Source of the DNA: Brachybacterium sp. EE-P12
GTDB taxonomy: Bacteria; Actinomycetota; Actinomycetes; Actinomycetales; Dermabacteraceae
NCBI RefSeq assembly: GCF_003711805.1
Contig: NZ_QXCP01000010.1
Location: forward strand, 1,061 to 65,060
Direction of reading: 5' to 3'
DNA length: 64,000 nt
Position numbers and translations under genes: made by a program. Positions 1-64,000 of this stretch are shown piece by piece; the stretch's first letter is position 1; the number at the start of each line of letters is the position of its first letter. The notes under the pieces were generated by a model. It saw nothing but the letters and a program-made list of their open reading frames with translations, was not told the DNA's origin and did not search any database.

Positions 1-35
1 GCTGCCGGATCGAGGTCCTGCACCGCGAGAGACAT
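1..35 (-). CDS. Possible 5' end of a minus-strand gene, cut by the window edge
   Basis: An ATG (reverse complement of positions 33-35) opens a frame that runs off the left edge, giving MSLAVQDLDPAA. A GGGAG sequence lies about nine bases upstream of it. Twelve codons are too few to identify a product, so no function is proposed. The call rests only on the start codon with a plausible ribosome-binding site, and it may be spurious. Confidence 0.3.
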   Translation of the reverse strand, partial: MSLAVQDLDPA

Positions 36-449
36 ACCCCGATTCTCCCGGCGAACACCCACTAAAGAAAGACTCGATGGCATTTTGTGGATAACTCCGA
101 GCGGGGAGGAAACGTCACCGACGGCGCAGCGCACTCCCAGCACAGAACCTGCATCACCACAGGTCGCAACGCTTCACCGCACTACGACTCCCGGCGGATC
201 GGAATCACCTCACCCCCCGCCGCAAGCACCCCCTCGAAAATGTGGAGAACCACCCCCTGTGGAGGAAAGAACACCCTCACCGCGCCCCGCGAATCCTCAC
301 CGCAGCGACCCGAATGCGACGGAAGATGACAGCTCGCTCGACACCACCCGCCATGTCCCGTCAGGCTGGTCCCGTCAGCATCCACCGGCCGCCCGGCCGA
401 CCGTCACGGAAGGCCCGCACCACTGCGCAAGGGCACCCACGGCCACCAC
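36..449. other. Gene-free stretch with one perfect and one near DnaA-box match
   Basis: No frame here shows the GC bias or composition of a real gene; the open frames are Pro/Thr/Ser/Arg-rich and overlap the downstream tRNA. The first 100 bases are clearly less GC-rich than the rest of the window. TGTGGATAA at 86-94 is the exact reverse complement of the DnaA-box consensus TTATCCACA, and TGTGGAGAA at 245-253 differs from it by one base. Two scattered boxes with no dnaA or dnaN nearby do not make an origin. Nothing else recognisable was seen. Confidence 0.5.
86..94 (-). promoter_or_regulatory. DnaA-box consensus match
   Basis: TGTGGATAA, a perfect reverse-strand TTATCCACA. It lies about 50 bases upstream of the putative partial minus-strand gene at the window edge, so it could be a DnaA-responsive promoter element or a titration site. 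A single 9-mer could also occur by chance, although it is AT-rich for this genome. Confidence 0.4.
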
Positions 450-523
450 CGCTTCGTAGCTCAGTCCGGAAGAGCAGCTCCCTCATGAGGAGTGGGTCGC
501 AGGTTCGAATCCTGCCGGAGCGT
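450..523 (+). tRNA. tRNA with CAT anticodon (Met-type), atypical
   Basis: A full cloverleaf can be folded: acceptor 450-456 with 516-522 (one G-U pair), D arm GCTC/GAGC with a GG-containing loop, anticodon stem 477-481/489-493, loop 482-488 reading CTCATGA with CAT at 484-486, five-base variable loop, and T arm GCAGG/CCTGC with TTCGAAT. By anticodon it is elongator tRNA-Met or the CAT isoleucine type. It is odd in several ways: it starts with C, base 37 is G rather than the A usual for CAT tRNAs, the discriminator is T, and no CCA is encoded. The variable region and T arm resemble actinobacterial initiator tRNA. Confidence 0.8.
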
Positions 524-577
524 CTCTCCCTCCTCGTACCCTCGAGGCGACCGCCCGCCGCCGACCCCGAGGACCCC

Positions 578-1240
578 ATGCGCCGCCGCACCACCACCCG
601 TCAGCCCGTCCTCGAGCGCCTCGTCCTGCCCGACCTCGAGGAGGTGGGCGCGGAGCGGCTGAACGCCCAGGACCGCCATGACGGACTGAGCCTGACCGGC
701 GCGGACCTCACCGGCAGGGATCTCACCGGCGCGACCTTCACCGAGTGCGCGCTGAGCGACCTCACCGCGCACACCACAGTGCTCCAGCACACCCGCCTGC
801 TCGAGACCCGGATCGAGCGGCTCCACGCCCCGGTGCTCGACGCGACCCGCTCCACCTGGCGGGACGTGGAGCTGATCGACTCCCGACTCGGTGCCCTGGA
901 CGTCTACGACGCCGAGATCCGCTCCACCCGCATCACCGGCAGCAAGTTCGACTGGATCAACCTGCGCTCCTCGACGCTCGAGGACGTGCTGTTCGAGGAC
1001 TGCACGATCGACGAGCTGGACCTCGGCGGCGTCACCGCCTCCCGCGTCGCCTTCGTGAACTGCCGCGCGGGCTCCGTCGCCCTCCCCCACGCGAGGCTCG
1101 AGGACGTGGACCTGCGCGGGCTCGAGATCGGCGCGATCGGCAACCTCGAGGGCCTCTCGGGCGCCACGCTCGACACCCGGCAGGTCATCGACCTCGCCCC
1201 CGCCCTCGCCGGACACCTCGGGATCCGCGTGGAGGGGTGA
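578..1240 (+). CDS. Pentapeptide-repeat protein
   Basis: 220 residues from the ATG at 578; upstream in-frame codons would run through the tRNA and were rejected. From about residue 35 the protein is built of five-residue units with central Leu or Phe (for example DLTGRDLTGATF), and a weaker repeat pattern continues to about residue 200, the layout of a right-handed quadrilateral beta helix. No signal peptide or membrane segment is present, so it is probably cytoplasmic. Family members include DNA-gyrase-protecting Qnr/MfpA proteins, but many have no known role, and nothing here shows gyrase protection. It sits alone, 54 bases after a tRNA. Confidence 0.75.
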   Translation: MRRRTTTRQPVLERLVLPDLEEVGAERLNAQDRHDGLSLTGADLTGRDLTGATFTECALSDLTAHTTVLQHTRLLETRIERLHAPVLDATRSTWRDVELIDSRLGALDVYDAEIRSTRITGSKFDWINLRSSTLEDVLFEDCTIDELDLGGVTASRVAFVNCRAGSVALPHARLEDVDLRGLEIGAIGNLEGLSGATLDTRQVIDLAPALAGHLGIRVEG

Positions 1241-1304
1241 GCCGGGCCTGGCCGTCGAGCGGACGGCGGTCCGGACGCGAGCCCGCCGCCCTCACCCGAT
1301 GCGG

Positions 1305-2291
1305 TCAGGCGCCAGCCAGCTCCCCCTCGAGGATGCTCAGCACGTCCGTCTCGCGGAAGCCGAGCGAGCGGTTCAGGGCGAGCATCGGGGCGTTGCCCAG
1401 CGCCGTGTAGGTCTGGATCCAGCGCGCCTGCGCGGCCTCGGGCACGGCGCGGAGGTTCTCGAGGTTCGCGAGCTTGAGCGCCCGGCCGATGCCGCGGCCG
1501 CGATGGGCACGGTCCACGAGGGTGTCGTCCTGGGTGAGGATCTCAGGGTCGTGGCGGCTGACGAAGATCTCGGTGTAGCCCACCGCCGCCCCCTCGAGCA
1601 GGGCGAGTCCGCGCACGAGCGTCCAGCCCTGGTCGTCCATGCGCTGCTCATCGCGGCGCAGCTCCTCGACCTCGCCCCGGGAGGCGGGGCGGGTGAGATC
1701 GCCCATGGGCACGTCGGCGTCCATCTGCGTGGTCAGCCGCGCCCAGTCCTCCACGAGCTCCTCGGGACAGGCGCCGTGCCAGGTGCGGATCTCGACCCCG
1801 GGCACCGAGGAGGCGGCGCCCGCCATGGCCTCCCGGTCCAGGGGCATCTCGCGCAGCAGGCGGAGCTCCTGGTTCCCGAGCCGCATCCCCTGGGCGAGGG
1901 CGAAGCCGACCCCGGCCTCGGAGTAGGTCTCGGCCTGGACGATCTCGGCGTGCCCGGCGAGCGCCTCGCGCACGGCGGCGGCGAGCGCGCGGCCCACGCC
2001 GCGACGGCGATGCTCCGGCAGCACGGAGATCTCGACCTCGGCGGGATCGCCGGGGTCGGCCTCGGCCCCGGCCGCGCCGACAGGCGTGCCCTCGAGGTGC
2101 GCGACCAGCAGCACGCTGGTGCGTCCGGGCCTCGGGTCCCCGTACCGGGCGAGGACGGACTCCTCGCTCGCCCACCAGGCAGCCTCGCGACCGGCGTTGA
2201 AGCCGTCGCGCAGCAGGGCGTTCCATGCGAGCAGCGCCTCGCGGTCGGCAGGGTCGACGGGGGTGATCTGCACTGCGGCCATGCCCGTCAT
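1305..2291 (-). CDS. Tandem GNAT N-acetyltransferase
   Basis: 328 residues holding two GNAT folds in one chain. The first has the acetyl-CoA loop HRRRGVGRAL near residue 95; the second has HRGRGIGRALK near residue 263. The protein is acidic, soluble and without a signal peptide. Double-GNAT proteins are common in actinobacteria; mycothiol synthase is the best-known, but this chain shows no feature specific to it, so the substrate is unknown. It is the last gene of a minus-strand string below the sulfolipid genes, 42 bases from the preceding GNAT gene. A second possible start lies three codons downstream. Confidence 0.75.
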   Translation of the reverse strand: MTGMAAVQITPVDPADREALLAWNALLRDGFNAGREAAWWASEESVLARYGDPRPGRTSVLLVAHLEGTPVGAAGAEADPGDPAEVEISVLPEHRRRGVGRALAAAVREALAGHAEIVQAETYSEAGVGFALAQGMRLGNQELRLLREMPLDREAMAGAASSVPGVEIRTWHGACPEELVEDWARLTTQMDADVPMGDLTRPASRGEVEELRRDEQRMDDQGWTLVRGLALLEGAAVGYTEIFVSRHDPEILTQDDTLVDRAHRGRGIGRALKLANLENLRAVPEAAQARWIQTYTALGNAPMLALNRSLGFRETDVLSILEGELAGA

Positions 2292-2333
2292 CCGATCACG
2301 TCCGACCGGCCCCTGGCGCGGGCTTTTCCCCGC

Positions 2334-2996
2334 TCAGCCGCGGCGGGGCCGCTCGAGCCGGGCGTCGAGCATCGCCCGGATCCCCGGCCATTCCGGGGCG
2401 AGGATCGAGTAGACCACCGTGTGGCGCACCGACCCGTCGGGCAGGATCCGGTGAGCGCGCAGGATCCCGTCCTGCTGCGCGCCGAGGGCCTCGACCGCGC
2501 GGCGCGAGGCGAGGTTCAGGTGGTGGACGCGGAACTCGACGCGCAGGAGCCCCAGCTCGTCGAAGGCGTGGCCGAGCAGCAGGCGCTTCATCGCGGTGTT
2601 CACGCCCGTGCGATGGGTGGAGGCGGCGAGATAGGTGTTGCCGATCTCGAGGCCCCGGTCGGCCAGCGCCAGGTTCATGAAGGTGGTCAGGCCCAGCACC
2701 GTCCCGTCGGTCTCGCGCACGACGGTCCAGGCGAGCCGGGTGCCGGCCTCGACCTCCGCGCACAGCCCGCGGACCGACGCCGCGACCTCCTCCGGGGTGG
2801 GCACGTGCGGGGCGAAGGGGAGGCGGTGGATCTCCCCGTCGGCCACGACCTCGCGCAGGCCCGGGACGTGCGCCGCGGAGAGCGGCTCGAGGCGGAGCCC
2901 GTGCCCGGCGAGGGTCACCGGCTCCAGGCGTGCGAGCGGTGCGGTGGGGACTGCGCGGGTGCTCGCCTCGCGCCCGAGCGGCCGCGGCTCAGCCAT
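2334..2996 (-). CDS. GNAT acetyltransferase, RimJ/RimL type
   Basis: About 220 residues. LEPLSAAHV near residue 45, an acceptor-site region with NLASRRAVEALGAQ and the segment HRTGVNTAMKRLLLGHAF match the single-domain RimJ/RimL branch, which acetylates protein N-termini or small amines. The start at 2996 overlaps the stop of the glycosyltransferase gene by eight bases; an alternative ATG at 3008 adds four residues. This tight overlap places it in the same transcript as the SQD1/SQD2-like genes. No role in sulfolipid synthesis is known for such proteins, so its substrate is open. Confidence 0.75.
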   Translation of the reverse strand: MAEPRPLGREASTRAVPTAPLARLEPVTLAGHGLRLEPLSAAHVPGLREVVADGEIHRLPFAPHVPTPEEVAASVRGLCAEVEAGTRLAWTVVRETDGTVLGLTTFMNLALADRGLEIGNTYLAASTHRTGVNTAMKRLLLGHAFDELGLLRVEFRVHHLNLASRRAVEALGAQQDGILRAHRILPDGSVRHTVVYSILAPEWPGIRAMLDARLERPRRG

Positions 2997-4119
2997 GGCG
3001 CGTCCCATGCTCCTCGATCGCCCTCTCGTAGTACCGCAGCAGGTCGTCGGAGGCGTTCTCCCAGGAGAACCTCTCCGCCTCGGCCCGGGCCACCTCGCGG
3101 ATGCGTCCGCGCAGCCGGTCGTCCCCCAGCCGCGTCAGGGCCGCGTCCAGGCTCGCCTCGTCCCCGGAGTCGAACAGCAGCCCGTCCACCCCGTCGGTGA
3201 CCTGCTCCATCGTCGGCCCCGAGCGGGCGGCGACGACCGGCAGCCCGGAGGCCATGCCCTCGAGGATCACCAGGCCCAGCGTCTCGGTGACCGAGGGGAA
3301 CACGAAGGCGTCGGCGCTCGCGAAGGCGCTCGCGAGCTCCTCGCCCTCCATGAATCCGGGGAACAGGGTCGAGGTGCCGGCGAAGAGCTCCTCGAGCTCG
3401 CCCCGGTAGGGGCCGTCGCCCACGATCGCGAGGGCCACGTCGTCGCGGCGCTCCATCATCGGGCGGAGGGTGTGGATCTCCTTCTCCGCCGCGAGCCGGC
3501 CCACGAACACCAGCAGCTTCTTCTCGGGATGGCCCTGGGTGAGCCGCTCCCGCATCGCCTCGCTCGCGAAGCGGGGGTGGAAGGTGCGCGTGTCCACGCC
3601 GCGGCGCACCACGTGCAGGTTGTGCAGGCCCTGTGCGGCGAGCTCGGCCCGCATCGTCTCGGAGGTGGCGATGTTGACGTCGGCCAGGGCGTGGTTGCGC
3701 TTGATCTGCCACCACACCGCGGGCTTGCCCCACTTCCAGGCCCGGTACAGGTCCAGGTAGCGGGGGATGTGGGTGTGATAGCTCGCGACCAGCGGGATCC
3801 GCTGGCGGTGCGCGGCGAAGGCGCCCGAGGAGGCGAGCAGGATCGGCTGGGCCGCATGGACGACGTCCGGGTGGAAGCCGCGGATGATGCCGTCGACGTT
3901 CGGGCTGGGGAGGGTGAAGCGCCGGTGCTTGTAGAACGGCAGCGTCACCGGGCGGATGCCCACCACCCGTGCCCCGTGGTGCTCGGTGACCCCGAGGTCG
4001 GGGGCGATCACCATGACCTCGTGGCCGAGGTCCGTGAACCGTTCGACGGCGTGGCGCAGGCGGGTCACCACGCCGTCGACGGAGGGCAGGAAGGTCTCCG
4101 TGACGATCGCGATCTTCAC
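2989..4119 (-). CDS. GT4 glycosyltransferase, sulfoquinovosyl-diacylglycerol synthase (SQD2/SqdX) type
   Basis: 376 residues. Expected to transfer sulfoquinovose from UDP-sulfoquinovose to diacylglycerol at the inner membrane face, the last step of SQDG synthesis. The GT-B fold begins with IAIVTETFLPSVDGVV. SYHTHIPRY, GVDTRTFHPRF, the phosphate-binding FVGRLAAEKE, GDGPYRGELEELF and ETLGLVILEGMASGLPVVAA follow the order and wording of plant SQD2. GDP-mannose-dependent MgtA/PimB enzymes share much of this and are the main alternative. The preceding gene, ten bases away, is an SQD1-type synthase, which strongly favours the sulfolipid role. Ribosome-binding and promoter signals would be shared with that gene. 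Confidence 0.8.
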   Translation of the reverse strand: MKIAIVTETFLPSVDGVVTRLRHAVERFTDLGHEVMVIAPDLGVTEHHGARVVGIRPVTLPFYKHRRFTLPSPNVDGIIRGFHPDVVHAAQPILLASSGAFAAHRQRIPLVASYHTHIPRYLDLYRAWKWGKPAVWWQIKRNHALADVNIATSETMRAELAAQGLHNLHVVRRGVDTRTFHPRFASEAMRERLTQGHPEKKLLVFVGRLAAEKEIHTLRPMMERRDDVALAIVGDGPYRGELEELFAGTSTLFPGFMEGEELASAFASADAFVFPSVTETLGLVILEGMASGLPVVAARSGPTMEQVTDGVDGLLFDSGDEASLDAALTRLGDDRLRGRIREVARAEAERFSWENASDDLLRYYERAIEEHGTRHG

Positions 4120-4129
4120 GGACAGGGGC

Positions 4130-6413
<2,284 letters not shown>

Positions 6414-6468
6414 CTGACGGCGGGCGGCGGTCCGCCCGGCAGACGACGGCGGCCCGGCGGCGGGGGTC

Positions 6469-6870
6469 TCAGCCGCGGGGCCGACGCACGAGCCGCCCGG
6501 TGCGGCGCAGCCAGATCTCGAGCGGCACCGTGACCAGCGGCGGGATCGAGGCGAGGAGGGCCAGCAGCGCCACCCACCACCGCCAGCGCAGCGCGACCGC
6601 GGCGACGATCGTCACGACGACGTAGAGCATGAAGACACCGCCGTGCAGGCGCCCGAACAGCCACACGCCCGCCTCGGTGGTGCCCGTGACGTGCTTCAGG
6701 AACATCCCCACCAGCAGCCCGGCCCAGGTGAAGGCCTCCAGCAGCGCGATCGCGGCGAAGACCCGGCCGACCGGCGAGACCCTGGCGGCGGGCGCCGCGC
6801 CCTCCGCCTCGGCGGCGGTCGCGACGTCGACGGAGGCAGAGGCGGGGGCAGGGGTGGGGGCGGGGTTCAT
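6469..6870 (-). CDS. DUF3817 membrane protein
   Basis: 133 residues. After an Ala/Pro-rich cytoplasmic tail of about 30 residues come three hydrophobic segments: VFAAIALLEAFTWAGLLVGMF, a second around LHGGVFMLYVVVTIVAAVA, and a third around VALLALLASIPPLVTVPLEIWL. The motif LEAFTW...FGRLHGG is typical of DUF3817 (YdzA/MT0528-like) actinobacterial membrane proteins. Function is unknown. ATG at 6870 has a GGAG sequence upstream. It lies convergent to folP2 and 104 bases below the mannosidase stop on the same strand, so it may have its own promoter. Confidence 0.8.
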   Translation of the reverse strand: MNPAPTPAPASASVDVATAAEAEGAAPAARVSPVGRVFAAIALLEAFTWAGLLVGMFLKHVTGTTEAGVWLFGRLHGGVFMLYVVVTIVAAVALRWRWWVALLALLASIPPLVTVPLEIWLRRTGRLVRRPRG

Positions 6871-6974
6871 CAGGGCTGCTCCTGGCACGGCGAGGTCGGT
6901 GAGGCGAGGCTCACCATAGCGACCCGCCCGGGCAGCGGCCGCCGCGCTGTGAGCAGGGCCTCGCCGCCCGCCGC

Positions 6975-9900
6975 TCACCGCCGCGCGATGCGCAGCGTCT
7001 TGATCTCGAAGGGCCGGAAGCAGAGCTCGACCTCGCCGTCCTGCCCGCGCCCGAGCGCGGAGCGGAAGGCCGGGGCGTCCTCGGCGAAGGGCCGCTCGAG
7101 CAGGTCCGTCGCCGTGACCTCGCCGGCCGCGAGCGCGGGGTCCAGGTCGAGTCTCGCCGCAGCGCGGGCGCCGGCGGACTCGTACAGGCGCAGCACGAGG
7201 TCCCCGCTGCGGTCCTCGGCGAGCTTCACCGTCTCCACCAGGACGCTCGAGGCGCCCTCCCCGTCGGCCCGCGAGACCGTGACCGGCGGAGCGGACAGCA
7301 GCGGCTCGGCCGCGGCGGGCGCACTGCGCTCGGGCAGGTTCAGGCGGTAGCCCTCCTCGATCGCCTCGGGGATCCCGGCTCCCGGTCGCACCGCGACCCG
7401 CACCGTGTACCGGCCGTGGTCCGCAGCGGGGTCGGGGTACTCGGGGGCCCGCACCACGGTGAGGCGAGTCGTGGTGGTGGTGCCGCCGTCGTCCTCGCGC
7501 ACGGTGCGCAGCACGTCGTGTCCGTAGGTCGAGTCGTTCGCGATCGCGATCCCGTGCTCGCCCTCGGCCACGTGCACCCAGCGGTGCGCGCAGGTCTCGA
7601 AGCGGGCGAAGTCCCAGGAGGTGTTCACGGGGATCGGGCGGTCCACGTGCCCGAACTGGATCTCGCTGCTCATGTGGGAGGCGCGCACATCGAGGGGGAA
7701 GGCGAGCTTGAGCGCCTTCTTGCGCTCGCGCCAGTCGAGGTCGAGGTCGATGCCGAGGGAGGCATCCCCGGGGCGCAGCACGAAGGTCTTCACGATCGTG
7801 GAGCCCGCACCGGTGACGCCGTCGCCGGCCTCCCCCGCCGCGAGCGCGGTCGAGTAGGCGAAGGAGACGCGGACCCCGCCGTCCTCCTCCGCGACCTCGA
7901 CCGCGGTGGGGCGCTCGAGGTCGCGGACCACGTGACGGTAGAACTCGTCGATGTCCCAGGCATCCCACGCGTTGGGGGTGTCGCGGTGCAGCTGCAGGAG
8001 CGCGCCGCGGGCTCCAGGGGCGATGGCCTCGCGCCCGTCGGCCCGGGCGATCAGGGAGACGAGCGCGCCGGTCTCGTCCAGCTCGGCACGCAGCATCTCG
8101 TTCTCCAGGGTCACGGCGCCGCCCGCACGGGTGACGACCACCGCCTCCTGGACGGGGGCGGGCCGCCCGACGCCGTAGGCGGCCACGCCGCGGCGCGGGA
8201 CGGGGGCGGTGTTCAGCAGCAGCGGCTCCCGCTCCTCGGCGGGTCCGCCGGCGGCACCCGCCGCGGGCCCGCCGGCGCCGCCCGCTGCGGGACCGCCGGC
8301 GCCGGCCTCGGCGAGCGCGGCGAGGGACTCGGCGATGATCCGCTCGGCCCGCTCGGCGAGCGCCGCGTGCTGGGCCTCCGCCTCGCGGTGCACCCAGGCG
8401 ATCGAGGAGCCGGGGAGGATGTCGTGGAACTGGTTCAGCAGCGTGTCCTCCCACAGCGCCGCGAGCTCCTCGTGCGGGTAGGGGCGCTCGGCGCGGAGCG
8501 CGGCGAGGGTCGCGAGCAGCTCGGCCTCGTGCAGCAGGTGCTCGCTGCGCCGGTTGCCCTGCTTGGTGCCCAGCTGCGCGGAATAGGTGCCGCGGTGCAG
8601 CTCGAGGTACAGCTCCCCGTTCCACACCGGCGCGTCGGGGTACTCCGCGCGCGCCCGCTCGAAGAAGTCCTGGGCGGTGCCGAACTCGACCTTCGGAGAG
8701 CCCTCGAGGTCCGCGGCGCGGCGCCCGGCGGCCATCATCTCGCGAGTGGGCCCGCCGCCGCCGTCGCCCCAGCCGAACAGGTCGATGCCGATGCTGGAGC
8801 GGCCCTTCTCCTTGAAGTTCCGCTCGAAGTACGCCAGCTCGGCGCCGGAGAGCATGCCGTTGTAGGTGTCCGCGGGCGGGAAGTGGGTGAACACGCTCGT
8901 GCCGTCCAGGCCCTCCCAGCGGAAGGTGTGGTGGGGGAAGGTGTTGACCTGGTTCCAGGAGACCTTCTGGGTCAGGAAGAACTCCTGGCCGGCGAGCGCG
9001 GCGATCTGCGGCAGCGCGGCGGAGTACCCGAAGGAGTCCGGCAGCCAGGTCTCCCTCGTCTCCACCCCGAGCTCCTCGAGGAAGAACCGCTTGCCGGCGA
9101 CGAACTGGCGGGCCATCGCCTCGGAGCCGGGCAGGTTGGTGTCGGACTCGACCCACATCCCGCCCACCGGCACGAAGCGGCCCTCGGCGACCCGCGCCCG
9201 GATCCGCTCGAACAGCTCCGGGTAGCGGTCCTTCATCCAGCGGTACTGCTGCGCGGAGGAGGCGGAGAAGGTGATGTCGGGGTCGTCCTCGATGAGGGTG
9301 CAGGCGTTGGAGAAGGTGCGGGCCACCTTCCGCACCGTCTCGCGCACGGGCCACAGCCAGGCCGAGTCGATGTGGGCGTGCCCGGTGGCGAGGACCGTCA
9401 GCGCGGAGGCGCCGGCTCTCGCCGCGAGCGCGGGGGCGAGCGCATCCCGGGCGGCCTGGGCGGTGCCGGGCATGTCGTCGGGGTCGGCGAGGTCGCATGC
9501 GGTCTCGAGCGCACGGAGGATCTCGTGACGGCGCTGGGAGCTCTCCGGCAGCTGCTCCATGAGTCCCACCAGCGCGCGGACGTCCTCGTGCAGCTCCCAG
9601 ATCCGCACGTCGCGGCGGGCGAGGTGGAGCTCCCTGATCGAGTAGAGCTCCTCCTCGGGCACGGTCGCGAGGTCGCCGAGCGGGGTCGGGGCGAAGGTCC
9701 AGCCGCCGGCGACCATCGGGTTCGCGGCGCACTCGAGGTAGTAGTCCAGCTCCTCGCCGGGCCGGACGGACAGATGGCGGTTGAAGGGGTTGATCGCCTT
9801 GACGGGCACGCCGTCGGGGGTGAGCACGAGCGCCTCGGCCTGGAAGCCGGGCTGGCCGGTGAAGGCGAGGTCGACCAGGAGCTCCGGGGCGGAGGTCTCG

Positions 9901-10151
9901 TCGGCGGCCCAGTCGGCGGGGACGGTGCCGGTCACGTGCAGCCAGGTCGTGGACCAGGCGCGGCCGAGCGGCGCCCCGATCTCCAGCGGCGTGTACTCGC
10001 GGGCGATCGCCTCGCGCGGCGGGATCGGCTCGCCGTCCAGGCGGTGCGCGGCGATCGTGACCTCGGCCCGCTCCTGGTGGATCTGCGGCACCAGATGGTC
10101 CTGCGTGAACCGGCGGATGCGGGACTCGGTGAGCTCCCGGTCGTCGAACAT
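6975..10151 (-). CDS. Alpha-mannosidase, glycoside hydrolase family 38
   Basis: 1058 residues, normal for bacterial GH38. Hydrolyses alpha-mannosidic bonds with retention, using zinc. GHAHIDSAW (257-265) carries the metal-binding H260 and D262; MWVESDTNLPG places the catalytic nucleophile at D337; the helical middle domain follows and the beta-sandwich C-terminal half begins near residue 640 after an Ala/Gly-rich linker (about 620-650). No signal peptide is seen, so it is probably cytoplasmic and acts on imported or internal mannosides. It stands alone with no transporter or regulator beside it. Substrate linkage cannot be told from sequence. Confidence 0.93.
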   Translation of the reverse strand: MFDDRELTESRIRRFTQDHLVPQIHQERAEVTIAAHRLDGEPIPPREAIAREYTPLEIGAPLGRAWSTTWLHVTGTVPADWAADETSAPELLVDLAFTGQPGFQAEALVLTPDGVPVKAINPFNRHLSVRPGEELDYYLECAANPMVAGGWTFAPTPLGDLATVPEEELYSIRELHLARRDVRIWELHEDVRALVGLMEQLPESSQRRHEILRALETACDLADPDDMPGTAQAARDALAPALAARAGASALTVLATGHAHIDSAWLWPVRETVRKVARTFSNACTLIEDDPDITFSASSAQQYRWMKDRYPELFERIRARVAEGRFVPVGGMWVESDTNLPGSEAMARQFVAGKRFFLEELGVETRETWLPDSFGYSAALPQIAALAGQEFFLTQKVSWNQVNTFPHHTFRWEGLDGTSVFTHFPPADTYNGMLSGAELAYFERNFKEKGRSSIGIDLFGWGDGGGGPTREMMAAGRRAADLEGSPKVEFGTAQDFFERARAEYPDAPVWNGELYLELHRGTYSAQLGTKQGNRRSEHLLHEAELLATLAALRAERPYPHEELAALWEDTLLNQFHDILPGSSIAWVHREAEAQHAALAERAERIIAESLAALAEAGAGGPAAGGAGGPAAGAAGGPAEEREPLLLNTAPVPRRGVAAYGVGRPAPVQEAVVVTRAGGAVTLENEMLRAELDETGALVSLIARADGREAIAPGARGALLQLHRDTPNAWDAWDIDEFYRHVVRDLERPTAVEVAEEDGGVRVSFAYSTALAAGEAGDGVTGAGSTIVKTFVLRPGDASLGIDLDLDWRERKKALKLAFPLDVRASHMSSEIQFGHVDRPIPVNTSWDFARFETCAHRWVHVAEGEHGIAIANDSTYGHDVLRTVREDDGGTTTTTRLTVVRAPEYPDPAADHGRYTVRVAVRPGAGIPEAIEEGYRLNLPERSAPAAAEPLLSAPPVTVSRADGEGASSVLVETVKLAEDRSGDLVLRLYESAGARAAARLDLDPALAAGEVTATDLLERPFAEDAPAFRSALGRGQDGEVELCFRPFEIKTLRIARR

Positions 10152-10206
10152 GTGGCGGCTCCTTCGGCGCGGGCATGACGGGGCGGACGCCGACGACGCT
10201 ATCGCG

Positions 10207-11022
10207 TCAGCTGCGGCGGGAGTGCGCGGCGAGCACCGCGTCGGCCAGGCGCGGCATGACCTCGCGGTGGGCGTCGCAGAAGTCGTGCGAGGTGCCGACG
10301 ACGAGCGCGAGCTCCGCGTCCGGGTCGACCCAGAAGGCGGTGCCCCGCATGCCGAAGTGCCCGAAGGTCGCCTCGCTGCAGCCGCGGCCGGTCCAGTGCG
10401 GGGACTTGGTGCCGCGCACCTCGATGCCGAGCCCGAAGGGGTTGGGATCCTGCGTGCCGAAGCCCGGCATGATCCCGGCGAGCTCGGGGAACTGCACGCC
10501 GACGAGCTGGGCGTGGACCTCCTGGTCCAGCAGCGTGGGCCGCTGCAGCTCGGCGGCCAGCAGCGCGAGGTCCACGAGCGCCCCGGAGGCGCCGACGGAG
10601 GCGGAGCCCTCCCAGAGAAAGCCCGTCATCCCCAGCGGGTCCGCGATCCGCTCCTGGACCCAGTCGCCGAAGTCCCGCCCGATGGCCCGCTCGACGTGCC
10701 GCGCGGCCTCGTCGATGCCGTAGTTGGAGTAGTGGCGGCGCAGCCCCGGCGCCTGCAGCGTCGACGCGGACTCGTAGAAGTACCCCGAGGCGTGGGAGAG
10801 GAGGTGGCGCAGCGTGGCCCCGGGCGGCCCGGCCTCGTCCTCGAGCGCCACGCGTCCTTCCTGGAGCGCGATCGCGGCGCCGAGACCGGTGAGGGTCTTG
10901 GTGACGGAGCGCCAGGGGCGGATCCGCTCCACGTCCCCGCGCCGCTCCCGCTCCCCCTCGGGGCCGAGCACGATCGCGGCGGCCTCGAAGCCGAACTCGT
11001 CCAGCAGGCCCAGCGCGCTCAT
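10207..11022 (-). CDS. Serine hydrolase, beta-lactamase/DD-peptidase (class C) family
   Basis: 271 residues, compact for this family. The nucleophile motif SVTK lies near residue 39, the second motif YSN near residue 98 (HYSNYG), and FGHFG near residue 218 stands where the KTG/HxG element is expected. No signal peptide is present, which argues against a periplasmic penicillin target; an intracellular esterase or amidase is as likely. Its ATG overlaps the stop of the preceding paralogue by one base (TGATG), so the two are translationally coupled. The two proteins share gene layout and motifs throughout and look like a tandem duplication. Confidence 0.8.
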   Translation of the reverse strand: MSALGLLDEFGFEAAAIVLGPEGERERRGDVERIRPWRSVTKTLTGLGAAIALQEGRVALEDEAGPPGATLRHLLSHASGYFYESASTLQAPGLRRHYSNYGIDEAARHVERAIGRDFGDWVQERIADPLGMTGFLWEGSASVGASGALVDLALLAAELQRPTLLDQEVHAQLVGVQFPELAGIMPGFGTQDPNPFGLGIEVRGTKSPHWTGRGCSEATFGHFGMRGTAFWVDPDAELALVVGTSHDFCDAHREVMPRLADAVLAAHSRRS

Positions 11023-11861
11023 CAGCCGCGGGAGCGCCCGGCGAAGCGGGCGAGGACCTCGTCGGTGATGCCGGGCCAGATCCGCACGTGCTCGGGGCCG
11101 AAGCGCTCCTCGCCGAGGAAGGCGCAGGCGAGGCCCGCCTCCGGGTCGACCCAGAGGAAGGAGCCGGCCTGGCCGAAGTGCCCGAAGGTGCGCGGGGAGG
11201 AGTGCGCGCCGGTCCAGTGCGGGTCCTTCCCGTCCCGGATCTCGACGCCGAGGCCCCAGTCGTTGGGCTTCTGCCGTCCGTAGCCGGGGAGGAGCCCGGA
11301 CAGGCCCGGGTACTGCACCGCGGTCATCTCCGCGTGGAGCTCGGCGGAGAGCAGGGTGGGGGTGAGCAGCTCGCGCCCGATCACGAGCAGGTCGTCGACG
11401 GTGCTGCGGTAGCCCGCGGCCGGGGAGCCGTCCACCTCGAGGTCCACGAGGTCCAGGCCCTGGACCACGGTCTGCTCCATCCAGTCCGGGAAGTCGTGGC
11501 CGGTGGCCTCCTCGACATGGGCGGCGAGCACCTCGAAGCCGGTGTTGGAGTAGATGCGGCGGGCGCCGACGGCGCCGACCGTCTCCTCGCCCTCGAAGGG
11601 ATAGCCGGCGGTGTGGGCCAGCAGGTGGCGCACGGTCGCCCCCTCGGGGCCGGCGGGCTCGTCGAGATCGACGAGACCGCGCTCGACGGCGACGAGGACG
11701 CCGAGGGCAGCGAGGGGCTTGGAGACGCTCGCGAGGTCGAAGATCCGCCTCGGCTCGCCCTGGGTGTGGAGCGTGCCGCTCGCATCGGTGACGCCGAGCG
11801 CATGGGCGGCGTCGAGATCGACGGGGATCGGGGGCTCGGTCGTGGGCTGCACGCGCTCCAC
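11022..11861 (-). CDS. Serine hydrolase, beta-lactamase/DD-peptidase family (paralogue)
   Basis: 279 residues from GTG 11861; GTG 11852 and ATG 11900 are alternatives. I prefer the short forms because they match the length of the downstream paralogue and leave the repeat at 11881-11899 outside the gene. Motifs: SVSK near residue 46, IYSNTG, and FGHFGQAGSFLWVDP near the C-terminus. No export signal is seen with the short start. It is the first gene of a two-gene unit, divergent from an exported L,D-transpeptidase, which hints at a cell-wall or peptide-processing role without proving it. Confidence 0.75.
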   Translation of the reverse strand: MERVQPTTEPPIPVDLDAAHALGVTDASGTLHTQGEPRRIFDLASVSKPLAALGVLVAVERGLVDLDEPAGPEGATVRHLLAHTAGYPFEGEETVGAVGARRIYSNTGFEVLAAHVEEATGHDFPDWMEQTVVQGLDLVDLEVDGSPAAGYRSTVDDLLVIGRELLTPTLLSAELHAEMTAVQYPGLSGLLPGYGRQKPNDWGLGVEIRDGKDPHWTGAHSSPRTFGHFGQAGSFLWVDPEAGLACAFLGEERFGPEHVRIWPGITDEVLARFAGRSRG

Positions 11862-11880
11862 TATGGCACGCCGGACACGG

Positions 11881-11899
11881 TCGTGACAGAATCGTGACA
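11881..11899. promoter_or_regulatory. Tandem 8-bp direct repeat, possible operator
   Basis: TCGTGACA occurs at 11881-11888 and again at 11892-11899, a spacing of 11 bases, or one helical turn, so bound protomers would sit on the same DNA face. It lies just upstream of the preferred start of the serine hydrolase gene and within the 220-base divergent region shared with the L,D-transpeptidase. No regulator gene is adjacent. Confidence 0.4.
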
Positions 11900-12082
11900 T
11901 GTCCGAATTGTCCGTCTGCCTGCAGTATTGCAGAACCTTCACGCGAACATCGGCGACCTGCTCTTTTTTCCTCTTGTTGACCTCCCATTGACCTGCACAA
12001 GATGTGTGCGACGGGCCCGATCCCGGGTGCCGCACCGCCGCCCGCTCCACGAGCACGGGCACCACGTCGAAGGGGACGACCG

Positions 12083-12841
12083 ATGGACCTCACGATCACA
12101 CCGAGACCGCATCGCACGAGAGCGCCGGAGGACGCGGCGGAGGGACTCCTGCCCCTCGCCCCGAGCCGGCGCACCCTGCTGCTGGGGGTCGGGACGCTCG
12201 GCGCCGGGCTCACGCTCGGCACCGGCGCCGCCGACGCCGCCCGGCCGAAGCTCCGCAAGGGCAGCCGTGGCAGCTCGGTGACCACGCTGCAGAAGCGGCT
12301 GAACTCGCTGAAGTACTGGTGCGGCTCGGCCGACGGCAGCTTCGGCCATCTCACCCAGCAGGCCGTGTTCGCGCTGCAGAAGGCGGCCGGGCTCGGGCGG
12401 GACGGGGTCGTCGGCCCGAAGACCTACGCCGCGCTGGACGCGGGGAAGATCCCGTCCCGCAGGATCACCAGCGGGCGGGGCTTCGAGGTGGACCTGAGCC
12501 GTCAGCTCCTCATCGCGACCGCCGACGGCAGGCTCCACTACATCCTGAACACCTCCACCGGCTCCGGGAAGCGCTACTACTCCGGCGGTCGCTGGAAGAC
12601 GGCCACCACCCCGAAGGGCGACTTCCGGATGTACAGCCTGCACAGCAGCGGCTGGCAGAACGGACCGCTGGGGAATCTGTACCGCCCCGGCTACTACGAC
12701 CGCGGCTGGGCGATCCACGGCTCGACCTCGATCCCCTCCTATCCGGCCTCGCACGGCTGCAGCCGCATCTCCGTGGCCGCGGCGGACATGCTGTGGAGCC
12801 GCAACTGGTTCCGGAAGGGACGACGGGTGCTCATCCGCTGA
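12083..12841 (+). CDS. Tat-exported L,D-transpeptidase with peptidoglycan-binding domain
   Basis: 252 residues. Forms or edits 3-3 crosslinks in peptidoglycan outside the membrane. A twin-arginine signal SRRTLLLG with hydrophobic core and AADAA cleavage region occupies about residues 28-60. A PG_binding_1 domain (GSRGSSVTTLQKRL to GPKTYAAL) follows at about 65-130, then the YkuD domain with the active-site motif IHGSTSIPSYPASHGCSR, catalytic Cys near 226. ATG 12083 is preceded by AGGGGA. Family members often carry Sec signals; a Tat signal is less common. It is transcribed away from the serine hydrolases and ends 156 bases before fhaA. Confidence 0.9.
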   Translation: MDLTITPRPHRTRAPEDAAEGLLPLAPSRRTLLLGVGTLGAGLTLGTGAADAARPKLRKGSRGSSVTTLQKRLNSLKYWCGSADGSFGHLTQQAVFALQKAAGLGRDGVVGPKTYAALDAGKIPSRRITSGRGFEVDLSRQLLIATADGRLHYILNTSTGSGKRYYSGGRWKTATTPKGDFRMYSLHSSGWQNGPLGNLYRPGYYDRGWAIHGSTSIPSYPASHGCSRISVAAADMLWSRNWFRKGRRVLIR

Positions 12842-12997
12842 CCCTCCGCCTTCACCTCTCCTGCACGAATCCCTCGCCGCCTCCGCGCTCAGCACGACGG
12901 GTCGGAGCCGGGCCACGCGCTACGATCGGGGGGCGAGCAGCCCCGCCGAGGGGACGACCGCCCGCACCTGGCAATCCAGCGAGAGCGAAGGACCACC

Positions 12998-13711
12998 GTG
13001 GGGATCTTGGATCGGATCGAGCGCAGCCTCGACCGCGGCGTGACGAGCGTGTTCTCGCCCGGTCGCGGGCAGCTGAAGCCCCTCGACCTGGCGCAGGGCC
13101 TCAAGCGCGAGTGCGATGACCAGATCCAGGTGCTCGACCGCGCCCGGACGCTGGCCCCGAACGTCTACACCGTCTATCTGCACTCCCAGGACTTCGAGCG
13201 CTTCTCCTCCTGGCAGGACACCCTGCTCGACGAGCTCCAGCGCGTGCTCATGGAGCACGCCGACAAGCAGCGCTACATGTTCGTCGGCGCCGTCTCCGTC
13301 GCCCTCGAGCAGGACGACGAGGTGCGCCAGGGCCGCTTCGAGACCGAGTCGCGCACCGAACGCGGCAGCGTCGCCCCCGCCACCGGCGCCGCGCAGGACT
13401 CCCCCGGCGGCAGCCCGATCGTCGAGATCGACGGACAGCAGTACCTGCTCACCGGCCCGGTCACGGTGATCGGCCGCGGCGGCGACGCGGACATCATCCT
13501 CGAGGACACCGGCGTCTCCCGCCACCACCTCGAGCTGCGCGCCGAGCCGGACGCCTCCCTGCTCGCCACCGACCTCGGCTCGACCAACGGCACCTATGTC
13601 GACGGCGAGCGCATCCGCACCCCCGTCCCGCTGCGCGACCGCTCCCTGATCAAGATCGGGCGGACGCGCCTGACCGTGCTGCTGCCGGGCGCGGGCCCGG
13701 CGGCGTGGTGA
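12998..13711 (+). CDS. fhaA: FHA-domain protein FhaA (DUF3662 plus FHA)
   Basis: 237 residues. Phosphothreonine-binding adaptor that, in mycobacteria, links PknA/PknB to envelope synthesis including MviN. The N-terminal DUF3662 domain (GILDRIERSLDRGVTSVF through about residue 115) is joined by a short linker to a C-terminal FHA domain (about 150-230) with GRGGDADI, SRHH and DLGSTNGTYVDG. The linker is much shorter than in M. tuberculosis FhaA, which is over 500 residues. GTG start 12998 has AGGA upstream; TACGAT at 12921-12926 could be the operon -10 box. It is the first gene of the pknB operon. Confidence 0.93.
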   Translation: MGILDRIERSLDRGVTSVFSPGRGQLKPLDLAQGLKRECDDQIQVLDRARTLAPNVYTVYLHSQDFERFSSWQDTLLDELQRVLMEHADKQRYMFVGAVSVALEQDDEVRQGRFETESRTERGSVAPATGAAQDSPGGSPIVEIDGQQYLLTGPVTVIGRGGDADIILEDTGVSRHHLELRAEPDASLLATDLGSTNGTYVDGERIRTPVPLRDRSLIKIGRTRLTVLLPGAGPAAW

Positions 13712-13718
13712 GCGCCCG

Positions 13719-14240
13719 ATGAGCGAGCTGACCCTCGTCGCCCTGCGCCTGGGCCTGGTGCTCGCGCTGTGGATCTTCGTGGTGGTCGTGGTGCTGGTGC
13801 TGCGCAACGACCTCTTCGGCACCACCGTCGTGACCCGCTCCAGCCGTGATCCGCGGCGGGAGCAGCGCCCCGCCTCCGGCCCTCCCGGCGCCTCCCCCGC
13901 GGCCGTGGATCCCGCCTCTCTGCGCACCGACCCCGAGGTCACGCAGGCCGCGATGGTCGTCACGGCCGGTCCGCTGCGCGGCACCTCGCTGACCCTCGGC
14001 TCGACCCCGATCCTCATCGGCCGCGCCCCCGAGTGCACTCTCGTGCTCGACGACGACTACGCCTCCAACCGGCACGCCCGCGTCTTCCAGCGCGAGGACG
14101 AGTGGATGGTGGAGGACCTCGGCTCGACCAACGGCACGCTCGTCTCCGGGCGCCGGATCGAGGGAGCGGTGCCCTTCCGTCCCGGGGCGCAGGTGCGGAT
14201 CGGGCGCACCGAGATCGAGCTGAGACGAGGTCCGCGATGA
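13719..14240 (+). CDS. fhaB: FHA-domain membrane protein FhaB (FipA-like)
   Basis: 173 residues. One N-terminal membrane segment (about residues 5-27, LGLVLALWIFVVVVVLVL) anchors a cytoplasmic FHA domain at about 85-165, with IGRAPEC, SNRHARV and DLGSTNGTLVSG carrying the phosphopeptide-binding Arg, Ser and Asn. Mycobacterial FhaB/FipA recruits cell-division proteins when phosphorylated. It starts seven bases after fhaA and its stop overlaps the pstP start (ATGA), so expression is coupled. Confidence 0.93.
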   Translation: MSELTLVALRLGLVLALWIFVVVVVLVLRNDLFGTTVVTRSSRDPRREQRPASGPPGASPAAVDPASLRTDPEVTQAAMVVTAGPLRGTSLTLGSTPILIGRAPECTLVLDDDYASNRHARVFQREDEWMVEDLGSTNGTLVSGRRIEGAVPFRPGAQVRIGRTEIELRRGPR

Positions 14241-15538
14241 GCACCGCCCTGCGCTACGCCGCACGCTCCGACGTGGGCCTGGTCCGCTCGAACAACCAGG
14301 ACTCCGGCTACGCCGGCAGCCATCTGCTGGTGGTCGCCGACGGGATGGGCGGCCACGCCGGCGGGGACGTCGCCTCCTCCGTCGCGATCGGCCGCCTGGC
14401 CCGCCTGGACTCCGAGACGCCCGCCTCCGACATCGTCGCGACCCTCGAGGAGAGCGTGCTCGAGGCGAACCAGGAGATCCTGCGCCGGGCGCGGGACGAG
14501 CCGCAGCTGCGGGGGCTCGGCACCACGATCACCGCGCTGCTGCGCGCCGAGGGCAAGTTCGCCCTCGCCCACATCGGCGACTCGCGCGCCTATCTGCTGC
14601 GCGAGGAGGAGACCGTCCAGGTCACCAAGGACCACACCTTCGTCCAGCGGCTGCTGGACGAGGGACGGCTCACCGAGGAGGAGGCGGAGCGGCACCCTCA
14701 GCGCTCGGTGCTGATGCGCGTGCTCGGCGACGTCGACGCGGACCCCGAGCTCGACCTCTCCCTGCGCCCCGCCCATCCGGGCGACCGCTGGATGCTCTGC
14801 TCCGACGGGCTCTCCGGCCTCGTCTCCCTCGACACGATCGACGCGACCCTGAAGGACGTCGCCGATCCCGGCGAGTGCGCCGACGCGCTGGTCCAGCTCG
14901 CCCTCAAGGGCGGCGGGCCCGACAACATCACCTGCATCGTCGCCGACGTCGTCGACCTCGAGGACCTGCCCCGCGGTGACGAGGCCCCCTCCACGACCCC
15001 GCAGATCGTGGGCTCCGCGGCGCGCAACCGGCACCAGCCCACCGCCGCCTCCGGCCCCGCCGCGAAGGCCGCCGCGCTCACCCGCGAGGAGCCCGAGGTC
15101 CCCTACGAGGACGAGGACTTCTCCGAGGAGGAGCCGCCGCGGCGCAGCCCCTGGCCCGCGTTCGTGGTGCTCGTGCTGCTGATCGCCCTGCTCGGCGGGC
15201 TGGCCTGGGGCGGCTACACCTGGTCCCAGCGGCAGTTCTACGTGGGCACCGACGGCACGCGGGTGGTGCTCTACCAGGGCCTCGCCCAGGACCTCGGGCC
15301 GATCTCCCTGTCCCAGGAGCTCGAGGTCACCGACATCGAGCTCGAGGACCTCCCCGAGATCACCCGCCAGCAGGTCGAGAGCACGATCAGCGCCGCGGAC
15401 CGCGAGAGCGCCGACCAGATCATCGACCGGCTCGAGCAGGCCGCGGACGCGAACCGGCCGCCGGCGGTCACCCCCGACCCCTCCGACGGGGGCGGTGCCT
15501 CCGACGCGGGCGGGGCCGACGACGGCGAGGCGACGTAG
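14237..15538 (+). CDS. pstP: PP2C-family serine/threonine phosphatase PstP
   Basis: 433 residues. Removes phosphate from PknA/PknB and their substrates. The PP2C domain (1-240) has all metal motifs: RSNNQD, VADGMGGHAGGD, GTT, HIGDSRAY, CSDGL and GGGPDNIT. A variable linker leads to one membrane segment near residue 315 (PWPAFVVLVLLIALLGGL) and an extracellular domain of about 110 residues ending in an Asp/Gly-rich tail, the standard PstP topology. Its stop shares one base with the GTG of rodA. Confidence 0.95.
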   Translation: MSTALRYAARSDVGLVRSNNQDSGYAGSHLLVVADGMGGHAGGDVASSVAIGRLARLDSETPASDIVATLEESVLEANQEILRRARDEPQLRGLGTTITALLRAEGKFALAHIGDSRAYLLREEETVQVTKDHTFVQRLLDEGRLTEEEAERHPQRSVLMRVLGDVDADPELDLSLRPAHPGDRWMLCSDGLSGLVSLDTIDATLKDVADPGECADALVQLALKGGGPDNITCIVADVVDLEDLPRGDEAPSTTPQIVGSAARNRHQPTAASGPAAKAAALTREEPEVPYEDEDFSEEEPPRRSPWPAFVVLVLLIALLGGLAWGGYTWSQRQFYVGTDGTRVVLYQGLAQDLGPISLSQELEVTDIELEDLPEITRQQVESTISAADRESADQIIDRLEQAADANRPPAVTPDPSDGGGASDAGGADDGEAT

Positions 15539-16929
15539 TGGCCACCATCGTCTCCTACACCGCGCGGCCGCGCCGTCTGCTCCAGGCCCTGCTGCTGCTG
15601 TTCGCGGTGGCGGTGGGCGTGGGCGCCTACGCCCTGGTGGGGCTCGGCCGCTTCGAGGAGCTGCCCGCGAACCTGCTGGAGCTGGGCGTCGGCGCGCTCG
15701 TGCTGGTGCTCGTGCTGCAGATCGCCGTGATGTGGCGCGCCCCCTACGCCGACCCGGTGATCCTGCCCGTCGTGGTGCTGCTGAACCTGCTGGGCGTGGC
15801 GATGATCGAGTCCGTCCACGCCGCGAACTCGATCTTCGGCCTGCGCGGCTCCGCGAGCGCGGACCGTCAGATGCTGTGGTCGGTGGTCGGGGTGGCGCTG
15901 TGCGTCGCGCTCGTGGTGCTGCTGCGCGACCACCGCCGGCTGCGCCGCTACACCTGGATCAGCGCCGTCGTCGGCGGCGTCCTGCTGCTGATGCCGCTGC
16001 TGCCCGTGATCGGCGACTCCCGCAACGGCTCGAAGATCTGGATCAACATCGCGGGCTTCAGCTTCCAGCCCGCGGAGCTCGCGAAGATCGCCTTCGCGGT
16101 CTTCTTCGCCGGCTATCTCGTCTCCCGCCGGGACACCCTCGCGCTCGCGGGCCCGAAGGTGCTCGGGATCCACCTGCCGCGCTGGTCCGACTTCGGCCCG
16201 ATCCTCGTGGCGTGGGGCTTCGCGATGGCGGTGCTCGTCTTCCAGACGGACCTCGGGACCTCGCTGATGTTCTTCGGCCTGTTCGTGGTGATGCTCTACG
16301 TCGCCACCGACCGGCTGAGCTGGCTGGTGATCGGGGCGGTGATGTTCCTGCCGCCGGCGATCTTCGCCGCGACGCAGATGAGCCATGTGCGCACCCGCAT
16401 CACCTGCTGGCTGGACCCGCTCTCGAGCGCGAACTACGGCAGCTGCGAGCAGATCAGCCAGGGCCTGTTCGGGCTCGCCAGCGGCGGGCTGATCGGCACC
16501 GGCCTCGGAGAGGGGCGGCCGGACATGGTCCCCCACGCCGAATCCGACTTCATCTTCTCCTCCTTCGCGGAGGAGATGGGCATGGTCGGCGCGTTCGCGC
16601 TGCTGCTGCTGTACCTGGTGCTGGTCCAGCGCGCGATCCGGGCCGCGGTCGGCATCTCCGACGGCTTCGGCACCCTGCTCGCGGGCGGCCTCGGCTTCGT
16701 GATGGCGCTGCAGGTCTTCGTCGTCGTCGGCGGCGTGACCCGGGTGATCCCGCTGACGGGACTGACCCTCCCCTTCCTCGCCGCGGGCGGCAGCTCGCTG
16801 GTGTGCAACTGGATCATCGCCGGGATCCTGGTGCGGCTGTCCGACGCCGCCCGTCGGCCCGCCGCCCGGCAGGTCGACGGCGCGGGCCCCGCCCCCGCCC
16901 CGCGCCCCGCGCAGGAGGTGCGCTCATGA
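15538..16929 (+). CDS. rodA: SEDS peptidoglycan polymerase RodA/FtsW
   Basis: 463 residues with about twelve hydrophobic segments. SEDS proteins polymerise lipid II into glycan strands and work with a class B penicillin-binding protein. Recognisable SEDS segments include NGSKIWINIAGFSFQPAELAKI in loop 1, FQTDLGTSLM, LVSRRD, ESDFIFSSFAEEMGMVG and the C-terminal PLTGLTLPFLAAGGSS. Position before pbpA in this operon identifies it as the actinobacterial RodA, whose partner is PbpA. GTG start overlaps the pstP stop by one base; its own stop overlaps pbpA (ATGA). Confidence 0.95.
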   Translation: MATIVSYTARPRRLLQALLLLFAVAVGVGAYALVGLGRFEELPANLLELGVGALVLVLVLQIAVMWRAPYADPVILPVVVLLNLLGVAMIESVHAANSIFGLRGSASADRQMLWSVVGVALCVALVVLLRDHRRLRRYTWISAVVGGVLLLMPLLPVIGDSRNGSKIWINIAGFSFQPAELAKIAFAVFFAGYLVSRRDTLALAGPKVLGIHLPRWSDFGPILVAWGFAMAVLVFQTDLGTSLMFFGLFVVMLYVATDRLSWLVIGAVMFLPPAIFAATQMSHVRTRITCWLDPLSSANYGSCEQISQGLFGLASGGLIGTGLGEGRPDMVPHAESDFIFSSFAEEMGMVGAFALLLLYLVLVQRAIRAAVGISDGFGTLLAGGLGFVMALQVFVVVGGVTRVIPLTGLTLPFLAAGGSSLVCNWIIAGILVRLSDAARRPAARQVDGAGPAPAPRPAQEVRS

Positions 16930-18371
16930 ACAAGCCCCTGCGTCACGTGTGGCTGGTGGTCGGCGTGCTCTTCGTGCTGCTGTTCACCTCCACGACCTAC
17001 TTCCAGGTGGTCGCCCAGAGCCGTCTGAGCGCGCACGGCCAGAACCAGCGCACCCTGTACAACGAGTACGGCCGCCATCGCGGCCCGATCGTGGTGGACG
17101 GGCACCCGATCGCGAGCTCGCAGGAGTCCGACGACACCTACGGCTACCTGCGCAGCTACGATCCGGGCGCGATGTACGCGCCGATCACCGGCTACTACTC
17201 CGTGGTCTACGGCTTCACCGGCATCGAGCGCTCGCTGAACGACACCCTCTCCGGCGAGGCGGACTCGCTGTTCTACCACCGCCTGGCCGATGTGCTCTCG
17301 GGACGCGAGAACCAGGGCGCGAGCGTCGAGCTCACCCTCGACGCCGACGCCCAGCAGGCCGCCTGGGACGCGCTGGACGGCAAGCGCGGCGCCGCCGTGG
17401 CGCTGGACCCGGAGACCGGTGCGATCCTCGCGATGGTCTCCGCCCCGAGCTACGACCCCAACGAGCTCGCCTCCCACGACACCGGCGCGGTCTCGCGCGC
17501 CTGGTCGGAGCTGAACGACGATCCGGAGCGGCCGCTGACCAACCGGGCTATCGGCGGGGACCTCTACCCGCCCGGCTCGGCGTTCAAGCTGATCACCGCC
17601 TCCGCGGCGCTCGAGACCGGCGACTACACGGCCGACTCGGTGATCCCGGGGCCCGGCACCTACGAGCTGCCGAACTCCTCCTCGGTGATGAACAACTTCT
17701 CCGGCGGGCGCCAGGAGCCGTGCGGGCCGGACGACGAGTCCACCCTCGCCGACGCGCTGCGCCAGTCCTGCAACACCTCCTTCGGCATGCTCGGCGTCGC
17801 GGTGGGCGAGGACCAGCTGCGCAGCACCGCCGAGGAGTTCGGCTTCGGGCAGGACCTCTCGATCCCGATGGGCGTGACCCCCTCGCGGATCGGGGAGGAC
17901 CTCGACGACGCGCAGCTGGCGACCACCTCGATCGGGCAGTACGAGACGCGCGTGACCCCGCTGCAGATGGCGATGGTCGCCGGCGCCTTCGCGAACGACG
18001 GCGTGGTGATGCAGCCGCAGCTCGTCGGCGCGGTGCGCACCTCGGACCTCTCCACGGTCTCGGAGCTCAGCCCGAAGGAGCTGGGCCAGCCGCTGACCGC
18101 CGCGAACGCCGCGCAGATGCGCCAGATGATGGTGGGCGTGGTCGAGGACGGGACCGGCACGGCCGCCGCGATCGACGGCGTCGAGGTGGGCGGCAAGACG
18201 GGCACCGCCGAATGGGGCGAGGACCGTGCGCCCCACTCGTGGTTCGTCGGCTACGGGCAGACGGACGAGCAGAAGATCGCGGTCGCGGTCGTGGTCGAGG
18301 AGGGCGGATACGGCTCGCGCACGGCGGCGCCGATCGCCCGGGACGTGATGGAGGCGGTGATCCACTCATGA
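16926..18371 (+). CDS. pbpA: Class B penicillin-binding protein PbpA
   Basis: 481 residues. DD-transpeptidase that crosslinks strands made by RodA. One N-terminal membrane anchor (about 7-28) precedes a short pedestal domain and the transpeptidase domain from about 155. The three active-site motifs are intact: SAFK (S218-K221), SCN (281-283) and KTG (424-426). The length matches M. tuberculosis PbpA. Start and stop both overlap neighbours by ATGA, which supports the assigned start. Confidence 0.95.
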   Translation: MNKPLRHVWLVVGVLFVLLFTSTTYFQVVAQSRLSAHGQNQRTLYNEYGRHRGPIVVDGHPIASSQESDDTYGYLRSYDPGAMYAPITGYYSVVYGFTGIERSLNDTLSGEADSLFYHRLADVLSGRENQGASVELTLDADAQQAAWDALDGKRGAAVALDPETGAILAMVSAPSYDPNELASHDTGAVSRAWSELNDDPERPLTNRAIGGDLYPPGSAFKLITASAALETGDYTADSVIPGPGTYELPNSSSVMNNFSGGRQEPCGPDDESTLADALRQSCNTSFGMLGVAVGEDQLRSTAEEFGFGQDLSIPMGVTPSRIGEDLDDAQLATTSIGQYETRVTPLQMAMVAGAFANDGVVMQPQLVGAVRTSDLSTVSELSPKELGQPLTAANAAQMRQMMVGVVEDGTGTAAAIDGVEVGGKTGTAEWGEDRAPHSWFVGYGQTDEQKIAVAVVVEEGGYGSRTAAPIARDVMEAVIHS

Positions 18372-19849
18372 GGACCGAACCGGGGCTCGTGCTCGAAGGA
18401 CGGTACGAGCTGACCTCGCTCATCGCCACCGGCGGCATGGGGCAGGTCTGGAAGGGACGCGACCAGGAGCTCGAGCGCGACGTCGCCGTGAAGGTGCTGC
18501 GCGAGGAGTACGCCGGGGACGAGGGCTTCCTCAAGCGCTTCCGCGCCGAGGCCCGTCACACCGCCGCGCTCTCCCACGAGGGCATCGCGGCGCTGTACGA
18601 CTACGGCGAGCTCGACGGCCGCGCCTACATCGTGATGGAGCTGTGCCCCGGCCGGCCCCTCTCGGACATCATCGAGGAGAACCCCGGCGGGCTGCCCGAG
18701 AAGCGGGTGATCACGCTGCTCGTCGAGCTGGCCCGCGCGCTGGACGCCGCCCACTCCAAGGGCGTCGTCCACCGTGACGTGAAGCCCGAGAACGTGCTGG
18801 TCGACGAGAAGCACGGCTGGTCCATGAAGATCACCGACTTCGGGATCGCGCGCAGCAAGGACCAGGCACGGCTGACGAAGACGGGCCTGGTCATGGGCAC
18901 CGCCCAGTACCTCTCCCCCGAGCAGGCGATGGGCAAGCAGGCGACCTCGCTCTCGGACATCTACGCCCTCGGCATCGTCGCCTACGAGATGCTCGTGGGC
19001 AGCCGCCCCTTCACCGGCTCGAGCCAGGTGGAGATCGCGATGGCCCAGGTCAAGCAGCAGCCGCCGGAGCTGCCGGAGGCGATCACCGCGGATCTGCGCC
19101 GCCTGGTGATGATGATGCTGGCCAAGGCGCCGGCGAACCGTCCCCGCTCGGCCTCCGCCGTCGCACGGATCCTCGAGGCGATCCAGCGCGGCGTCGAACC
19201 GCGCTTCTCGACCGGCGCGATCCCGGTCACGCGGGTCGAGGACCACGACTGGACCGGCGAGAACCGGGTCCGCCCCGGCGGCGGCCCCGATGACACCGGC
19301 TCCGCCTCCCCCGCCGACGGGGCGCCCCGTCGGCCCGGCGCCTCCCCGACGGGCACGCGCACCGCGGCGATGCCGCTGCCGCTGTCCGGACGGGGCCGCG
19401 GCATCCGCCACCGCTCGGGGGCCTCGGGCCCCTCTGCGCTCTCGGCCGCCTCGGCGGGCTCGGCCCCGCGGCGGTCCTCGTCCCGCTCCGCGGCCTCCCC
19501 CGGCCCCGCGCCGCAGGAGGACTCCTCCCCGCTGCACGCCGCCTCGGCCGCGGGCACGGCCGACGGCGCGGACCGCGCCTTCACCGGCGGCGCCTACGAC
19601 GACGTGGACACCGCCGCGTCCTCCCGCACGGTGCGCGGGACGAGCACGACGGGGCGGAGGATCGGCGGCATGTCGCTGCCCGGCCTGGTGCTGCTGATCC
19701 TGGTGGTCGTCGCGATCGCGGTGGCCGTCGCGGGCGGGCTCGGGGTGCTGCCCCTGGGGGCGGACGGCGCGTCGGACCAGGGCTTCCCAGCAACTACGAT
19801 GGTCGGATCGATGGGTGTCGACCACGGCACGAGGACGGGTGTGGAGTGA
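18368..19849 (+). CDS. pknA: Serine/threonine protein kinase PknA
   Basis: 493 residues. Kinase domain at 12-275: glycine loop ATGGMGQVWKG, ATP-anchoring K42, HRD at 135-137, DFG at 157-159, APE-like SPEQ and GTAQYLSPEQ in the activation segment. A long Ser/Ala/Pro/Arg-rich juxtamembrane region of about 150 residues leads to a membrane segment near residues 440-460 and a short outer tail without PASTA domains, the PknA pattern. Known substrates in relatives include FtsZ, Wag31 and FhaB. Its TGA lies inside the GTG start of pknB. Confidence 0.94.
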   Translation: MRTEPGLVLEGRYELTSLIATGGMGQVWKGRDQELERDVAVKVLREEYAGDEGFLKRFRAEARHTAALSHEGIAALYDYGELDGRAYIVMELCPGRPLSDIIEENPGGLPEKRVITLLVELARALDAAHSKGVVHRDVKPENVLVDEKHGWSMKITDFGIARSKDQARLTKTGLVMGTAQYLSPEQAMGKQATSLSDIYALGIVAYEMLVGSRPFTGSSQVEIAMAQVKQQPPELPEAITADLRRLVMMMLAKAPANRPRSASAVARILEAIQRGVEPRFSTGAIPVTRVEDHDWTGENRVRPGGGPDDTGSASPADGAPRRPGASPTGTRTAAMPLPLSGRGRGIRHRSGASGPSALSAASAGSAPRRSSSRSAASPGPAPQEDSSPLHAASAAGTADGADRAFTGGAYDDVDTAASSRTVRGTSTTGRRIGGMSLPGLVLLILVVVAIAVAVAGGLGVLPLGADGASDQGFPATTMVGSMGVDHGTRTGVE

Positions 19850-22017
19850 GCGAAGAGACGGTGGTCCTCGGTGGGCGCTACCACCTGGGCAGGATCCTCG
19901 GGACCGGGGGCATGGCGGAGGTGTTCCTCGCGGAGGACGCCCGTCTGCACCGCACGGTCGCGGTCAAGGTGCTGCGCTCGGACCTCGCCCGGGACGCGAA
20001 CTTCCAGGAGCGCTTCCGCCGCGAGGCGCACAGCGCCGCGTCCCTGAACCATCCCTCGATCGTCGCCGTGTACGACACCGGCGAGGAGCAGCAGACCACG
20101 ATCACGGGCGCAGAGGTGACGATCCCGTACATCGTGATGGAGTACGTCGAGGGGCGCACCCTGCGCGAGCTCATCGCCCCCGAGCACCCGATGGACGTGG
20201 TCCAGGCCGGGGAGATCATGGCGGCGCTGCTGAGCGCGCTGGAGTACTCCCACCGCGCCGGGATCGTCCACCGCGACATCAAGCCCGGCAACATCATGCT
20301 CAACGACGCCGGCGCCGTGAAGGTCATGGACTTCGGGATCGCGCGCGCGATCGCGGACGCGACCAGCGCGATGACCGCGACGCAGGCCGTGATGGGCACC
20401 GCCCAGTACCTCTCCCCCGAGCAGGCGCGCGGCCAGCTGGTCGACGCCCGCTCCGACATCTACTCCGCCGCGTGCGTGATGTTCGAGATGCTCACGGGAC
20501 GGCCCCCGTTCACCGGGGACACCCCGGTCTCGATCGCGTACCAGCACGTGCGCGAGGAACCGACGCCCCCGTCGGCCTTCAACCCGGCCGTGACCCCCGC
20601 GATGGACGCGGTGATCCTCACGGGCCTCGCGAAGGATCGCGAGCAGCGCTACCCGAGCGCGGTCGCCTTCTCGCGCGACATCGCCGCGGTGGTCGCCGGG
20701 CGGGCTCCGGCGCTCGTCGCCGGTGCGCTGCCCGGTGCGGACGATCCCGAGGCCACGACCGTGCTCAGCCCCGTCGACGACGCGACAGAGGCGCTGCCGG
20801 CGATGGCCGGCGCTGCGGGCATGGGCGCTGCCGGTGCTGCCGCGATGCGTCCCCAGGACTGGAGCGCGGGCTCCGCCCCCTCCCCCGCGACCGGGCCGCT
20901 CGCCCTGCGCTCCGGGGACGAGGCGCCGCCGGAGGAGAAGCGCAAGCGGCCCTGGTGGCTGATCGTCCTCGTGATCGTCGTCGCGCTCGGGCTGATCGCC
21001 GCGGCGCTGGCCGTGCTCCAGCCGTGGAAGGACCGCGGGCCCGAGATGGTCGTCGTCCCGGACGTGGTGGGGCAGACGGAGCAGGACGCGCGCTCCGCCC
21101 TCGACGAGGTCGGGCTCACGGCGTCCTTCGAGCAGGAGGAGTCCGCCGAGATCGAGGAGGGCGTCGTCATCGAGACCGACCCGCCCGCACAGGACGAGGT
21201 CGCCGAGGGGTCGACCGTGACCGTGACCGTCTCGGCCGGGCCCGAGGCGGTCGAGGTCCCCGACATCGTCGGCACATCCCGCGAGGAGGCCGAGGAGATG
21301 CTCACCGACGCTGGTCTGACACCGGTGCATGTCGAGAGCGAGGACCGCAAGCAGACCGAGCGCGGCATCGTCACCCGCTCCTCCCCGTCGGCCGGCAGCA
21401 CCGCCCAGGCCGGCGACGAGGTGCAGATCTGGGACGCGACCGGCACCTACAAGGTCCCCAACGTCGTCGGCACCCAGCTCGAGAGCGCCACCTCCACCCT
21501 GGAGGACATCGGCTTCGAGGTCGAGAGCACCACCCGCGAGGACGCCGAGCAGGATCCCGGCACGGTGCTCGAGCAGACCCCGCCGGAGGGCGGCGACGAG
21601 GAGATCGGCTCCACGATCCGCCTGGTCGTCGCGGCCGCGCCGGGCCCGGTCACGGTCCCGAACGTCACCGGGCAGACCCAGGCCGATGCGCAGCAGGCGC
21701 TCGAGGAGGCCGGCTTCGGCCACACGGTCGAGCGGGAGTACTCCGAGGACGTCGAGGAGGGGCGCGTGATCCGCACCGATCCCGAGGCGCAGGAGCAGGT
21801 CGACCGCGGCACGACGGTGACGATCTTCGTCTCGCGCGGCCCCGAGCCGACGCCGTCCCCCACCGAGACGCCGACCGAGTCCCCGACCGAGTCCCCGACG
21901 GAGACGCCGACCGAGACGCCGACGGACAGCGAGTCGCCGACGGACACGCCGACGGAGTCCCCGAGCGAGACCCCGACCGAGGACGACGACCAGGGCGACG
22001 GGAACGGCGATGAGTGA
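19846..22017 (+). CDS. pknB: PASTA-domain serine/threonine kinase PknB
   Basis: 723 residues. Kinase domain 12-270 (K41, HRDIKPGN, DFGIARA, GTAQYLSPEQ), juxtamembrane linker, membrane segment about 369-392, then four PASTA domains (about 401-467, 468-532, 533-599, 600-665) that bind muropeptides or lipid II. It senses wall precursors and controls growth. Beyond PASTA 4 the chain adds about 58 residues of Thr/Pro/Ser/Glu repeats (TPTESPTE-like units) ending in DDDQGDGNGDE; M. tuberculosis PknB lacks such a tail. GTG start 19846 overlaps pknA; the end overlaps the next gene by eight bases. Confidence 0.95.
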   Translation: MSEETVVLGGRYHLGRILGTGGMAEVFLAEDARLHRTVAVKVLRSDLARDANFQERFRREAHSAASLNHPSIVAVYDTGEEQQTTITGAEVTIPYIVMEYVEGRTLRELIAPEHPMDVVQAGEIMAALLSALEYSHRAGIVHRDIKPGNIMLNDAGAVKVMDFGIARAIADATSAMTATQAVMGTAQYLSPEQARGQLVDARSDIYSAACVMFEMLTGRPPFTGDTPVSIAYQHVREEPTPPSAFNPAVTPAMDAVILTGLAKDREQRYPSAVAFSRDIAAVVAGRAPALVAGALPGADDPEATTVLSPVDDATEALPAMAGAAGMGAAGAAAMRPQDWSAGSAPSPATGPLALRSGDEAPPEEKRKRPWWLIVLVIVVALGLIAAALAVLQPWKDRGPEMVVVPDVVGQTEQDARSALDEVGLTASFEQEESAEIEEGVVIETDPPAQDEVAEGSTVTVTVSAGPEAVEVPDIVGTSREEAEEMLTDAGLTPVHVESEDRKQTERGIVTRSSPSAGSTAQAGDEVQIWDATGTYKVPNVVGTQLESATSTLEDIGFEVESTTREDAEQDPGTVLEQTPPEGGDEEIGSTIRLVVAAAPGPVTVPNVTGQTQADAQQALEEAGFGHTVEREYSEDVEEGRVIRTDPEAQEQVDRGTTVTIFVSRGPEPTPSPTETPTESPTESPTETPTETPTDSESPTDTPTESPSETPTEDDDQGDGNGDE

Positions 22018-22720
22018 GACGGCGGCGAGCGGGACGGCGGCGACGACCGCGAGGGCCGGGACCGAGGCCGAGCAGCGCGCCGCCCGGATCCTCGTGATCG
22101 ACAACTACGACAGCTTCGTCTTCACGATCGTCGGCTACCTCCAGCAGATGGGGGCCGCCACGACGGTGGTGCGCAACGACGAGGTGCCCGAGGACGCCGC
22201 GGGAGCGGTCGACCTCGCCGGGTTCGACGGGGTGCTCGTCTCCCCCGGCCCGGGCAGTCCGAGCACCGCCGGGCGATCCCTCGACGTGATCGGCCGCTGC
22301 GCCGCGCAGCGCCTGCCGATGCTCGGGGTGTGCCTCGGCCACCAGGCGCTCGGGCAGTTCTTCGGCGCGCGGGTCGACCACGCCCCGCAGCTGATGCACG
22401 GCCGCACCAGCGAGGTCACCCACGAGGGGCGCAGCGTGTTCGCCGGCGCGCCCTCGCCGATGACCGCGACCCGCTACCACTCCCTGACCGTCGTCCCGGA
22501 GACCATCCCGGAGGAGCTCGAGGTCACGGCCCGCACGGCCGACGGGATGGTGATGGGCCTCGCGCATCGCGAGCTGCCCCTGCACGGGGTGCAGTTCCAT
22601 CCCGAGTCGGTGCTCACCGAGAACGGGCACCTGATGCTCGCGCGCTTCCTCGAGCTGTGCGACGGCCGGGACGCGCTCGAGCGCGCCGAGGGGCTGAAGC
22701 CCCTGATGACCGCCGGCTGA
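22010..22720 (+). CDS. pabA: Class I glutamine amidotransferase, anthranilate/aminodeoxychorismate synthase component II
   Basis: 236 residues. Supplies ammonia from glutamine to chorismate-using synthases for folate (PabA) or tryptophan (TrpG). NYDSFVFT, GPGSP, the nucleophile loop GVCLGHQ and the FHPES His-Glu pair are all present, with an Ala/Thr-rich N-terminal extension of about 25 residues. Sequence does not separate PabA from TrpG; the gene beside pknB is annotated either way in actinobacteria, and no trpE or pabB is in the window. It overlaps the end of pknB by eight bases and converges on the sortase locus. Confidence 0.88.
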   Translation: MSETAASGTAATTARAGTEAEQRAARILVIDNYDSFVFTIVGYLQQMGAATTVVRNDEVPEDAAGAVDLAGFDGVLVSPGPGSPSTAGRSLDVIGRCAAQRLPMLGVCLGHQALGQFFGARVDHAPQLMHGRTSEVTHEGRSVFAGAPSPMTATRYHSLTVVPETIPEELEVTARTADGMVMGLAHRELPLHGVQFHPESVLTENGHLMLARFLELCDGRDALERAEGLKPLMTAG

Positions 22721-22729
22721 GCGCGGCGC

Positions 22730-22903
22730 TCAGCGGGGCGGGGGCGCGGCGCCGACGGTGCCGTCGTCCAGCGGCAGGTGCGGGGCGAGCGCGGGGAAGA
22801 CCCACCCGAACAGCGCCACGACCACCGCGGCGAGCAGCAGCACGCTCAGCAGGATCCGCACCCAGCGCGGGCCGGGCAGGTGCCGGAACAGCCAGGCATA
22901 CAT
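22730..22903 (-). CDS. Small single-span membrane protein of the sortase locus
   Basis: 57 residues: MYAWLFRHLPGPRWVR, then one membrane segment (about 17-36, ILLSVLLLAAVVVALFGWVF), then an acidic and Pro-rich outer tail. The TGATG overlap with the sortase stop couples the two. Similar small proteins beginning with MY(A/S)W(L/I)FRHLPGP are, to my knowledge, regularly found next to class E sortases in Micrococcales, but have no assigned function. There is no LPxTG or LAxTG sorting signal in it, so it is not an obvious substrate. Confidence 0.8.
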   Translation of the reverse strand: MYAWLFRHLPGPRWVRILLSVLLLAAVVVALFGWVFPALAPHLPLDDGTVGAAPPPR

Positions 22904-23634
22904 CAGCTCTCCCCTCCCCGGGCAGCAGCGGTGCCCGTCGCGAGCGCCTCGGGGATCCCGTCGGCCCGCTCGGTCCAGTACGCGAACTCGGCGTGGACGA
23001 TGTAGCGCTCCCGCGCGGAGTACATCGGATGGCAGGCGGTCAGGGTGAGCATCGCCTGGCTCGGCTCGGCCTCGCTGTCACCGGGGACGGGGGCGATCAC
23101 CTCGACCGCGCCGGGGTCCACCACGTGCGACTCGGTCGTCTCGTACACGTAGAACGCCTCGTCGGTCTCCACCACGATCGCGTCGCCCGCCTCGAGATCG
23201 GCGATGTCCTCGAGCACGCGCCCGTAGGTGTTGCGGTGCCCGGCGACCGAGAAGTTCCCGACCTGGCCGGGCAGCGCGGTCTCGGGGTAGTGGCCGGCGC
23301 CCTTGACGTTCAGGACCCTCTCGAGGCTCACCCCCTCGGCCAGCGGGAAGCGCTCGCGGTCGAAGACGGGCACGTGCATCGTCCCCCACACCATCGACTC
23401 CCCGGGGATCTCGGGCACGAGCGGCGGCCCCTCCTGGCGCGGGGCGATCCGCTGCTCGTCCGCCGCGCCCCAGTCCTGCTCGAGGCCGTCGAGGATGCCG
23501 GCCTGCTCGCGGCCGGCCATCACGTCGGTCCACCACAGCTGCCAGACGAGGAACAGCCCCAGCAGCACCCCGGCGGTCAGCAGCAGCTCGCCGAGCACCC
23601 CGAGCACGCCCGGGCCGCGCCGCGCGGCCCTCAC
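22903..23634 (-). CDS. Class E sortase
   Basis: 243 residues from GTG 23634, which overlaps the DUF881 stop (GTGA). Membrane-anchored cysteine transpeptidase that joins sorting-signal proteins to the wall. Membrane segment about 9-33; catalytic H133 in AGHRNTYG, C201 in TLTACHP, and Arg near 208-210 in SARERY. The TLTAC box is the class E variant of TLxTC; class E enzymes prefer LAxTG. No substrate with a sorting motif was seen in this window, so its clients lie elsewhere. Confidence 0.92.
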   Translation of the reverse strand: MRAARRGPGVLGVLGELLLTAGVLLGLFLVWQLWWTDVMAGREQAGILDGLEQDWGAADEQRIAPRQEGPPLVPEIPGESMVWGTMHVPVFDRERFPLAEGVSLERVLNVKGAGHYPETALPGQVGNFSVAGHRNTYGRVLEDIADLEAGDAIVVETDEAFYVYETTESHVVDPGAVEVIAPVPGDSEAEPSQAMLTLTACHPMYSARERYIVHAEFAYWTERADGIPEALATGTAAARGGES

Positions 23635-24368
23635 CGCTGGACCGCGGCGTCGACGGCGAGCGGGCCGTTGTACGCCGGCAGGGTCGTGCTCTCGAGCGTC
23701 TCGATCTTCTCGCCGAGTCCGACATGGTCCACCCATTCGCGATAGACCTGCACGTTCGGGGACGCGTCAAGGGCCTCCGTCATCCCCTCGACCGGGCCGA
23801 TCACCGTGATCACGAAGGGCGGGGAGTAGACGCGGCCCTCGAGCAGCAGCGTGTTGCCCGCGCACCGGAAGGCGCTGCCGTTGATGACGCGCTGGTCCTG
23901 CAGCATCATCGCCTCCGCCCCGCCGGCCCACAGGGCGTTGATGAAGGACTCGAGATCCTGCTGGTGGACGACGAGGTCGTCGGGCTCGGTGCCGGGGATC
24001 GCGCCGAGCGCGCTCGAGGGCGCATCGGTCAGGGTGATCCGCAGCGCGGGCCCGGAGACCTCGCTGAGGCCGACGGCGTCCTCGACCTGCTCGGTGCGCG
24101 CGGCGGTCCCGACCCCCGCGCCGTGGCCGCGCAGCTCCTCGATCTCGGCGCGCTTGGCCGCGTTGTCCTCGGTGAGCTCCTCGATGGTGCGGCCGCGCTC
24201 GGCGAGCACGCCGGCGACGTCGCCGCTCTCGTCGCGGATGGAGCCGCCGGTGGCGAGGCGGGCGGTGGTCGCGAACAGCACACCGCACAGCACCATCACC
24301 GCGGCCACGCCGGCCCGCCCGCGAGCGCCGCCGCGGCGACCTCGCGACGGGGGCTGCTGTGCATCCAT
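23631..24368 (-). CDS. DUF881 family membrane-anchored protein
   Basis: 245 residues. A basic N-terminus, one membrane segment (about 18-38, AGVAAVMVLCGVLFATTARLA), a short coiled-coil-like stretch (about 55-80, RGRTIEELTEDNAAKRAEIEEL), then the DUF881 domain with VSGPALRITLTDAP and DLESFINALWAGGAEAM. DUF881 proteins sit near division genes in many Gram-positives (B. subtilis YlxW/YlxX are relatives) and are thought to act at the membrane during division, but the mechanism is unknown. First gene of the DUF881-sortase-small protein operon, divergent from crgA. Confidence 0.88.
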   Translation of the reverse strand: MDAQQPPSRGRRGGARGRAGVAAVMVLCGVLFATTARLATGGSIRDESGDVAGVLAERGRTIEELTEDNAAKRAEIEELRGHGAGVGTAARTEQVEDAVGLSEVSGPALRITLTDAPSSALGAIPGTEPDDLVVHQQDLESFINALWAGGAEAMMLQDQRVINGSAFRCAGNTLLLEGRVYSPPFVITVIGPVEGMTEALDASPNVQVYREWVDHVGLGEKIETLESTTLPAYNGPLAVDAAVQR

Positions 24369-24482
24369 CCTGGCTCCTCGCTTCGCGCCCGTCAGCGTCG
24401 AGCATTACCCTAGGCCACGGTCCGCGCCCGCGGATCCGCGCGGCGCGGCCGCGCGTCGGCCGCGTCGAGGGAGCATCTTTCC

Positions 24483-24902
24483 ATGGCCAGGAGCAGGAAG
24501 AAGTCGTCCGGCCGGACGACGCCGGATGCGAAGGACGTCGTCGGCGAGGACGGTTCCGCGGCCTCCTCCGGGAAGGACCCGGTGCGCTCGAAGCGCTCCG
24601 CCGGCAAGGAGCCCGGCGGCGAGGTCCCCGAGAAGGCCAAGGACTCCACCCGCGCCACCTCGGTGCGGCGCACCGCGGCGGCCGAGAGCTCACGCAGCAC
24701 CCGGCGCCGCGTGGCCGCGGCCGGCCAGAACCCGCCGTGGCTCGCCCCCACCGCCGTCGTCCTGCTCATCGTGGGCCTGGCCTACCTGGTCACGTACTAC
24801 ATCTCGGCCGGTCAGCTGCCCCTGCCGATCCAGGACTGGAACCTCGCCGTCGGCTTCGGAGTGCTCATGGTGGGCGGCGGCATGCTCATGTTCTGGAAGT
24901 AG
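24483..24902 (+). CDS. crgA: Cell division protein CrgA
   Basis: 139 residues. Small septal membrane protein that in mycobacteria helps place FtsI and FtsQ and in Streptomyces affects septation. The C-terminal half has two membrane segments (WLAPTAVVLLIVGLAYLVTYYI and LAVGFGVLMVGGGMLMF) joined by an outer loop with PIQDWN, the UPF0233/CrgA signature. The charged N-terminal arm of about 75 residues is longer than in M. tuberculosis CrgA (93 residues in total). TACCCT at 24406-24411 is a likely -10 box. Confidence 0.93.
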   Translation: MARSRKKSSGRTTPDAKDVVGEDGSAASSGKDPVRSKRSAGKEPGGEVPEKAKDSTRATSVRRTAAAESSRSTRRRVAAAGQNPPWLAPTAVVLLIVGLAYLVTYYISAGQLPLPIQDWNLAVGFGVLMVGGGMLMFWK

Positions 24903-25030
24903 TCCGCCGGGCTGGGCCGGATGGGGAGTTCTCCCCACCGCACCGCACTGCCCCGCCACGTACCCTGGAGTCGACGCGCGTCGCGCACGGCGACGCTCCG
25001 CACCACGGTGCACGACTCGACGGGGGCTTC

Positions 25031-25918
25031 ATGACCAGCATCTCCAGGCGACGCAGATTCGTCGCCCTCCTTCTCCTGCCCTTCATGATGGTCCTGGCGG
25101 GCTGCGGGAAGTTCCACGCGGACTTCGACATCCAGGACGCCGACACCATCAACGTCTCGATGGATCTCGGCATCGACTCCTCCCTGATGGTGGGGTCCTT
25201 CTCCTCCGCCGAGGAGATGTGCGCGGACCTGGAGAGCGACTCGGCGACCGACGAGCTGGTCCCGACGGTCGAGCCCTACGAGTCCGACGGCATGTACGGC
25301 TGCAACATCACCGGCGTGATCACGAGCGACCGGTTCGGCAGCGGCCTGGACCTCGTCGAGGAGGGCGGGGAGTACCACTTCACGCTGGACACCGCCGAGG
25401 CCGGGATGGGCGACCTCGCCGATCCGTCCCTGCAGGACTACGGCTTCGAGTTCAGCATGGCCTTCACCTTCCCCGGGAAGATCATCGAGTCCTCGGGCGG
25501 GCAGATCGACGGCAGCACCGTCACCTTCACCGACGTCACCGAGATCAGCAACGGCGTCGACATCCGCGCCGAGGCGAACAGCTTCCCCTGGGTCATCGTG
25601 ATCATCGCGGTGCTCGTGGTCGGCTTCCTGCTGCTGCTCGCCCTGGCGGCGGCCATCTTCTTCGTGGTCCGCTCGCGCCGCAGCAAGGCGGCCGCCCCGG
25701 CGGGGATGCCCGGCGGCTACGGCGCGGCCGCGTCCCAGGCTCCGCAGGCTCCCCAGCAGGGCGGTCAGCAGTGGGACGGCCAGGGCCAGCAGCAGCCGCC
25801 GTGGGCGCACCCCGACAGCCCGCAGCAGCCGGGCGGCCAGCAGCCGGGTGGTCCGCAGCAGCCTGGTGGTCAGCAGGGCCCCGGCTCGCCGCAGCCCCCG
25901 CAGCAGCCCGGCTGGTGA
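25031..25918 (+). CDS. LppM-type lipoprotein with C-terminal membrane segment and Gln/Pro/Gly tail
   Basis: 295 residues. Signal peptide with lipobox LAGC (Cys near 24), a domain of about 155 residues resembling the LppM fold (YESDGMYGCNITG, FPGKIIESSGGQIDG), a membrane segment at about 185-212, and a Gln/Pro/Gly-rich cytoplasmic tail. Mycobacterial LppM affects phagocytosis and lipid-related phenotypes; in environmental actinobacteria its role is unknown. TACCCT at 24961-24966 fits a -10 box. ATG 25031 is preceded only by a weak G-rich Shine-Dalgarno sequence. It is a stand-alone gene followed by a stem-loop. Confidence 0.82.
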   Translation: MTSISRRRRFVALLLLPFMMVLAGCGKFHADFDIQDADTINVSMDLGIDSSLMVGSFSSAEEMCADLESDSATDELVPTVEPYESDGMYGCNITGVITSDRFGSGLDLVEEGGEYHFTLDTAEAGMGDLADPSLQDYGFEFSMAFTFPGKIIESSGGQIDGSTVTFTDVTEISNGVDIRAEANSFPWVIVIIAVLVVGFLLLLALAAAIFFVVRSRRSKAAAPAGMPGGYGAAASQAPQAPQQGGQQWDGQGQQQPPWAHPDSPQQPGGQQPGGPQQPGGQQGPGSPQPPQQPGW

Positions 25919-25933
25919 CTTCCCGCTGAGCAC

Positions 25934-25980
25934 CCGCGGCCATGGCCCTGCGCCTCTGTGAGCAGGGTCATGGCCCGCGG
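25934..25980 (+). terminator. GC-rich stem-loop after the LppM-like gene
   Basis: CCGCGGCCATGGCCCTGC at 25934-25951 pairs, with one bulge and one mismatch, with GCAGGGTCATGGCCCGCGG at 25962-25980 around a ten-base loop. It begins 16 bases after the stop codon. No T-run follows, as is common for actinobacterial terminators. It also separates the gene from the tRNA-Arg promoter. Confidence 0.6.
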
Positions 25981-26035
25981 ATTGGCGCCGGTCGGGAGCG
26001 GCCGCTAAAGTAGTGCAGGTCGGCGAGACCGGCAA

Positions 26036-26108
26036 GCGCCCGTAGCTTAACGGATAGAGCATCTGACTACGGATCAGAAGGTTGGGGGTTCGAATCCCTC
26101 CGGGCGCG
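26036..26108 (+). tRNA. tRNA-Arg (ACG)
   Basis: Canonical cloverleaf: acceptor GCGCCCG/CGGGCGC, D arm with GGATAGAGC, anticodon stem TCTGA/TCAGA, loop CTACGGA with ACG at 26069-26071, T arm GGGGG-type with TTCGAAT. Discriminator is G. The bases after it read CCCA, so CCA is not encoded exactly after position 73. TAAAGT at 26006-26011 is a suitable -10 box, and a strong terminator follows at once. Confidence 0.95.
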
Positions 26109-26114
26109 CCCAGG

Positions 26115-26157
26115 AAAAGGCCCCTCACCAGCGAGAACATCGCGGTGAGGGGCTTTT
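26115..26157 (+). terminator. Rho-independent terminator after tRNA-Arg
   Basis: AAAAGGCCCCTCACC at 26115-26129 pairs with GGTGAGGGGCTTTT at 26144-26157 around a 14-base loop, with one bulged G. It ends in four T residues and begins seven bases after the tRNA, so it is a textbook terminator. Confidence 0.9.
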
Positions 26158-26522
26158 CGCATCCGCCGCGGGCCTCAGGGCCGTGGCAGGCAGGTGCTGG
26201 GGGTTGTCGGGGGTGTCGGCCGCAACGTGTGCATGGCCGGGGCGTGTGGTGCCGGCTCAGGGGCGGTGCCGTCCTCGGTCCGGTCACCTGACGACATCGG
26301 CCGTCGTCCACGGGCCTATGGCGACACGAGCTGGCTATATGACCACCTCGTGCCACCATCGGCCCGACGGCGACACGGAGGCAGGGGCGACGAGTCCCCG
26401 AGGTGCCGACAGCACTCCGTACGGCGCCGACGCACGTGGTCACAGCCGCTCCATGTCATAGCGCTCATGATCAGCGGAGTCCTGCACACGAGCCGGCCTC
26501 CACCCCGCAGATGCGGACCGCC
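26158..26522. other. Intergenic stretch without a recognisable gene
   Basis: About 365 bases between the tRNA-Arg terminator and the 3' end of the dehydrogenase operon. Open frames are short or Arg/Pro/Ala-rich shadows with no recognisable domain, no ribosome-binding site and locally lower GC. I see no tRNA, repeat or known RNA element in it. Confidence 0.6.
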
Positions 26523-26556
26523 GGGGCGGGGCGGACCTCGGTCCGGGCCCCGCCCC
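26523..26556 (-). terminator. Stem-loop at the end of the dehydrogenase operon
   Basis: GGGGCGGGGC at 26523-26532 is perfectly complementary to GCCCCGCCCC at 26547-26556; the 14-base loop itself contains GGACC/GGTCC. It starts five bases beyond the stop codon of the minus-strand gene, the expected place for a terminator, though no T-run follows. Confidence 0.6.
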
Positions 26557-26561
26557 CACGC

Positions 26562-27767
26562 TCAGGCCCCGGTCGCGAGCGCCTCGCGCACGGAGCTCCA
26601 CGAGCGCATGATCTCGCGGGCGTCCTCATCAGCCTCCGCGGTGATCGCCTCGAGACGCGCCTGCTCGAGCAGCTCGTCGATCTCGACGCGCCCGCCGCCG
26701 TCCACGGCCGCGACGGCCGCCTCGACCATCGCGAAGCTGAGCAGGTTCTCGTGGATCTCGCACATGGGGGTGCGGCCCTCGCGCAGCGCGCTCACGCACT
26801 CCACGAGCGAGGCCGCGATCTGGTCGGGCTCGGGGGCGGTCTCCGCCTCGACCGCGGCCTGCAGGCGGGCGGTCTCCTCCTCGTCCGCGGTGCCGAGCAC
26901 AGGCACGCCCGTGCCGTCCCAGGTGGCCGAGCCGTGCTGGGCACCGATCCGCCATTCGCTGTTCCACCAGGTCGGCAGGCCGCGGGCATTCCACGTGCCG
27001 TGATAGGCGAACAGGGAGCCGTCGGACATCTCGAAGGTCGCCGAGACCGTCGCGTCGTGGTGGTAGACGCTCCACTCGGGACGGGCGCCGACGGCGGTGA
27101 CCGCGACCGGGTCCGCATCCAGGATGTAGCGGGCGGTGTCGAAGGCGTGGATGCCCATGTCGCGCAGCAGCGGGTGGCGCTGGGTGCGGCGGTAGCCCTC
27201 CATCTCCGTGAACAGGGAGAAGAAGGCGCTGGTCATCACCGTCGGCCCGTGTGCGGCGACGAAGCTGCGCAGCTGGCGCACCTGGCGGAAGAACCGCCGC
27301 GACTGGGAGACCATGAACGGCACCCCGGTCAGCTCGGCGTGCGCGAGCAGGCTGATCGCCTCGGGCAGCGTCTCGGTGACCGGCTTCTCGCCGAGCACCG
27401 GGATCCCGGCGTGCAGCGCCTTGACGGTCACCGGGTGGTGGGCGACGGGGACGGTGGGGTCGACGAGCAGGTCCGCCTCGACGGCGAGCGCCAGGTCGAC
27501 CCCGTCGGTCCCGACGGCGACCGCCCCGGGATCGGCGGCCCCGGACTGGGCGATCACGCGCTCGGGCGCGCCCTCGACGAGATCGGCGACGCCGACGAGC
27601 TCGGCGACCTCGCTCTCCACGATCTCCCGGGCCCACCAGCTGCCCATGCCGCCCGCGCCGACGACGACCACGCGCGCGGGCCGGTCCCCGTCCAGTCGCG
27701 GGAAGCCGGTGAGCTCGGCGGCGGGCACGGGGGCGGCGGAGGTGTCGGTGAGCGTCTCAGATGACAC
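26562..27767 (-). CDS. Gfo/Idh/MocA family NAD(P)-dependent oxidoreductase
   Basis: 401 residues. Rossmann domain from about residue 30 with VVVVGAGGMGSWWARE, the EKPVTET motif at about 130 whose Lys is the catalytic lysine of the family, and a C-terminal beta-sheet substrate domain. GDMGIH-like RDMGIHAFDTARY carries the Asp and His of the active site. Acts in the cytosol on a sugar, inositol or related polyol; the exact substrate is unknown. GTG start 27767 has GGAGGGAG upstream and overlaps the ThuA stop by 11 bases, so the two proteins probably work on one carbohydrate. Confidence 0.88.
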   Translation of the reverse strand: MSSETLTDTSAAPVPAAELTGFPRLDGDRPARVVVVGAGGMGSWWAREIVESEVAELVGVADLVEGAPERVIAQSGAADPGAVAVGTDGVDLALAVEADLLVDPTVPVAHHPVTVKALHAGIPVLGEKPVTETLPEAISLLAHAELTGVPFMVSQSRRFFRQVRQLRSFVAAHGPTVMTSAFFSLFTEMEGYRRTQRHPLLRDMGIHAFDTARYILDADPVAVTAVGARPEWSVYHHDATVSATFEMSDGSLFAYHGTWNARGLPTWWNSEWRIGAQHGSATWDGTGVPVLGTADEEETARLQAAVEAETAPEPDQIAASLVECVSALREGRTPMCEIHENLLSFAMVEAAVAAVDGGGRVEIDELLEQARLEAITAEADEDAREIMRSWSSVREALATGA

Positions 27768-28530
27768 GGGCGGCTCCCTCCGGGTCCTCGCCGCGGAACC
27801 AGTCGCGCGGGGCGTTCGCGATCTTCACCGGGGTGGCCTCGCGCTCCTCCGGCCGCGCCCAGACCACGGCGTTGGCGAGCACGCGCTGGATCTCGGCCTG
27901 GCGGTAGACGGGGTACTCCTGGTCCCCGGGGCTGAAGTAGAAGACCTTGCCCTTGCCGCGGCGGAAGGCGGCGCCGGAGCGGAACACCTCGCCGCCGGCG
28001 AAGGAGGAGACGAACACGAGCTCGTCGGGGGCGGGGATGTCGAACATCTCCCCGTACATCTCCTGCTCGGGGACGATGATCGGGTGCGGGACGCCGCGCG
28101 CGATCGGGTGGGAGCCGTTGACGGTCCAGACCCGCTCCTCCTCGCCCTCGTTGCGCCACAGCAGGTTGCAGGTGGTGCCCATGAGCTTCGTGAAGGGCTT
28201 GGAGTAGTGGGCGGAGTGCAGGGGGATCAGCCCCATGCCCTCGTGGACGCGGCGCACCACGCGCTCGGCGACCTCGTCGGGGACGTCCGCGTGGGCCATG
28301 TGCCCCCACCAGGTGAGCACGTCGGTCTCGGCGAGCGCCTCCTCGCTGAGCGTCTCCTCGATGTCGTCGAGCAGGGCGATCCGCACCTCGGCGTCGATGC
28401 CGTCGGCCGCGAGGAGGGAGCGCAGGCCCTCCGCGATCACCGTGTGCATCCCCTCGGGATAGATCTCCTGGACCTTCGGGTCGACCTTCTCGTGCCGGTT
28501 CTCGCCGAAGACGGCGATGCGCAATGTCAT
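27757..28530 (-). CDS. ThuA-like sugar utilisation protein
   Basis: 257 residues, one ThuA domain. ThuA of Sinorhizobium works with the Gfo/Idh/MocA-type ThuB in trehalose and related disaccharide use through 3-keto sugars; the same pairing is seen here. Typical features are the class I amidotransferase-like fold with TWWGHMAHADV, LHSAHYSKPF, the NEGEEERVW segment and SHPIARGVP. No nucleophile Cys of true amidotransferases is present. ATG 28530 is preceded by GAGGGAA. No sugar transporter or regulator adjoins the pair. Confidence 0.85.
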   Translation of the reverse strand: MTLRIAVFGENRHEKVDPKVQEIYPEGMHTVIAEGLRSLLAADGIDAEVRIALLDDIEETLSEEALAETDVLTWWGHMAHADVPDEVAERVVRRVHEGMGLIPLHSAHYSKPFTKLMGTTCNLLWRNEGEEERVWTVNGSHPIARGVPHPIIVPEQEMYGEMFDIPAPDELVFVSSFAGGEVFRSGAAFRRGKGKVFYFSPGDQEYPVYRQAEIQRVLANAVVWARPEEREATPVKIANAPRDWFRGEDPEGAARVI

Positions 28531-28695
28531 GACTTCCCTCGTCCTGTCGCTGGTCGTTCACGGGGCCGCCCGCCCTCGGGCGACCCGGTCCATCGTAGGG
28601 GCGCAGGGACCGGCCGCTGCGCCGGACCCGCCAGGAGAGAACCGTGACCGGCCTGTGACCCACTTCTCACCGCGGACTGGCTATGGTCGTCATCA
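28531..28695. promoter_or_regulatory. Promoter region of the ThuA/dehydrogenase operon
   Basis: A non-coding gap between two minus-strand units. Read on the minus strand, TACGAT (complement of ATCGTA near 28593-28598) fits the TANNNT -10 pattern, about 63 bases ahead of the ThuA start. No other element was recognised. Confidence 0.35.
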
Positions 28696-28719
28696 GGCTC
28701 CCTCAACGGCGAGGGGGCC
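28696..28719 (-). terminator. Stem-loop at the end of the lipid operon
   Basis: GGCTCCCTC at 28696-28704 pairs with GAGGGGGCC at 28711-28719 (one G-T pair) around a six-base loop, three bases past the stop of the SRPBCC gene. No T-run follows. Position and stability suggest a terminator of the five-gene operon. Confidence 0.55.
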
Positions 28720-28722
28720 TCT

Positions 28723-29118
28723 TCACCGCTCGGGCGCGACCTCGCCCAGGATCCCCTCGGCCCGCAGCCGCTCGATGAGCGCATCGGCGGTCTCCGCGTG
28801 CAGCCTCGCGGCACGCGACCAGCCGACGGCGCCGCCGAGGGCCCGGCCGACGGTCGCGCCCCAGCGGTAGCGGATCCGGGTCCCGCCGGGGATCTCGTCG
28901 AGCTCGAGCCGGGCCCGGACGTGGAAGCGCCGCCCCGCGAGGGCGCCGAGCAGGATCGTGCGGGCGAGGCTGCCGCGCTCCACGTCGAGACGCTCCGCCC
29001 CCTGCGCGTGCACGCGCCAGCCCCGGCCGGCGAAGAACTCCTCGAGCAGGGGGCGCAGCGCGCCCGCGTCCGCGCGGACGCTCAGGCGCACGCCGCCGCC
29101 CCGGTCCGCGCTCAGCAC
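28723..29118 (-). CDS. SRPBCC (START-like) family protein
   Basis: 131 residues from GTG 29118, overlapping the phosphatase stop by seven bases. The predicted alpha/beta order and segments such as LDVERGSLARTILLGAL, FHVRARLELDEIPGGTRIRYRWG and a long C-terminal amphipathic helix fit the SRPBCC lipid-binding fold, which forms a deep hydrophobic cavity. No catalytic residues can be assigned. As the last gene of an operon for lipid enzymes it could carry or sense an acyl or alkyl chain; that is inference from location. Family assignment itself is moderate. Confidence 0.65.
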   Translation of the reverse strand: MLSADRGGGVRLSVRADAGALRPLLEEFFAGRGWRVHAQGAERLDVERGSLARTILLGALAGRRFHVRARLELDEIPGGTRIRYRWGATVGRALGGAVGWSRAARLHAETADALIERLRAEGILGEVAPER

Positions 29119-29717
29119 GTCGTCCCCGGGGCGAGGGCCCTGCCCGGCCCCAGCTCGCGCAGCTCGGCGTTGCCCAGGTGCGGCACCTCGCGGTGGTCGT
29201 GCGGGTCGCGGCCCGCGCCGAGCGCGAGCGCGATCTGGAGCACGTCCCCGTGGGCGACGAGCACGACGTCGGCGCCGCGGGCGACCTCCTCGTCGGCCGC
29301 GGCGAGCGCCGCGAGCACCCGGGAGGCGACCTCGGCGACCGGTTCGACCCCGTCGGGATGGGCCGCGCGGGCGCGGTCGCGCCCCCACACCTCGTCGTAG
29401 GCGGTCGTGGGGCCCTCCTCGTGCGCGCCGAAGCCGCGCTCGCGCAGGCGCTCGTCCACGCGCGGAGCGGCCGCGCCGAGCCCGGCGGCGAACTCCTCCG
29501 CGGTCTGCCGCGCACGGGCGAAGTCGCTGGTGATCACCAGGGTGTGCGCGCCGAGGCCCTGTGCCCGGGCGGCCGCCGCGGCCTCGCGCGCCTGCTCGCG
29601 GCCGCACGCGGTGAGCCCCACCTCCTCCAGCGCCCGCCGGCCGGGGGCGGAGACGATCACGCCCTCGACGTTCGCGGTGGACTCGCCGTGGCGGAGCACG
29701 TGCAGCTGCGGCGCCAC
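29112..29717 (-). CDS. Histidine phosphatase (phosphoglycerate mutase-like) family protein
   Basis: 201 residues. LRHGEST at 8-14 holds the catalytic His; TSDFARARQTAEEF supplies the second Arg; RERGFGAHEEG and VAHGD the acid and second His. The family includes mutases and phosphatases of many small phosphates; the fusion-free 200-residue form fits a phosphatase. It lies three bases after the AGPS-like gene on the same transcript, so a lipid phosphate or glycerol-phosphate substrate is conceivable, but the sequence alone does not show it. Confidence 0.85.
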   Translation of the reverse strand: MAPQLHVLRHGESTANVEGVIVSAPGRRALEEVGLTACGREQAREAAAAARAQGLGAHTLVITSDFARARQTAEEFAAGLGAAAPRVDERLRERGFGAHEEGPTTAYDEVWGRDRARAAHPDGVEPVAEVASRVLAALAAADEEVARGADVVLVAHGDVLQIALALGAGRDPHDHREVPHLGNAELRELGPGRALAPGTTC

Positions 29718-29720
29718 GGC

Positions 29721-31427
29721 TCAGGGGGCGATGATCTTGCCCGGGTTGAGGTTCCGCCCCGGGTCGTTGTCCGCGAAGAGGCCCGTCACCATGCGCGCCC
29801 CGACCTCGCCGATGTCCTCGGTGATCCAGGGCTGGTGCTCGGTGCCCACCGCGTGGTGGTGGGAGACGGTCGAGCCGAGGTCCACGAAGGTCTGCTGCAC
29901 CGCGTTCTTCGCCCGGTAGTACTGCTCGAGCGCCTGCTCGTCGGAGGAGTAGGGGAAGGCGAAGGTGAAGTAGAGGCACGCGCCGGCGTGGTAGCTGTGC
30001 GACATGTGGCAGAACATGAAGCCGGGCAGGTCCTGCTCGCGCTGGGCGGCGTAGAAGGCGTCGTACACCTTCGAGTGGACCTCGTTGATGTTCGACCAGG
30101 TCGCGCCCGTGTCGCACACGTCGCCGAAGACCTGGTAGTTCATCAGGAAGTCGCGCAGGTACGGGGTGTCGAACTTCTTCTGGTCGTAGATCGCGCCGGG
30201 CCCCGCGCCCAGCGTGATGCCGCCGGCCCGCTTCACGATCTTCTTCACGATCGCCTTCTGGTGCTCGACGGCCTCCTTCGTGCCCTCGAAGCAGACGTAG
30301 GAGATCGACATCTCGTTCGTGGTGTCCCAGCCCTTGGAGCGCAGGTAGGCGAACAGGCCGTCCTGCACCTTCGCGGCGACCTTCCCCTTGGTCGAGCTGG
30401 GCTCCTTGACCATGGCGAGGCTGAACTCGGTCTCCGGCCCGTCGGAGAGGCGGGTGAAGGTGGGGGTGACGTCGGTGGAGCGGGCGATCGCGTGCATGCC
30501 GCGGATGCCGTGCTCCCAGTCGGGGTACATGTAGGCGATGACCTGGCGGACCGGGGCTATGCGATGCACCTGCACGGTCACCTCGGTGATCACGCCGAGG
30601 CGGCCCTCGCTGCCCAGGATCATCTCGTGCACGCTGGGCCCGGAGTCCCGGCCCGGGATCGGCTTGGTCACCGCGACGCCGTCGGGGTGGACCAGCCGCA
30701 GCCCGCGCACGATGTCCTCGATGTCGCCGTACTTGTCCGACTGCATGCCGGAGGAGCGGGTCGCCGCCCAGCCGCCGAGGGTCGAGTAGGTGAAGGAGTC
30801 GGGGAAGTGGCCGACGGTCCAGCCCAGCGCGTTCAGCTGCTCCTCGAGGTCGGGGCCGTACACGCCGGCCTCGACGCGGGCCAGGCCCGCAGTGTCGTCG
30901 ATCTCGATCACCTCGCGCATGCGGCCGAGATTCATGGTGAGGATCGGGCGCTGCTCGTCGACGTCCGGGGTGACGGAGCCGGAGATGCAGGAGCCGCCGC
31001 CGTAGGGGATCAGCACGAGGTCCTCGTCCAGGACGAGGCGGAGGATCCGGGCGACCTCGTCCTCGCTCGCGGGATAGACGACCGCGTCGACGAGCCGCTC
31101 GAAGAGGCCGTTGCGGACGCGGAAGAGGTCCGGCAGGGAGCGGCCGAAGGAGTGCACGACGCGGTACTCGTCGTCGTCGAGCAGGTTCTCCTCGCCGACG
31201 ACGTCCACCAGCGCGGCGCGGGTCGCCTCGGGCAGGCGGCTCGCGGGCACCTCGTGGTCCGACAGCTCGGGCTCGACCGGCTGCTTCGCATCGAGGTCCA
31301 CGCCCACCTTGTTCCTCGCCAGCGGGGCGAAGGCGGGCTTGTTGTCGTAGCGGAAGGTGACGTCGTCCAGGCCCCATCCCCACCACTTGTGCCGCTTGAC
31401 CTCCCGTGCGCTCAGCCGATCGCTCAT
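29721..31427 (-). CDS. FAD-linked alkyl-dihydroxyacetonephosphate synthase (AGPS) homologue
   Basis: 568 residues. In eukaryotes AGPS swaps the acyl chain of acyl-DHAP for a fatty alcohol, creating the ether bond. The vanillyl-alcohol-oxidase FAD domain is at about 90-290 (PYGGGSCISGSVTP, GSEGRLGVITEVTV). The substrate domain follows, ending with SHHHAVG: the HHH triad at residues 523-525 corresponds to the active-site histidines of AGPS and distinguishes it from lactate or glycolate oxidases. The N-terminal KWWGWGLDD is also AGPS-like. Start overlaps the PlsC stop (ATGA). Neighbours encode an acyl reductase, ketoreductase and acyltransferase, which fit the pathway. Confidence 0.88.
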   Translation of the reverse strand: MSDRLSAREVKRHKWWGWGLDDVTFRYDNKPAFAPLARNKVGVDLDAKQPVEPELSDHEVPASRLPEATRAALVDVVGEENLLDDDEYRVVHSFGRSLPDLFRVRNGLFERLVDAVVYPASEDEVARILRLVLDEDLVLIPYGGGSCISGSVTPDVDEQRPILTMNLGRMREVIEIDDTAGLARVEAGVYGPDLEEQLNALGWTVGHFPDSFTYSTLGGWAATRSSGMQSDKYGDIEDIVRGLRLVHPDGVAVTKPIPGRDSGPSVHEMILGSEGRLGVITEVTVQVHRIAPVRQVIAYMYPDWEHGIRGMHAIARSTDVTPTFTRLSDGPETEFSLAMVKEPSSTKGKVAAKVQDGLFAYLRSKGWDTTNEMSISYVCFEGTKEAVEHQKAIVKKIVKRAGGITLGAGPGAIYDQKKFDTPYLRDFLMNYQVFGDVCDTGATWSNINEVHSKVYDAFYAAQREQDLPGFMFCHMSHSYHAGACLYFTFAFPYSSDEQALEQYYRAKNAVQQTFVDLGSTVSHHHAVGTEHQPWITEDIGEVGARMVTGLFADNDPGRNLNPGKIIAP

Positions 31428-32341
31428 GCGTCTCCCTCCTCGTCCCGGGCGGCGCCGCCCAGGACCTCGTCGTGGTGCTCGTCGTACAGATCCTTCACTC
31501 GCTCGCGGATGCGGGTCGAGAACTCGGTCGCGGGTTCGCCCTGAAGCGCGACCATGGGGTCGCCGAAGACCACGCGCACCGTCGGGCGCCCCGGCACCGG
31601 CCAGGAGCGCCCCTTGGGCATCGCCTCGTAGCCCCCGATGATCGCGGCGGGGACCACGGGCACGCCGACCCCGATCGCGAGCGCGGCGCCACCGGGCTTG
31701 AACTCGGCCATCGTGCCGGTCTGCTGCCGGCCGCCCTCGGGGAACACGAGGATCGGGACGCCCGAGCGCAGGAGCTTCCGGGACGTGCCGGAGTGCTTGC
31801 GTGACCCGCCCCTGTCGATCGGGAAGGCGTTCATCATCAGGCGCACGAAGATGCGGCGGTGCCAGTGGTCGAACCAGTAGTCCGTGGCCACCCCGGTGCT
31901 GAGGAAACGTGCCTGCGTCCACGGCAGGCTCATCGCCAGCAGCGGTCCGTCGACATGGCTGGTGTGGTTGGCGACCAGCACGAATGGCCCGCGGATGCTC
32001 TTCACGCGACGGTGGACCTGCACCTGGGGGGTCACGGCGGAGTTCACCACGACCCGGAACAGGACGCGCTGCAGCACGAAGCGCAGTCCGGCCCGCCAGC
32101 GGGAGCGGTACTTCGCCAGCTCCCCCGTCGGCTTCTCCCAGCCCTCGCCGCGGGAGCGGGCCGAGAGCGAGTCGAACAGGCGCCGGGAGCGGTCCTTGAG
32201 GTCGTCGGCGGCCTTCGCGGTCGCATCCGCGGCGCGGCTCGAGGCCTCGGTGAAGCGGGCCGCGGCCTCGGCCCGGCGCGTGGGCTCCTGCTCCTCGGGC
32301 CGCGTCTCCTCGGGCTCCTTCTCGCTGTCCTCGGTGCTCAC
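31424..32341 (-). CDS. 1-acyl-glycerol-3-phosphate acyltransferase family protein (PlsC)
   Basis: 305 residues. The catalytic NHTSHVDGP motif lies near residue 125 and the FPEGGRQQTG motif near 200, with FPIDRGGS between them, all standard for LPLAT/PlsC enzymes that acylate lysophospholipids at the membrane. An unusual acidic, Ala-rich N-terminal arm of about 80 residues precedes it. A hydrophobic stretch near 85-100 probably docks to the membrane. Placed between a ketoreductase and AGPS, it may acylate the sn-2 position of an alkyl-glycerol phosphate, or DHAP itself; both are inferences. It begins four bases after the SDR stop. Confidence 0.88.
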   Translation of the reverse strand: MSTEDSEKEPEETRPEEQEPTRRAEAAARFTEASSRAADATAKAADDLKDRSRRLFDSLSARSRGEGWEKPTGELAKYRSRWRAGLRFVLQRVLFRVVVNSAVTPQVQVHRRVKSIRGPFVLVANHTSHVDGPLLAMSLPWTQARFLSTGVATDYWFDHWHRRIFVRLMMNAFPIDRGGSRKHSGTSRKLLRSGVPILVFPEGGRQQTGTMAEFKPGGAALAIGVGVPVVPAAIIGGYEAMPKGRSWPVPGRPTVRVVFGDPMVALQGEPATEFSTRIRERVKDLYDEHHDEVLGGAARDEEGDA

Positions 32342-32345
32342 GCGA

Positions 32346-33122
32346 TCACTTCTCCCGGTTGCGGCGGTGGCTGAGCAGCGCGCTCAGCCGTGCGACGAGA
32401 CCGCGGGGCGTGCCGCGCAGCACGGCCGCGATCAGCTTCCAGCGCTTCGACGGGATCGAGACGGGCTTCCCGCGGGCCACGTCCCGCAGGCAGTCCTCGA
32501 CCAGCCGGTCCGCGTCCAGCCACAGCACGCCGGGGATCGACGAGCCCTTGATCCCGGCGCGGGTGTGGAACTCGGTGCGGACCCAGCCCGGCATCAGCGC
32601 GGTGACCTGCACGCCGGTGCCGGCCAGCTGCACGCCGAGGGACTCGGAGTAGTTGCCCACCCAGGCCTTGATGGCGGAGTAGTTGTTCTGGGTCACCAGC
32701 GCCGAGACGGAGCCGACGTTGATGATCCAGCCGCGGCCGCGACGGCGCATCCCGCGCCCCGCCGCTCCGCCGAGCTTCAGCACGGCGCGGATCATCACCT
32801 CGAAGCCGAGGTCGTGGGGGGTGAGGTCCTCGTCCAGCAGGCCGGCGCGCACGGAGAATCCGGCGTTGTTCACGAGCACGTCGACGGGGTCGACGTCGGA
32901 CTCGAGGCGGTCGGCGACCCGCTGCTGGGCCTCGCGGTCGGCGAGGTCCGCGGTGATCGTCTCGACCTCCACGCCGTGCTCGCGGCGGAGCTGTGCGGCG
33001 GTCTCCTCGAGGCGATCGGGGTCCCGCGCGACCAGCACGAGGGCGCTCCCCCGTCCGGCGAACGCTCTGGCGAACGCCGCCCCGATGCCTGCGGTGCCGC
33101 CGGTGATCAGGGCCCTATGCAT
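32346..33122 (-). CDS. Short-chain dehydrogenase/reductase
   Basis: 258 residues, classical SDR. TGGTAGIG near 8-15 binds NADP(H), NNAG near 88, and the active site SVSALVTQNNYSAIK with Tyr near 146 and Lys near 150. The Arg of VLVARDPDR suggests NADP(H). A basic C-terminal tail (KRWKLIAAVLRGTPRGLVARLSALL) looks amphipathic and could bind membrane. In this operon a likely task is reduction of acyl- or alkyl-DHAP. TATCGT seven bases ahead of ATG 33122 suggests a leaderless transcript. First gene of the five-gene minus-strand unit. Confidence 0.88.
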   Translation of the reverse strand: MHRALITGGTAGIGAAFARAFAGRGSALVLVARDPDRLEETAAQLRREHGVEVETITADLADREAQQRVADRLESDVDPVDVLVNNAGFSVRAGLLDEDLTPHDLGFEVMIRAVLKLGGAAGRGMRRRGRGWIINVGSVSALVTQNNYSAIKAWVGNYSESLGVQLAGTGVQVTALMPGWVRTEFHTRAGIKGSSIPGVLWLDADRLVEDCLRDVARGKPVSIPSKRWKLIAAVLRGTPRGLVARLSALLSHRRNREK

Positions 33123-33129
33123 GGCGGCT

Positions 33130-33139
33130 ACGATACACT
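33130..33139. promoter_or_regulatory. Overlapping divergent -10 boxes of the lipid locus
   Basis: On the minus strand TATCGT (complement of 33130-33135) ends exactly seven bases before the ATG of the SDR gene, the spacing of a leaderless actinobacterial promoter. On the plus strand TACACT at 33134-33139 fits a -10 box for the acyl reductase gene, with about 130 bases of leader. The two hexamers overlap by two bases, so the two transcripts would compete or be switched together. Confidence 0.5.
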
Positions 33140-33273
33140 AGCGCCGCCCTGACCAGCGCGGAGAAGCTCCCAGGTGGGAGGCCCGCAGGGCACCCGCGCG
33201 TGTCCCGCGCCCCGTGCACGGACCGCGCCGATCGCCGGTCCCGCGCCCGCCGCACTCGTCCACAGAGGATCCC

Positions 33274-35571
33274 ATGACGCACACCACCTCCCCCGCCGAT
33301 CAGCCCGCCGCCGGCGGCACACCCCGCGGGGGTCGTCGGATCCTGCTCACCGGCGTGACCGGCTTCCTCGGCCAGGCCGTGCTGCGCTCCCTGCTGGAGA
33401 CCACCGAGGACGTCCACGTCACCGCCGTCGTGCGCCCGAAGGGCTCGGTCACCGGCCGCCGCCGCCTCGAGCAGCTGCTGCGCAAGCCCGTCTTCGCCTC
33501 CTGGGCGGAGCAGCTGGAGAAGGACGGCGCGCTCGAGGGCGCCGCCGACGGGAAGGCGCGCCTGAAGGACATCCTCGATGCGCGCGTGGGCGTGCTCGAG
33601 GGCGACCTCACCGACATGCCCGCGATCACCGACCCCGTCGACACGGTGATCCACTCGGCCTCCTCCGTCTCCTTCGACCCGCCGATCGACGACGCCTTCC
33701 GCACCAACGTCGGCGGCGCGCGGAACCTCTACGAGGCCCTCCTCGCCTCCGGGCAGGACCCGCACGTCATCCACGTCTCCACCGCCTACGTCGGCGGCAT
33801 CTCCAAGGGGCTGCGCCAGGAGGGCTCCCTGCGGGCCGACGTCGACTGGCGCGCCGAGTACGACGCCGCGCTCGCCGCCCGCGAGCGGGTCGAGGCGGAG
33901 TCGCGCCGGCCCGAGACGCTGCGCTCCCAGATCCGCTCGGCGAAGCTGCAGGTGGGCCGCATGGGCCCGAAGTCCGTCGCGAGCGTCTCCGAGGACGCGC
34001 GCCGCGACTGGGTCGAGCAGCGCCTGGTCGACTTCGGCCGCACCCGCGCCCAGTCCGTCGGCTGGACCGACATCTACACCTTCACCAAGGCGATGGCGGA
34101 GCAGGTCGCCGAGGAGCTGTGGGCCGGCAGCGGCCACCGCGTCTCCTTCGTGCGCCCCTCCATCATCGAGTCCGCGATGACCAAGCCCTACCCGGGCTGG
34201 ATCGACGGCTACAAGGTCGCCGATCCCCTGATCATGGCCTACGGCCGCGGCATGCTGCCGGAGTTCCCGGGCCTGGCCGACTCGATCCTCGACGTGATCC
34301 CCGTCGACCACGTCGTCAACGTGATCGTGGCGCTGGCCACGCAGGACGTCTCCCGCCGCGGCGACGAGGCCTACTACCAGGTCGTCTCCGGCGCCTCGAA
34401 CCCGCTGCCCTTCCACGAGATGGTCACCGCGGTGCGCGAGTACTTCACCGAGTTCCCGCTCGAGGACGACAAGGGCCGCCCGATCGCGGTGCCCGAGTGG
34501 TCCTTCCCCGCGGTGGAGATGGTCGAGCAGCGCTTCCGCGCCAAGGAGCTCTCCGCGAAGATCGGCTCGGCCGCCGTCGCCTACCTGCCCGCCACGCGGC
34601 GCACCCGCGAGTGGACCTCCGGCCTGCACAAGGCCACCTCGGGGCTGACGATGCTGCGCAAGTACATCGAGCTGTACCGCCACTACACGAAGACCGAGAT
34701 GGTCTTCGACGATGCGAACACGCGCGCGCTGCGGGAGGAGCTCCCCGAGGAGTTCCTGGCCACCCACGACTTCGACGTCACCGGGATCGTGTGGAAGGAC
34801 TACTTCCAGAAGCAGCACCTGCCGGCGGTCACGGAGCTGACCAAGGCGTACTCCCGTGCGAAGTCCGCGCAGAGGCGCCGCGCCTCGCGCCCCGTCCCCG
34901 AGCTCAAGCAGTCCACCGACTCGCTCGCGGTCTTCGACCTCGACGGCACCGTGCTCGCCACGAACATCGTCCAGCAGTACTTCGCCGTGGTCCGCGCGAC
35001 CCGCCCCCGCCGCACCTGGCCGGCCGAGATCGGCGGCCTGCTCGCCGCGGTGCCCGGCTACCTGCGCGCCGACCAGCGGGACCGCTCGGAGCTGATCCGT
35101 CTGGTCAACCGCCGCTACAAGGGCTACCGCAGCGAGGAGCTGCGTGCTCTCATGCAGGGCGAGGCGGGGCGTCGCATCCGCTCCTCGATCCGTCCGGAGG
35201 CGCTGGAGACCATCGAGCGCCATCGCGCGGCCGGGCATCGCACCGTGCTGGTCTCCGGTGCGCTGGACGTGCTGGTCGAGCCGCTCGCGGACCTCTTCGA
35301 CGAGGTCGTCGCGACCCACATGGACGAGGACAGCAGCGGCGTGATGACCGGCTATCTCGCCACGCCCCCGCTGGTGGACGAGGCGCGCGCGAACTGGCTG
35401 CGCAAGTACGCGGACCTGCACGGCGCGGACCTGTCGACCTCCTACGGCTACGGCGACTCGCACGCCGACGCGGCCTGGCTCGAGCTGGTGGGCACGCCCG
35501 CCGCCGTCGCCCCGGACCTCGGGCTGTACGCCGTGGCGAAGAAGAAGCGCTGGCAGATCCTGGAGTGGTGA
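33274..35571 (+). CDS. Fatty acyl reductase-like extended SDR fused to HAD-IB hydrolase
   Basis: 765 residues. The N-terminal part has TGVTGFLGQAVLRSLL (NADPH loop), HSASSVSFD, HVSTAYVGG and YTFTK (Tyr near 267), the pattern of fatty acyl-CoA reductases of the male-sterility family; the FAR_C-like helical part spans about 400-520. From about 550 a HAD-IB (SerB-like) phosphatase domain begins with FDLDGTVLAT and ends with GYGDSHAD. Thus it could make fatty alcohol from acyl-CoA and also act on a phosphate ester. ATG 33274 has GAGGA upstream. It is divergent from the SDR-PlsC-AGPS operon and its stop overlaps the YibE/F start. Confidence 0.85.
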   Translation: MTHTTSPADQPAAGGTPRGGRRILLTGVTGFLGQAVLRSLLETTEDVHVTAVVRPKGSVTGRRRLEQLLRKPVFASWAEQLEKDGALEGAADGKARLKDILDARVGVLEGDLTDMPAITDPVDTVIHSASSVSFDPPIDDAFRTNVGGARNLYEALLASGQDPHVIHVSTAYVGGISKGLRQEGSLRADVDWRAEYDAALAARERVEAESRRPETLRSQIRSAKLQVGRMGPKSVASVSEDARRDWVEQRLVDFGRTRAQSVGWTDIYTFTKAMAEQVAEELWAGSGHRVSFVRPSIIESAMTKPYPGWIDGYKVADPLIMAYGRGMLPEFPGLADSILDVIPVDHVVNVIVALATQDVSRRGDEAYYQVVSGASNPLPFHEMVTAVREYFTEFPLEDDKGRPIAVPEWSFPAVEMVEQRFRAKELSAKIGSAAVAYLPATRRTREWTSGLHKATSGLTMLRKYIELYRHYTKTEMVFDDANTRALREELPEEFLATHDFDVTGIVWKDYFQKQHLPAVTELTKAYSRAKSAQRRRASRPVPELKQSTDSLAVFDLDGTVLATNIVQQYFAVVRATRPRRTWPAEIGGLLAAVPGYLRADQRDRSELIRLVNRRYKGYRSEELRALMQGEAGRRIRSSIRPEALETIERHRAAGHRTVLVSGALDVLVEPLADLFDEVVATHMDEDSSGVMTGYLATPPLVDEARANWLRKYADLHGADLSTSYGYGDSHADAAWLELVGTPAAVAPDLGLYAVAKKKRWQILEW

Positions 35572-36971
35572 GCCGCGGCAGGCGCGCTCGACGCGCCGGC
35601 GACCCTCCCGCGCCCCGCGCGACGCCCGGCGGGCACTCGCACGGCCACGCGCACAGCCAAGCGCACGGCCATGGGCATGCGCATGGGGCCGCGCCGCCCG
35701 CCCCGGTCGGGCGGCGCCCCCGGACCGTGCTCACGGCGCTCGTGCTCGCGCTGCTCGCCGCGACCCTGACCGGGCTGCTGGTGCTGTGGCCGGGCGCGTC
35801 CACCCCCGCCGCCGAGAGCGAGTTCCTCGCCCCGGGGGTCGAGATCGTGCCGGTCACCGTCACCGAGGTCCCCGAGGTCGGCGACGCGGAGGAGACGGTC
35901 CTGGTCGAGGCCGTCGGCCGGGCGGATCCCCTGGACGGGCAGAGGGTCCAGGTCGAGGTGCCGCCGCAGATCGCGGCAGACGGAGTCCGTCCGGGCGACC
36001 GCCTGCGCGTGCTGGACCTCGGCGCCCAGGGCACGACCGGCGCGGGCGCCGCGGGCGAACCGCTCGACGGCGAGGCAGTCGACGGCGAAATCGTCGAGGG
36101 CGAGGCGCTCGCGGGTGCCGAGGACGCGTCGGCCCCGGTGCTGTACTACTTCGATCATGAGCGGGCGATGCCGCTGGGCCTGCTGCTGCTCGCCTACCTG
36201 CTGCTGGTCGCGCTCGTGGCCCGCGGCAGCGGCCTGCGCGCGATGGCAGGCCTCGCCGCCGGCGTCGCCGTCGTGCTGTGGTTCATGCTCCCGGCGATCT
36301 TCGCCGGCCAGGACCCGGTGCTGGTGGCGCTCGTGGCGGCCTCGGCGATGATCTTCCCCTGCGTCTACTTCGCCCACGGGATCTCGGTGCGCACCACCAC
36401 CGCGGTGCTGGGCACCTTCGGGGGCATCGCGGTCACGGTGCTGATCGCCCTGCTCGCCGGGCGCGCCACGGGCATGACCGGGGCCGACGGGGACGCCGCC
36501 CAGATCCTCCACTCCTCCTTCCCCGAGCTGTCGCTGTCGGCGGTGTTCCTGGCCGGGGTGATCATCTCGGGGCTCGGCGCGCTGAACGACGTCACCATCA
36601 CCCAGCCCTCCTCCGCCTGGGAGCTGCGGGCGGCCATGCCCTCGGCGTCGAGGCTCGAGGTGTTCACCGCGACCATGCGGATCGGCCGGGACCACATCGC
36701 CTCGACCGTCTACACGCTGGCCTACGCCTACATCGGCTCCGCCCTGCCGCTGCTGATGTACGCCAGCACCATCAACCGCTCGCTGCTGGACACCCTCGCC
36801 TCCGGGGAGATCGCCGCGGAGATCTTCCGCACCCTCGTCGCCTCGATCGGTCTGGTGCTCGCGATCCCGCTGACCACCGCGATCGCCGCCGCGCTCGCGG
36901 CCCCGCCGGTCAGCGCCGACGGGCGCCGCTCGCGACGACGTCAGCTCCAGGAGCGCCTGGCGCGGTTCTGA
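35568..36971 (+). CDS. YibE/F family membrane protein with His-rich N-terminus
   Basis: 467 residues from GTG 35568 (GTGA overlap with the preceding stop). The cytoplasmic N-terminus contains a His-rich stretch (GHSHGHAHSQAHGHGHAHG, about 22-40) able to bind metal. One membrane segment follows, then an outer domain of about 140 residues, then seven or so membrane helices with the YibE/F landmarks FPCVYFAHGIS, SGLGALNDVTITQ and YAYIGSALPLLM. The transport substrate of YibE/F proteins is not known. Coupling to the acyl reductase suggests co-expression, but a lipid function is only a guess. Confidence 0.88.
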   Translation: MSRGRRARRAGDPPAPRATPGGHSHGHAHSQAHGHGHAHGAAPPAPVGRRPRTVLTALVLALLAATLTGLLVLWPGASTPAAESEFLAPGVEIVPVTVTEVPEVGDAEETVLVEAVGRADPLDGQRVQVEVPPQIAADGVRPGDRLRVLDLGAQGTTGAGAAGEPLDGEAVDGEIVEGEALAGAEDASAPVLYYFDHERAMPLGLLLLAYLLLVALVARGSGLRAMAGLAAGVAVVLWFMLPAIFAGQDPVLVALVAASAMIFPCVYFAHGISVRTTTAVLGTFGGIAVTVLIALLAGRATGMTGADGDAAQILHSSFPELSLSAVFLAGVIISGLGALNDVTITQPSSAWELRAAMPSASRLEVFTATMRIGRDHIASTVYTLAYAYIGSALPLLMYASTINRSLLDTLASGEIAAEIFRTLVASIGLVLAIPLTTAIAAALAAPPVSADGRRSRRRQLQERLARF

Positions 36972-37003
36972 GGGGCTGTCCCACCCCGGGGCTGTCCCAC
37001 CCC
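36972..37003 (+). repeat. Tandem 16-bp duplication
   Basis: GGGGCTGTCCCACCCC is present twice in direct succession (36972-36987 and 36988-37003), starting at the base after the YibE/F stop codon. Each unit can form a short GGGG/CCCC hairpin, so the duplication may act as a double weak terminator. Confidence 0.7.
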
Positions 37004-37014
37004 GGTGACCGGCC

Positions 37015-37072
37015 GGTATCCAGTGTGGGGTGTCGGAATGGAGCGCTGTTCCGACACCCCACACTGGATACC
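37015..37072. repeat. Intergenic palindromic element, copy A
   Basis: Perfect 24-base inverted repeat, arms 37015-37038 and 37049-37072, loop 37039-37048. The left arm starts GGTATCCAGTGTGGGG and ends TGTCGGAA. It lies between the convergent YibE/F and ABC-transporter ATPase genes, so it could end both transcripts. Three related elements occur at 43.9, 46.0 and 52.1 kb, which argues for a dispersed family rather than a local terminator. Confidence 0.9.
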
Positions 37073-37113
37073 CCTCAGTAACGCATGGGTAGTGGCGCGG
37101 CACGCGCGACGAC

Positions 37114-37929
37114 TCAGAGCACCGAGGCGAGGAAGCCCTTCAGGCGCTCGGAGCGGGGATGGTCGATGACCTGCTCGGCGGTGCCGCTCTCGAGGATGCG
37201 GCCCTCGTCCATGAACACGACCCGGTCGGCGACCTCGCGGGCGAAGCCCATCTCATGGGTCACCACGACCATGGTCATCCCGTCGGCCGCGAGGTCCTTG
37301 AGCACCCCGAGCACCTCGGAGACCAGCTCGGGGTCCAGGGCGCTGGTGGGCTCGTCGAAGAGCATCAGCTCGGGGTCCATCGCGAGCGCGCGGGCGATCG
37401 CGACGCGCTGCTGCTGGCCGCCGGAGAGCTCGGAGGGGTAGTGGTCGGCGCGGTCGCCGAGGCCCACCCGCTCCAGCAGCTCGCGGGCCTTCGCCTCCGC
37501 GGCGGCCCTCGGCAGGCCGCGCACCTGCACCGGCGCCTCCATCACATTGGCCAGCGCCGTCAGGTGCGGGAAGAGGTGGAAGCGCTGGAAGACCATCCCG
37601 ATGCGGGAGCGCTGCGCGGCGATCTCGACGGGGCGGAGCTTCTGCCAGCGGCCGTCGGGCAGCGGCTCGGCGCGATAGCCCTGCACCACGCCGTCGACGA
37701 GGACGCGCCCCGCCGTCGGCTCCTCGAGCTGGTTGATGCAGCGCAGCAGCGTGGACTTGCCGGAGCCGGAGGGGCCCACCAGCACGGCCACCTCGCCGGA
37801 GCGGACCGTGAGGTCGCAGCCCTTCAGCACATGGAGGTCGCCGAAGGTCTTGTGCACGCCCTCGACCTGGATCACGACGGGGCTCGCGGCGCCGACGGGG
37901 TTCTCGGGCGTCTCAGGGTTCTGGCTCAT
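37114..37929 (-). CDS. Polar amino acid ABC transporter, ATP-binding protein (GlnQ-like)
   Basis: 271 residues. Walker [10 protein letters not shown] near 52, Q-loop [10 protein letters not shown], signature LSGGQQQR, Walker [13 protein letters not shown] and H-loop VTHEM are complete. [14 protein letters not shown] and the family length fit the PAAT (polar amino acid) group, which energises uptake. An insert with [13 protein letters not shown] is seen in members specific for basic or cystine-like substrates, but I do not assign one. ATG 37929 overlaps the permease stop (TGATG). Last gene of a three-gene importer operon. Confidence 0.93.
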
Positions 37930-38900
37930 CACAGCTCCACCTCCGGGAGCGGGTCCTGCGGGGTGGTGCCGGCGCTGTTCACGGCGGCCTGGCGGGAGCG
38001 ACCGCCGCGGCCGCCCCCACCGCCGGCGCGGGCCGGGGTGCGGGCGTCGAAGCCGCGGCCGAAGTACCGCTCGAGGTAGTGCTGGCCCACCATCAGCACG
38101 CTGGTGATCGCGAGGTACCACAGCGCCGCGACGATCAGCAGCGGGATCGGGGTGAACAGCTTGTTGGCGATGCCGTTGGTGGCGAAGGTGAGGTCGAGGG
38201 TGAAGGGCACCGCGAGCACCAGCGAGGTGGTCTTCAGCATCCCGATGGTCTCGTTCCCCAGCGGCGGCACGATCACGCGCATGGCCTGCGGCACGATGAT
38301 GCGGCGCAGGATCGTCCCGTTGCTCATGCCGAGCGCCTTGGACGCCTCGGTCTGGCCCCGGTCCACCGAGTTCAGGCCCGAGCGGATGATCTCGGCGAGA
38401 TAGGCGCCCTCGTTCAGGCCCAGGCCGATCACGGCGGCCCAGAAGGCGGTGAGCAGGTCACGGGTGGAGAAGCTCAGCAGCTCCGGCCCGAAGGGCACGC
38501 CGATCACGATCTTGGGGACGATCACGGTGAACAGGCCCCAGAACACCAGCTGCGTGTACACCGGGATGCCGCGGAAGACGAAGATGTACGCCCAGCTCAC
38601 GCCCCGCAGCACGGGGTTCTCGCTGCGGCGCATGATCGCGGCGGTCAGCGCCACGACGGTGCCGAGGATCATCGACAGCACGGTCAGCAGCAGCGTCCAG
38701 CCGACGCCCTGGACCACCTTGACGTCCAGGAGGTAGGTGGTGACGGTGCCCCATTCGAGCACCGGGTTGGTCACGAGGAACCAGATCAGGCCGAGGGCCA
38801 GGGCGGCCACGATCACGGCGGAGATCCAGGTGCCGGGCCGCGGCGCGGCCTTCGCACGGATCGGGGTGAAGCCCTCGTCGGGGGCATGGGTGGTGGTCAC
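37929..38900 (-). CDS. Polar amino acid ABC transporter, permease
   Basis: 323 residues. About five to six membrane helices. [18 protein letters not shown] opens the HisM/GlnP-type domain, and the EAA loop is ESKALGM-like: [22 protein letters not shown], the contact site for the ATPase. Both termini are extended: about 40 residues at the front and a Gly/Arg-rich cytoplasmic tail of about 45 at the end. GTG 38900 overlaps the binding-protein stop (GTGA). A single permease gene implies a homodimeric channel. Confidence 0.92.
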
Positions 38901-39829
38901 GGCTGGGGGTTCACTTCCGCGGTCGGGATCATTCCTGCCTCGTTGCCCCATGCGGCGAGGATCCGCTCCATGTGGCCCGAGTCGATGAGGTGCTGGAGGG
39001 CGGCTCGGATCGCCTCGGCCAGCTCGGGCTGGTCCTTGGCGACGACGATGCCGTTCAGCGCGGACTCCTCGATCTCGCCGATCTCCTCGAGGGTGCCGCG
39101 CGAGCGGGCGATGGCGTAGGCGGTGACCGGGGAGTCGGCCATGAGGATGTCGCCCTTGCCGCCGGCGACGTTGGTCGCGGCGTCGGAGTTCGAGGCGTAG
39201 GCGAGCATGTCGTAGCCGCGAAGTCCCTCGTCGCGGCACTGCTGGGAGCGCTCGATCGAGAGCTCCTCCTGGTAGGTGCCCACCTGGAGGGCGACGCGCT
39301 TGCCGCACAGGTCGTCGGGGTGGATGTCGTAGGGGTTCCCGGCCTTCACGGCGTAGGAGATCCCGGCCTGGAAGTAGGACACCATCGTCACGGCGGCGAG
39401 GCGCTCCTCGTTCACGGTGAAGCTCGAGATGCCGACGTCGTAGGTGGAGCCGACGGCGGGGATGATCTGCGCGAACACCGCCGCCTCGGTGCGGGTGGCG
39501 AGGCCGAGCACCGCGCCGATCGCGGCGAGCACGTCGATGTCGTAGCCGATCGCCTCGCCGTTGCTGCCGACGAACTCGCCGGGGGCGTAGTTCAGGGCCG
39601 CGCCGTTGACGAGCTCGCCGCGCTCTCGGATCTCCTCGGGAACGAGCGCAGAGATCTCGGGGACCTCCTCGATGCCGGAGAGATCGACCTCCGGCACGGC
39701 GTTCGACTCGGCGTCCAGCCGCTCGGAGGCGCGGGTGCAGGAGGCGAGCACCGGGGTGAGCGCGCCCGTGGCCAGGGCCAGGGGCGCGGCGCGCAGCAGG
39801 GTGCGGCGACGGGGTCGGAAACTGGTCAC
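38897..39829 (-). CDS. Polar amino acid ABC transporter, substrate-binding lipoprotein
   Basis: 310 residues from GTG 39829; an upstream ATG at 39856 is open but lies within the predicted promoter. The signal has RRRTLLRAAPLALATGALTP and lipobox LASC, so it may use Tat or Sec before lipidation. The solute-binding domain (family 3) runs from about 70 to the end, with NGEAIGYDIDVLAAIG, DVGISSFTVNEERL, GKRVALQVGTYQEE and KGDILMADSPVTAY. Ligand is an amino acid or analogue, not defined. First gene of the operon, apparently translated from a leaderless mRNA. Confidence 0.88.
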   Translation of the reverse strand: MTSFRPRRRTLLRAAPLALATGALTPVLASCTRASERLDAESNAVPEVDLSGIEEVPEISALVPEEIRERGELVNGAALNYAPGEFVGSNGEAIGYDIDVLAAIGAVLGLATRTEAAVFAQIIPAVGSTYDVGISSFTVNEERLAAVTMVSYFQAGISYAVKAGNPYDIHPDDLCGKRVALQVGTYQEELSIERSQQCRDEGLRGYDMLAYASNSDAATNVAGGKGDILMADSPVTAYAIARSRGTLEEIGEIEESALNGIVVAKDQPELAEAIRAALQHLIDSGHMERILAAWGNEAGMIPTAEVNPQP

Positions 39830-39831
39830 GG

Positions 39832-39864
39832 ATGAATAGTATTCATAGCTCTGCATGACAACAA
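39832..39864 (-). promoter_or_regulatory. Leaderless promoter with operator palindrome for the amino acid importer
   Basis: Reading the minus strand: -35 TTGTTG (complement of 39859-39864), 17-base spacer, -10 TACTAT (complement of 39836-39841), then six bases to GTG at 39829. A perfect 7+1+7 palindrome ATGAATAGTATTCAT (39832-39846) covers the -10 box, where a repressor would block polymerase. The AT content stands out from the surroundings. Further upstream, GACAA/TTGTC arms frame another short inverted repeat. Confidence 0.65.
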
Positions 39865-39917
39865 ATCATTGTCGGGTCTCTCACCGGGCGCGCCTGCGGC
39901 CGCCCCTCCCCGGGCGC

Positions 39918-41975
39918 TCAGCCCGTCGCGATCGGCCCGGTCGTCGTCGGCGCCTCCTCGACGTCGCCCTGCGCGGCGAGCTCCTCCTCCGCGTCGATGT
40001 CCACCGCGGCGCCCTCGAACTGGGAGCGGTACAGCCGCGCATAGGCGCCGTCCGCGACGAGGAGCTGCTCGTGATCGCCCTGTTCGACGATGTCCCCGGC
40101 CTCCATCACCAGGATCAGGTCCGCATCGCGGATGGTGGAGAGGCGGTGGGCGATCACGAAGCTCGTGCGCCCCTCCCGCAGGCGGTTCATGGCCTGCTGG
40201 ACGAGCACCTCGGTGCGGGTGTCCACGCTCGAGGTCGCCTCGTCCAGGATCAGCAGGCTCGGCCGGGCGAGGAAGGCGCGGGCGATCGTGACCAGCTGCT
40301 TCTCTCCGGCCGACAGGGTCGACTCGTCGTCGTCCACGATCGTGTCGTAGCCGTCGGGCAGCTGGCGGGCGAAGTCGTCGACATGGGTGGCGATCGCGGC
40401 GGCCTCGACCTCCTCGTCGCTCGCGTCCAGGCGCCCGTAGCGGATGTTCTCCCGCAGCGTGCCCTTGAACAGCCAGGTGTCCTGCAGGACCATGCCGGTG
40501 CGCTCGCGCAGCTGGGCGCGGGTGAGGTCGCGGATGTCGATCCCGTCGATCGTGATCCGGCCGCCGTCCACCTCGTAGAACCGCATCACGAGGTTCACCA
40601 GGGTGGTCTTCCCGGCCCCCGTCGGCCCGACGATCGCGACCGTGTGGCCGGGGTCCGCGACCAGGGACAGGTCCCGGATCAGCTCGCGGTCGGGGCTGTA
40701 GGAGAAGCGGACGTGCTCGAACTCGACCCGGCCCTCGCCGATGCCGGCCGCGGCGGTGGTCACCGTGGTCTCGGGCTCCTGCTCCTCGGCGTCCAGCAGC
40801 TCGAAGACCCGCTCGGCGCTGGCCACGCCGGACTGCAGCATCGTCGCCATCGAGGCGACCTGGGACAGCGGCTGGGTGAACTGGCGGGAGTACTGGATGA
40901 AGGCCTGCACATCGCCGAGGGTCAGCTGGCCGGAGACGATCCGCAGCCCGCCCACGATCGCGATGACGACGTAGCTGAGGTTCCCCACGAACATCATCAG
41001 CGGCATGATCAGCGAGGAGACGAACTGGGCGCCGAAGGTGGCGCGGAACAGGGTCGCGTTGCGCTCCTCGAAGCGGGCGGCGACCTCGTCGCGCCGGCCG
41101 AAGACGGTCACCAGCGAGTGCCCGGTGTAGGCCTCCTCGACCTCGGAGTTCACCACGCCGGTGGCGTCCCACTGCTGGGCGAAGAGCTTCTGCGCCCGCG
41201 CGCCGACCACGCCCGTGACCACGAGCGCCACGGGGATCACCGCGAGCGCGATGAGCGAGAGCTGCCAGGAGATCATCAGCATCATCACCAGCACGCCGAG
41301 CACCGTGAGGATCGAGTTGACCAGGCCCGTGACGGTGTTCATCAGGGTGTTCTGGATGTTGTCGATGTCGTTGGTGACCCGCGAGAGGATCTCGCCGCGC
41401 TTCATGCGGTCGAAGTACCTCAGCGGCAGCCGGTGCAGCTTCTCCTCGACGTCGCGGCGCAGGCGGGAGACCATCCGCACCAGGATCCGGTTCAGGGCCA
41501 GGCCCTGCAGCCACATCAGCAGCGCGGAGAGGGCGAAGAGGCCGACGGCCAGCCCCAGGGTCTGGTAGAGCGCCGTGAAGTCGATGCCCTCGCCGGGGGT
41601 GAGGGTCATGCCCGAGAGCATGTCCGCGAACTGCTCCTGCCCCTCGGCGCGCAGGCCGTCGATCACCTCGGCGGGATCGGCGCCCGCGGGGAGGTTCTTC
41701 GAGATCAGGCCGGTGAAGAGGATGTCGGTGGCGCGGCCGAGGATCTTCGGGCCCACGACGGAGAAGGCCACGGAGACCACGCCGACGAGGATCGCGGCGA
41801 GCAGATACGGCCGCTCGGGCCCCATCTCGCGCACCAGGCGCTTGGTGGAGGGCCAGAAGTTCTTCGCGCTCTGCCCGGGGCGGAGCCCGCGCGCGGCGTC
41901 CTTCTCGGAGGCGATCTCGTCGGCGGCGCCGGCCTCGTCGCCCGCGGGCTGCTGCGTGCTCTCATCGGCCATCAT
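39918..41975 (-). CDS. ABC exporter half, subunit with catalytic Glu
   Basis: 685 residues: an acidic N-terminal arm of about 45, six membrane helices (about 55-400) and an ATPase domain. Walker A GPTGAGKTT and Walker B LLILDEATSSVD keep the catalytic Glu, and the switch His is in IAHRLST, but the signature reads LSAGEKQL instead of LSGGQ. This is the pattern of one half of a heterodimeric multidrug or lipid exporter of the BmrCD/TmrAB kind. Its start overlaps the stop of the partner gene (TGATG), supporting a pair. Substrate unknown. Confidence 0.92.
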   Translation of the reverse strand: MMADESTQQPAGDEAGAADEIASEKDAARGLRPGQSAKNFWPSTKRLVREMGPERPYLLAAILVGVVSVAFSVVGPKILGRATDILFTGLISKNLPAGADPAEVIDGLRAEGQEQFADMLSGMTLTPGEGIDFTALYQTLGLAVGLFALSALLMWLQGLALNRILVRMVSRLRRDVEEKLHRLPLRYFDRMKRGEILSRVTNDIDNIQNTLMNTVTGLVNSILTVLGVLVMMLMISWQLSLIALAVIPVALVVTGVVGARAQKLFAQQWDATGVVNSEVEEAYTGHSLVTVFGRRDEVAARFEERNATLFRATFGAQFVSSLIMPLMMFVGNLSYVVIAIVGGLRIVSGQLTLGDVQAFIQYSRQFTQPLSQVASMATMLQSGVASAERVFELLDAEEQEPETTVTTAAAGIGEGRVEFEHVRFSYSPDRELIRDLSLVADPGHTVAIVGPTGAGKTTLVNLVMRFYEVDGGRITIDGIDIRDLTRAQLRERTGMVLQDTWLFKGTLRENIRYGRLDASDEEVEAAAIATHVDDFARQLPDGYDTIVDDDESTLSAGEKQLVTIARAFLARPSLLILDEATSSVDTRTEVLVQQAMNRLREGRTSFVIAHRLSTIRDADLILVMEAGDIVEQGDHEQLLVADGAYARLYRSQFEGAAVDIDAEEELAAQGDVEEAPTTTGPIATG

Positions 41976-43711
41976 CACGCCACCTCCTCCTCGACGCCCT
42001 GGCTGCGGACGATCTCCTGGTAGGTCTCCGAGCCCTCGAGCAGCTCGGCGTGGGTGCCCTGGTCGACGATCCGGCCGTTGTCCAGCACGAGGATCAGGTC
42101 CGCGCCGGTGATGGTGGAGACGCGCTGGGCGACGACGAGCTGGAGCGCCTCGCGGGTCTCGGGCACGAGCGCCGCGCGCAGCTTCGCGTCGGTGGTGAGG
42201 TCGAGCGCGCTGAAGGAGTCGTCGAAGAGGTACAGCTTCGGTCTCGCTGCGAGCGCGCGGGCGATGCACAGCCGCTGCCGCTGCCCGCCGGAGACGTTCG
42301 TGCCGCCCTGCGCGATCGGGGAGGCGAGCTGCTCGGGCATCGCGGCGACGAAGTCGCGGCCCTGCGCGACGGTCAGTGCGTGCCAGAGCTGCTGCTCGTC
42401 GGCCTCGGGGCTGCCGAAGCGGAGGTTCGAGGCGACGGTGCCGGAGAAGAGATAGGGCCGCTGCGGGACCAGCCCGACGGTGTCCCACAGGACGCGGGCG
42501 TCGAGGTCGCGCACGTCATGCCCGTTCAGCAGCACCCTTCCCTCGCTCGCGTCCATGAGGCGCGGGACGAGGTTGATCAGGGTGGTCTTGCCGGCGCCGG
42601 TGCCGCCGATGATCGCGACGGTCTGCCCGGCGCGGGCGGTGAAGGAGATGTGCTCGAGCACGGGGCGCTCGGCGCCGGGATAGGTGAAGGAGACGTCCTC
42701 GAAGGTCAGCTCGAGCGGGCCCTCGAGGCTGCGGATCCCGTCGGTGCGCTGGTGGACGCTGGTCTCGGTCTCGAGCACGGCGGTGATGCGCTCGGCGGAG
42801 ACCATGGCGCGCGGGATCATCATCGTCATGAAGGTCGCCATCATCACCGCGATGAGGATCTGCATGAGATAGGCGATGAAGGCGGTGATCGAGCCGATCT
42901 CCATCTGCCCCGAATCGATGCGGGGCGCCGCGACGAGGAGCACCAGCACGCTGGAGATGTTCAGGATGAACATGATGATCGGGTTGATGAGGATCATCAG
43001 GCGTCCGATGCGCCAGTTCAGGTCGGTGAGCTGGCCGTTGACGACGGCGTAGCGCTCCCGCTCGCGGTCCTCGCGCACGAAGGCGCGCAGCACGCGGATG
43101 CCGGTGATCTGCTCGCGCAGCACCCCGTTGATGTCGTCGATCCTGCCCTGCATCTGCTTGAACAGCGGCGCGGCCCGGACGATCAGCATCCCGACGGCGA
43201 GGAGCATGACCGGCACCATCACGGCGATCAGCCAGGCCATCCCGGGCTCGACCCGCAGCGCGAGCACCACCCCGCCGATGCCGGTGACGGGCGCCTGCAC
43301 CAGCATGTTCAGGGAGAAGAAGATGAGCATCTGCACCTGCTGCACGTCGTTCGTGGAGCGGGTGATGAGCGAAGGGGTGCCGAACTCGGCGAGCTCGCGC
43401 GGGGAGAAGGAGTTCACGCGGCCGAAGACCGTCGATCGCAGGTCCTTGCCGACCCGCATCGCGGAGCGCGCGGCGAAGAAGTTCGCGCCGACGAGGGCGA
43501 TGATGTTGCCCAGCGAGATCAGCAGCATGAGCGTGCCGAGGTCCCAGATCACGTCGACGTCGGCCTTCGCGACGCCGTCGTCGATGATGTCGGCGTTGAG
43601 GGTGGGGAGGTAGAGGGCGGCCAGCACGCCGACGATCTGGAAGAGCACCACCAGGGCCACCCAGATCCAGTACGGCTTCAGGCCCCCGAGGACGAGGCGC
43701 AGCAGGGTCAC
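41975..43711 (-). CDS. ABC exporter half, subunit with degenerate ATPase site
   Basis: 578 residues, six membrane helices and an ATPase domain. Walker A GGTGAGKTT is intact and the signature VSGGQRQR is canonical, but Walker B reads LYLFDDSFSALD, with Asp in place of the catalytic Glu, and the switch His is replaced by Gln (VVAQRVSTI). Paired with the downstream subunit this gives one active and one degenerate site. It is the first gene of the pair; the 380-base region upstream holds palindromic repeat copy B. Confidence 0.92.
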   Translation of the reverse strand: MTLLRLVLGGLKPYWIWVALVVLFQIVGVLAALYLPTLNADIIDDGVAKADVDVIWDLGTLMLLISLGNIIALVGANFFAARSAMRVGKDLRSTVFGRVNSFSPRELAEFGTPSLITRSTNDVQQVQMLIFFSLNMLVQAPVTGIGGVVLALRVEPGMAWLIAVMVPVMLLAVGMLIVRAAPLFKQMQGRIDDINGVLREQITGIRVLRAFVREDRERERYAVVNGQLTDLNWRIGRLMILINPIIMFILNISSVLVLLVAAPRIDSGQMEIGSITAFIAYLMQILIAVMMATFMTMMIPRAMVSAERITAVLETETSVHQRTDGIRSLEGPLELTFEDVSFTYPGAERPVLEHISFTARAGQTVAIIGGTGAGKTTLINLVPRLMDASEGRVLLNGHDVRDLDARVLWDTVGLVPQRPYLFSGTVASNLRFGSPEADEQQLWHALTVAQGRDFVAAMPEQLASPIAQGGTNVSGGQRQRLCIARALAARPKLYLFDDSFSALDLTTDAKLRAALVPETREALQLVVAQRVSTITGADLILVLDNGRIVDQGTHAELLEGSETYQEIVRSQGVEEEVA

Positions 43712-43880
43712 GAGAATCCTTCCGAAGGGCCGACCGGACCGAGTCAGGACCGGGCGGGTCCGGAGGGGTCACGGCGGCCTGGGAAGCATAGGACTTCCTG
43801 ACGCCCTGACGCATCCGACCGAAGGAGGATCCGCGCAGGGCGGAACCCTGCGGGCGCCGCCGCGGCGCACGGTGACCCAT
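43712..43880. other. Upstream region of the first exporter pair
   Basis: No gene. Read on the minus strand this is the leader of the exporter operon. Open frames here are Pro/Arg-rich shadows. No convincing -10/-35 pair was found, and the palindromic element begins immediately beyond it. Confidence 0.5.
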
Positions 43881-43950
43881 GGGTATCCAGTGTCAGGTGT
43901 CGGAATAGCGAGCCTTTCCGACAGCTGACACTGGATACCCACCGGTCACC
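43871..43950. repeat. Intergenic palindromic element, copy B
   Basis: Arms of 25 bases at 43881-43905 and 43916-43940 pair with a single mismatch around a ten-base loop. The palindrome is extended by GGTGACC (43871-43877) and GGTCACC (43944-43950). The left arm reads GGGTATCCAGTGTCAGG. Compared with copy A, bases that differ in the left arm (TGTCAGG for TGTGGGG) are largely matched by changes in the right arm. It lies between two minus-strand genes. Confidence 0.9.
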
Positions 43951-44092
43951 GCAGTTCGCGGCCCTATGGAGGCAGCCGACCGTGCGCCGGCCGGGCGCCG
44001 GCCAGGCGCTGGGCCGGCGATGGGCGGGCGGTGGATGGGCGCCGGGCGGGCGACCGCCGGGCCGGCGACGAGCAATGAGCGACGGGCGCGGA
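43951..44092. other. GC-extreme spacer
   Basis: About 140 bases composed almost only of G and C in imperfect GGGCGG/GCCGG units. No open frame with plausible start or domain, and no clear stem-loop beyond simple-sequence pairing. Confidence 0.5.
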
Positions 44093-44797
44093 TCAGCCGC
44101 CGGTGGTGTCCCCGTCGGCCGCGCCGCCGGTGGTGTCCCCGTCGGCCGCGCCGCCTGCGTCGGAGACCGCATCCTCGGGCGGGGCGATGGACATGTCCGT
44201 CACGCGCCATCGCTCCCCGTCCCACGCGACCATGGCGATGAGCTGCCCGCCGACTGCCTCGAGGGCGTTCGACTGCAGCGTCGGGTCGTCGACGAGCACG
44301 GACTCCGCCTGCGTGAAGTCGGCCGTGACCGTGCCGGTCGCGGGCGGCTCGCCGGTGCCCTCGAAGCTCGTCGAGTGCACGTCGAAGGCGCCGCCGACGA
44401 GATAGCCGTCCTGGGCGGCGAGCTGCTCGGCGTTCTGCAGGAAGGTCACGCACACCTGGCAGTTCGGGTCGACCTTGTCCTCCCACACGGAGATGTCGCC
44501 GCTGCTCATCATGTAGTCGTAGGAGCCGAGCAGGTACGTCACGGTCGCCTCGGCGCCTGCCTCGCTCCGCTCGGTCAGCTCCGCGGGCTCCTCGGGTCGG
44601 GGAAGGTCCGGGCGGGTCGGCTGCTCGGCGGGGTCGGCCGTCGGCCGGTTCTCGGGGTTGCCGGGATCGGTCTGGCTCTCGCTCGCCTGCTCGCCCCCGC
44701 CGGGGTTCAGCAGCTGCGAGATGCCGATCGCGCCCACGGGCACCAGCAGCACGAGGGCGAGGGCGACGACGACGAGGCGTTGGACAGGGCGGTTCAC
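44093..44797 (-). CDS. DUF6318 secreted or membrane-anchored protein
   Basis: 234 residues from GTG 44797 (GTG 44803 is also possible). An N-terminal hydrophobic segment (about 6-25, LVVVALALVLLVPVGAIGISQLL) lacks a lipobox Cys, so it is either a signal peptide or anchor. A Pro/Glu-rich linker follows, then a domain with YLLGSYDYMMSSGD and CQVC (two Cys near 110-113), matching DUF6318, a family of Micrococcales envelope proteins with unknown role. The C-terminus ends in two copies of GGAADGDTT. No partner gene is evident. Confidence 0.7.
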   Translation of the reverse strand: MNRPVQRLVVVALALVLLVPVGAIGISQLLNPGGGEQASESQTDPGNPENRPTADPAEQPTRPDLPRPEEPAELTERSEAGAEATVTYLLGSYDYMMSSGDISVWEDKVDPNCQVCVTFLQNAEQLAAQDGYLVGGAFDVHSTSFEGTGEPPATGTVTADFTQAESVLVDDPTLQSNALEAVGGQLIAMVAWDGERWRVTDMSIAPPEDAVSDAGGAADGDTTGGAADGDTTGG

Positions 44798-44936
44798 CCG
44801 CACCACGGTAGAGGACGCACCCGGATGGCGCCGGGGAGCCCTCGCCCGCGGTCCGTCGTCCTCCGGTCCTCTCCTCCCCACCGCCCGGCTGTGGATGACG
44901 CCGGCCGACCACCGCGCGGTCCGGCACGCTGAGGCG

Positions 44937-45935
44937 ATGGCGCGTCGTCCGAGCCCCTTCCCGGTCTCTCTGCCCTGGCCGGTCCTCACCCGTGCGGAGG
45001 CTCTGCGCGCCGGGGTGACGCCGGGCCGTCTCCGCGCCGGCGACATCACCCGGCTCCGGCCCGGCCTCCTGACCAGGGACGGCCGGACGGGCACCGAGTC
45101 GGAGATCGCCTCGGCGTACTGCCGCACCGATCCGGGCGCGGTCGCCGTCGGGCTCACGGCCGCCCGGCTGCAGGGGATGCCGCTGCCCGATCACCTGGGG
45201 TCACGGTCCACGTCGCGACGGCCCCGGGTGCATCTGTCGCTCCCCCATGGCCGCGTCGGCTCCGATGCGGTGGTCCGATGGCATCAGTTCGTGCTCGCGC
45301 CGTCGGACGTGCGGCGGGCGCTGTACGCGGTGGAACCCCTCGAGACCGACGCGGCCCTGCTCGCCGCGCCGGTCCGGCTGACCACCCGGGCCCGGACCTG
45401 GCGGGATCTCGCTGCGCATCTCTCCTCCTTCTGGCTCATCGCCATCGGCGACCACCTCGTGCGGCGACCGCGCCCCGACCTCGAGAACGGACGCACCGAG
45501 CCGTGGTGCACGATCGCGGAGCTGCGGGAGCAGTGCACCGGCCGTCACGCGGCGGCGCTGTCCTCGGCGCTGGACGCGGTGCGCGTGGGCGCCGACTCGC
45601 CGCGGGAGACGCTGCTCCGACTCGCCTTCGCGCGTGCCGGGCTCCCCGAGCCGTTCCTGAACGTCCCGCTGATCGCACCGGACGGCACGGAGCTGCACGA
45701 GCCGGACTTCCAATGGCCCGCGCACCGTGTGTGCGCCGAGTACGACGGGCGGACCCACAGCACGCCCGACCAGGTCAGCAAGGACATCCGGCGAGCGCGG
45801 CGCGCCGCGGCGGCGGGCTGGGTCGAGGTGCGCCTGCACACGGGGGACGTCGAGCGGCGCTGCGCGCCCGCGATCGAGCAGGTCCGCGCGGCGCTCGCGG
45901 CGCGGGAGCAAGAGGGCGGGCAGGGCGGCCGATGA
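44937..45935 (+). CDS. DUF559/AbiEi-like endonuclease-fold protein
   Basis: 332 residues. The N-terminal third (LTRAEALRAGVTPGRLRAGDITRLRPGLL) resembles the winged-helix domain found in AbiEi-type antitoxins. The C-terminal third resembles a PD-(D/E)XK nuclease of the Vsr/DUF559 kind: ELHEPDFQWPAHRVCAEYDGRTH holds the Asp and Glu-x-Asp, followed by DIRRARRAAAAGWVEVR. Such proteins are numerous in actinobacterial genomes, usually single genes, and their role is unknown. There is no AbiEii toxin gene nearby, so I do not call a toxin-antitoxin pair. GAGG lies only three bases before the ATG. Confidence 0.7.
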   Translation: MARRPSPFPVSLPWPVLTRAEALRAGVTPGRLRAGDITRLRPGLLTRDGRTGTESEIASAYCRTDPGAVAVGLTAARLQGMPLPDHLGSRSTSRRPRVHLSLPHGRVGSDAVVRWHQFVLAPSDVRRALYAVEPLETDAALLAAPVRLTTRARTWRDLAAHLSSFWLIAIGDHLVRRPRPDLENGRTEPWCTIAELREQCTGRHAAALSSALDAVRVGADSPRETLLRLAFARAGLPEPFLNVPLIAPDGTELHEPDFQWPAHRVCAEYDGRTHSTPDQVSKDIRRARRAAAAGWVEVRLHTGDVERRCAPAIEQVRAALAAREQEGGQGGR

Positions 45936-45966
45936 GCGGCACGGCGGCATCTCCACCCCATCCACC

Positions 45967-46030
45967 CCATGAGAACTGCTGGAATCCAGCGCGATAACGA
46001 CAGCTCACACTGGATACCGCCCGGTCACCG
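45967..46030. repeat. Intergenic repeat element, copy C (asymmetric form)
   Basis: 64 bases that retain the right arm of the family (CACACTGGATACC followed by GGTCACCG) but lack most of the left arm. It starts CCATGAGAA and contains GCTGGAATCCAGC, a small local palindrome. It aligns without gaps to copy D with ten mismatches in 64. It lies between the convergent ends of the DUF559-like and methyltransferase genes. Confidence 0.85.
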
Positions 46031-46104
46031 ACGGAAGGCCGGGGTCAGGGGCGGGGCAGGCCCACAGACGGGCGGCGGGGCGGCGCAGCGGGCGGTGGGG
46101 CGGT

Positions 46105-46938
46105 TCAGCGGGCGGCGACCCGGTACAGGAACAGGTCGGTGCGATAGGGCACGCCGACTCTCGCCCCGCGCGCGTGGCCGAGGTGGTCGTGGAGGTACCA
46201 GTCGAGGTTCGCGAGAACCTTCTGCCGGCGCTCCTCGGGGGCGGTGATCACGTAGCTGCGGGTGCGGGCGAGGTCGATGACGTCCTGGGTGGGCATCGGG
46301 TCCTCCCAGGTGATCGCGCGGCGGTCGGTGAGCTCGAGCTCGGGGCCGACGGTGGGGGCGAAGTCCTCGCGGTGGATGTCGCCGGCGTGCATGATCCGGG
46401 AGAGGCGGTGCACCCACGGGATCGTCACGTCCAGCATGTTCCACACCAGGGCGAGCACTCCCTCGGACGCGAGCAGCCGTGCGACCTCGGCCGACGCCTC
46501 CTCGGCGTCGAACCAGTGCCAGGCCTGCGCCACCGTGACCAGCTCGGCGGAGGAACCGGGCAGCCCGGTCTCCTCGGCGCGGGCGAGGTGGGTGGAGAGC
46601 GAGCCGGCAGCGATCGTGCGGCCGCGAGCCCGGGCGACCTCGAGCATCGCCGCGCTCGTGTCCACGGCGGTGACCTCGAGACCCCGCTCCGCGAGCGCCG
46701 AGGAGAGCTTCCCCGTGCCGGCGCCGAGGTCGATCGCGCGCAGCGTCGGGGCGGAGCCGGCGAGCGGTGCGAGCATCGCGTCGAGCACGGCGTCCGGATA
46801 GCCGGGCCGGAGCCGGTCGTAGTCCGCGCCCTGCCCTGCGAAGGCGCCCGCGAGGGTGCGCTTCCGCTCCGCGCTGCCGAAGCGGGGCTCGTCGCGGGCG
46901 GAGATCGGCGGGATCGGCGGGTGCAGGGGGTCGTCCAC
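46105..46938 (-). CDS. Class I SAM-dependent methyltransferase (DUF/UbiE-like)
   Basis: 277 residues from GTG 46938. Methyltransferase_11 fold: IDLGAGTGKLSSAL (motif I, near 67), VTAVDTSAAML, and AQAWHWFDAEEA near 138, a segment typical of the family of Trm9/YafE-like small-molecule methyltransferases. YDRLRPGYPDAV before motif I is also usual. The acceptor is unknown. It lies just downstream of the second exporter group on the same strand but 71 bases away, so co-transcription is possible and not certain. Confidence 0.85.
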   Translation of the reverse strand: MDDPLHPPIPPISARDEPRFGSAERKRTLAGAFAGQGADYDRLRPGYPDAVLDAMLAPLAGSAPTLRAIDLGAGTGKLSSALAERGLEVTAVDTSAAMLEVARARGRTIAAGSLSTHLARAEETGLPGSSAELVTVAQAWHWFDAEEASAEVARLLASEGVLALVWNMLDVTIPWVHRLSRIMHAGDIHREDFAPTVGPELELTDRRAITWEDPMPTQDVIDLARTRSYVITAPEERRQKVLANLDWYLHDHLGHARGARVGVPYRTDLFLYRVAAR

Positions 46939-47009
46939 GGCGACGAGCCTAGGGGAATCCTGCCCCGCGACCGGTGGCCCCGCGACCGGCGCCGCCCCGC
47001 GCCCTCCCC

Positions 47010-47354
47010 TCAGTACGTGCCGGCCTGCGACCGCAGCCACGTGGCGAGCACCAGGCCCGCGAGGGCGAGCAGGATCGCGGTGACCGGGAGCGCCCGCGCC
47101 GGAGCGGGAGCACGTCGGCCGCGGCGCAGTGCGCGCAGCCCGAGCACGAGCCCGACGACCGCGAGCACCGCACCGAGCGCCGGCACGCCCATGAGCGCGA
47201 GGATGCCCGCGTGCCGCTCGTGGTGCTGCGCCGTGCCCAGAGCGTGCACCGCGACGAGCGCCGCGAACCCCACGGCGACGAGCCCCAGCACCACGTCGAG
47301 GGCGGAGCGGCCGACGGCCCGGTGTCTCTCGCGCGTCGGCTCCGGGGTGCTCAT
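47010..47354 (-). CDS. Small three-span membrane protein
   Basis: 114 residues. Three hydrophobic segments: about 18-38 (ALDVVLGLVAVGFAALVAVHAL), 50-68 (ILALMGVPALGAVLAVVGLVLGL) and 85-103. A basic loop RALRRGRRAPAPARA separates the last two. No known domain recognised. The ATG overlaps the stop of the upstream exporter gene (ATGA), so it is translated with the exporter and may be an accessory subunit; nothing further supports a function. Confidence 0.7.
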   Translation of the reverse strand: MSTPEPTRERHRAVGRSALDVVLGLVAVGFAALVAVHALGTAQHHERHAGILALMGVPALGAVLAVVGLVLGLRALRRGRRAPAPARALPVTAILLALAGLVLATWLRSQAGTY

Positions 47355-49234
47355 CGCTCCGCCCGGTGCGCGACCCAGGAGCGGTGCAGTCCGGCGTAGA
47401 TCCCGCCCTCGAGGTCGACGAGCTCGGCGTGGGTGCCGTGCTCGACGAGGTCGCCGTGGTCGAGGACCATGATCCGGTCGGCGCGCTCGGCGGTGGAGAG
47501 CCGGTGGGCGATGGTGATGGTGGTGCGTCCGCGGGCGAGGCCGTCGATCGCCTGCTGCAGACGCACGTCGGCGGCGGGGTCGACGGCGCTGGTCGCCTCG
47601 TCGAGCACGATCACGTCGGGGTCGGCGAGATAGGCGCGGGCGAGCGCGACGAGCTGCCGCTCCCCGGCGCTGAGGGACTCGCCGCGCTGGCCGACGGGGG
47701 TGTCCAGCCCCTCGGGCAGCTCCGCGGCCCAGGTGCCGAGCCCCAGCTCGTCCAGCGCCCGGCGCATGTCCTCCTCGGTCGCGTCGGGGCGGCCGTAGCG
47801 CAGGTTCCCGGCGACGGTGGTGTCGAAGAGGAAGCCCTCCTGCGGCACCATGATCACGCGCGAGCGCAGCGAGTCGTAGGGCACCAGCGGCAGGGGCACC
47901 CCGCCGATGAGGATCTGCCCGGAGGCGGGGTCCATCATGCGGGTCAGCAGCTTCGCGAAGGTGGTCTTGCCGCTGCCGGTCTCCCCCACGATCGCGATGC
48001 GGGAGCGGGCCGGGATCGTCACGTCCAGGCCGTGCAGCACCTCGGGACCGGTCGGGTAGCGGTAGCGCAGCTGACGGATCTCGATGTCGAGCAGACCCTC
48101 CGGCAGCGCCCGCGCCCCGGGCACGGGCTCGCCACGGCGCCCGGTGCGCGGGTCCATGGCGCCGCCGGGGTCGGCGACGTCGGCCGGGGTGTCGAGCACG
48201 CCGAGCACGCGCCGCCAGCCCGCCACGGCGTTCTGCGCCTCCGAGAGCATCTCGATGCCCATGCGGACGGGCTGGCTGAACAGGGAGACGAGGAAGACGA
48301 AGGCGACGACGCCGCCGGCGGTGAGGTCCCCGCCGGGCAGGTCCGCGCCGAGCGCGCCGGTGCCGAGCACCACCCCGACCACCACCACGATCGCGGTGGC
48401 GAGCCCGTCCCCGGTCTCGGAGAGGAAGAAGGAGGCGGACTGCGGACGCAGCACCGCGAACTGCGCATCGCGCACCTCGCGGATGCGGGCGTCCTGGGCG
48501 CGCCGGGTGCGCTGCTCGATGCCGTAGGCGCGCACGGTCGCGGCACCGACGAGCGACTCGGAGACGGCGCCGAGCATGGTGCCGACCCTGGTGCGCACCA
48601 CCTGGTAGCGGGCGCGGATCCGCCTCTGCAGCGTCCCCATGATCAGCAGGATCGGGATGTAGCACAGCCACACCACGAGCGCGAGCGGCCAGGAGTAGAA
48701 GACCATCACGGCAGTGGCGAGCACGAGCTGGAAGCTCATCACCACCAGCATGATCCCGCCGAAGCTCATGAACTGGCTGACGGTGTCGACGTCGCTGGTC
48801 ACGCGCGAGACGAGGGCGCCGCGCTGCTCGGTGCCCTGGGTGAGCAGGGACAGGTCGTGGATGTGGCGGAAGGCGCGCTTGCGCAGGGTCGCCAGCGACG
48901 TCTCGGCCAGGCGGAACAGGCGCCGGTTCATCAGCACGTTGCAGGCCGCGGTCGCCAGCAGCACGAGCGCGGCGAGAGCGGCGGCACCGGCGACGAAGGC
49001 GACGTCGGGGACCTCCGGCTCGATGATGCCGCGATCGAGGATGGCCTGCACGGCGATCGGCACGACGACCTTGCCGCCGGTCGCGACCACGGCCAGCAGC
49101 AGCGTGATCCACAGCCCGCGCAGCAGCTCGGGGGTGAGCGCGAGGCCGCGGCGGATGGTCGAGAGCGCGCTCTCGTCGGTCGTCGCCTCCCCGCCGAGGG
49201 CGGAGGAGGTGCGGTCGGCGGGCGCGGCGGTCAT
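47351..49234 (-). CDS. ABC exporter half, subunit with catalytic Glu (second pair)
   Basis: 627 residues, six membrane helices then ATPase domain. Walker A GETGSGKTT, Walker B VIVLDEATSAVD with catalytic Glu and switch His in IAHRLST, but signature LSAGERQL. It repeats the design of the 39.9 kb subunit. Extra charged insert DPRTGRRGEPVPGARA precedes the ATPase domain. ATGA overlaps on both sides join it to the preceding exporter gene and the small membrane protein. Substrate unknown. Confidence 0.92.
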   Translation of the reverse strand: MTAAPADRTSSALGGEATTDESALSTIRRGLALTPELLRGLWITLLLAVVATGGKVVVPIAVQAILDRGIIEPEVPDVAFVAGAAALAALVLLATAACNVLMNRRLFRLAETSLATLRKRAFRHIHDLSLLTQGTEQRGALVSRVTSDVDTVSQFMSFGGIMLVVMSFQLVLATAVMVFYSWPLALVVWLCYIPILLIMGTLQRRIRARYQVVRTRVGTMLGAVSESLVGAATVRAYGIEQRTRRAQDARIREVRDAQFAVLRPQSASFFLSETGDGLATAIVVVVGVVLGTGALGADLPGGDLTAGGVVAFVFLVSLFSQPVRMGIEMLSEAQNAVAGWRRVLGVLDTPADVADPGGAMDPRTGRRGEPVPGARALPEGLLDIEIRQLRYRYPTGPEVLHGLDVTIPARSRIAIVGETGSGKTTFAKLLTRMMDPASGQILIGGVPLPLVPYDSLRSRVIMVPQEGFLFDTTVAGNLRYGRPDATEEDMRRALDELGLGTWAAELPEGLDTPVGQRGESLSAGERQLVALARAYLADPDVIVLDEATSAVDPAADVRLQQAIDGLARGRTTITIAHRLSTAERADRIMVLDHGDLVEHGTHAELVDLEGGIYAGLHRSWVAHRAER

Positions 49235-51303
49235 CGGTCGGCCTCCTGCTCAGGCGCGTCGGCGGAGCCGCACTCGTCGGCGTCCACCTCCTCGCGGCGG
49301 TAGCGGCCCGCGCCGTGGATCTCGATCGCGCCGGTCACGGGGTCGGGCTCCGGGGCGGGCTCGTCGCTCGGCGGCGGCTTCGTCGCCTCGAGCAGGCTGT
49401 GGGAGATCGCGGCCTCGTCGTAGGCGTCCACCAGCGCGCGATAGCCCTCGCAGCGCGCGCGCAGCTCCTCGTGCCCGCCGACGTCGGCGACGCGGCCGTG
49501 GTCGAGGTGGACGACCTGGTCGGCCAGCGCGATCGTGGACTTGCGGTAGGCGATCAGCAGCAGGGTCGAGGAGGTCATCTCGCGGCGGATCCCGTCGAGG
49601 ATCGCGAGCTCGACGCTCGGGTCGCAGGCGCTGGTCGCATCGTCCAGGATCAGCAGCCGCGGCCGACGGACGAGCGCGCGGGCCAGCGCGATGCGCTGGC
49701 GCTGTCCGCCGGAGAGGGAGCCGCCGCGCTCGCCGAGCTGGGTGTCCAGCCCGTCCGGCAGCGCGTCGACGAAGGCCTCGGCCTGGGCGACGCGCAGCGC
49801 CCAGCGCACGGTCACCTCGTCGATGTCCTCGCCGAGGGTGACGTTCTGGCGCACCGTGTCGTCGAAGACGAAGGCCTGCTGGAGGACGAGGCACACGTCG
49901 GCGGTGAGCGCCTCGGCGGTGAGGTCGCGCAGCTCGGCCCCGTCGAGCCGGACGCTCCCGGCCGTCGGCGGGACGAGTCCCGCGGCGAGCAGGGCGAGGC
50001 TGGACTTGCCCGAGCCGGTCGCGCCGACGACGGCGAGCACCCGGGTGCCGGCGCGCGGGTCGGCGCGCAGGGACACGTCGGTCAGCGCATGCCCCTCCCG
50101 CACGGCGAGCTGCTCCTCACGCACCCCGCGGCCGAGGATCACGGCGGCGGGGTCGTCGCGGTACACGAACGAGGCATGGTCGATCTCGAGCACGCCGGAC
50201 CCGCCCGGCAGCGGGTCGGGGCCGTAGGTGCGCTCCTCGTCGACGTCGAGGATCTGCTGGACGCGGCCGCCGCCGACGACGGTGCGCGAGAGGTCCCCGA
50301 GCACCCAGCCGAAGGAGCGGATCGGCAGGGACATGAGCGTGAACAGGTAGGCGACCTCGACGAGCTGCCCGGTGGTGAGGTGCCCCTCCCCGATCCGCCA
50401 GGCCCCGAGCACCGCGACGGCGAGGATGCCGAGGTTGGGCAGGGCGTCGATCGCCGGGTCGAACCAGCCGCGGATGTAGCCGAAGCGGATCCCGGCGGTG
50501 CGCAGGTCGTCGGCGGCGCGGGTGAAGCGCCGCTCCTCGACGTCCTCGCGGCCCAGGGACTTCACCACGTTCGCGCCGTCGAAGGACTCGTGGGCGATCT
50601 CGGCGACCTCGGCGCGCAGCTGCTGGGAACGCATCGCGATCGGGGTCGCGAAGCGCTGCAGGAGCACGTTGAGCATGATCAGCAGCACGATCAGCGCGAG
50701 CATGACCAGCAGGATCACCGGGTCGATGCGGGCGACGACCACGGTCGCGTAGACCAGCATGACCAGGGTCGACAGCGCGAACGGGAAGGGCGCCATCGCG
50801 AAGAAGGTCGCCTCGACGTCGGAGTAGACGGAGCTGAGCAGGGTGCCGGTGGCCTGGCGGCGGTGCCACAGCAGCGGCACCTTCGCGTACACCTCGACGA
50901 TCCGCTCGCGGTAGAGGCGGAACAGGTCGAACTGGGCGGCGGCGGCGAAGACGCGCCGCGCCATGACGGTCACCGCGCGCACGACGGCGATCCCGAGGAT
51001 CGCGGCGCCGCCGCCGAGCACGAGGGCGGGCGCCGCCTCGCCGGCGGCGAAGGAGGGGACGACGACGTCCTCGGTGACGCGGCCGATGATCGAGGAGGTC
51101 GCGATCTGCAGCAGCGCGAAGGCGGTCGCGCCGAGCACGGCGAGGGCGAACCAGCGCTTCTGCTCCCACGAGCCCTTCAGCAGGCGCTTCAGGCCCGGGA
51201 CGAGCACGGCGGGGTGCTGGTTGCCCGGCAGCTCGAGGCGGAGGTCCTCGCCACGGGGCGCGGCGGTGCGGGGACGGGTGTCGGTGCGGGCGGTGCTGGT
51301 CAT
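49231..51303 (-). CDS. ABC exporter half, subunit with degenerate ATPase site (second pair)
   Basis: 690 residues. Six membrane helices, Walker A GATGSGKSS, canonical signature LSGGQRQR, Walker B LLILDDATSACD with Asp for the catalytic Glu, and Tyr in place of the switch His (IAYRKST). After the ATPase it carries a C-terminal acidic/Pro-rich tail of about 70 residues. Together with the next gene it forms a heterodimer with one inactive site. Overlaps (ATGA) at both ends place it in an operon started by the DUF456 gene. Confidence 0.92.
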   Translation of the reverse strand: MTSTARTDTRPRTAAPRGEDLRLELPGNQHPAVLVPGLKRLLKGSWEQKRWFALAVLGATAFALLQIATSSIIGRVTEDVVVPSFAAGEAAPALVLGGGAAILGIAVVRAVTVMARRVFAAAAQFDLFRLYRERIVEVYAKVPLLWHRRQATGTLLSSVYSDVEATFFAMAPFPFALSTLVMLVYATVVVARIDPVILLVMLALIVLLIMLNVLLQRFATPIAMRSQQLRAEVAEIAHESFDGANVVKSLGREDVEERRFTRAADDLRTAGIRFGYIRGWFDPAIDALPNLGILAVAVLGAWRIGEGHLTTGQLVEVAYLFTLMSLPIRSFGWVLGDLSRTVVGGGRVQQILDVDEERTYGPDPLPGGSGVLEIDHASFVYRDDPAAVILGRGVREEQLAVREGHALTDVSLRADPRAGTRVLAVVGATGSGKSSLALLAAGLVPPTAGSVRLDGAELRDLTAEALTADVCLVLQQAFVFDDTVRQNVTLGEDIDEVTVRWALRVAQAEAFVDALPDGLDTQLGERGGSLSGGQRQRIALARALVRRPRLLILDDATSACDPSVELAILDGIRREMTSSTLLLIAYRKSTIALADQVVHLDHGRVADVGGHEELRARCEGYRALVDAYDEAAISHSLLEATKPPPSDEPAPEPDPVTGAIEIHGAGRYRREEVDADECGSADAPEQEADR

Positions 51304-51812
51304 GCGGTCACGAAATGCACGATGACCGCGATCGCGAAGGTGAAGGTGGACAGGATCGCGAGGGAGAACTCGATGAGGATCCCGGTGCCGAGCGCCTTCA
51401 GGGCGACCAGGGTGCTGTCCAGGCCCTTCTTCGCGTCCTTCTGCCGCAGCGACTCCGCGACGTAGAGCCCGAGCAGGAACCCGATCGGCAGGCCGAGGAG
51501 GGGGATGACGAAGAAGCCGACGATCGCCGCGGCGATCGCGACGTAGATCGGCCACATCGGCACCTCGGCGGCGTGGAGCCGGCGCCCGGTGAGGACGTAG
51601 CTGGTGGTCATCCCGGCCGCTCCGAGCACGAGCACGATGCCGAAGGCGATCCAGGCCGGCCAGCCGCCGACCACGATCGCCCACACGAGGGTCGCGATGA
51701 CGATCGTGATGGTGCCGGGCAGGATCGGCACGATGATGCCGGTCAGCCCGATGGCGTAGGCGAGGCCGGCGAGGACCGTCACGATGATCTGGACGGTCAG
51801 GCTGTCGACCAT
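51300..51812 (-). CDS. DUF456 membrane protein
   Basis: 170 residues, mostly hydrophobic with about four membrane segments. GLTGIIVPILPGTITIVIATLVWAI near the start, with its Gly/Pro-rich re-entrant look, and LGLPIGFLLGLYVAE are DUF456 signatures. Function unknown. ATG 51812 has GGAGGAG seven bases upstream, the strongest ribosome-binding site in this operon. Its stop overlaps the start of the exporter subunit, so it leads the four-gene unit DUF456-ABC-ABC-small membrane protein. Confidence 0.85.
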   Translation of the reverse strand: MVDSLTVQIIVTVLAGLAYAIGLTGIIVPILPGTITIVIATLVWAIVVGGWPAWIAFGIVLVLGAAGMTTSYVLTGRRLHAAEVPMWPIYVAIAAAIVGFFVIPLLGLPIGFLLGLYVAESLRQKDAKKGLDSTLVALKALGTGILIEFSLAILSTFTFAIAVIVHFVTA

Positions 51813-51843
51813 GGGTGGCTCCTCCAGGGGCGGGGCGAGGGGT

Positions 51844-51880
51844 CTGGACGGCGATGCTGGACGGCGATGCTGGACGGCGG
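51844..51880. repeat. 13-bp tandem repeat
   Basis: CTGGACGGCGATG occurs at 51844-51856 and 51857-51869, followed by a partial third unit to 51880. It lies upstream of the DUF456 operon. No reading frame uses it in a recognisable protein. Confidence 0.75.
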
Positions 51881-52050
51881 TCGCATGCGGCCCGGCCCGC
51901 GCGCGTGATCGTTCACGGGGAGGGCGCGGGAGCGGCGGCGTCGGCAGCGGTGCGGCGGGGCGACGGCCCCGCTCCGGGGCCCTGGCCATCCTACCTATCG
52001 GGCGCGCCCTGCGCGCGGGCTGCGGGTGGGCTTCACGATGGCCGCCCATC
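51881..52050. other. Non-coding spacer upstream of the exporter operon
   Basis: No gene supported. The sequence TCCTACCTATCGG near 51988-52000 is the AT-richest part and, on either strand, could hold a -10 box; no matching -35 is obvious. Confidence 0.4.
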
Positions 52051-52114
52051 CCATGAGAAGTGTCGGAATCCGCCGCGATGACGACACCCCACACTGGATA
52101 CCGAGCGGTCACCG
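52051..52114. repeat. Intergenic repeat element, copy D (asymmetric form)
   Basis: 64 bases beginning CCATGAGAAGTGTCGG and ending GGATACCGAGCGGTCACCG. Like copy C it keeps the full right arm, including CGACACCCCACACTGG, and a remnant of the left arm (GTGTCGGAAT), which can still pair GTGTCG with CGACAC. It lies between the divergent exporter operon and the 3' side of fabH. Confidence 0.85.
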
Positions 52115-52129
52115 CCCGGAGCGCACGGC

Positions 52130-52183
52130 GAGGCGGAGCGGAGCGACGAGGCGGGGCGGAGCGGCGAGGCGGGGCGGAGCGGC
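52130..52183. repeat. 18-bp tandem repeat
   Basis: Three units of GAGGCGGGGCGGAGCGGC or near copies (52130-52147, 52148-52165, 52166-52183), with a decayed fourth unit beyond. Units two and three are identical. It is adjacent to copy D of the palindromic family and just beyond the fabH terminator. Confidence 0.8.
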
Positions 52184-52210
52184 GATGCGGTGCGCACGGC
52201 GCGAGCGGGG

Positions 52211-52231
52211 CGGGCCCCGCGGCGGGGCCCG
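52211..52231 (-). terminator. Stem-loop after fabH
   Basis: CGGGCCCC (52211-52218) pairs perfectly with GGGGCCCG (52224-52231) around a five-base loop, nine bases beyond the fabH stop. No T-run. Probable terminator. Confidence 0.55.
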
Positions 52232-52240
52232 CCGCCGCGC

Positions 52241-53233
52241 TCAGGGCAGGCGCACCACCTGGCCGGCCCAGGAGAAGCCGCCGCCGAAGCCGACCAGCAG
52301 CGCGGTCGCGCCGGCGGGGATCCGCCCGGCCTCGCGCATCCGGGAGATCGCCAGCGGGATCGTCGCGGCGGAGGTGTTGCCGGAGGTGATGATGTCGTCG
52401 GCGACGATCGCGTCCTCGCGCAGGTCGAGCGCGGCGGCGAGCGGCTCGATCATGCGCAGGTTGGCCTGGTGGGGCACGAACACGTCGATGTCCGCCATGG
52501 TCAGACCCGCCGCCTCGACGATGCGCCGCGAGATCTTCGGTGCCTCGCGCAGCGCCCAGCCAAGCACCTGCCGTCCCTGCTGGGAGAAGGCGGGGCCCTC
52601 GCCGTTGATGGTGACGGCGTCGGCGAGCTCGGTGACGGTGCCCCACACGACCGGCGCGATGCCCGGCTCCTCGCTCGCGCGCAGCACCATGGCGCCCGCT
52701 CCGTCGGCCGTGAGGATGCAGGTGGTGCGGTCGGTGTAGTCGGTGACGGCGGAGAGCTTCTCCGCCCCGATCACGAGGGTGGTGGTGGAGGCGCCGGTGC
52801 GGATCGACATGTCGGCGACGGCCAGGGCGTGCTCGAAGCCGGAGCAGGCCGCGCCCACGTCGAAGGCGGCGGGCGCCGGGATCCCGAGCTGCTGGGCGAC
52901 CCGCCCGGCGGCGCTCGGGGACCGCTCGTGGTTCGAGCAGGTCGCGACGATCACCTGCGTGACCTCGGAGGCATCCACGCCCGCGTCCGCGAGTGCGTTG
53001 CGGCCCGCGATCGCGGCGAGGTCGCCGACGTCGACCCCGTCGGCGGCGATGCGCCGCTCCTCGATGCCGGTGCGCTGGCGGATCCATTCGTCGCTGGTCT
53101 CGACGAGCTGCTCGAGGTCATGGTTGGTCATGATCCGCTCGGGCCGGTGGTGGCCGGTGCCGATGATCCTCGATCCGCCCGCGGGGGTCGGGGCGGCGAA
53201 GGGGCGCGCGGCGGCGTCTGGGGTCGTGGTCAT
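52241..53233 (-). CDS. fabH: Beta-ketoacyl-ACP synthase III (FabH family)
   Basis: 330 residues. Condenses acyl-CoA with malonyl-ACP to start fatty acid chains. The catalytic triad is present: C130 in GAACSGF, H255 in PHQANLRM and N286 in SGNTSAAT. The N-terminal TSDEWIRQRTGIEERR is the family hallmark. ATG 53233 has AGGAGA upstream. The gene is alone, not in a fab operon, so it may be a second initiating enzyme, for example with branched or unusual starters; the sequence does not decide. FabH is the best call, with polyketide-type KAS III as the alternative. Confidence 0.9.
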   Translation of the reverse strand: MTTTPDAAARPFAAPTPAGGSRIIGTGHHRPERIMTNHDLEQLVETSDEWIRQRTGIEERRIAADGVDVGDLAAIAGRNALADAGVDASEVTQVIVATCSNHERSPSAAGRVAQQLGIPAPAAFDVGAACSGFEHALAVADMSIRTGASTTTLVIGAEKLSAVTDYTDRTTCILTADGAGAMVLRASEEPGIAPVVWGTVTELADAVTINGEGPAFSQQGRQVLGWALREAPKISRRIVEAAGLTMADIDVFVPHQANLRMIEPLAAALDLREDAIVADDIITSGNTSAATIPLAISRMREAGRIPAGATALLVGFGGGFSWAGQVVRLP

Positions 53234-53271
53234 GATGCTCTCCTGGTCCGGCGGATGCCCCGATGGTAGGG

Positions 53272-53290
53272 CCTCCGCCGGGGCGGAGCC
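53272..53290 (-). terminator. Short stem-loop after azlD
   Basis: CTCCGCC (53273-53279) and GGCGGAG (53282-53288) form a seven-pair stem directly next to the azlD stop codon. The two-base loop is tight, so the real fold may open one pair. Weak terminator candidate. Confidence 0.35.
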
Positions 53291-53617
53291 TCAGAGCAGG
53301 TTCACCAGCAGCACGAAGGTGACGGTGCCCGCACCGACGCTGAGCAGGGTGCGCCGCCCGCCCACGAGGTGGACGGCGACGGTGACGGCCGTGGCGAGCG
53401 CGGCGGGCAGGAGCCGGGAGGCGTCGGCCTCGAGGGAGGAGCGCAGGGTGGTGACGGTGAGGATCGCGAGGATCCCGACCGGCATCCACAGGGCGAGGTC
53501 CGCCACCAGGCGGGACTCCCGCAGCGGGCGCAGGGCCGCGAAGGGCACGGCGCGCAGCGCGAAGGTGATCGCGAAGCCGATCGCCATGACGGCGAGGATG
53601 TAGGCGGTCTGGGTCAT
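53291..53617 (-). CDS. azlD: Branched-chain amino acid exporter, small subunit AzlD
   Basis: 108 residues with three to four membrane helices, the usual AzlD size. YILAVMAIGFAITFALRAVPFAAL and the segment LWMPVGILAILTVTTL match the family. AzlD works with AzlC to export branched-chain amino acids or related compounds. Its ATG overlaps the azlC stop (ATGA). An Lrp-family gene is divergently placed, the usual regulator arrangement. Confidence 0.9.
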   Translation of the reverse strand: MTQTAYILAVMAIGFAITFALRAVPFAALRPLRESRLVADLALWMPVGILAILTVTTLRSSLEADASRLLPAALATAVTVAVHLVGGRRTLLSVGAGTVTFVLLVNLL

Positions 53618-54363
53618 CGCTGCGCTCCCGCCCGACGACGAGCGCCCAGCAGATGACGCGCGATCAGCAGGGCGACGAAGCCGAGCATCGCCGCGAACAG
53701 GGCGTCGTCGGGGACCATCACGAGGGAGACCCCGAGCGACAGACCGGCCAGGACCAGGGAGGGCACCTGCTTCCGGGAGCGGCAGGCATCGAGGGTGAGG
53801 GTGATGAACAGGGCGCACAGCGCGAACTCGAGACCCTCGATCGTGCCGGGGATGAAGGACGCGAGCGCGACGCCGACGAGCCCGCCGCCCACCCAGTAGC
53901 TGTGGAACGCGGCCTGCATCGCGATCAGGCGGTACCGGTTCCAGGTGCCGGGGCTCGCGGCGGTGACGGCGTAGGCCTCGTCGATCAGGGCGTAGACCGA
54001 GTAGAAGCGCGCCAGCGGATGCCGCACCACGCGCAGGGGGAAGGAGAAGGCGTAGAAGACGTGGCGGAAGTTCACCAGCAGGATCGTCAGCGCGATGGTC
54101 GCCAGCGGGGTCGCCGCCGCCATGAGCCCCACCAGGAGCAGCTCGACGGAGCCGCCGAAGATGGCGATGGACAGACCCGGGGCGGTCCACCAGGGCAGAC
54201 CGGTCTGCATCACGAGCACACCGAAGGCGATACCGATGGGGAACATGCCCAGTCCCGCCGCGAAGGAGAGCCGGATGCCGGTCGCGATCTCGCTGCGCGG
54301 CGTCGCCCCCTCCGGCAGCTCGCCCTCGCTGCGGCGCACCGCCTCGATGCTCACGTTCGTCAT
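53614..54363 (-). CDS. azlC: Branched-chain amino acid exporter, large subunit AzlC
   Basis: 249 residues from ATG 54363, or 253 from ATG 54375; the shorter form leaves the inverted repeat at 54368-54374 outside the gene. About seven membrane helices. LGMFPIGIAFGVLVMQTGLPWW, GGSVELLLVGLMAAATPL, NFRHVFYAFSFPLR and IDEAYAV are AzlC landmarks. Exports branched-chain amino acids or analogues with AzlD. Likely controlled by the divergent Lrp-type regulator. Confidence 0.92.
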   Translation of the reverse strand: MTNVSIEAVRRSEGELPEGATPRSEIATGIRLSFAAGLGMFPIGIAFGVLVMQTGLPWWTAPGLSIAIFGGSVELLLVGLMAAATPLATIALTILLVNFRHVFYAFSFPLRVVRHPLARFYSVYALIDEAYAVTAASPGTWNRYRLIAMQAAFHSYWVGGGLVGVALASFIPGTIEGLEFALCALFITLTLDACRSRKQVPSLVLAGLSLGVSLVMVPDDALFAAMLGFVALLIARHLLGARRRAGAQR

Positions 54364-54367
54364 GTCA

Positions 54368-54402
54368 GCAATCATCGCAGTTCAGGTGTGGCATGTGATT
54401 GC
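54368..54402. promoter_or_regulatory. Inverted repeat between azlC and the Lrp-family gene
   Basis: GCAATCA at 54368-54374 and TGATTGC at 54396-54402 are perfect inverted copies, 28 bases centre to centre. The AT-rich arms and the position between a transporter gene and its Lrp-type regulator suggest an Lrp operator that could serve autoregulation as well as azlCD control. Confidence 0.5.
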
Positions 54403-54437
54403 GTCCTCTCGCGCTCGAGGGAGGTAGCGTGCAACAC

Positions 54438-54908
54438 ATGCACCTGGATGAGACCGATCGCGCAATCATCGACCACCTGCGCCGGGACGGGCGCGCCTCG
54501 AACGTGTCGCTCGCGGAGGCAGTGCACCTCACGCCGGGCCCGTGCCTGCGCCGTGTGCAGCGGCTGGAGGCGGAGGGCGTGATCCAGGGCTATGCCGCAC
54601 AGATCGACCCCGCCGCGCTCGGCCAGGGCTTCGAGGTGATCCTCGACGTGGAGCTCGCCGCCTACGACCGCGCCACCGTCGACGGCTTCGAGACGCGGAT
54701 GGCGGGCTTCGACGAGGTGGTCGAGCTGTACCGGCTGTTCGGCTCCCCGGACTACTACGTGCGGGTGGCGGTCGCGGACCTCGAGACCTACGAGCGCTTC
54801 CTCACCGAGCAGGTGATGACGAACCCGGGGATCTCGAAGGTCTCCTCCCGCTTCGCGATGAAGGTGCTCAAGAGCCCCCGGCCGCCGCGCCGCCCGCTCA
54901 GGCGGTGA
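54438..54908 (+). CDS. Lrp/AsnC family transcriptional regulator
   Basis: 156 residues from ATG 54438; GTG 54429, closer to the GGAGG at 54420-54424, would add three. N-terminal AsnC-type helix-turn-helix (LDETDRAIIDHLRRDGRASNVSLAEAVHLTPGP-like region, about 3-60) and C-terminal RAM effector domain with GSPDYYVRVAV near 105, which binds amino acids. By location it probably controls azlCD in response to a branched-chain amino acid. Its last bases overlap the end of the convergent sbcC gene by 11 bases. Confidence 0.9.
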   Translation: MHLDETDRAIIDHLRRDGRASNVSLAEAVHLTPGPCLRRVQRLEAEGVIQGYAAQIDPAALGQGFEVILDVELAAYDRATVDGFETRMAGFDEVVELYRLFGSPDYYVRVAVADLETYERFLTEQVMTNPGISKVSSRFAMKVLKSPRPPRRPLRR

Positions 54909-57900
54909 CGGTCAGGGTCGAGCGGGAGTCCGCGCCGCGGCGCACGTGGATCTGCTCGGCGATCTGCGCCTTCATGTCGCCGACGTGGCTGACGATCCCG
55001 ATGGTGCGGCCCGCCTCGGCGAGCCGGCCGATCTCGCGGACCACGGTCTCGAGCGTCTCGGGGTCCAGGGAGCCGAAGCCCTCGTCGATGAAGAGGGTCT
55101 CCATCCGCACTCCCCCGGCCTCGCCGGTGACGATGTCGGCGAGGCCCAGCGCGAGCGCGAGGGAGACGAAGAAGGTCTCCCCGCCGGAGAGCGTCTCGGG
55201 CACGCGCACCTGGTCGGTGCGGCGGTCCAGGACCAGCAGATCCAGTCCCGTCTTGCGGGCGCCGCGGGCGCCGGTGTCGCGCTGCAGCTCGAGGTCGGAG
55301 CCGGAGAACAGGGCGAGACGGGTGTTGGCCGCCTCGATCACGGCGTCCAGGCGCCACATGAGCACGTAGGTGGACAGCTGCACGCGGTCCCCGTCGGCCG
55401 AGCGGCCGGTGGCGAGGTCCGCGACGCGCACGACGACACCGGCGTCCTCGCTGACGGTGCGCACCTCCGCGGAGGCGGCGGCGAGGGCGGTGCGCGCGGC
55501 GCCGGCCCGCTCGGCGATCCCCCGGCGCTGCGCGGCGATCCCGGCGGCCTCCCGGGCACCGGCCTGGGCGGCGGTGAGACGCTCCTCCGCGGCGGCGAGA
55601 GCGGATGCTGCCCGGTCACGGGCCTCGTCGCTCGCGTCGGTGCCGGCGATGCCGTCCTCGGCGAGGCCGTCGGCGAGGCGGGTCTCGTCCACCGCCCGCT
55701 GCTGCACGGCGGCGAGGAGTCTGCGGCGCTCCTCGGCGGGCAGCACCGCGGCGCGGGCCGCCTCGTCGGTCGCGAGGCCGCTGGAGGCGAGGGCCCGGTC
55801 GGCCTCGGCGGTGAGCTCGGCGGCGCGCTGCTCGGCGTCGGCGCGGGTGCGCAGCGCCTCCCGCAGCGCGGTCGCGGCGCGGGCCCGGGCGGTGTGGGCG
55901 CGGCGGCGGGCCGCGATCGAGTCGTCCTCGCCACGGGCCTCGTCCAGCCTGGTGCGGTCCGCGGCGAGGGAGCGGTCGGTCTCGTCGATGCCGGTGCGTT
56001 CGCGGGCGAGCGCGAGGGCGAGCTCCTCCTTCGCGCGGGTGGCCTTCTCCGTCGCGGCGTCGAAGGTGCTCAGCTGCGTCTCGCGATCCTCGGCGCGGGC
56101 CGCGGCGTCGGTCGCGGCGGTGACGGCGGCGGTCGCGGACTCGACCTCGGCGCGGGCGGTCTCGGGCGTGTGCTCCCCAGCCTGCTCGCGCAGGCGCTCG
56201 AGCTTCTCGCGGGCGACGGCGAGCTCGCTCTCGGTGCGGGACTGCTGCTGCTCGGCGGTGCGGCGGGCGGTCTCGGCGGCCTCGACCTGCTCGGGGCCGA
56301 CGGCGTCCTCGGAGGGGCCGGCCGGGTCGGGGTGCTCGAGGGAGCCGCAGACGGGGCAGGCCGCCTGCTCCTCGAGGTCGGCGGCGAGCTCGGCGGCGAT
56401 CCCGGCGAAGCGACGGCGGCGCAGTGTGGCCTCCTGCTCGGCGAGCTCGCGGGCCCGGCGCAGGGCCTCCTCGGCGGCGGTGCGGGCCTGGGCGACGGCG
56501 CGCTCCTGGGCGGCCGCGGCGGTCGCGGCGCGGTGCGCGTCCTCGGCGGCGGCGAGGGCGAGCTTCGCCTCGGCGAGACCTGAGGCGGCGGTGCGGGCCT
56601 CGTCGCGTTCGGCGAGCAGGGCGGTGCGCTGTCCGGGGCGCTCGGCGAGCGCCGTGGTCGCGGACTCGAGCTCCCGTTCCCGGGCGGCGAGCGCCTCGCG
56701 ACGGCCGACGAGGGCGCGCTCCCGTGAGGGCAGCGCGGCCTCGAGGTCGACGAGGTCCTCGAGCGCTCCGGCGGCACCGGTCGCCTCCTCGGCCGCGGCG
56801 GCGAGTGCCGTGGCGGGCTCCTCCTCGGTCCGGGTGAGGAGGTCGACGAGATCGGGATGGGCGGGCCGGGTCTCCTCGGCGCGGGCGGTGAGCTGCTCGA
56901 CCGCGCGGGCGGCCGCCTCGGAGGCGGTGTCCCGTCGGCGCAGCAGCTCGACGACGGGGCGTGCGGTCTCGTCCCGCTCGAGGGCGGTGCGGGCCCGGTC
57001 GACCTGGGGCTTCTCGGCCTCGAGCCGGGTGGCGAGCTGGTCGAGGGCGCGGCGGCGGTCGATGCGGGTGAGCGCGGTGCGGGCGGTCTCGGCGGCGGTG
57101 CGGGCGGTCTGCTCGGCTTCCTGCGCGGCGGTGGAGGCGGCGGCGGCCTCGGCGGCGCGGTCGGTGACGGCGGCGAGCTGCGCGTCGGCCGCGGCGGCGA
57201 GCGGCTCGAGGCGCAGGGCGGCGGCGTGCTCGATGAGCGCGGCGGAGTCCTCGTCCTCGAGGGCGACGGCCTCGGTGAAGCGGGCCAGCGCCGCGGCGAG
57301 GGTCTGCTGGGCGGCGTCGACCTGGCGCCTCGCCTGCCTGCGCATCTCCTCGAGCTGCTTCTCGACGGCGGCGTAGGTCTCGGTGCCGAAGACGCGCTGG
57401 AGGACCTGCTGGCGCTCCCCGGTGCCGGCGCGGAGGAAGCGGGCGAACTCGTTCTGGGGCAGCAGGACGGTCTGGGTGAACTGCTCCCGGGTGAGGCCGA
57501 CGGCGCGCCGCACCTCGCGTCCCACCTCGTCGATGCGGCTGGCGATCACCTCGCTGCCGTCACCGGACCCGGCCGCGTCCGCGATCGCCGCGGACAGCGC
57601 CTGCGGGGAGCCGATCCGCCACATGAGCGCCTTGGCCTGCTCCTTCGTGGTGCCGGTGCCGCGCAGCTTCGGGCGCTGGAACTCCGGGGAGCGGCGCACG
57701 CGGTGCAGACCGGAGGAGGTCTCGAAGACGAGGTCGACGACGCTCGGCTCGGCGGGGGCCGCGAACTGGGAGCGGATGCGGTCGGCGCTGGTGGCGCTGC
57801 CGGCGACGTGGCCGTACAGGGCGTAGACGATCGCGTCGAGGATCGTGGACTTGCCGGAGCCCGTCGGCCCCTCGAGCAGGAAGGTGCCCGAGGCGCCGAG

Positions 57901-57972
57901 GGCGGCGAAGTCGATCTCGACGGTGCCGGCGAAGGGACCGATCCCGGTCATGCGCAGGTGGTGGAGCTTCAC
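54898..57972 (-). CDS. sbcC: SbcC-like ATPase subunit of the SbcCD nuclease
   Basis: 1024 residues. SMC/Rad50-type ATPase: Walker A GPTGSGKST (35-43), very long Ala/Glu/Arg-rich coiled coils (about 190-890), a zinc-hook CPVCGS near 538, then signature LSGGETFFVSLALAL and Walker B TLFIDEGFGSLD. With SbcD it cuts hairpins and protein-blocked DNA ends, acting in repair. GTG start overlaps the sbcD stop (GTGA). Confidence 0.95.
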   Translation of the reverse strand: MKLHHLRMTGIGPFAGTVEIDFAALGASGTFLLEGPTGSGKSTILDAIVYALYGHVAGSATSADRIRSQFAAPAEPSVVDLVFETSSGLHRVRRSPEFQRPKLRGTGTTKEQAKALMWRIGSPQALSAAIADAAGSGDGSEVIASRIDEVGREVRRAVGLTREQFTQTVLLPQNEFARFLRAGTGERQQVLQRVFGTETYAAVEKQLEEMRRQARRQVDAAQQTLAAALARFTEAVALEDEDSAALIEHAAALRLEPLAAAADAQLAAVTDRAAEAAAASTAAQEAEQTARTAAETARTALTRIDRRRALDQLATRLEAEKPQVDRARTALERDETARPVVELLRRRDTASEAAARAVEQLTARAEETRPAHPDLVDLLTRTEEEPATALAAAAEEATGAAGALEDLVDLEAALPSRERALVGRREALAARERELESATTALAERPGQRTALLAERDEARTAASGLAEAKLALAAAEDAHRAATAAAAQERAVAQARTAAEEALRRARELAEQEATLRRRRFAGIAAELAADLEEQAACPVCGSLEHPDPAGPSEDAVGPEQVEAAETARRTAEQQQSRTESELAVAREKLERLREQAGEHTPETARAEVESATAAVTAATDAAARAEDRETQLSTFDAATEKATRAKEELALALARERTGIDETDRSLAADRTRLDEARGEDDSIAARRRAHTARARAATALREALRTRADAEQRAAELTAEADRALASSGLATDEAARAAVLPAEERRRLLAAVQQRAVDETRLADGLAEDGIAGTDASDEARDRAASALAAAEERLTAAQAGAREAAGIAAQRRGIAERAGAARTALAAASAEVRTVSEDAGVVVRVADLATGRSADGDRVQLSTYVLMWRLDAVIEAANTRLALFSGSDLELQRDTGARGARKTGLDLLVLDRRTDQVRVPETLSGGETFFVSLALALGLADIVTGEAGGVRMETLFIDEGFGSLDPETLETVVREIGRLAEAGRTIGIVSHVGDMKAQIAEQIHVRRGADSRSTLTVTA

Positions 57973-59132
57973 GAGGCCTCCTGCTGACGGCGCACGGCGG
58001 AGTAGGCGCGCTCGAGGACGTCGTGCTCGGCCTCGGTGGGGGCGCCGCCGGTAACGTGGGCGAGGAACTCGTCCATCACCTCGAGGGGATTCTGCTCGCG
58101 CCGCACGACGGGGGTGCCCTCCCGGGCCTCGCGGCCCTCGGGCGCGTACTCGGTCAGGAGCAGGTGGGGGTAGGCCTCGCGGAGCTGCTCCTGGAGGTGG
58201 GCAGGTCGGGCGGGGTCGGTGACGACGGCCTTCAGCCAGTCCCCGGCGTGCTCGTCGCGGCGGGCGAGGATCTCCTCGAGGGTGCCGCGCAGCTCGGTGA
58301 GGCGGCGCGGGACGGGGGTGTCGATGCGGCGCACCTGCGCGGCGGTGCCGGGCGCGCCGAGCTCGACGAGGAGGACGGACTTGCGGTGGTGCCGCTCGGA
58401 GAAGGAGAACGCGAGCGGGGAGCCGGAGTACCAGGCGGGCGCACCGACGCTGCGAGTGAGGTCCTGGCAGCCGTGGAGGTGGCCGAGGGCGAGGTAGTCG
58501 ATGCCGCCGAGCACGCCGGCGGGGACGGAGTCGACGCCGCCGACGGTGAGGTCGCGCTCGGAGTCGCTGGCCTCGCCGCCGCTGACGAAGGTGTGGGCGA
58601 GCACGACGGTGCGGGCACCGGGATGGTCCGCGGCCCGTTCCCGCACCCGGTCCAGGGCGGCGCGGGTGACGGCCTCGTGGCTGCGGGCGAGGGGCTCCTC
58701 CCCCGCTGCGACGAGCTCGGTGCGCGCGCGGTCGGGTTCGAGATAGGGCAGTCCGAAGAACAGCACCTCGCCGTGCTCGTCCTCGACGGTGACGGGGTGC
58801 TCGATGCCGGGCACGTCGGTGAGGAGGTGGATGCCGCCGCGCATGAGGGAGCGACCGAAGCCGAGGCGCTCCGGGGAGTCATGGTTCCCGCTGGTCAGCA
58901 CCACGGTGGCGCCGGTGTCGGCGAGGCGCGCGAGGGCACGGTCCAGGAGGGTCACGCTGCTCACCGCGGGCACGGCCCGGTCGTACACGTCCCCGGGGAT
59001 CACGACGACGTCGACCTGCTCGGCCTCGACGAGGTCGACGAGCCAGTCGAGGAAGACGGCCTGATGCTCGTGCAGGTCCACCTTGTGCAGGGTGCGGCCC
59101 AGGTGCCAGTCCGAGGTGTGCAGGATCTTCAT
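57969..59132 (-). CDS. sbcD: SbcD nuclease subunit
   Basis: 387 residues. Mn-dependent Mre11-type phosphoesterase. Motifs I-V are visible: HTSDWHLGR, PGDVYDR, SGNHDS, HTFVSGG and GHLHGCQ. ATG 59132 was chosen over an upstream in-frame ATG because MKILHTSDWHLG is the conserved N-terminus. Together with SbcC it forms the bacterial Mre11-Rad50 complex. First gene of the two-gene operon. Confidence 0.95.
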   Translation of the reverse strand: MKILHTSDWHLGRTLHKVDLHEHQAVFLDWLVDLVEAEQVDVVVIPGDVYDRAVPAVSSVTLLDRALARLADTGATVVLTSGNHDSPERLGFGRSLMRGGIHLLTDVPGIEHPVTVEDEHGEVLFFGLPYLEPDRARTELVAAGEEPLARSHEAVTRAALDRVRERAADHPGARTVVLAHTFVSGGEASDSERDLTVGGVDSVPAGVLGGIDYLALGHLHGCQDLTRSVGAPAWYSGSPLAFSFSERHHRKSVLLVELGAPGTAAQVRRIDTPVPRRLTELRGTLEEILARRDEHAGDWLKAVVTDPARPAHLQEQLREAYPHLLLTEYAPEGREAREGTPVVRREQNPLEVMDEFLAHVTGGAPTEAEHDVLERAYSAVRRQQEAS

Positions 59133-59189
59133 GCCCCCGAGCCTACGAGCGGGGTGCGACGGTCGAGTCACGGCGCAGTGCTCCTGAAG

Positions 59190-60794
59190 TCAGAAGGGCG
59201 GGGGTCCCCACTCGTCCCAGCCGCCGGGCGGCGGTTCCGGGGCATCGGGCGGCGGTTCGGAGCCGTCGGCCCGAGAAGGTTCAGGCGGCGGATCGAGGCG
59301 GGGCGGTGCGGGTTCCCCTGGAGGCGCGGGCGACCCGGCAGGTCGGCCTCGGAGGAAGGAGGTCCAGGCCGCGGTGAGCACGTCGACCATGTGGAGGCTG
59401 GCGGTGTCGATGTCGTCGATGACGGTGACGGCGTCTCCGTGGGGGCCGATCATCCAGCGGGTGCGTCCCGGCTCCGTCGGCGAGGTGCGGAGGCGGACGG
59501 GGTCCAGCAGGCCGTTGGTCTTGTCGAGGTGGTGCTGCCAGCACAGCAGGTGGAGGTTCTCGATGCGGGTGGGGCCTCCGGCGTCGGGCGTGCCGCGCAG
59601 GCATTCCTCGATGTGGTCGCACTCGGAGGCCCACGAGACGGGCCGGGTGCAGCCGGGCACGGCGCACTGGCCGTTGCGCAGACGCAGGTGCTCGAGCATC
59701 GCAGGGGTGGGCCTGACGCGCTCGGCGGGCAGCGGGAGGAATGCCCCGCAGCTCGCGTCGGTGAGGATCCGGTGCCACACGGTCGAGCTGCCGGCGAGGG
59801 AGCGGGCCATGGTCGGGGGCAGCGGGGTGACGCCGTCGAGAGTGCCCGGCTCGTCCGAGGCGCCGAGCAGGGTGAGGACGGGGACGGTGACGTTGAGACG
59901 GAATCGCTCGGCGGGCACCTCGACGCCGTCCACGTCCAGCTCGGCGCCCGTGAGGAGCATGAAGCGCAGGCGGGAGAGCGGGAGCGCCCGGCCCGTCTCC
60001 TGGACCGTGCCGTCGGGGTCGTGCGGGATCGGGGTGCCGTCGCGGAGCGCGCCGCGCTGCGCCGCCTGCACGGCGCGCGCTGATTCGTCCAGCGACTTCC
60101 AGCGGTGGATGATCTCGGGAATGGGGCCGACGATCTGCAGCATCCCCATTCCCGGCCGCGTGGCGGGAACGAGCTCCACACTTCGCTCGAGCTCTGCGGG
60201 CTCATCAGGAGCGGATTCACGCTCCCGGAGATGCTCGACGAGCGCCCGGAGAAGGGTGAAGAATCGTTCCGGACTGATATCCGGGGACCACGTCGAGAGC
60301 ACGAGGTCGAGCTCACGGCGGGACTCGTCCGTCAGCGGCCGCGCCGACCTCAGCATCCGCTGGAACCAGGCCGAGGGCATGGCGCCGGACTCGAGGCGCG
60401 CGAGCGCCCGAGGGAACAGGTGCACGGCCTGATAGGCGTCGCGGAGCTGCCACCCGGCGGAGCTGCGGGTGACGCGCAGCCCGAGACCGGCGCGGAGCGT
60501 GTCGACCTCGTCCATCTCGCAGGTCTCCTCGTACTCACCCTCGTGCTCGTGGAGCTCGGCCAGGGCCCTGTACTGGGCGGCGAGGCTCAGCGCCACGTTC
60601 CGCTCGGCATCCCAGACGCGCTGCGTCGCGGCGCTGAGCTCGGGATCATCCGCGCATCCGCCGCGCTCCGGCAGGGCTTCACGAGTGCGCGCCCCGCGTG
60701 AGCCGACGTTCCGGAAGCGGCGCGGCAGGGAGTCGAGGAAGGCACCACCCTCGGGCGCATCGCTCGGTGGCAGGCCGGACTGGATGGTGCTCAT
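59190..60794 (-). CDS. DUF222 protein with C-terminal HNH nuclease domain (13E12-type)
   Basis: 534 residues. The DUF222 region covers about 60-340, followed by an HNH domain with CAVPGC near 376, then ECDHIEE and NLHLLCWQHHLDK, giving the Cys pairs and His of a metal-binding HNH nuclease. The C-terminus is Pro-rich. This family is highly multiplied in actinobacteria (REP13E12 in M. tuberculosis) and is suspected to be mobile or regulatory; its target is unknown. The upstream region carries several DnaA-box-like sequences. Confidence 0.88.
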   Translation of the reverse strand: MSTIQSGLPPSDAPEGGAFLDSLPRRFRNVGSRGARTREALPERGGCADDPELSAATQRVWDAERNVALSLAAQYRALAELHEHEGEYEETCEMDEVDTLRAGLGLRVTRSSAGWQLRDAYQAVHLFPRALARLESGAMPSAWFQRMLRSARPLTDESRRELDLVLSTWSPDISPERFFTLLRALVEHLRERESAPDEPAELERSVELVPATRPGMGMLQIVGPIPEIIHRWKSLDESARAVQAAQRGALRDGTPIPHDPDGTVQETGRALPLSRLRFMLLTGAELDVDGVEVPAERFRLNVTVPVLTLLGASDEPGTLDGVTPLPPTMARSLAGSSTVWHRILTDASCGAFLPLPAERVRPTPAMLEHLRLRNGQCAVPGCTRPVSWASECDHIEECLRGTPDAGGPTRIENLHLLCWQHHLDKTNGLLDPVRLRTSPTEPGRTRWMIGPHGDAVTVIDDIDTASLHMVDVLTAAWTSFLRGRPAGSPAPPGEPAPPRLDPPPEPSRADGSEPPPDAPEPPPGGWDEWGPPPF

Positions 60795-61160
60795 CGATCC
60801 TCACCCCTCCCCGTCAGCACCGGCAGCGCACGGATCATGAAGTCCGTGCTTTCCAATGCCTCCACAGTAGACATCGGAGAGATCGAAGAGAAGGGCTCGG
60901 GGGAATATGTGGACAACTTTCTCGCCGAGTGCTGCATCTGGAACGCTATGGCCGTGCGGGCGCCTTCCTCTCCTCCACATACCCCGTTTATCCACAGGAA
61001 TATCCACAGCATTTCCGGGGGTGTCGTTCCTCTGTCACACCCGCGTGCGAGGGCGGTGGGCCCGCGGGGCGGCGGGTCCGCAAGGTGGCGGCCGGCCCGG
61101 GGCGGCCGCGCCGCCGGACGCCGGACGCCGGACGCCGGCCGACCCCGCCCGAGGCCTGCC
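60795..61160. other. Intergenic region with DnaA-box-like cluster
   Basis: No gene supported in 366 bases. The part nearest the HNH gene is less GC-rich than the rest, and holds the boxes listed separately. From about 61060 to 61150 it turns into GC-rich sequence with three successive GGACGCC-like units (near 61117-61137). Confidence 0.6.
60908..61008. promoter_or_regulatory. Cluster of three DnaA-box-like sites
   Basis: TGTGGACAA at 60908-60916 (complement TTGTCCACA, the form used in mycobacteria and Streptomyces), TTATCCACA at 60988-60996 (perfect consensus) and ATATCCACA at 61000-61008 (one mismatch). The last two are in the same orientation, 12 bases apart. A weaker TCCTCCACA lies at 60971-60979. 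They sit upstream of the DUF222-HNH gene. No dnaA or dnaN is nearby, so a DnaA-titrating or regulatory site is more likely than an origin. Confidence 0.5.
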
Positions 61161-61161
61161 C

Positions 61162-61167
61162 TACACT
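61162..61167 (+). promoter_or_regulatory. -10 box of the thiamine operon
   Basis: TACACT fits TANNNT and stands about ten bases before the predicted start of the riboswitch aptamer. No good -35 hexamer is seen, as is usual for this genome. Confidence 0.5.
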
Positions 61168-61176
61168 CGGCCACTG

Positions 61177-61249
61177 GACACGGGGTGCGCCCGAGGCGCT
61201 GAGATCACACCCGTGGAACCTGATCTAGTTCGTACTAGCGAAGGGATGT
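61177..61249 (+). ncRNA. TPP riboswitch (THI element)
   Basis: The conserved blocks occur in order: ACGGGGTGC, then GCTGAGATCACACCCGTGGAACCTGATC, shown here in parts as GCTGAGA, ACCCGTGGAACCTGATC, and finally TAGCGAAGGGA. These form the P1/P2/P3 stem of the thiamine pyrophosphate aptamer with a short variable P3. It ends about five bases before the ATG of thiD, so ligand binding probably hides the ribosome-binding region (AAGGGA) and blocks translation. Confidence 0.95.
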
Positions 61250-61253
61250 CCGC

Positions 61254-62156
61254 ATGAGCTCGGATCCTTGCACCCCGCACACCCCGCGCACCCCGCAGAC
61301 CCCTGCCCCGTCGACCCCGCGCGTCCTCTCGATCGCGGGCACCGACCCGACCGGCGGCGCCGGCACCGCCGCGGATCTCAAGTCGATCACCGCCGCCGGC
61401 GGCTACGGCATGGCGGCGGTGACCGCGGTCGTCGCCCAGAACACGCACGGCGTGCGCGACATCCACGTCCCGCCGGCCGCATTCCTCACCGCGCAGCTCG
61501 AGGCGGTCTCCGACGACGTCGTGCTCGAGGCGGTCAAGACCGGCATGCTCGCCACCGCCGAGATCATCCAGGCCGTCGAGGCGTGGGTGCGCGCGCAGCG
61601 CCCGAGGATCCTCGTCGTGGACCCGGTGATGGTCGCGACCAGCGGGGACAGGCTCCTGGAGCCGGAGGCCGAGGAGGCGATGCTCCGCTTCTGCCGGCTC
61701 GCGACCGTGGTCACCCCGAACATCGACGAGCTCGCCGTGCTCACCGGCGAGCCCCGCGCCGCCGGGGAGGCCGGCGCCCTCGCGCAGGCCTCCCGGTGGT
61801 CCGCCGCGACCGGTGTCGCCGTCGTCGTCAAGACCGGGCACCTCGAGGACCGCGAGGTCACCAACACCTGGATCTCGCCCGACGGGACCCTCCACCCGGT
61901 GCCCTCGACCCGCGTGGACACCACCAGCACCCACGGCACCGGCTGCTCCCTCGCCGCCGCGCTCGCGACCCGCCTCGGCGCCGGCGAGGACCCTGCGACG
62001 GCCCTCGCCTGGGTCACCGACTGGCTGCACGAGGCGATCACGCACGGGGCGGCGCTGCAGGTGGGCAGCGGACACGGGCCCGTCGACCACTCGCACCGGG
62101 CACGCCGCCTCGCAGCGGAGGCCGAGGCCGAGCAGCTCCCCCAGGCCGTCCGATGA
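61254..62156 (+). CDS. thiD: Hydroxymethylpyrimidine (phosphate) kinase ThiD
   Basis: 300 residues. Phosphorylates HMP and HMP-P for the pyrimidine half of thiamine. After a Pro/Thr-rich leader of about 22 residues come VLSIAGTDPTGGAG, GGYGMAAVTAVVAQNT, VDPVMVATSG and the GTGCS anion hole. No thiE or tenA domain is fused to it. A TPP riboswitch directly precedes it and its stop overlaps the MFS gene start, so all three thiamine-related genes are one regulated unit. Confidence 0.94.
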   Translation: MSSDPCTPHTPRTPQTPAPSTPRVLSIAGTDPTGGAGTAADLKSITAAGGYGMAAVTAVVAQNTHGVRDIHVPPAAFLTAQLEAVSDDVVLEAVKTGMLATAEIIQAVEAWVRAQRPRILVVDPVMVATSGDRLLEPEAEEAMLRFCRLATVVTPNIDELAVLTGEPRAAGEAGALAQASRWSAATGVAVVVKTGHLEDREVTNTWISPDGTLHPVPSTRVDTTSTHGTGCSLAAALATRLGAGEDPATALAWVTDWLHEAITHGAALQVGSGHGPVDHSHRARRLAAEAEAEQLPQAVR

Positions 62157-63559
62157 CCGCCCTCGACGGACTCGACCCCGGCTCCTCCGGACCCCGCGCC
62201 ACCGGGCCTCGATCCACCGGGCCCCGCGCCGTCGGCACCCGCGCGCTGCCGCCTGCGGGCCGGGCAGCGCTGCGCGCCGGGGTGGTCGGCAACCTCATCG
62301 ACAACATCCACGTGTTCCTGCCGGTCACGGCGCTGGCGCCGGCGATGCTGGTGATCGCGGGTCCGTCGGCGACTGCTTCGGCCGGGGCGCTGATCATCGT
62401 CGCGATGCTGCTGGGCCGGCCCGTCGGCGGCGTGGTGTTCGGGCGGATCGCGGACCGCATGGGCCGCACCCGCACCACGCGTCTCGCGATCGGCGGCACC
62501 GCGGTGTGCGCCCTCGCGATCGCGGTCGTCCCCACCCACGAGGTGCTCGGCGCCGGGACGGTCGCGCTGGTGCTCGTGCTGCGGTTCCTGGGCGGGATCT
62601 TCGTGGCCGGGGAGTACTCGGCCGCGATCCCGCTGGCGATGGAGTGGTCGACGCCGCGACGCCGCGGCCTGATGAGCGGGCTGATCCTCTCGATGGCGCC
62701 GTGGGCGCAGGCCTCGATCGCCTTCGCCGTCGTGATGCTGCTGGCCGCGCTCGGCCCCGAGCAGTACGCCGTCTGGGGGTGGCGGGCGCTCTTCGTGGCG
62801 GGCGCCGCGCTGTCGCTCGGGATGATGCTCTACTACCGCCGCCATGTGGTGGATGCGCCGTTGCACGAGAGCGGGGCGCGGGAGGCCGACAGCCCCGCCC
62901 CGTCGGCCCCGCGCCCCGGGCTGCGCAGCCTGCTGGGCGGTCGCTGGGCGTCGGCGTTCTGGACGGCGTTCGTGCTGATGACGGGACTGTGGCTGCTCAC
63001 CGACTCGACCGTGCTGCTGCTGACGGCGCGGCTCGGCACCGACTCCCTCCTCTCCCCGGAGGCCGTCCCGCTGGTGATGGGTGCGGCGGCGATCGCGCAG
63101 GCTCTGGTGATGGCGCTCGCGGGGCACCTGTCCAGCCTCGTCGGCCGCCGGCGGCTGCTCGTCGTCTGGGGTGCGGTCGCCGGGCTGCTCGGTCCGGTGC
63201 TGTGGTGGGCGGCGGTGCACGCCCCGAGCCTCGCCGTCGCCGCGCTGCTCGCGGCACTGCTGCAGGTCGCGACGGTCTCGGCCTACGGTCCGATCGCGGC
63301 GTACCTCTCCGAGCGCTTCCCCGCGACGGTGCGCTCGACCGGCTACGGCTCCGCCTACAGCCTCTCCCTCGTGCTGCCGGCGCTGTACCCGTTCTACGTC
63401 CCGGCGCTCGAGCCGTGGCTCGGCCGGCACACCACGGTCATGGCGATGGTGGCGCTCGGCGGGCTGCTCGTGGTGGTCGGGGCGCTGCTCGGGCCACGGC
63501 TGTCCCCGCGGGATCTGGACGCCGAGCTCGACGAGGTCGCCGTGAGGAGCGCACGATGA
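62153..63559 (+). CDS. MFS transporter, metabolite:H+ symporter type, in the thiamine operon
   Basis: 468 residues, twelve predicted membrane helices, with a Gly/Pro/Arg-rich N-terminal arm of about 38. Features of the MHS branch: GRIADRMGRTRTTR between helices 2 and 3, RFLGGIFVAGEYSAAIPLAMEW, RRRGLMSG and YGPIAAYLSERFPATVRSTGYG. Being between thiD and thiM under a TPP riboswitch, it most likely imports a thiamine precursor such as HMP or hydroxyethylthiazole, or thiamine itself. MHS transporters usually carry organic acids or osmolytes, so this substrate is inferred from position only. Confidence 0.85.
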   Translation: MTALDGLDPGSSGPRATGPRSTGPRAVGTRALPPAGRAALRAGVVGNLIDNIHVFLPVTALAPAMLVIAGPSATASAGALIIVAMLLGRPVGGVVFGRIADRMGRTRTTRLAIGGTAVCALAIAVVPTHEVLGAGTVALVLVLRFLGGIFVAGEYSAAIPLAMEWSTPRRRGLMSGLILSMAPWAQASIAFAVVMLLAALGPEQYAVWGWRALFVAGAALSLGMMLYYRRHVVDAPLHESGAREADSPAPSAPRPGLRSLLGGRWASAFWTAFVLMTGLWLLTDSTVLLLTARLGTDSLLSPEAVPLVMGAAAIAQALVMALAGHLSSLVGRRRLLVVWGAVAGLLGPVLWWAAVHAPSLAVAALLAALLQVATVSAYGPIAAYLSERFPATVRSTGYGSAYSLSLVLPALYPFYVPALEPWLGRHTTVMAMVALGGLLVVVGALLGPRLSPRDLDAELDEVAVRSAR

Positions 63560-64000
63560 CCCCTCCTGCCGCCGACCCCGCACCGGATGCCGATCTCGCC
63601 CCGGTCCTGCCCGTCCTCGCGGCGGTGCGGGAGGCGGCGCCCCTGGTCCACTGCCTGACAGCGACCGTGTCGATGCAGCTCGTGGCCGACGGGCTGCTGG
63701 CCGCGGGAGCGCGCCCGATGATGACCGAGACCCTCGCCGAGGCACCCGTCGTCACGTCCCTCGCGGACGCTCTGCTGATCAACCTCGGCACGCTCAGCAC
63801 CGACGCGATGGAGGGCATCCCCGCCACGGTCGAGGTCGCCCGAGCGGAGGGACGCCCGTGGGTGCTGGATCCGACGGCGATCGGGCTCGCGCCCGTGCGC
63901 ACCCCGCTCGCGCGGCAGCTCCTGGAGCAGCGGCCGACGGTCGTGCGCGGCAACGCCTCCGAGGTGCTGGCACTGGTCGGCGCCGGAACAGGCGGTCGCG
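63556..64000 (+). CDS. thiM: Hydroxyethylthiazole kinase ThiM, cut by the window edge
   Basis: First 148 residues. Phosphorylates hydroxyethylthiazole for thiamine salvage. PLVHCLTATVSMQLVADGLLAAGARPMM matches the ThiM start, LLINLGTLSTDAM, LDPTAIGLAPVRT and VVRGNASEVLAL follow in order. Two positions differ from the common form: Asn in CLTN is Ala here, and LDPVGAG is LDPTAIG. The catalytic GTGC region lies outside the window. ATG overlaps the MFS stop (ATGA). Confidence 0.9.
   Translation, partial: MTPPAADPAPDADLAPVLPVLAAVREAAPLVHCLTATVSMQLVADGLLAAGARPMMTETLAEAPVVTSLADALLINLGTLSTDAMEGIPATVEVARAEGRPWVLDPTAIGLAPVRTPLARQLLEQRPTVVRGNASEVLALVGAGTGGR

What the first reader, a model, noticed from the sequence alone, without database searches (positions are those of the whole stretch)
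28723..35571. Candidate complete ether-lipid biosynthesis locus in an actinobacterium
Seen: a divergent locus encodes a fatty acyl reductase-like protein (fused to a HAD phosphatase), an SDR, a PlsC acyltransferase and an AGPS homologue that keeps the SHHHAVG active-site triad. Known: AGPS makes the ether bond from acyl-DHAP and a fatty alcohol; FAR makes that alcohol; a ketoreductase and acyltransferase complete alkyl-acyl-glycerol phosphate. Inference: these genes together make ether glycerolipids. This route differs from the anaerobic PlsA/PlsR plasmalogen route and from the multidomain ElbD of myxobacteria.
Basis: partly seen in the sequence, partly recalled or inferred. Interest (0 to 1): 0.78.

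Follow-up and report, generated by a model that had tools for sequence, protein, structure and literature searches.

The report
Actinobacterial AGPS ether-lipid gene block
This actinobacterium carries a conserved gene block that very probably makes ether-linked membrane lipids by the same chemistry as animals, and in many relatives the block includes an unrecognised iron-enzyme pair that may turn them into plasmalogens.

Summary
The genes are there: FAR-HAD (+) facing SDR, PlsC and AGPS (-). The AGPS looks genuine: best solved matches are Dictyostelium and mammalian AGPS (E 5e-99, 9e-87) against 5e-19 for D-lactate dehydrogenase; R419, R515, Y578 and the HHH triad are kept; model and tree agree. 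FAR-HAD, SDR and PlsC lie near AGPS in 70 of 80 fetched loci. In 327 genomes of the order, all 65 with strong AGPS have FAR-HAD, 9 have FAR-HAD without it, 253 neither. So ether-lipid synthesis is well supported, though no lipid was measured and the first (DHAP) acyltransferase is unproven. The gene set has a precedent in Myxococcus MXAN_1676-1674. New here: a diiron desaturase-like protein 'A' and a degenerate paralogue 'B' flank FAR-HAD in many relatives; in one family 38 of 40 strong-AGPS genomes have A, on the same contig. The window's genome carries A and B on another contig. A/B is a candidate oxygen-dependent plasmalogen desaturase for aerobic actinobacteria, some of which are reported to yield dimethylacetals. 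Six A-bearing genomes of that family lack AGPS, so this step stays open.

The parts
33214..35571 (+). FAR-HAD fusion: fatty acyl reductase domain (about 1-540) plus HAD-IB phosphatase domain (about 571-768)
   Evidence: PF07993, PF03015, PF12710 over cut-off; TIGR01490 over cut-off; solved relative 7eoz fatty acyl-CoA reductase E 5e-48. In the 9-row alignment the nucleotide-binding loop, Y288 and K292 (YxxxK), D575, T579, D748 and D752 are invariant; the second Asp of the HAD DxD motif (D577) is present here but is E in 3 and Q in 1 of the 9 rows
33123..33213 (.). 91-base gap between the divergent FAR-HAD and SDR genes; presumably holds both promoters
   Evidence: sequence; promoters not tested
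32346..33122 (-). SDR, proposed 1-alkyl (acyl)-DHAP reductase
   Evidence: PF00106 3e-37; best NCBIfam mycolate reductase 153 bits, far below its cut-off 380; TGGTAGIG and YSAIK (YxxxK) read in the sequence; present in 79 of 80 loci
31424..32341 (-). PlsC-type acyltransferase, proposed DHAP acyltransferase or sn-2 acyltransferase
   Evidence: PF01553 2e-19; NHTSHVD (HX4D) and FPEGGR read in the sequence; 75 of 80 loci; own genome holds four more PF01553 matches elsewhere
29721..31427 (-). AGPS (alkylglycerone-phosphate synthase) homologue
   Evidence: phmmer 4.7e-99 to ADPS 2uuu, 8.6e-87 to mammalian AGPS 4bby; model TM 0.85 to 4bby; tree
29112..29717 (-). histidine phosphatase, next in the same gene run, not part of the conserved core
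   Evidence: PF00300 2e-28; 18 of 80 loci
28723..29115 (-). 130-aa protein of unknown family at the end of the same gene run
   Evidence: no Pfam or NCBIfam match; 17 of 80 loci

Best explanation
The block encodes an AGPS-type (DHAP-based, animal-like) ether glycerolipid pathway. FAR reduces a fatty acyl thioester to a fatty alcohol. An acyltransferase, most likely the block's PlsC, acylates DHAP. AGPS swaps the acyl chain for the alcohol to give 1-alkyl-DHAP. The SDR reduces it to 1-alkyl-glycerol-3-phosphate. A PlsC-type acyltransferase (this one or one of four others in the genome) then adds the sn-2 acyl chain. The HAD domain may remove a phosphate from an intermediate or product. SHOWN here by sequence, fold and co-occurrence: identity of the AGPS, intact catalytic motifs in the window's proteins, conserved clustering, near-obligate pairing with FAR-HAD. 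INFERRED: the order of steps, the PlsC and HAD roles, the products. Extension, less certain (about 0.35): the diiron protein A with its degenerate partner B desaturates the alkyl chain next to the ether oxygen with O2, giving plasmalogens. In the window's genome A/B is encoded on another contig.
For: AGPS identity: best solved matches are AGPS by 80 orders of magnitude over D-lactate dehydrogenase; R419, R515, Y578 and H615-617 of mammalian AGPS face R326, R425, Y486 and H523-525 here (alignments, positions; all invariant in the 12-row alignment); Foldseek ranks 1-37 are AGPS, best TM 0.85, LDH TM 0.67; the tree splits the AGPS side from five GEHG-type GlcD/LDH-like proteins with support 100/100. 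Clustering: 70 of 80 loci with all four genes, in 56 FAR-HAD divergent, in 13 all on one strand, 1 other. Co-occurrence: strong AGPS with FAR-HAD 65, without 0; FAR-HAD without strong AGPS 9; neither 253, of 327 genomes; in 17 of the 65 the two genes are unlinked yet both kept. No WS/DGAT wax ester synthase in the own genome and in 8 of 9 others, so the alcohol has no evident wax ester sink. A/B: all six diiron ligands (E45, E77, H80, E141, E171, H174) invariant in 17 A proteins and in the window genome's A; model resembles acyl-ACP desaturases best; in family f19 the 38 genomes with both A and strong AGPS have them on one contig, 5.5-12.3 kb apart.
Against: No lipid of any strain with this block was measured here, and no listing of my searches showed a published ether lipid of Brachybacterium. 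Nine genomes have FAR-HAD without strong AGPS (three of them 62-76% complete), so FAR-HAD may serve something else there. A second, more distant AGPS-like group (16 genomes, 337-500 bits) lacks FAR-HAD in 15 of 16. Four loci have no PlsC in the block and three have AGPS, SDR and PlsC without FAR-HAD in the stretch held. The HAD DxD motif is not conserved in 4 of 9 FAR-HAD rows. For A/B: 6 of 44 f19 genomes with A and 7 of 47 order genomes with A have no strong AGPS, 5 of those 47 have no FAR-HAD either, and 25 strong-AGPS genomes of the order have no A.
Confidence: 0.82

Rival explanations
1. The AGPS homologue is really a D-2-hydroxy acid (lactate/glycolate type) oxidase and the cluster is unrelated lipid or carbon metabolism.
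For: NCBIfam's best match is GlcD (123.7 bits), but far below its cut-off of 567.9; the two share the FAD_binding_4 / FAD-oxidase_C architecture.
Against: AGPS E 4.7e-99 against LDH 5e-19; HHH instead of the GEHG of the five GlcD/LDH-like proteins tested; tree and fold; constant partner FAR-HAD.
Confidence: 0.03
2. FAR-HAD serves wax ester or free fatty alcohol synthesis and the AGPS beside it is a minor or unrelated activity.
For: Nine of 74 FAR-HAD genomes have no strong AGPS, so FAR-HAD can stand alone.
Against: No WS/DGAT in the own genome and in 8 of 9 other block genomes; only Actinacidiphila L066 has one (the 14 control genomes did not ring, but L066 did, so the search can find it). All 65 strong-AGPS genomes have FAR-HAD.
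Confidence: 0.07
3. A/B is an ordinary acyl-ACP/acyl-CoA desaturase (or other diiron oxidase) that makes unsaturated branched fatty acids and is linked to the block only because both tune the membrane; the block then yields saturated alkyl ethers only.
For: Best fold and weak sequence matches are acyl-ACP desaturases and other ferritin-like R2-type proteins; five genomes have A and B without FAR-HAD and strong AGPS (G034, G067, G251, G322, G312); anteiso-C15:1 is reported in Kineococcus beside the dimethylacetal (PMC7472656, passages).
Against: A and B flank FAR-HAD inside the ether block in several families, and A lies within 12.3 kb of AGPS in 38 of 38 f19 genomes that have both; dimethylacetals, the mark of vinyl ethers, are reported from aerobic members of Microbacteriaceae (PMC5945732, passages) and need some desaturase; CarF gave no match in 14 genomes (but its control was silent), PlsA marker PF09989 none in 9 of 10.
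Confidence: 0.4
4. The block makes alkyl-acyl glycerol or alkyl-diacylglycerol (neutral ether lipid) rather than membrane phospholipid, the HAD domain being the phosphatidate-type phosphatase.
For: HAD motif DxDGT intact in the window, and the HAD domain is fused to the alcohol-making enzyme in all nine aligned relatives; M. xanthus makes an alkyl-diacylglycerol, TG-1 (PMC9131029).
Against: No WS/DGAT in the own genome; the second Asp of DxD is E or Q in 4 of 9 relatives, so phosphatase activity may not be kept everywhere (my odds were lowered a little for this); the HAD substrate is unknown.
Confidence: 0.17

Closest known systems
Myxococcus xanthus MXAN_1676-1674 operon
   Same: AGPS homologue (about 42% identical to human AGPS, in print), FAR-like domain, GNPAT-like acyltransferase domain and NAD-dependent epimerase/dehydratase in one operon; loss of MXAN_1676 shows a minor contribution to alkyl ether lipid (PMC9131029, passages)
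   Different: There FAR is fused to the acyltransferase, here to a HAD domain; there elbD is the main route and CarF the desaturase; here AGPS is the only route seen so far (ElbD itself was not searched for) and the A/B diiron pair stands where a desaturase would be
Animal peroxisomal pathway (FAR1, GNPAT, AGPS, PexRAP/AGNPR)
   Same: Same set of enzyme classes; AGPS catalytic residues kept
   Different: No GNPAT orthologue was identified; no peroxisome; HAD fusion
elb operon of myxobacteria (ElbB HAD, ElbD multidomain FAR-ACS-ACP-AGPAT, ElbE)
   Same: A FAR-like domain, a PlsC-like domain and a HAD protein go together (PMC9131029)
   Different: No AGPS named in elb; no ACS or ACP domain found in FAR-HAD
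PlsA/PlsR anaerobic plasmalogen route
   Same: Same final lipid class if A/B makes vinyl ethers
   Different: PF09989 absent from the own genome and from 8 of 9 other block genomes; only Propioniciclava L060 has it, in line with PlsA/PlsR being reported in Propionibacteriales (PMC9702350, passages)
CarF/PEDS1 (TMEM189) plasmanyl desaturase
   Same: Proposed same reaction as A/B: O2-dependent desaturation of the alkyl ether
   Different: CarF is a membrane protein of another family (PF10520, no match in 14 genomes, control silent); A is a ferritin-like diiron protein
Acyl-ACP desaturases (FA_desaturase_2; plant enzymes, M. tuberculosis DesA2)
   Same: Fold class and six-ligand ferritin-like diiron pattern of A
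   Different: A stays under Pfam's cut-off (19.5, 21.4, 21.1 of 22.7 bits); Foldseek similarity is modest (TM about 0.5, rmsd over 11 for the best); a degenerate partner B goes with A

Membership tests
AGPS (alkylglycerone-phosphate synthase) | FAD_binding_4 + FAD-oxidase_C architecture | tested here: met
AGPS (alkylglycerone-phosphate synthase) | closer to known AGPS than to lactate/glycolate/2-hydroxyglutarate oxidases | tested here: met
AGPS (alkylglycerone-phosphate synthase) | catalytic residues R419, R515, Y578, H615-617 (mammalian numbering; R419 and Y578 are named in PDB mutant titles, the roles of R515 and the histidines are recalled) | tested here: met
   alignments; R326, R425, Y486, H523-525, invariant
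AGPS (alkylglycerone-phosphate synthase) | acyl/alkyl exchange activity on acyl-DHAP | not testable with these tools
   needs an assay
Fatty acyl reductase (FAR) | NAD_binding_4 plus Sterile domain, YxxxK | tested here: met
   Y288 and K292 invariant; 7eoz 5e-48
HAD-IB phosphatase (for the HAD domain) | TIGR01490 over cut-off and DxD motif | tested here: met
   window protein 112 bits of 98.3, DLD present; but DxE or DxQ in 4 of 9 relatives
Alkyl-DHAP reductase (PexRAP/Ayr1 type) | orthology to a characterised alkyl-DHAP reductase | tested here: inconclusive
   generic SDR; no such name among the best NCBIfam or PDB matches shown
DHAP acyltransferase (GNPAT) | orthology or activity on DHAP | tested here: inconclusive
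   PF01553 with HX4D only; activity not testable
ElbD | FAR-ACS-ACP-AGPAT multidomain protein | tested here: not met
   FAR-HAD has no ACS, ACP or acyltransferase domain
PlsA/PlsR plasmalogen route | PlsA-type protein (PF09989 taken as marker; the choice of marker is recalled) | tested here: not met
   0 matches in G000
CarF/PEDS1 | PF10520 protein in the genome (the family number is recalled; the tool names it Lipid_desat) | tested here: inconclusive
   0 of 14 genomes, but no control genome rang
Acyl-ACP desaturase family (for protein A) | Pfam FA_desaturase_2 over cut-off | tested here: not met
   the three A-type proteins scanned score 19.5, 21.4 and 21.1 bits against 22.7
Acyl-ACP desaturase-like diiron protein (for protein A) | six carboxylate/histidine ligands in two ExxH motifs plus two glutamates, and the fold | tested here: met
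   ligands; fold by modest similarity only
Plasmanyl (delta-1') desaturase (for A/B) | A/B-dependent vinyl ether formation | not testable with these tools
   needs lipid analysis of mutants

The most novel reading that the evidence does not exclude
Aerobic actinobacteria make true plasmalogens by a second, independently evolved oxidative route: an AGPS block makes the alkyl ether, and a ferritin-like diiron enzyme A, paired with a catalytically dead paralogue B that has lost iron ligands, introduces the vinyl ether double bond. This would be a third way of making the plasmalogen bond, beside CarF/PEDS1 and PlsA/PlsR, and would explain the dimethylacetals reported from aerobic Subtercola and Kineococcus. 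The window's organism carries all these parts, A/B on another contig.
Probability: 0.35. Interest if true: 0.87.

Novelty: new variant of a known kind. Interest (0 to 1): 0.62.

Why it matters
A 2022 review (PMC9131029, passages read) treats myxobacteria as the striking exception among aerobic bacteria for plasmalogens and says that true CarF homologues beyond them have been reported, among bacteria, only in Leptospira; a Kineococcus description calls its dimethylacetals surprising at first sight (PMC7472656). This block gives a gene-level account of ether lipids in a wide set of actinobacteria, names culturable genera to test, and offers a concrete, knock-out-testable candidate for the missing vinyl-ether step. 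It may also give a bacterial AGPS system without the ElbD route that masks AGPS in M. xanthus (ElbD was not searched for in these genomes).

Tried and rejected
Rejected: glycolate/lactate oxidase reading of the AGPS. Rejected as core parts: the histidine phosphatase and the 130-aa protein downstream (18 and 17 of 80 loci). Not supported: a wax ester role. Literature searches that gave nothing on this block: AGPS with actinobacteria (0 papers); AGPS with plasmalogen terms (30 of 45 listed); agpS with mycobacterium (20 of 554 listed, none on a bacterial AGPS by title or abstract apart from PMC11948995); AGPS with FAR and bacteria (20 of 61 listed); dimethylacetal with Frigoribacterium (0 papers); block genera with dimethyl acetals (12 of 850 listed, none of them holding that term); plasmalogen with Microbacteriaceae (15 of 55 listed, none relevant); a last combined search (10 of 22 listed). 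The Subtercola vilae genome paper PMC6518244 holds none of the six terms asked.

Data choices to know: 'strong AGPS' (855 bits or more in the order survey) was set after seeing a gap down to 500 bits; the 16 weaker ones (337-500 bits) were left out of the co-occurrence count and told separately; in the family survey two weak ones (G355, G400) were left out in the same way. FAR-HAD was counted at E <= 1e-80. One search counted G446 as having A, but its only match is at B level (147 bits), so the family count was mended from 45 and 39 to 44 and 38. The Fisher values (3e-59, 4e-27, 6e-27; 9e-27) ignore kinship between genomes and are only a guide. The lists were copied by hand. Of the 22 A and 24 B-type proteins, 17 and 11 went into the alignments A1 and A2; L045's single hit was taken as B-type from its low identity. 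Genomes drawn are samples of larger groups. That family f19 is Microbacteriaceae is inferred from one member whose AGPS and A are 90% identical to Frigoribacterium's (L122 against L073).


Full report
WHAT IS THERE. On the minus strand three genes are packed end to end, SDR (33122-32346), PlsC-type acyltransferase (32341-31424) and AGPS homologue (31427-29721), followed by a histidine phosphatase (29717-29112) and a 130-aa protein without family match (29115-28723). FAR-HAD (33214-35571) points the other way across a 91-base gap. FAR-HAD is a fatty acyl reductase (NAD_binding_4 and Sterile domains) fused to an HAD-IB domain. The reductase loop and YxxxK are invariant in nine aligned FAR-HAD proteins. 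The HAD DxDGT motif is intact in the window, but its second Asp is E in three and Q in one of the nine. All 21 genomes sampled from the window's genus, its own included, carry FAR-HAD and strong AGPS, and the named loci of highest identity are Brachybacterium, so the window is taken to be from Brachybacterium.

THE AGPS IS GENUINE BY COMPUTATION. The protein's best solved matches are Dictyostelium alkyl-DHAP synthase (4.7e-99) and mammalian AGPS (8.6e-87); D-lactate dehydrogenase follows at 5e-19. In the same alignments mammalian R419, R515, Y578 and H615-H617 face R326, R425, Y486 and H523-H525 (positions), all invariant in 12 block AGPS proteins. The AlphaFold2 model (pLDDT 77.8, with low-confidence stretches that include residues 523-527) matches AGPS structures in ranks 1-37 (TM 0.85 for the best) and lactate dehydrogenase only after these (TM 0.67). 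In a maximum-likelihood tree of 25 rows the block AGPS, the two eukaryotic AGPS and a second actinobacterial AGPS-like group form one side, and five GEHG-bearing GlcD/LDH-like proteins the other, 100/100. The branching order among the eukaryotic, block and second groups is weakly supported (80/90 and 86/82), and the eukaryotic rows are long.

THE BLOCK IS CONSERVED. Of 80 loci fetched with the AGPS (288 relatives were found, the best 80 kept), SDR lies near AGPS in 79, PlsC in 75, FAR-HAD in 74, all three in 70. FAR-HAD is divergent in 56 of the 70 and co-directional in 13, with one other arrangement. The loci come from Brachybacterium, Dermabacter, Helcobacillus, Brevibacterium, Kocuria, Georgenia, Ruania, Occultella, Jiangella, Frigoribacterium, Propionibacteriaceae, Streptomyces and others. 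The misses: L025, L052 and L076 are cut by contig ends; L067, L071 and L075 have no FAR-HAD in the stretch held; L046, L048, L060 and L078 have no PlsC match near AGPS.

CO-OCCURRENCE. In 327 genomes of the order, FAR-HAD was found in 74 and AGPS in 81, of which 65 score 855 bits or more and 16 score 337-500. All 65 strong ones have FAR-HAD; 9 genomes have FAR-HAD without strong AGPS (three of these are 62-76% complete); 253 have neither. The two genes are neighbours in 48 of the 65 and unlinked in 17 (14 on different contigs, 3 far apart on one), so the pairing mostly outlives loss of linkage. Against a simple picture, 15 of the 16 weaker AGPS genomes have no FAR-HAD. The five of that group that I opened keep THHH or SHHH, and a second, distant copy in G077 has HQH; that group must get its alcohol, or do its work, otherwise.

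A DIIRON PAIR GOES WITH THE BLOCK. In 24 of the 80 loci one or two further conserved genes lie beside FAR-HAD: A, about 264 aa, in 22, and B, a distant paralogue, in 24. A has the six ligands of ferritin-like diiron oxygenases, E45, E77-x-x-H80, E141, E171-x-x-H174, invariant in 17 sequences. Pfam FA_desaturase_2 comes close but stays under cut-off in the three A proteins scanned. The model of A (pLDDT 85) has the two chains of a plant acyl-ACP desaturase structure as its best matches (E 5.5e-4 and 6.3e-4, but TM about 0.5 and rmsd over 11), with other desaturases, R2-like oxidases and M. tuberculosis DesA2 behind. The fold class is thus likely, the substrate open. B is homologous over nearly the whole length (HHalign probability 100) but in all seven B proteins compared has R, K or Q at E77, no histidine at H80 and K, R or H at E171: presumably a catalytically dead partner. 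The window's own genome carries A and B side by side on another contig (G000 C7:233792-234577 and just upstream), A with all six ligands; 17 of 21 genomes of the genus have A.

HOW TIGHT IS THE LINK. In the order, 47 of 327 genomes have A; 42 of them have FAR-HAD and 40 strong AGPS. In family f19 (taken to be Microbacteriaceae because one member is 90% identical to Frigoribacterium in AGPS and A) 44 of 150 genomes have A and 40 strong AGPS; 38 have both, 6 only A, 2 only AGPS (G435 and G446, 85% and 77% complete), 104 neither (one search had counted G446 as having A). In all 38 the two lie on one contig, 5.5-12.3 kb apart. In the six f19 examples opened for this the order is A, FAR-HAD, B, then divergent SDR, PlsC, AGPS. 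Five genomes (G034, G067, G251, G322, G312) have A and B but neither FAR-HAD nor strong AGPS, and three more f19 genomes with A lack strong AGPS (G393, G436, G440; FAR-HAD not searched there). What A/B does in these is unexplained, and this is the main reason for caution. Conversely 25 strong-AGPS genomes of the order have no A; on my reading they would make only saturated alkyl ethers.

MECHANISM. The animal route (FAR1, GNPAT, AGPS, alkyl-DHAP reductase, acyltransferase; summarised in PMC9131029) maps on the block one to one except for GNPAT. I assign that role to the block's PlsC because four other PF01553 acyltransferases in the genome can serve sn-2 acylation and because M. xanthus fuses a GNPAT-like domain to FAR beside its AGPS. 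This is inference, and four loci without PlsC show that another enzyme can do it. The HAD domain's role is unknown; a phosphatase for alkyl-(acyl-)glycerophosphate is my guess, weakened by the changed DxD motif in some relatives.

LITERATURE. Dimethylacetals, which acid methanolysis makes from vinyl ethers, are reported from aerobic actinobacteria: 17% iso-C16:0 DMA in Subtercola vilae and DMA in all Subtercola species, little in Agreia, none in Frondihabitans (PMC5945732, passages), and 2.9% anteiso-C15:0 DMA in Kineococcus rubinsiae, whose authors take it as a sign of plasmalogens (PMC7472656, passages). A review of aerobic plasmalogens names myxobacteria as the exception among aerobes and CarF as their desaturase (PMC9131029, passages). 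AGPS homologues in actinobacterial metagenome-assembled genomes have been noted (PMC11868695, passages), and AGPS near another type of reductase in 'Ca. Promineifilum breve' (PMC11948995, passages). PlsA/PlsR are reported in several actinobacterial orders, Propionibacteriales among them (PMC9702350, passages). None of the passages read describes this block or the A/B pair; the library holds only open-licence papers.

ROUTES EXCLUDED OR NOT. WS/DGAT: absent from G000 and 8 of 9 other block genomes. PlsA marker PF09989: absent from G000 and 8 of 9 others, present in Propioniciclava L060. CarF PF10520: no match in 14 genomes, but none of the control genomes rang, so this does not prove absence. 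ElbD was not searched for.

VERDICT. The block is very probably an AGPS-type ether lipid pathway, a new variant (FAR-HAD fusion, mostly divergent block, broad in Actinobacteria) of a kind known from animals and, as a minor route, from Myxococcus. The bold reading, a new oxidative plasmalogen desaturase made of A and B, is not shown but is specific and easy to test.

Noticed in passing
L081 7793-9428 (window's genome, another contig): Pair of a diiron desaturase-like gene (A) and a degenerate paralogue (B), which in other families flanks FAR-HAD in the ether-lipid block.
   Followed up: yes
   Followed up: partly
L088, L091-L094 (family f19): A/B pairs in genomes that lack both FAR-HAD and strong AGPS. 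Their neighbours were only read as ORFs for three of the five loci, not scanned by family; L091 and L093 have a weak PlsC-type match about 7 kb off.
   Followed up: partly
FAR-HAD of L039, L053, L070, L073: The second Asp of the HAD DxD motif is E (L039, L070, L073) or Q (L053), so the HAD domain may have lost or changed its phosphatase activity in some lineages.
   Followed up: no
window 28723-29115 and 29112-29717: A histidine phosphatase and a 130-aa protein without family match follow AGPS directly, in 18 and 17 of 80 loci only.
   Followed up: partly
L098, L099: FAR-HAD (about 41-43% identical to the window's) in genomes without strong AGPS, in L098 with a PlsC-type gene about 3 kb off: FAR-HAD may have another role there.
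   Followed up: no
window 26562-28530: Adjacent GFO/IDH/MocA oxidoreductase and ThuA-like genes just downstream, on the same strand; looks like a separate unit.
   Followed up: no
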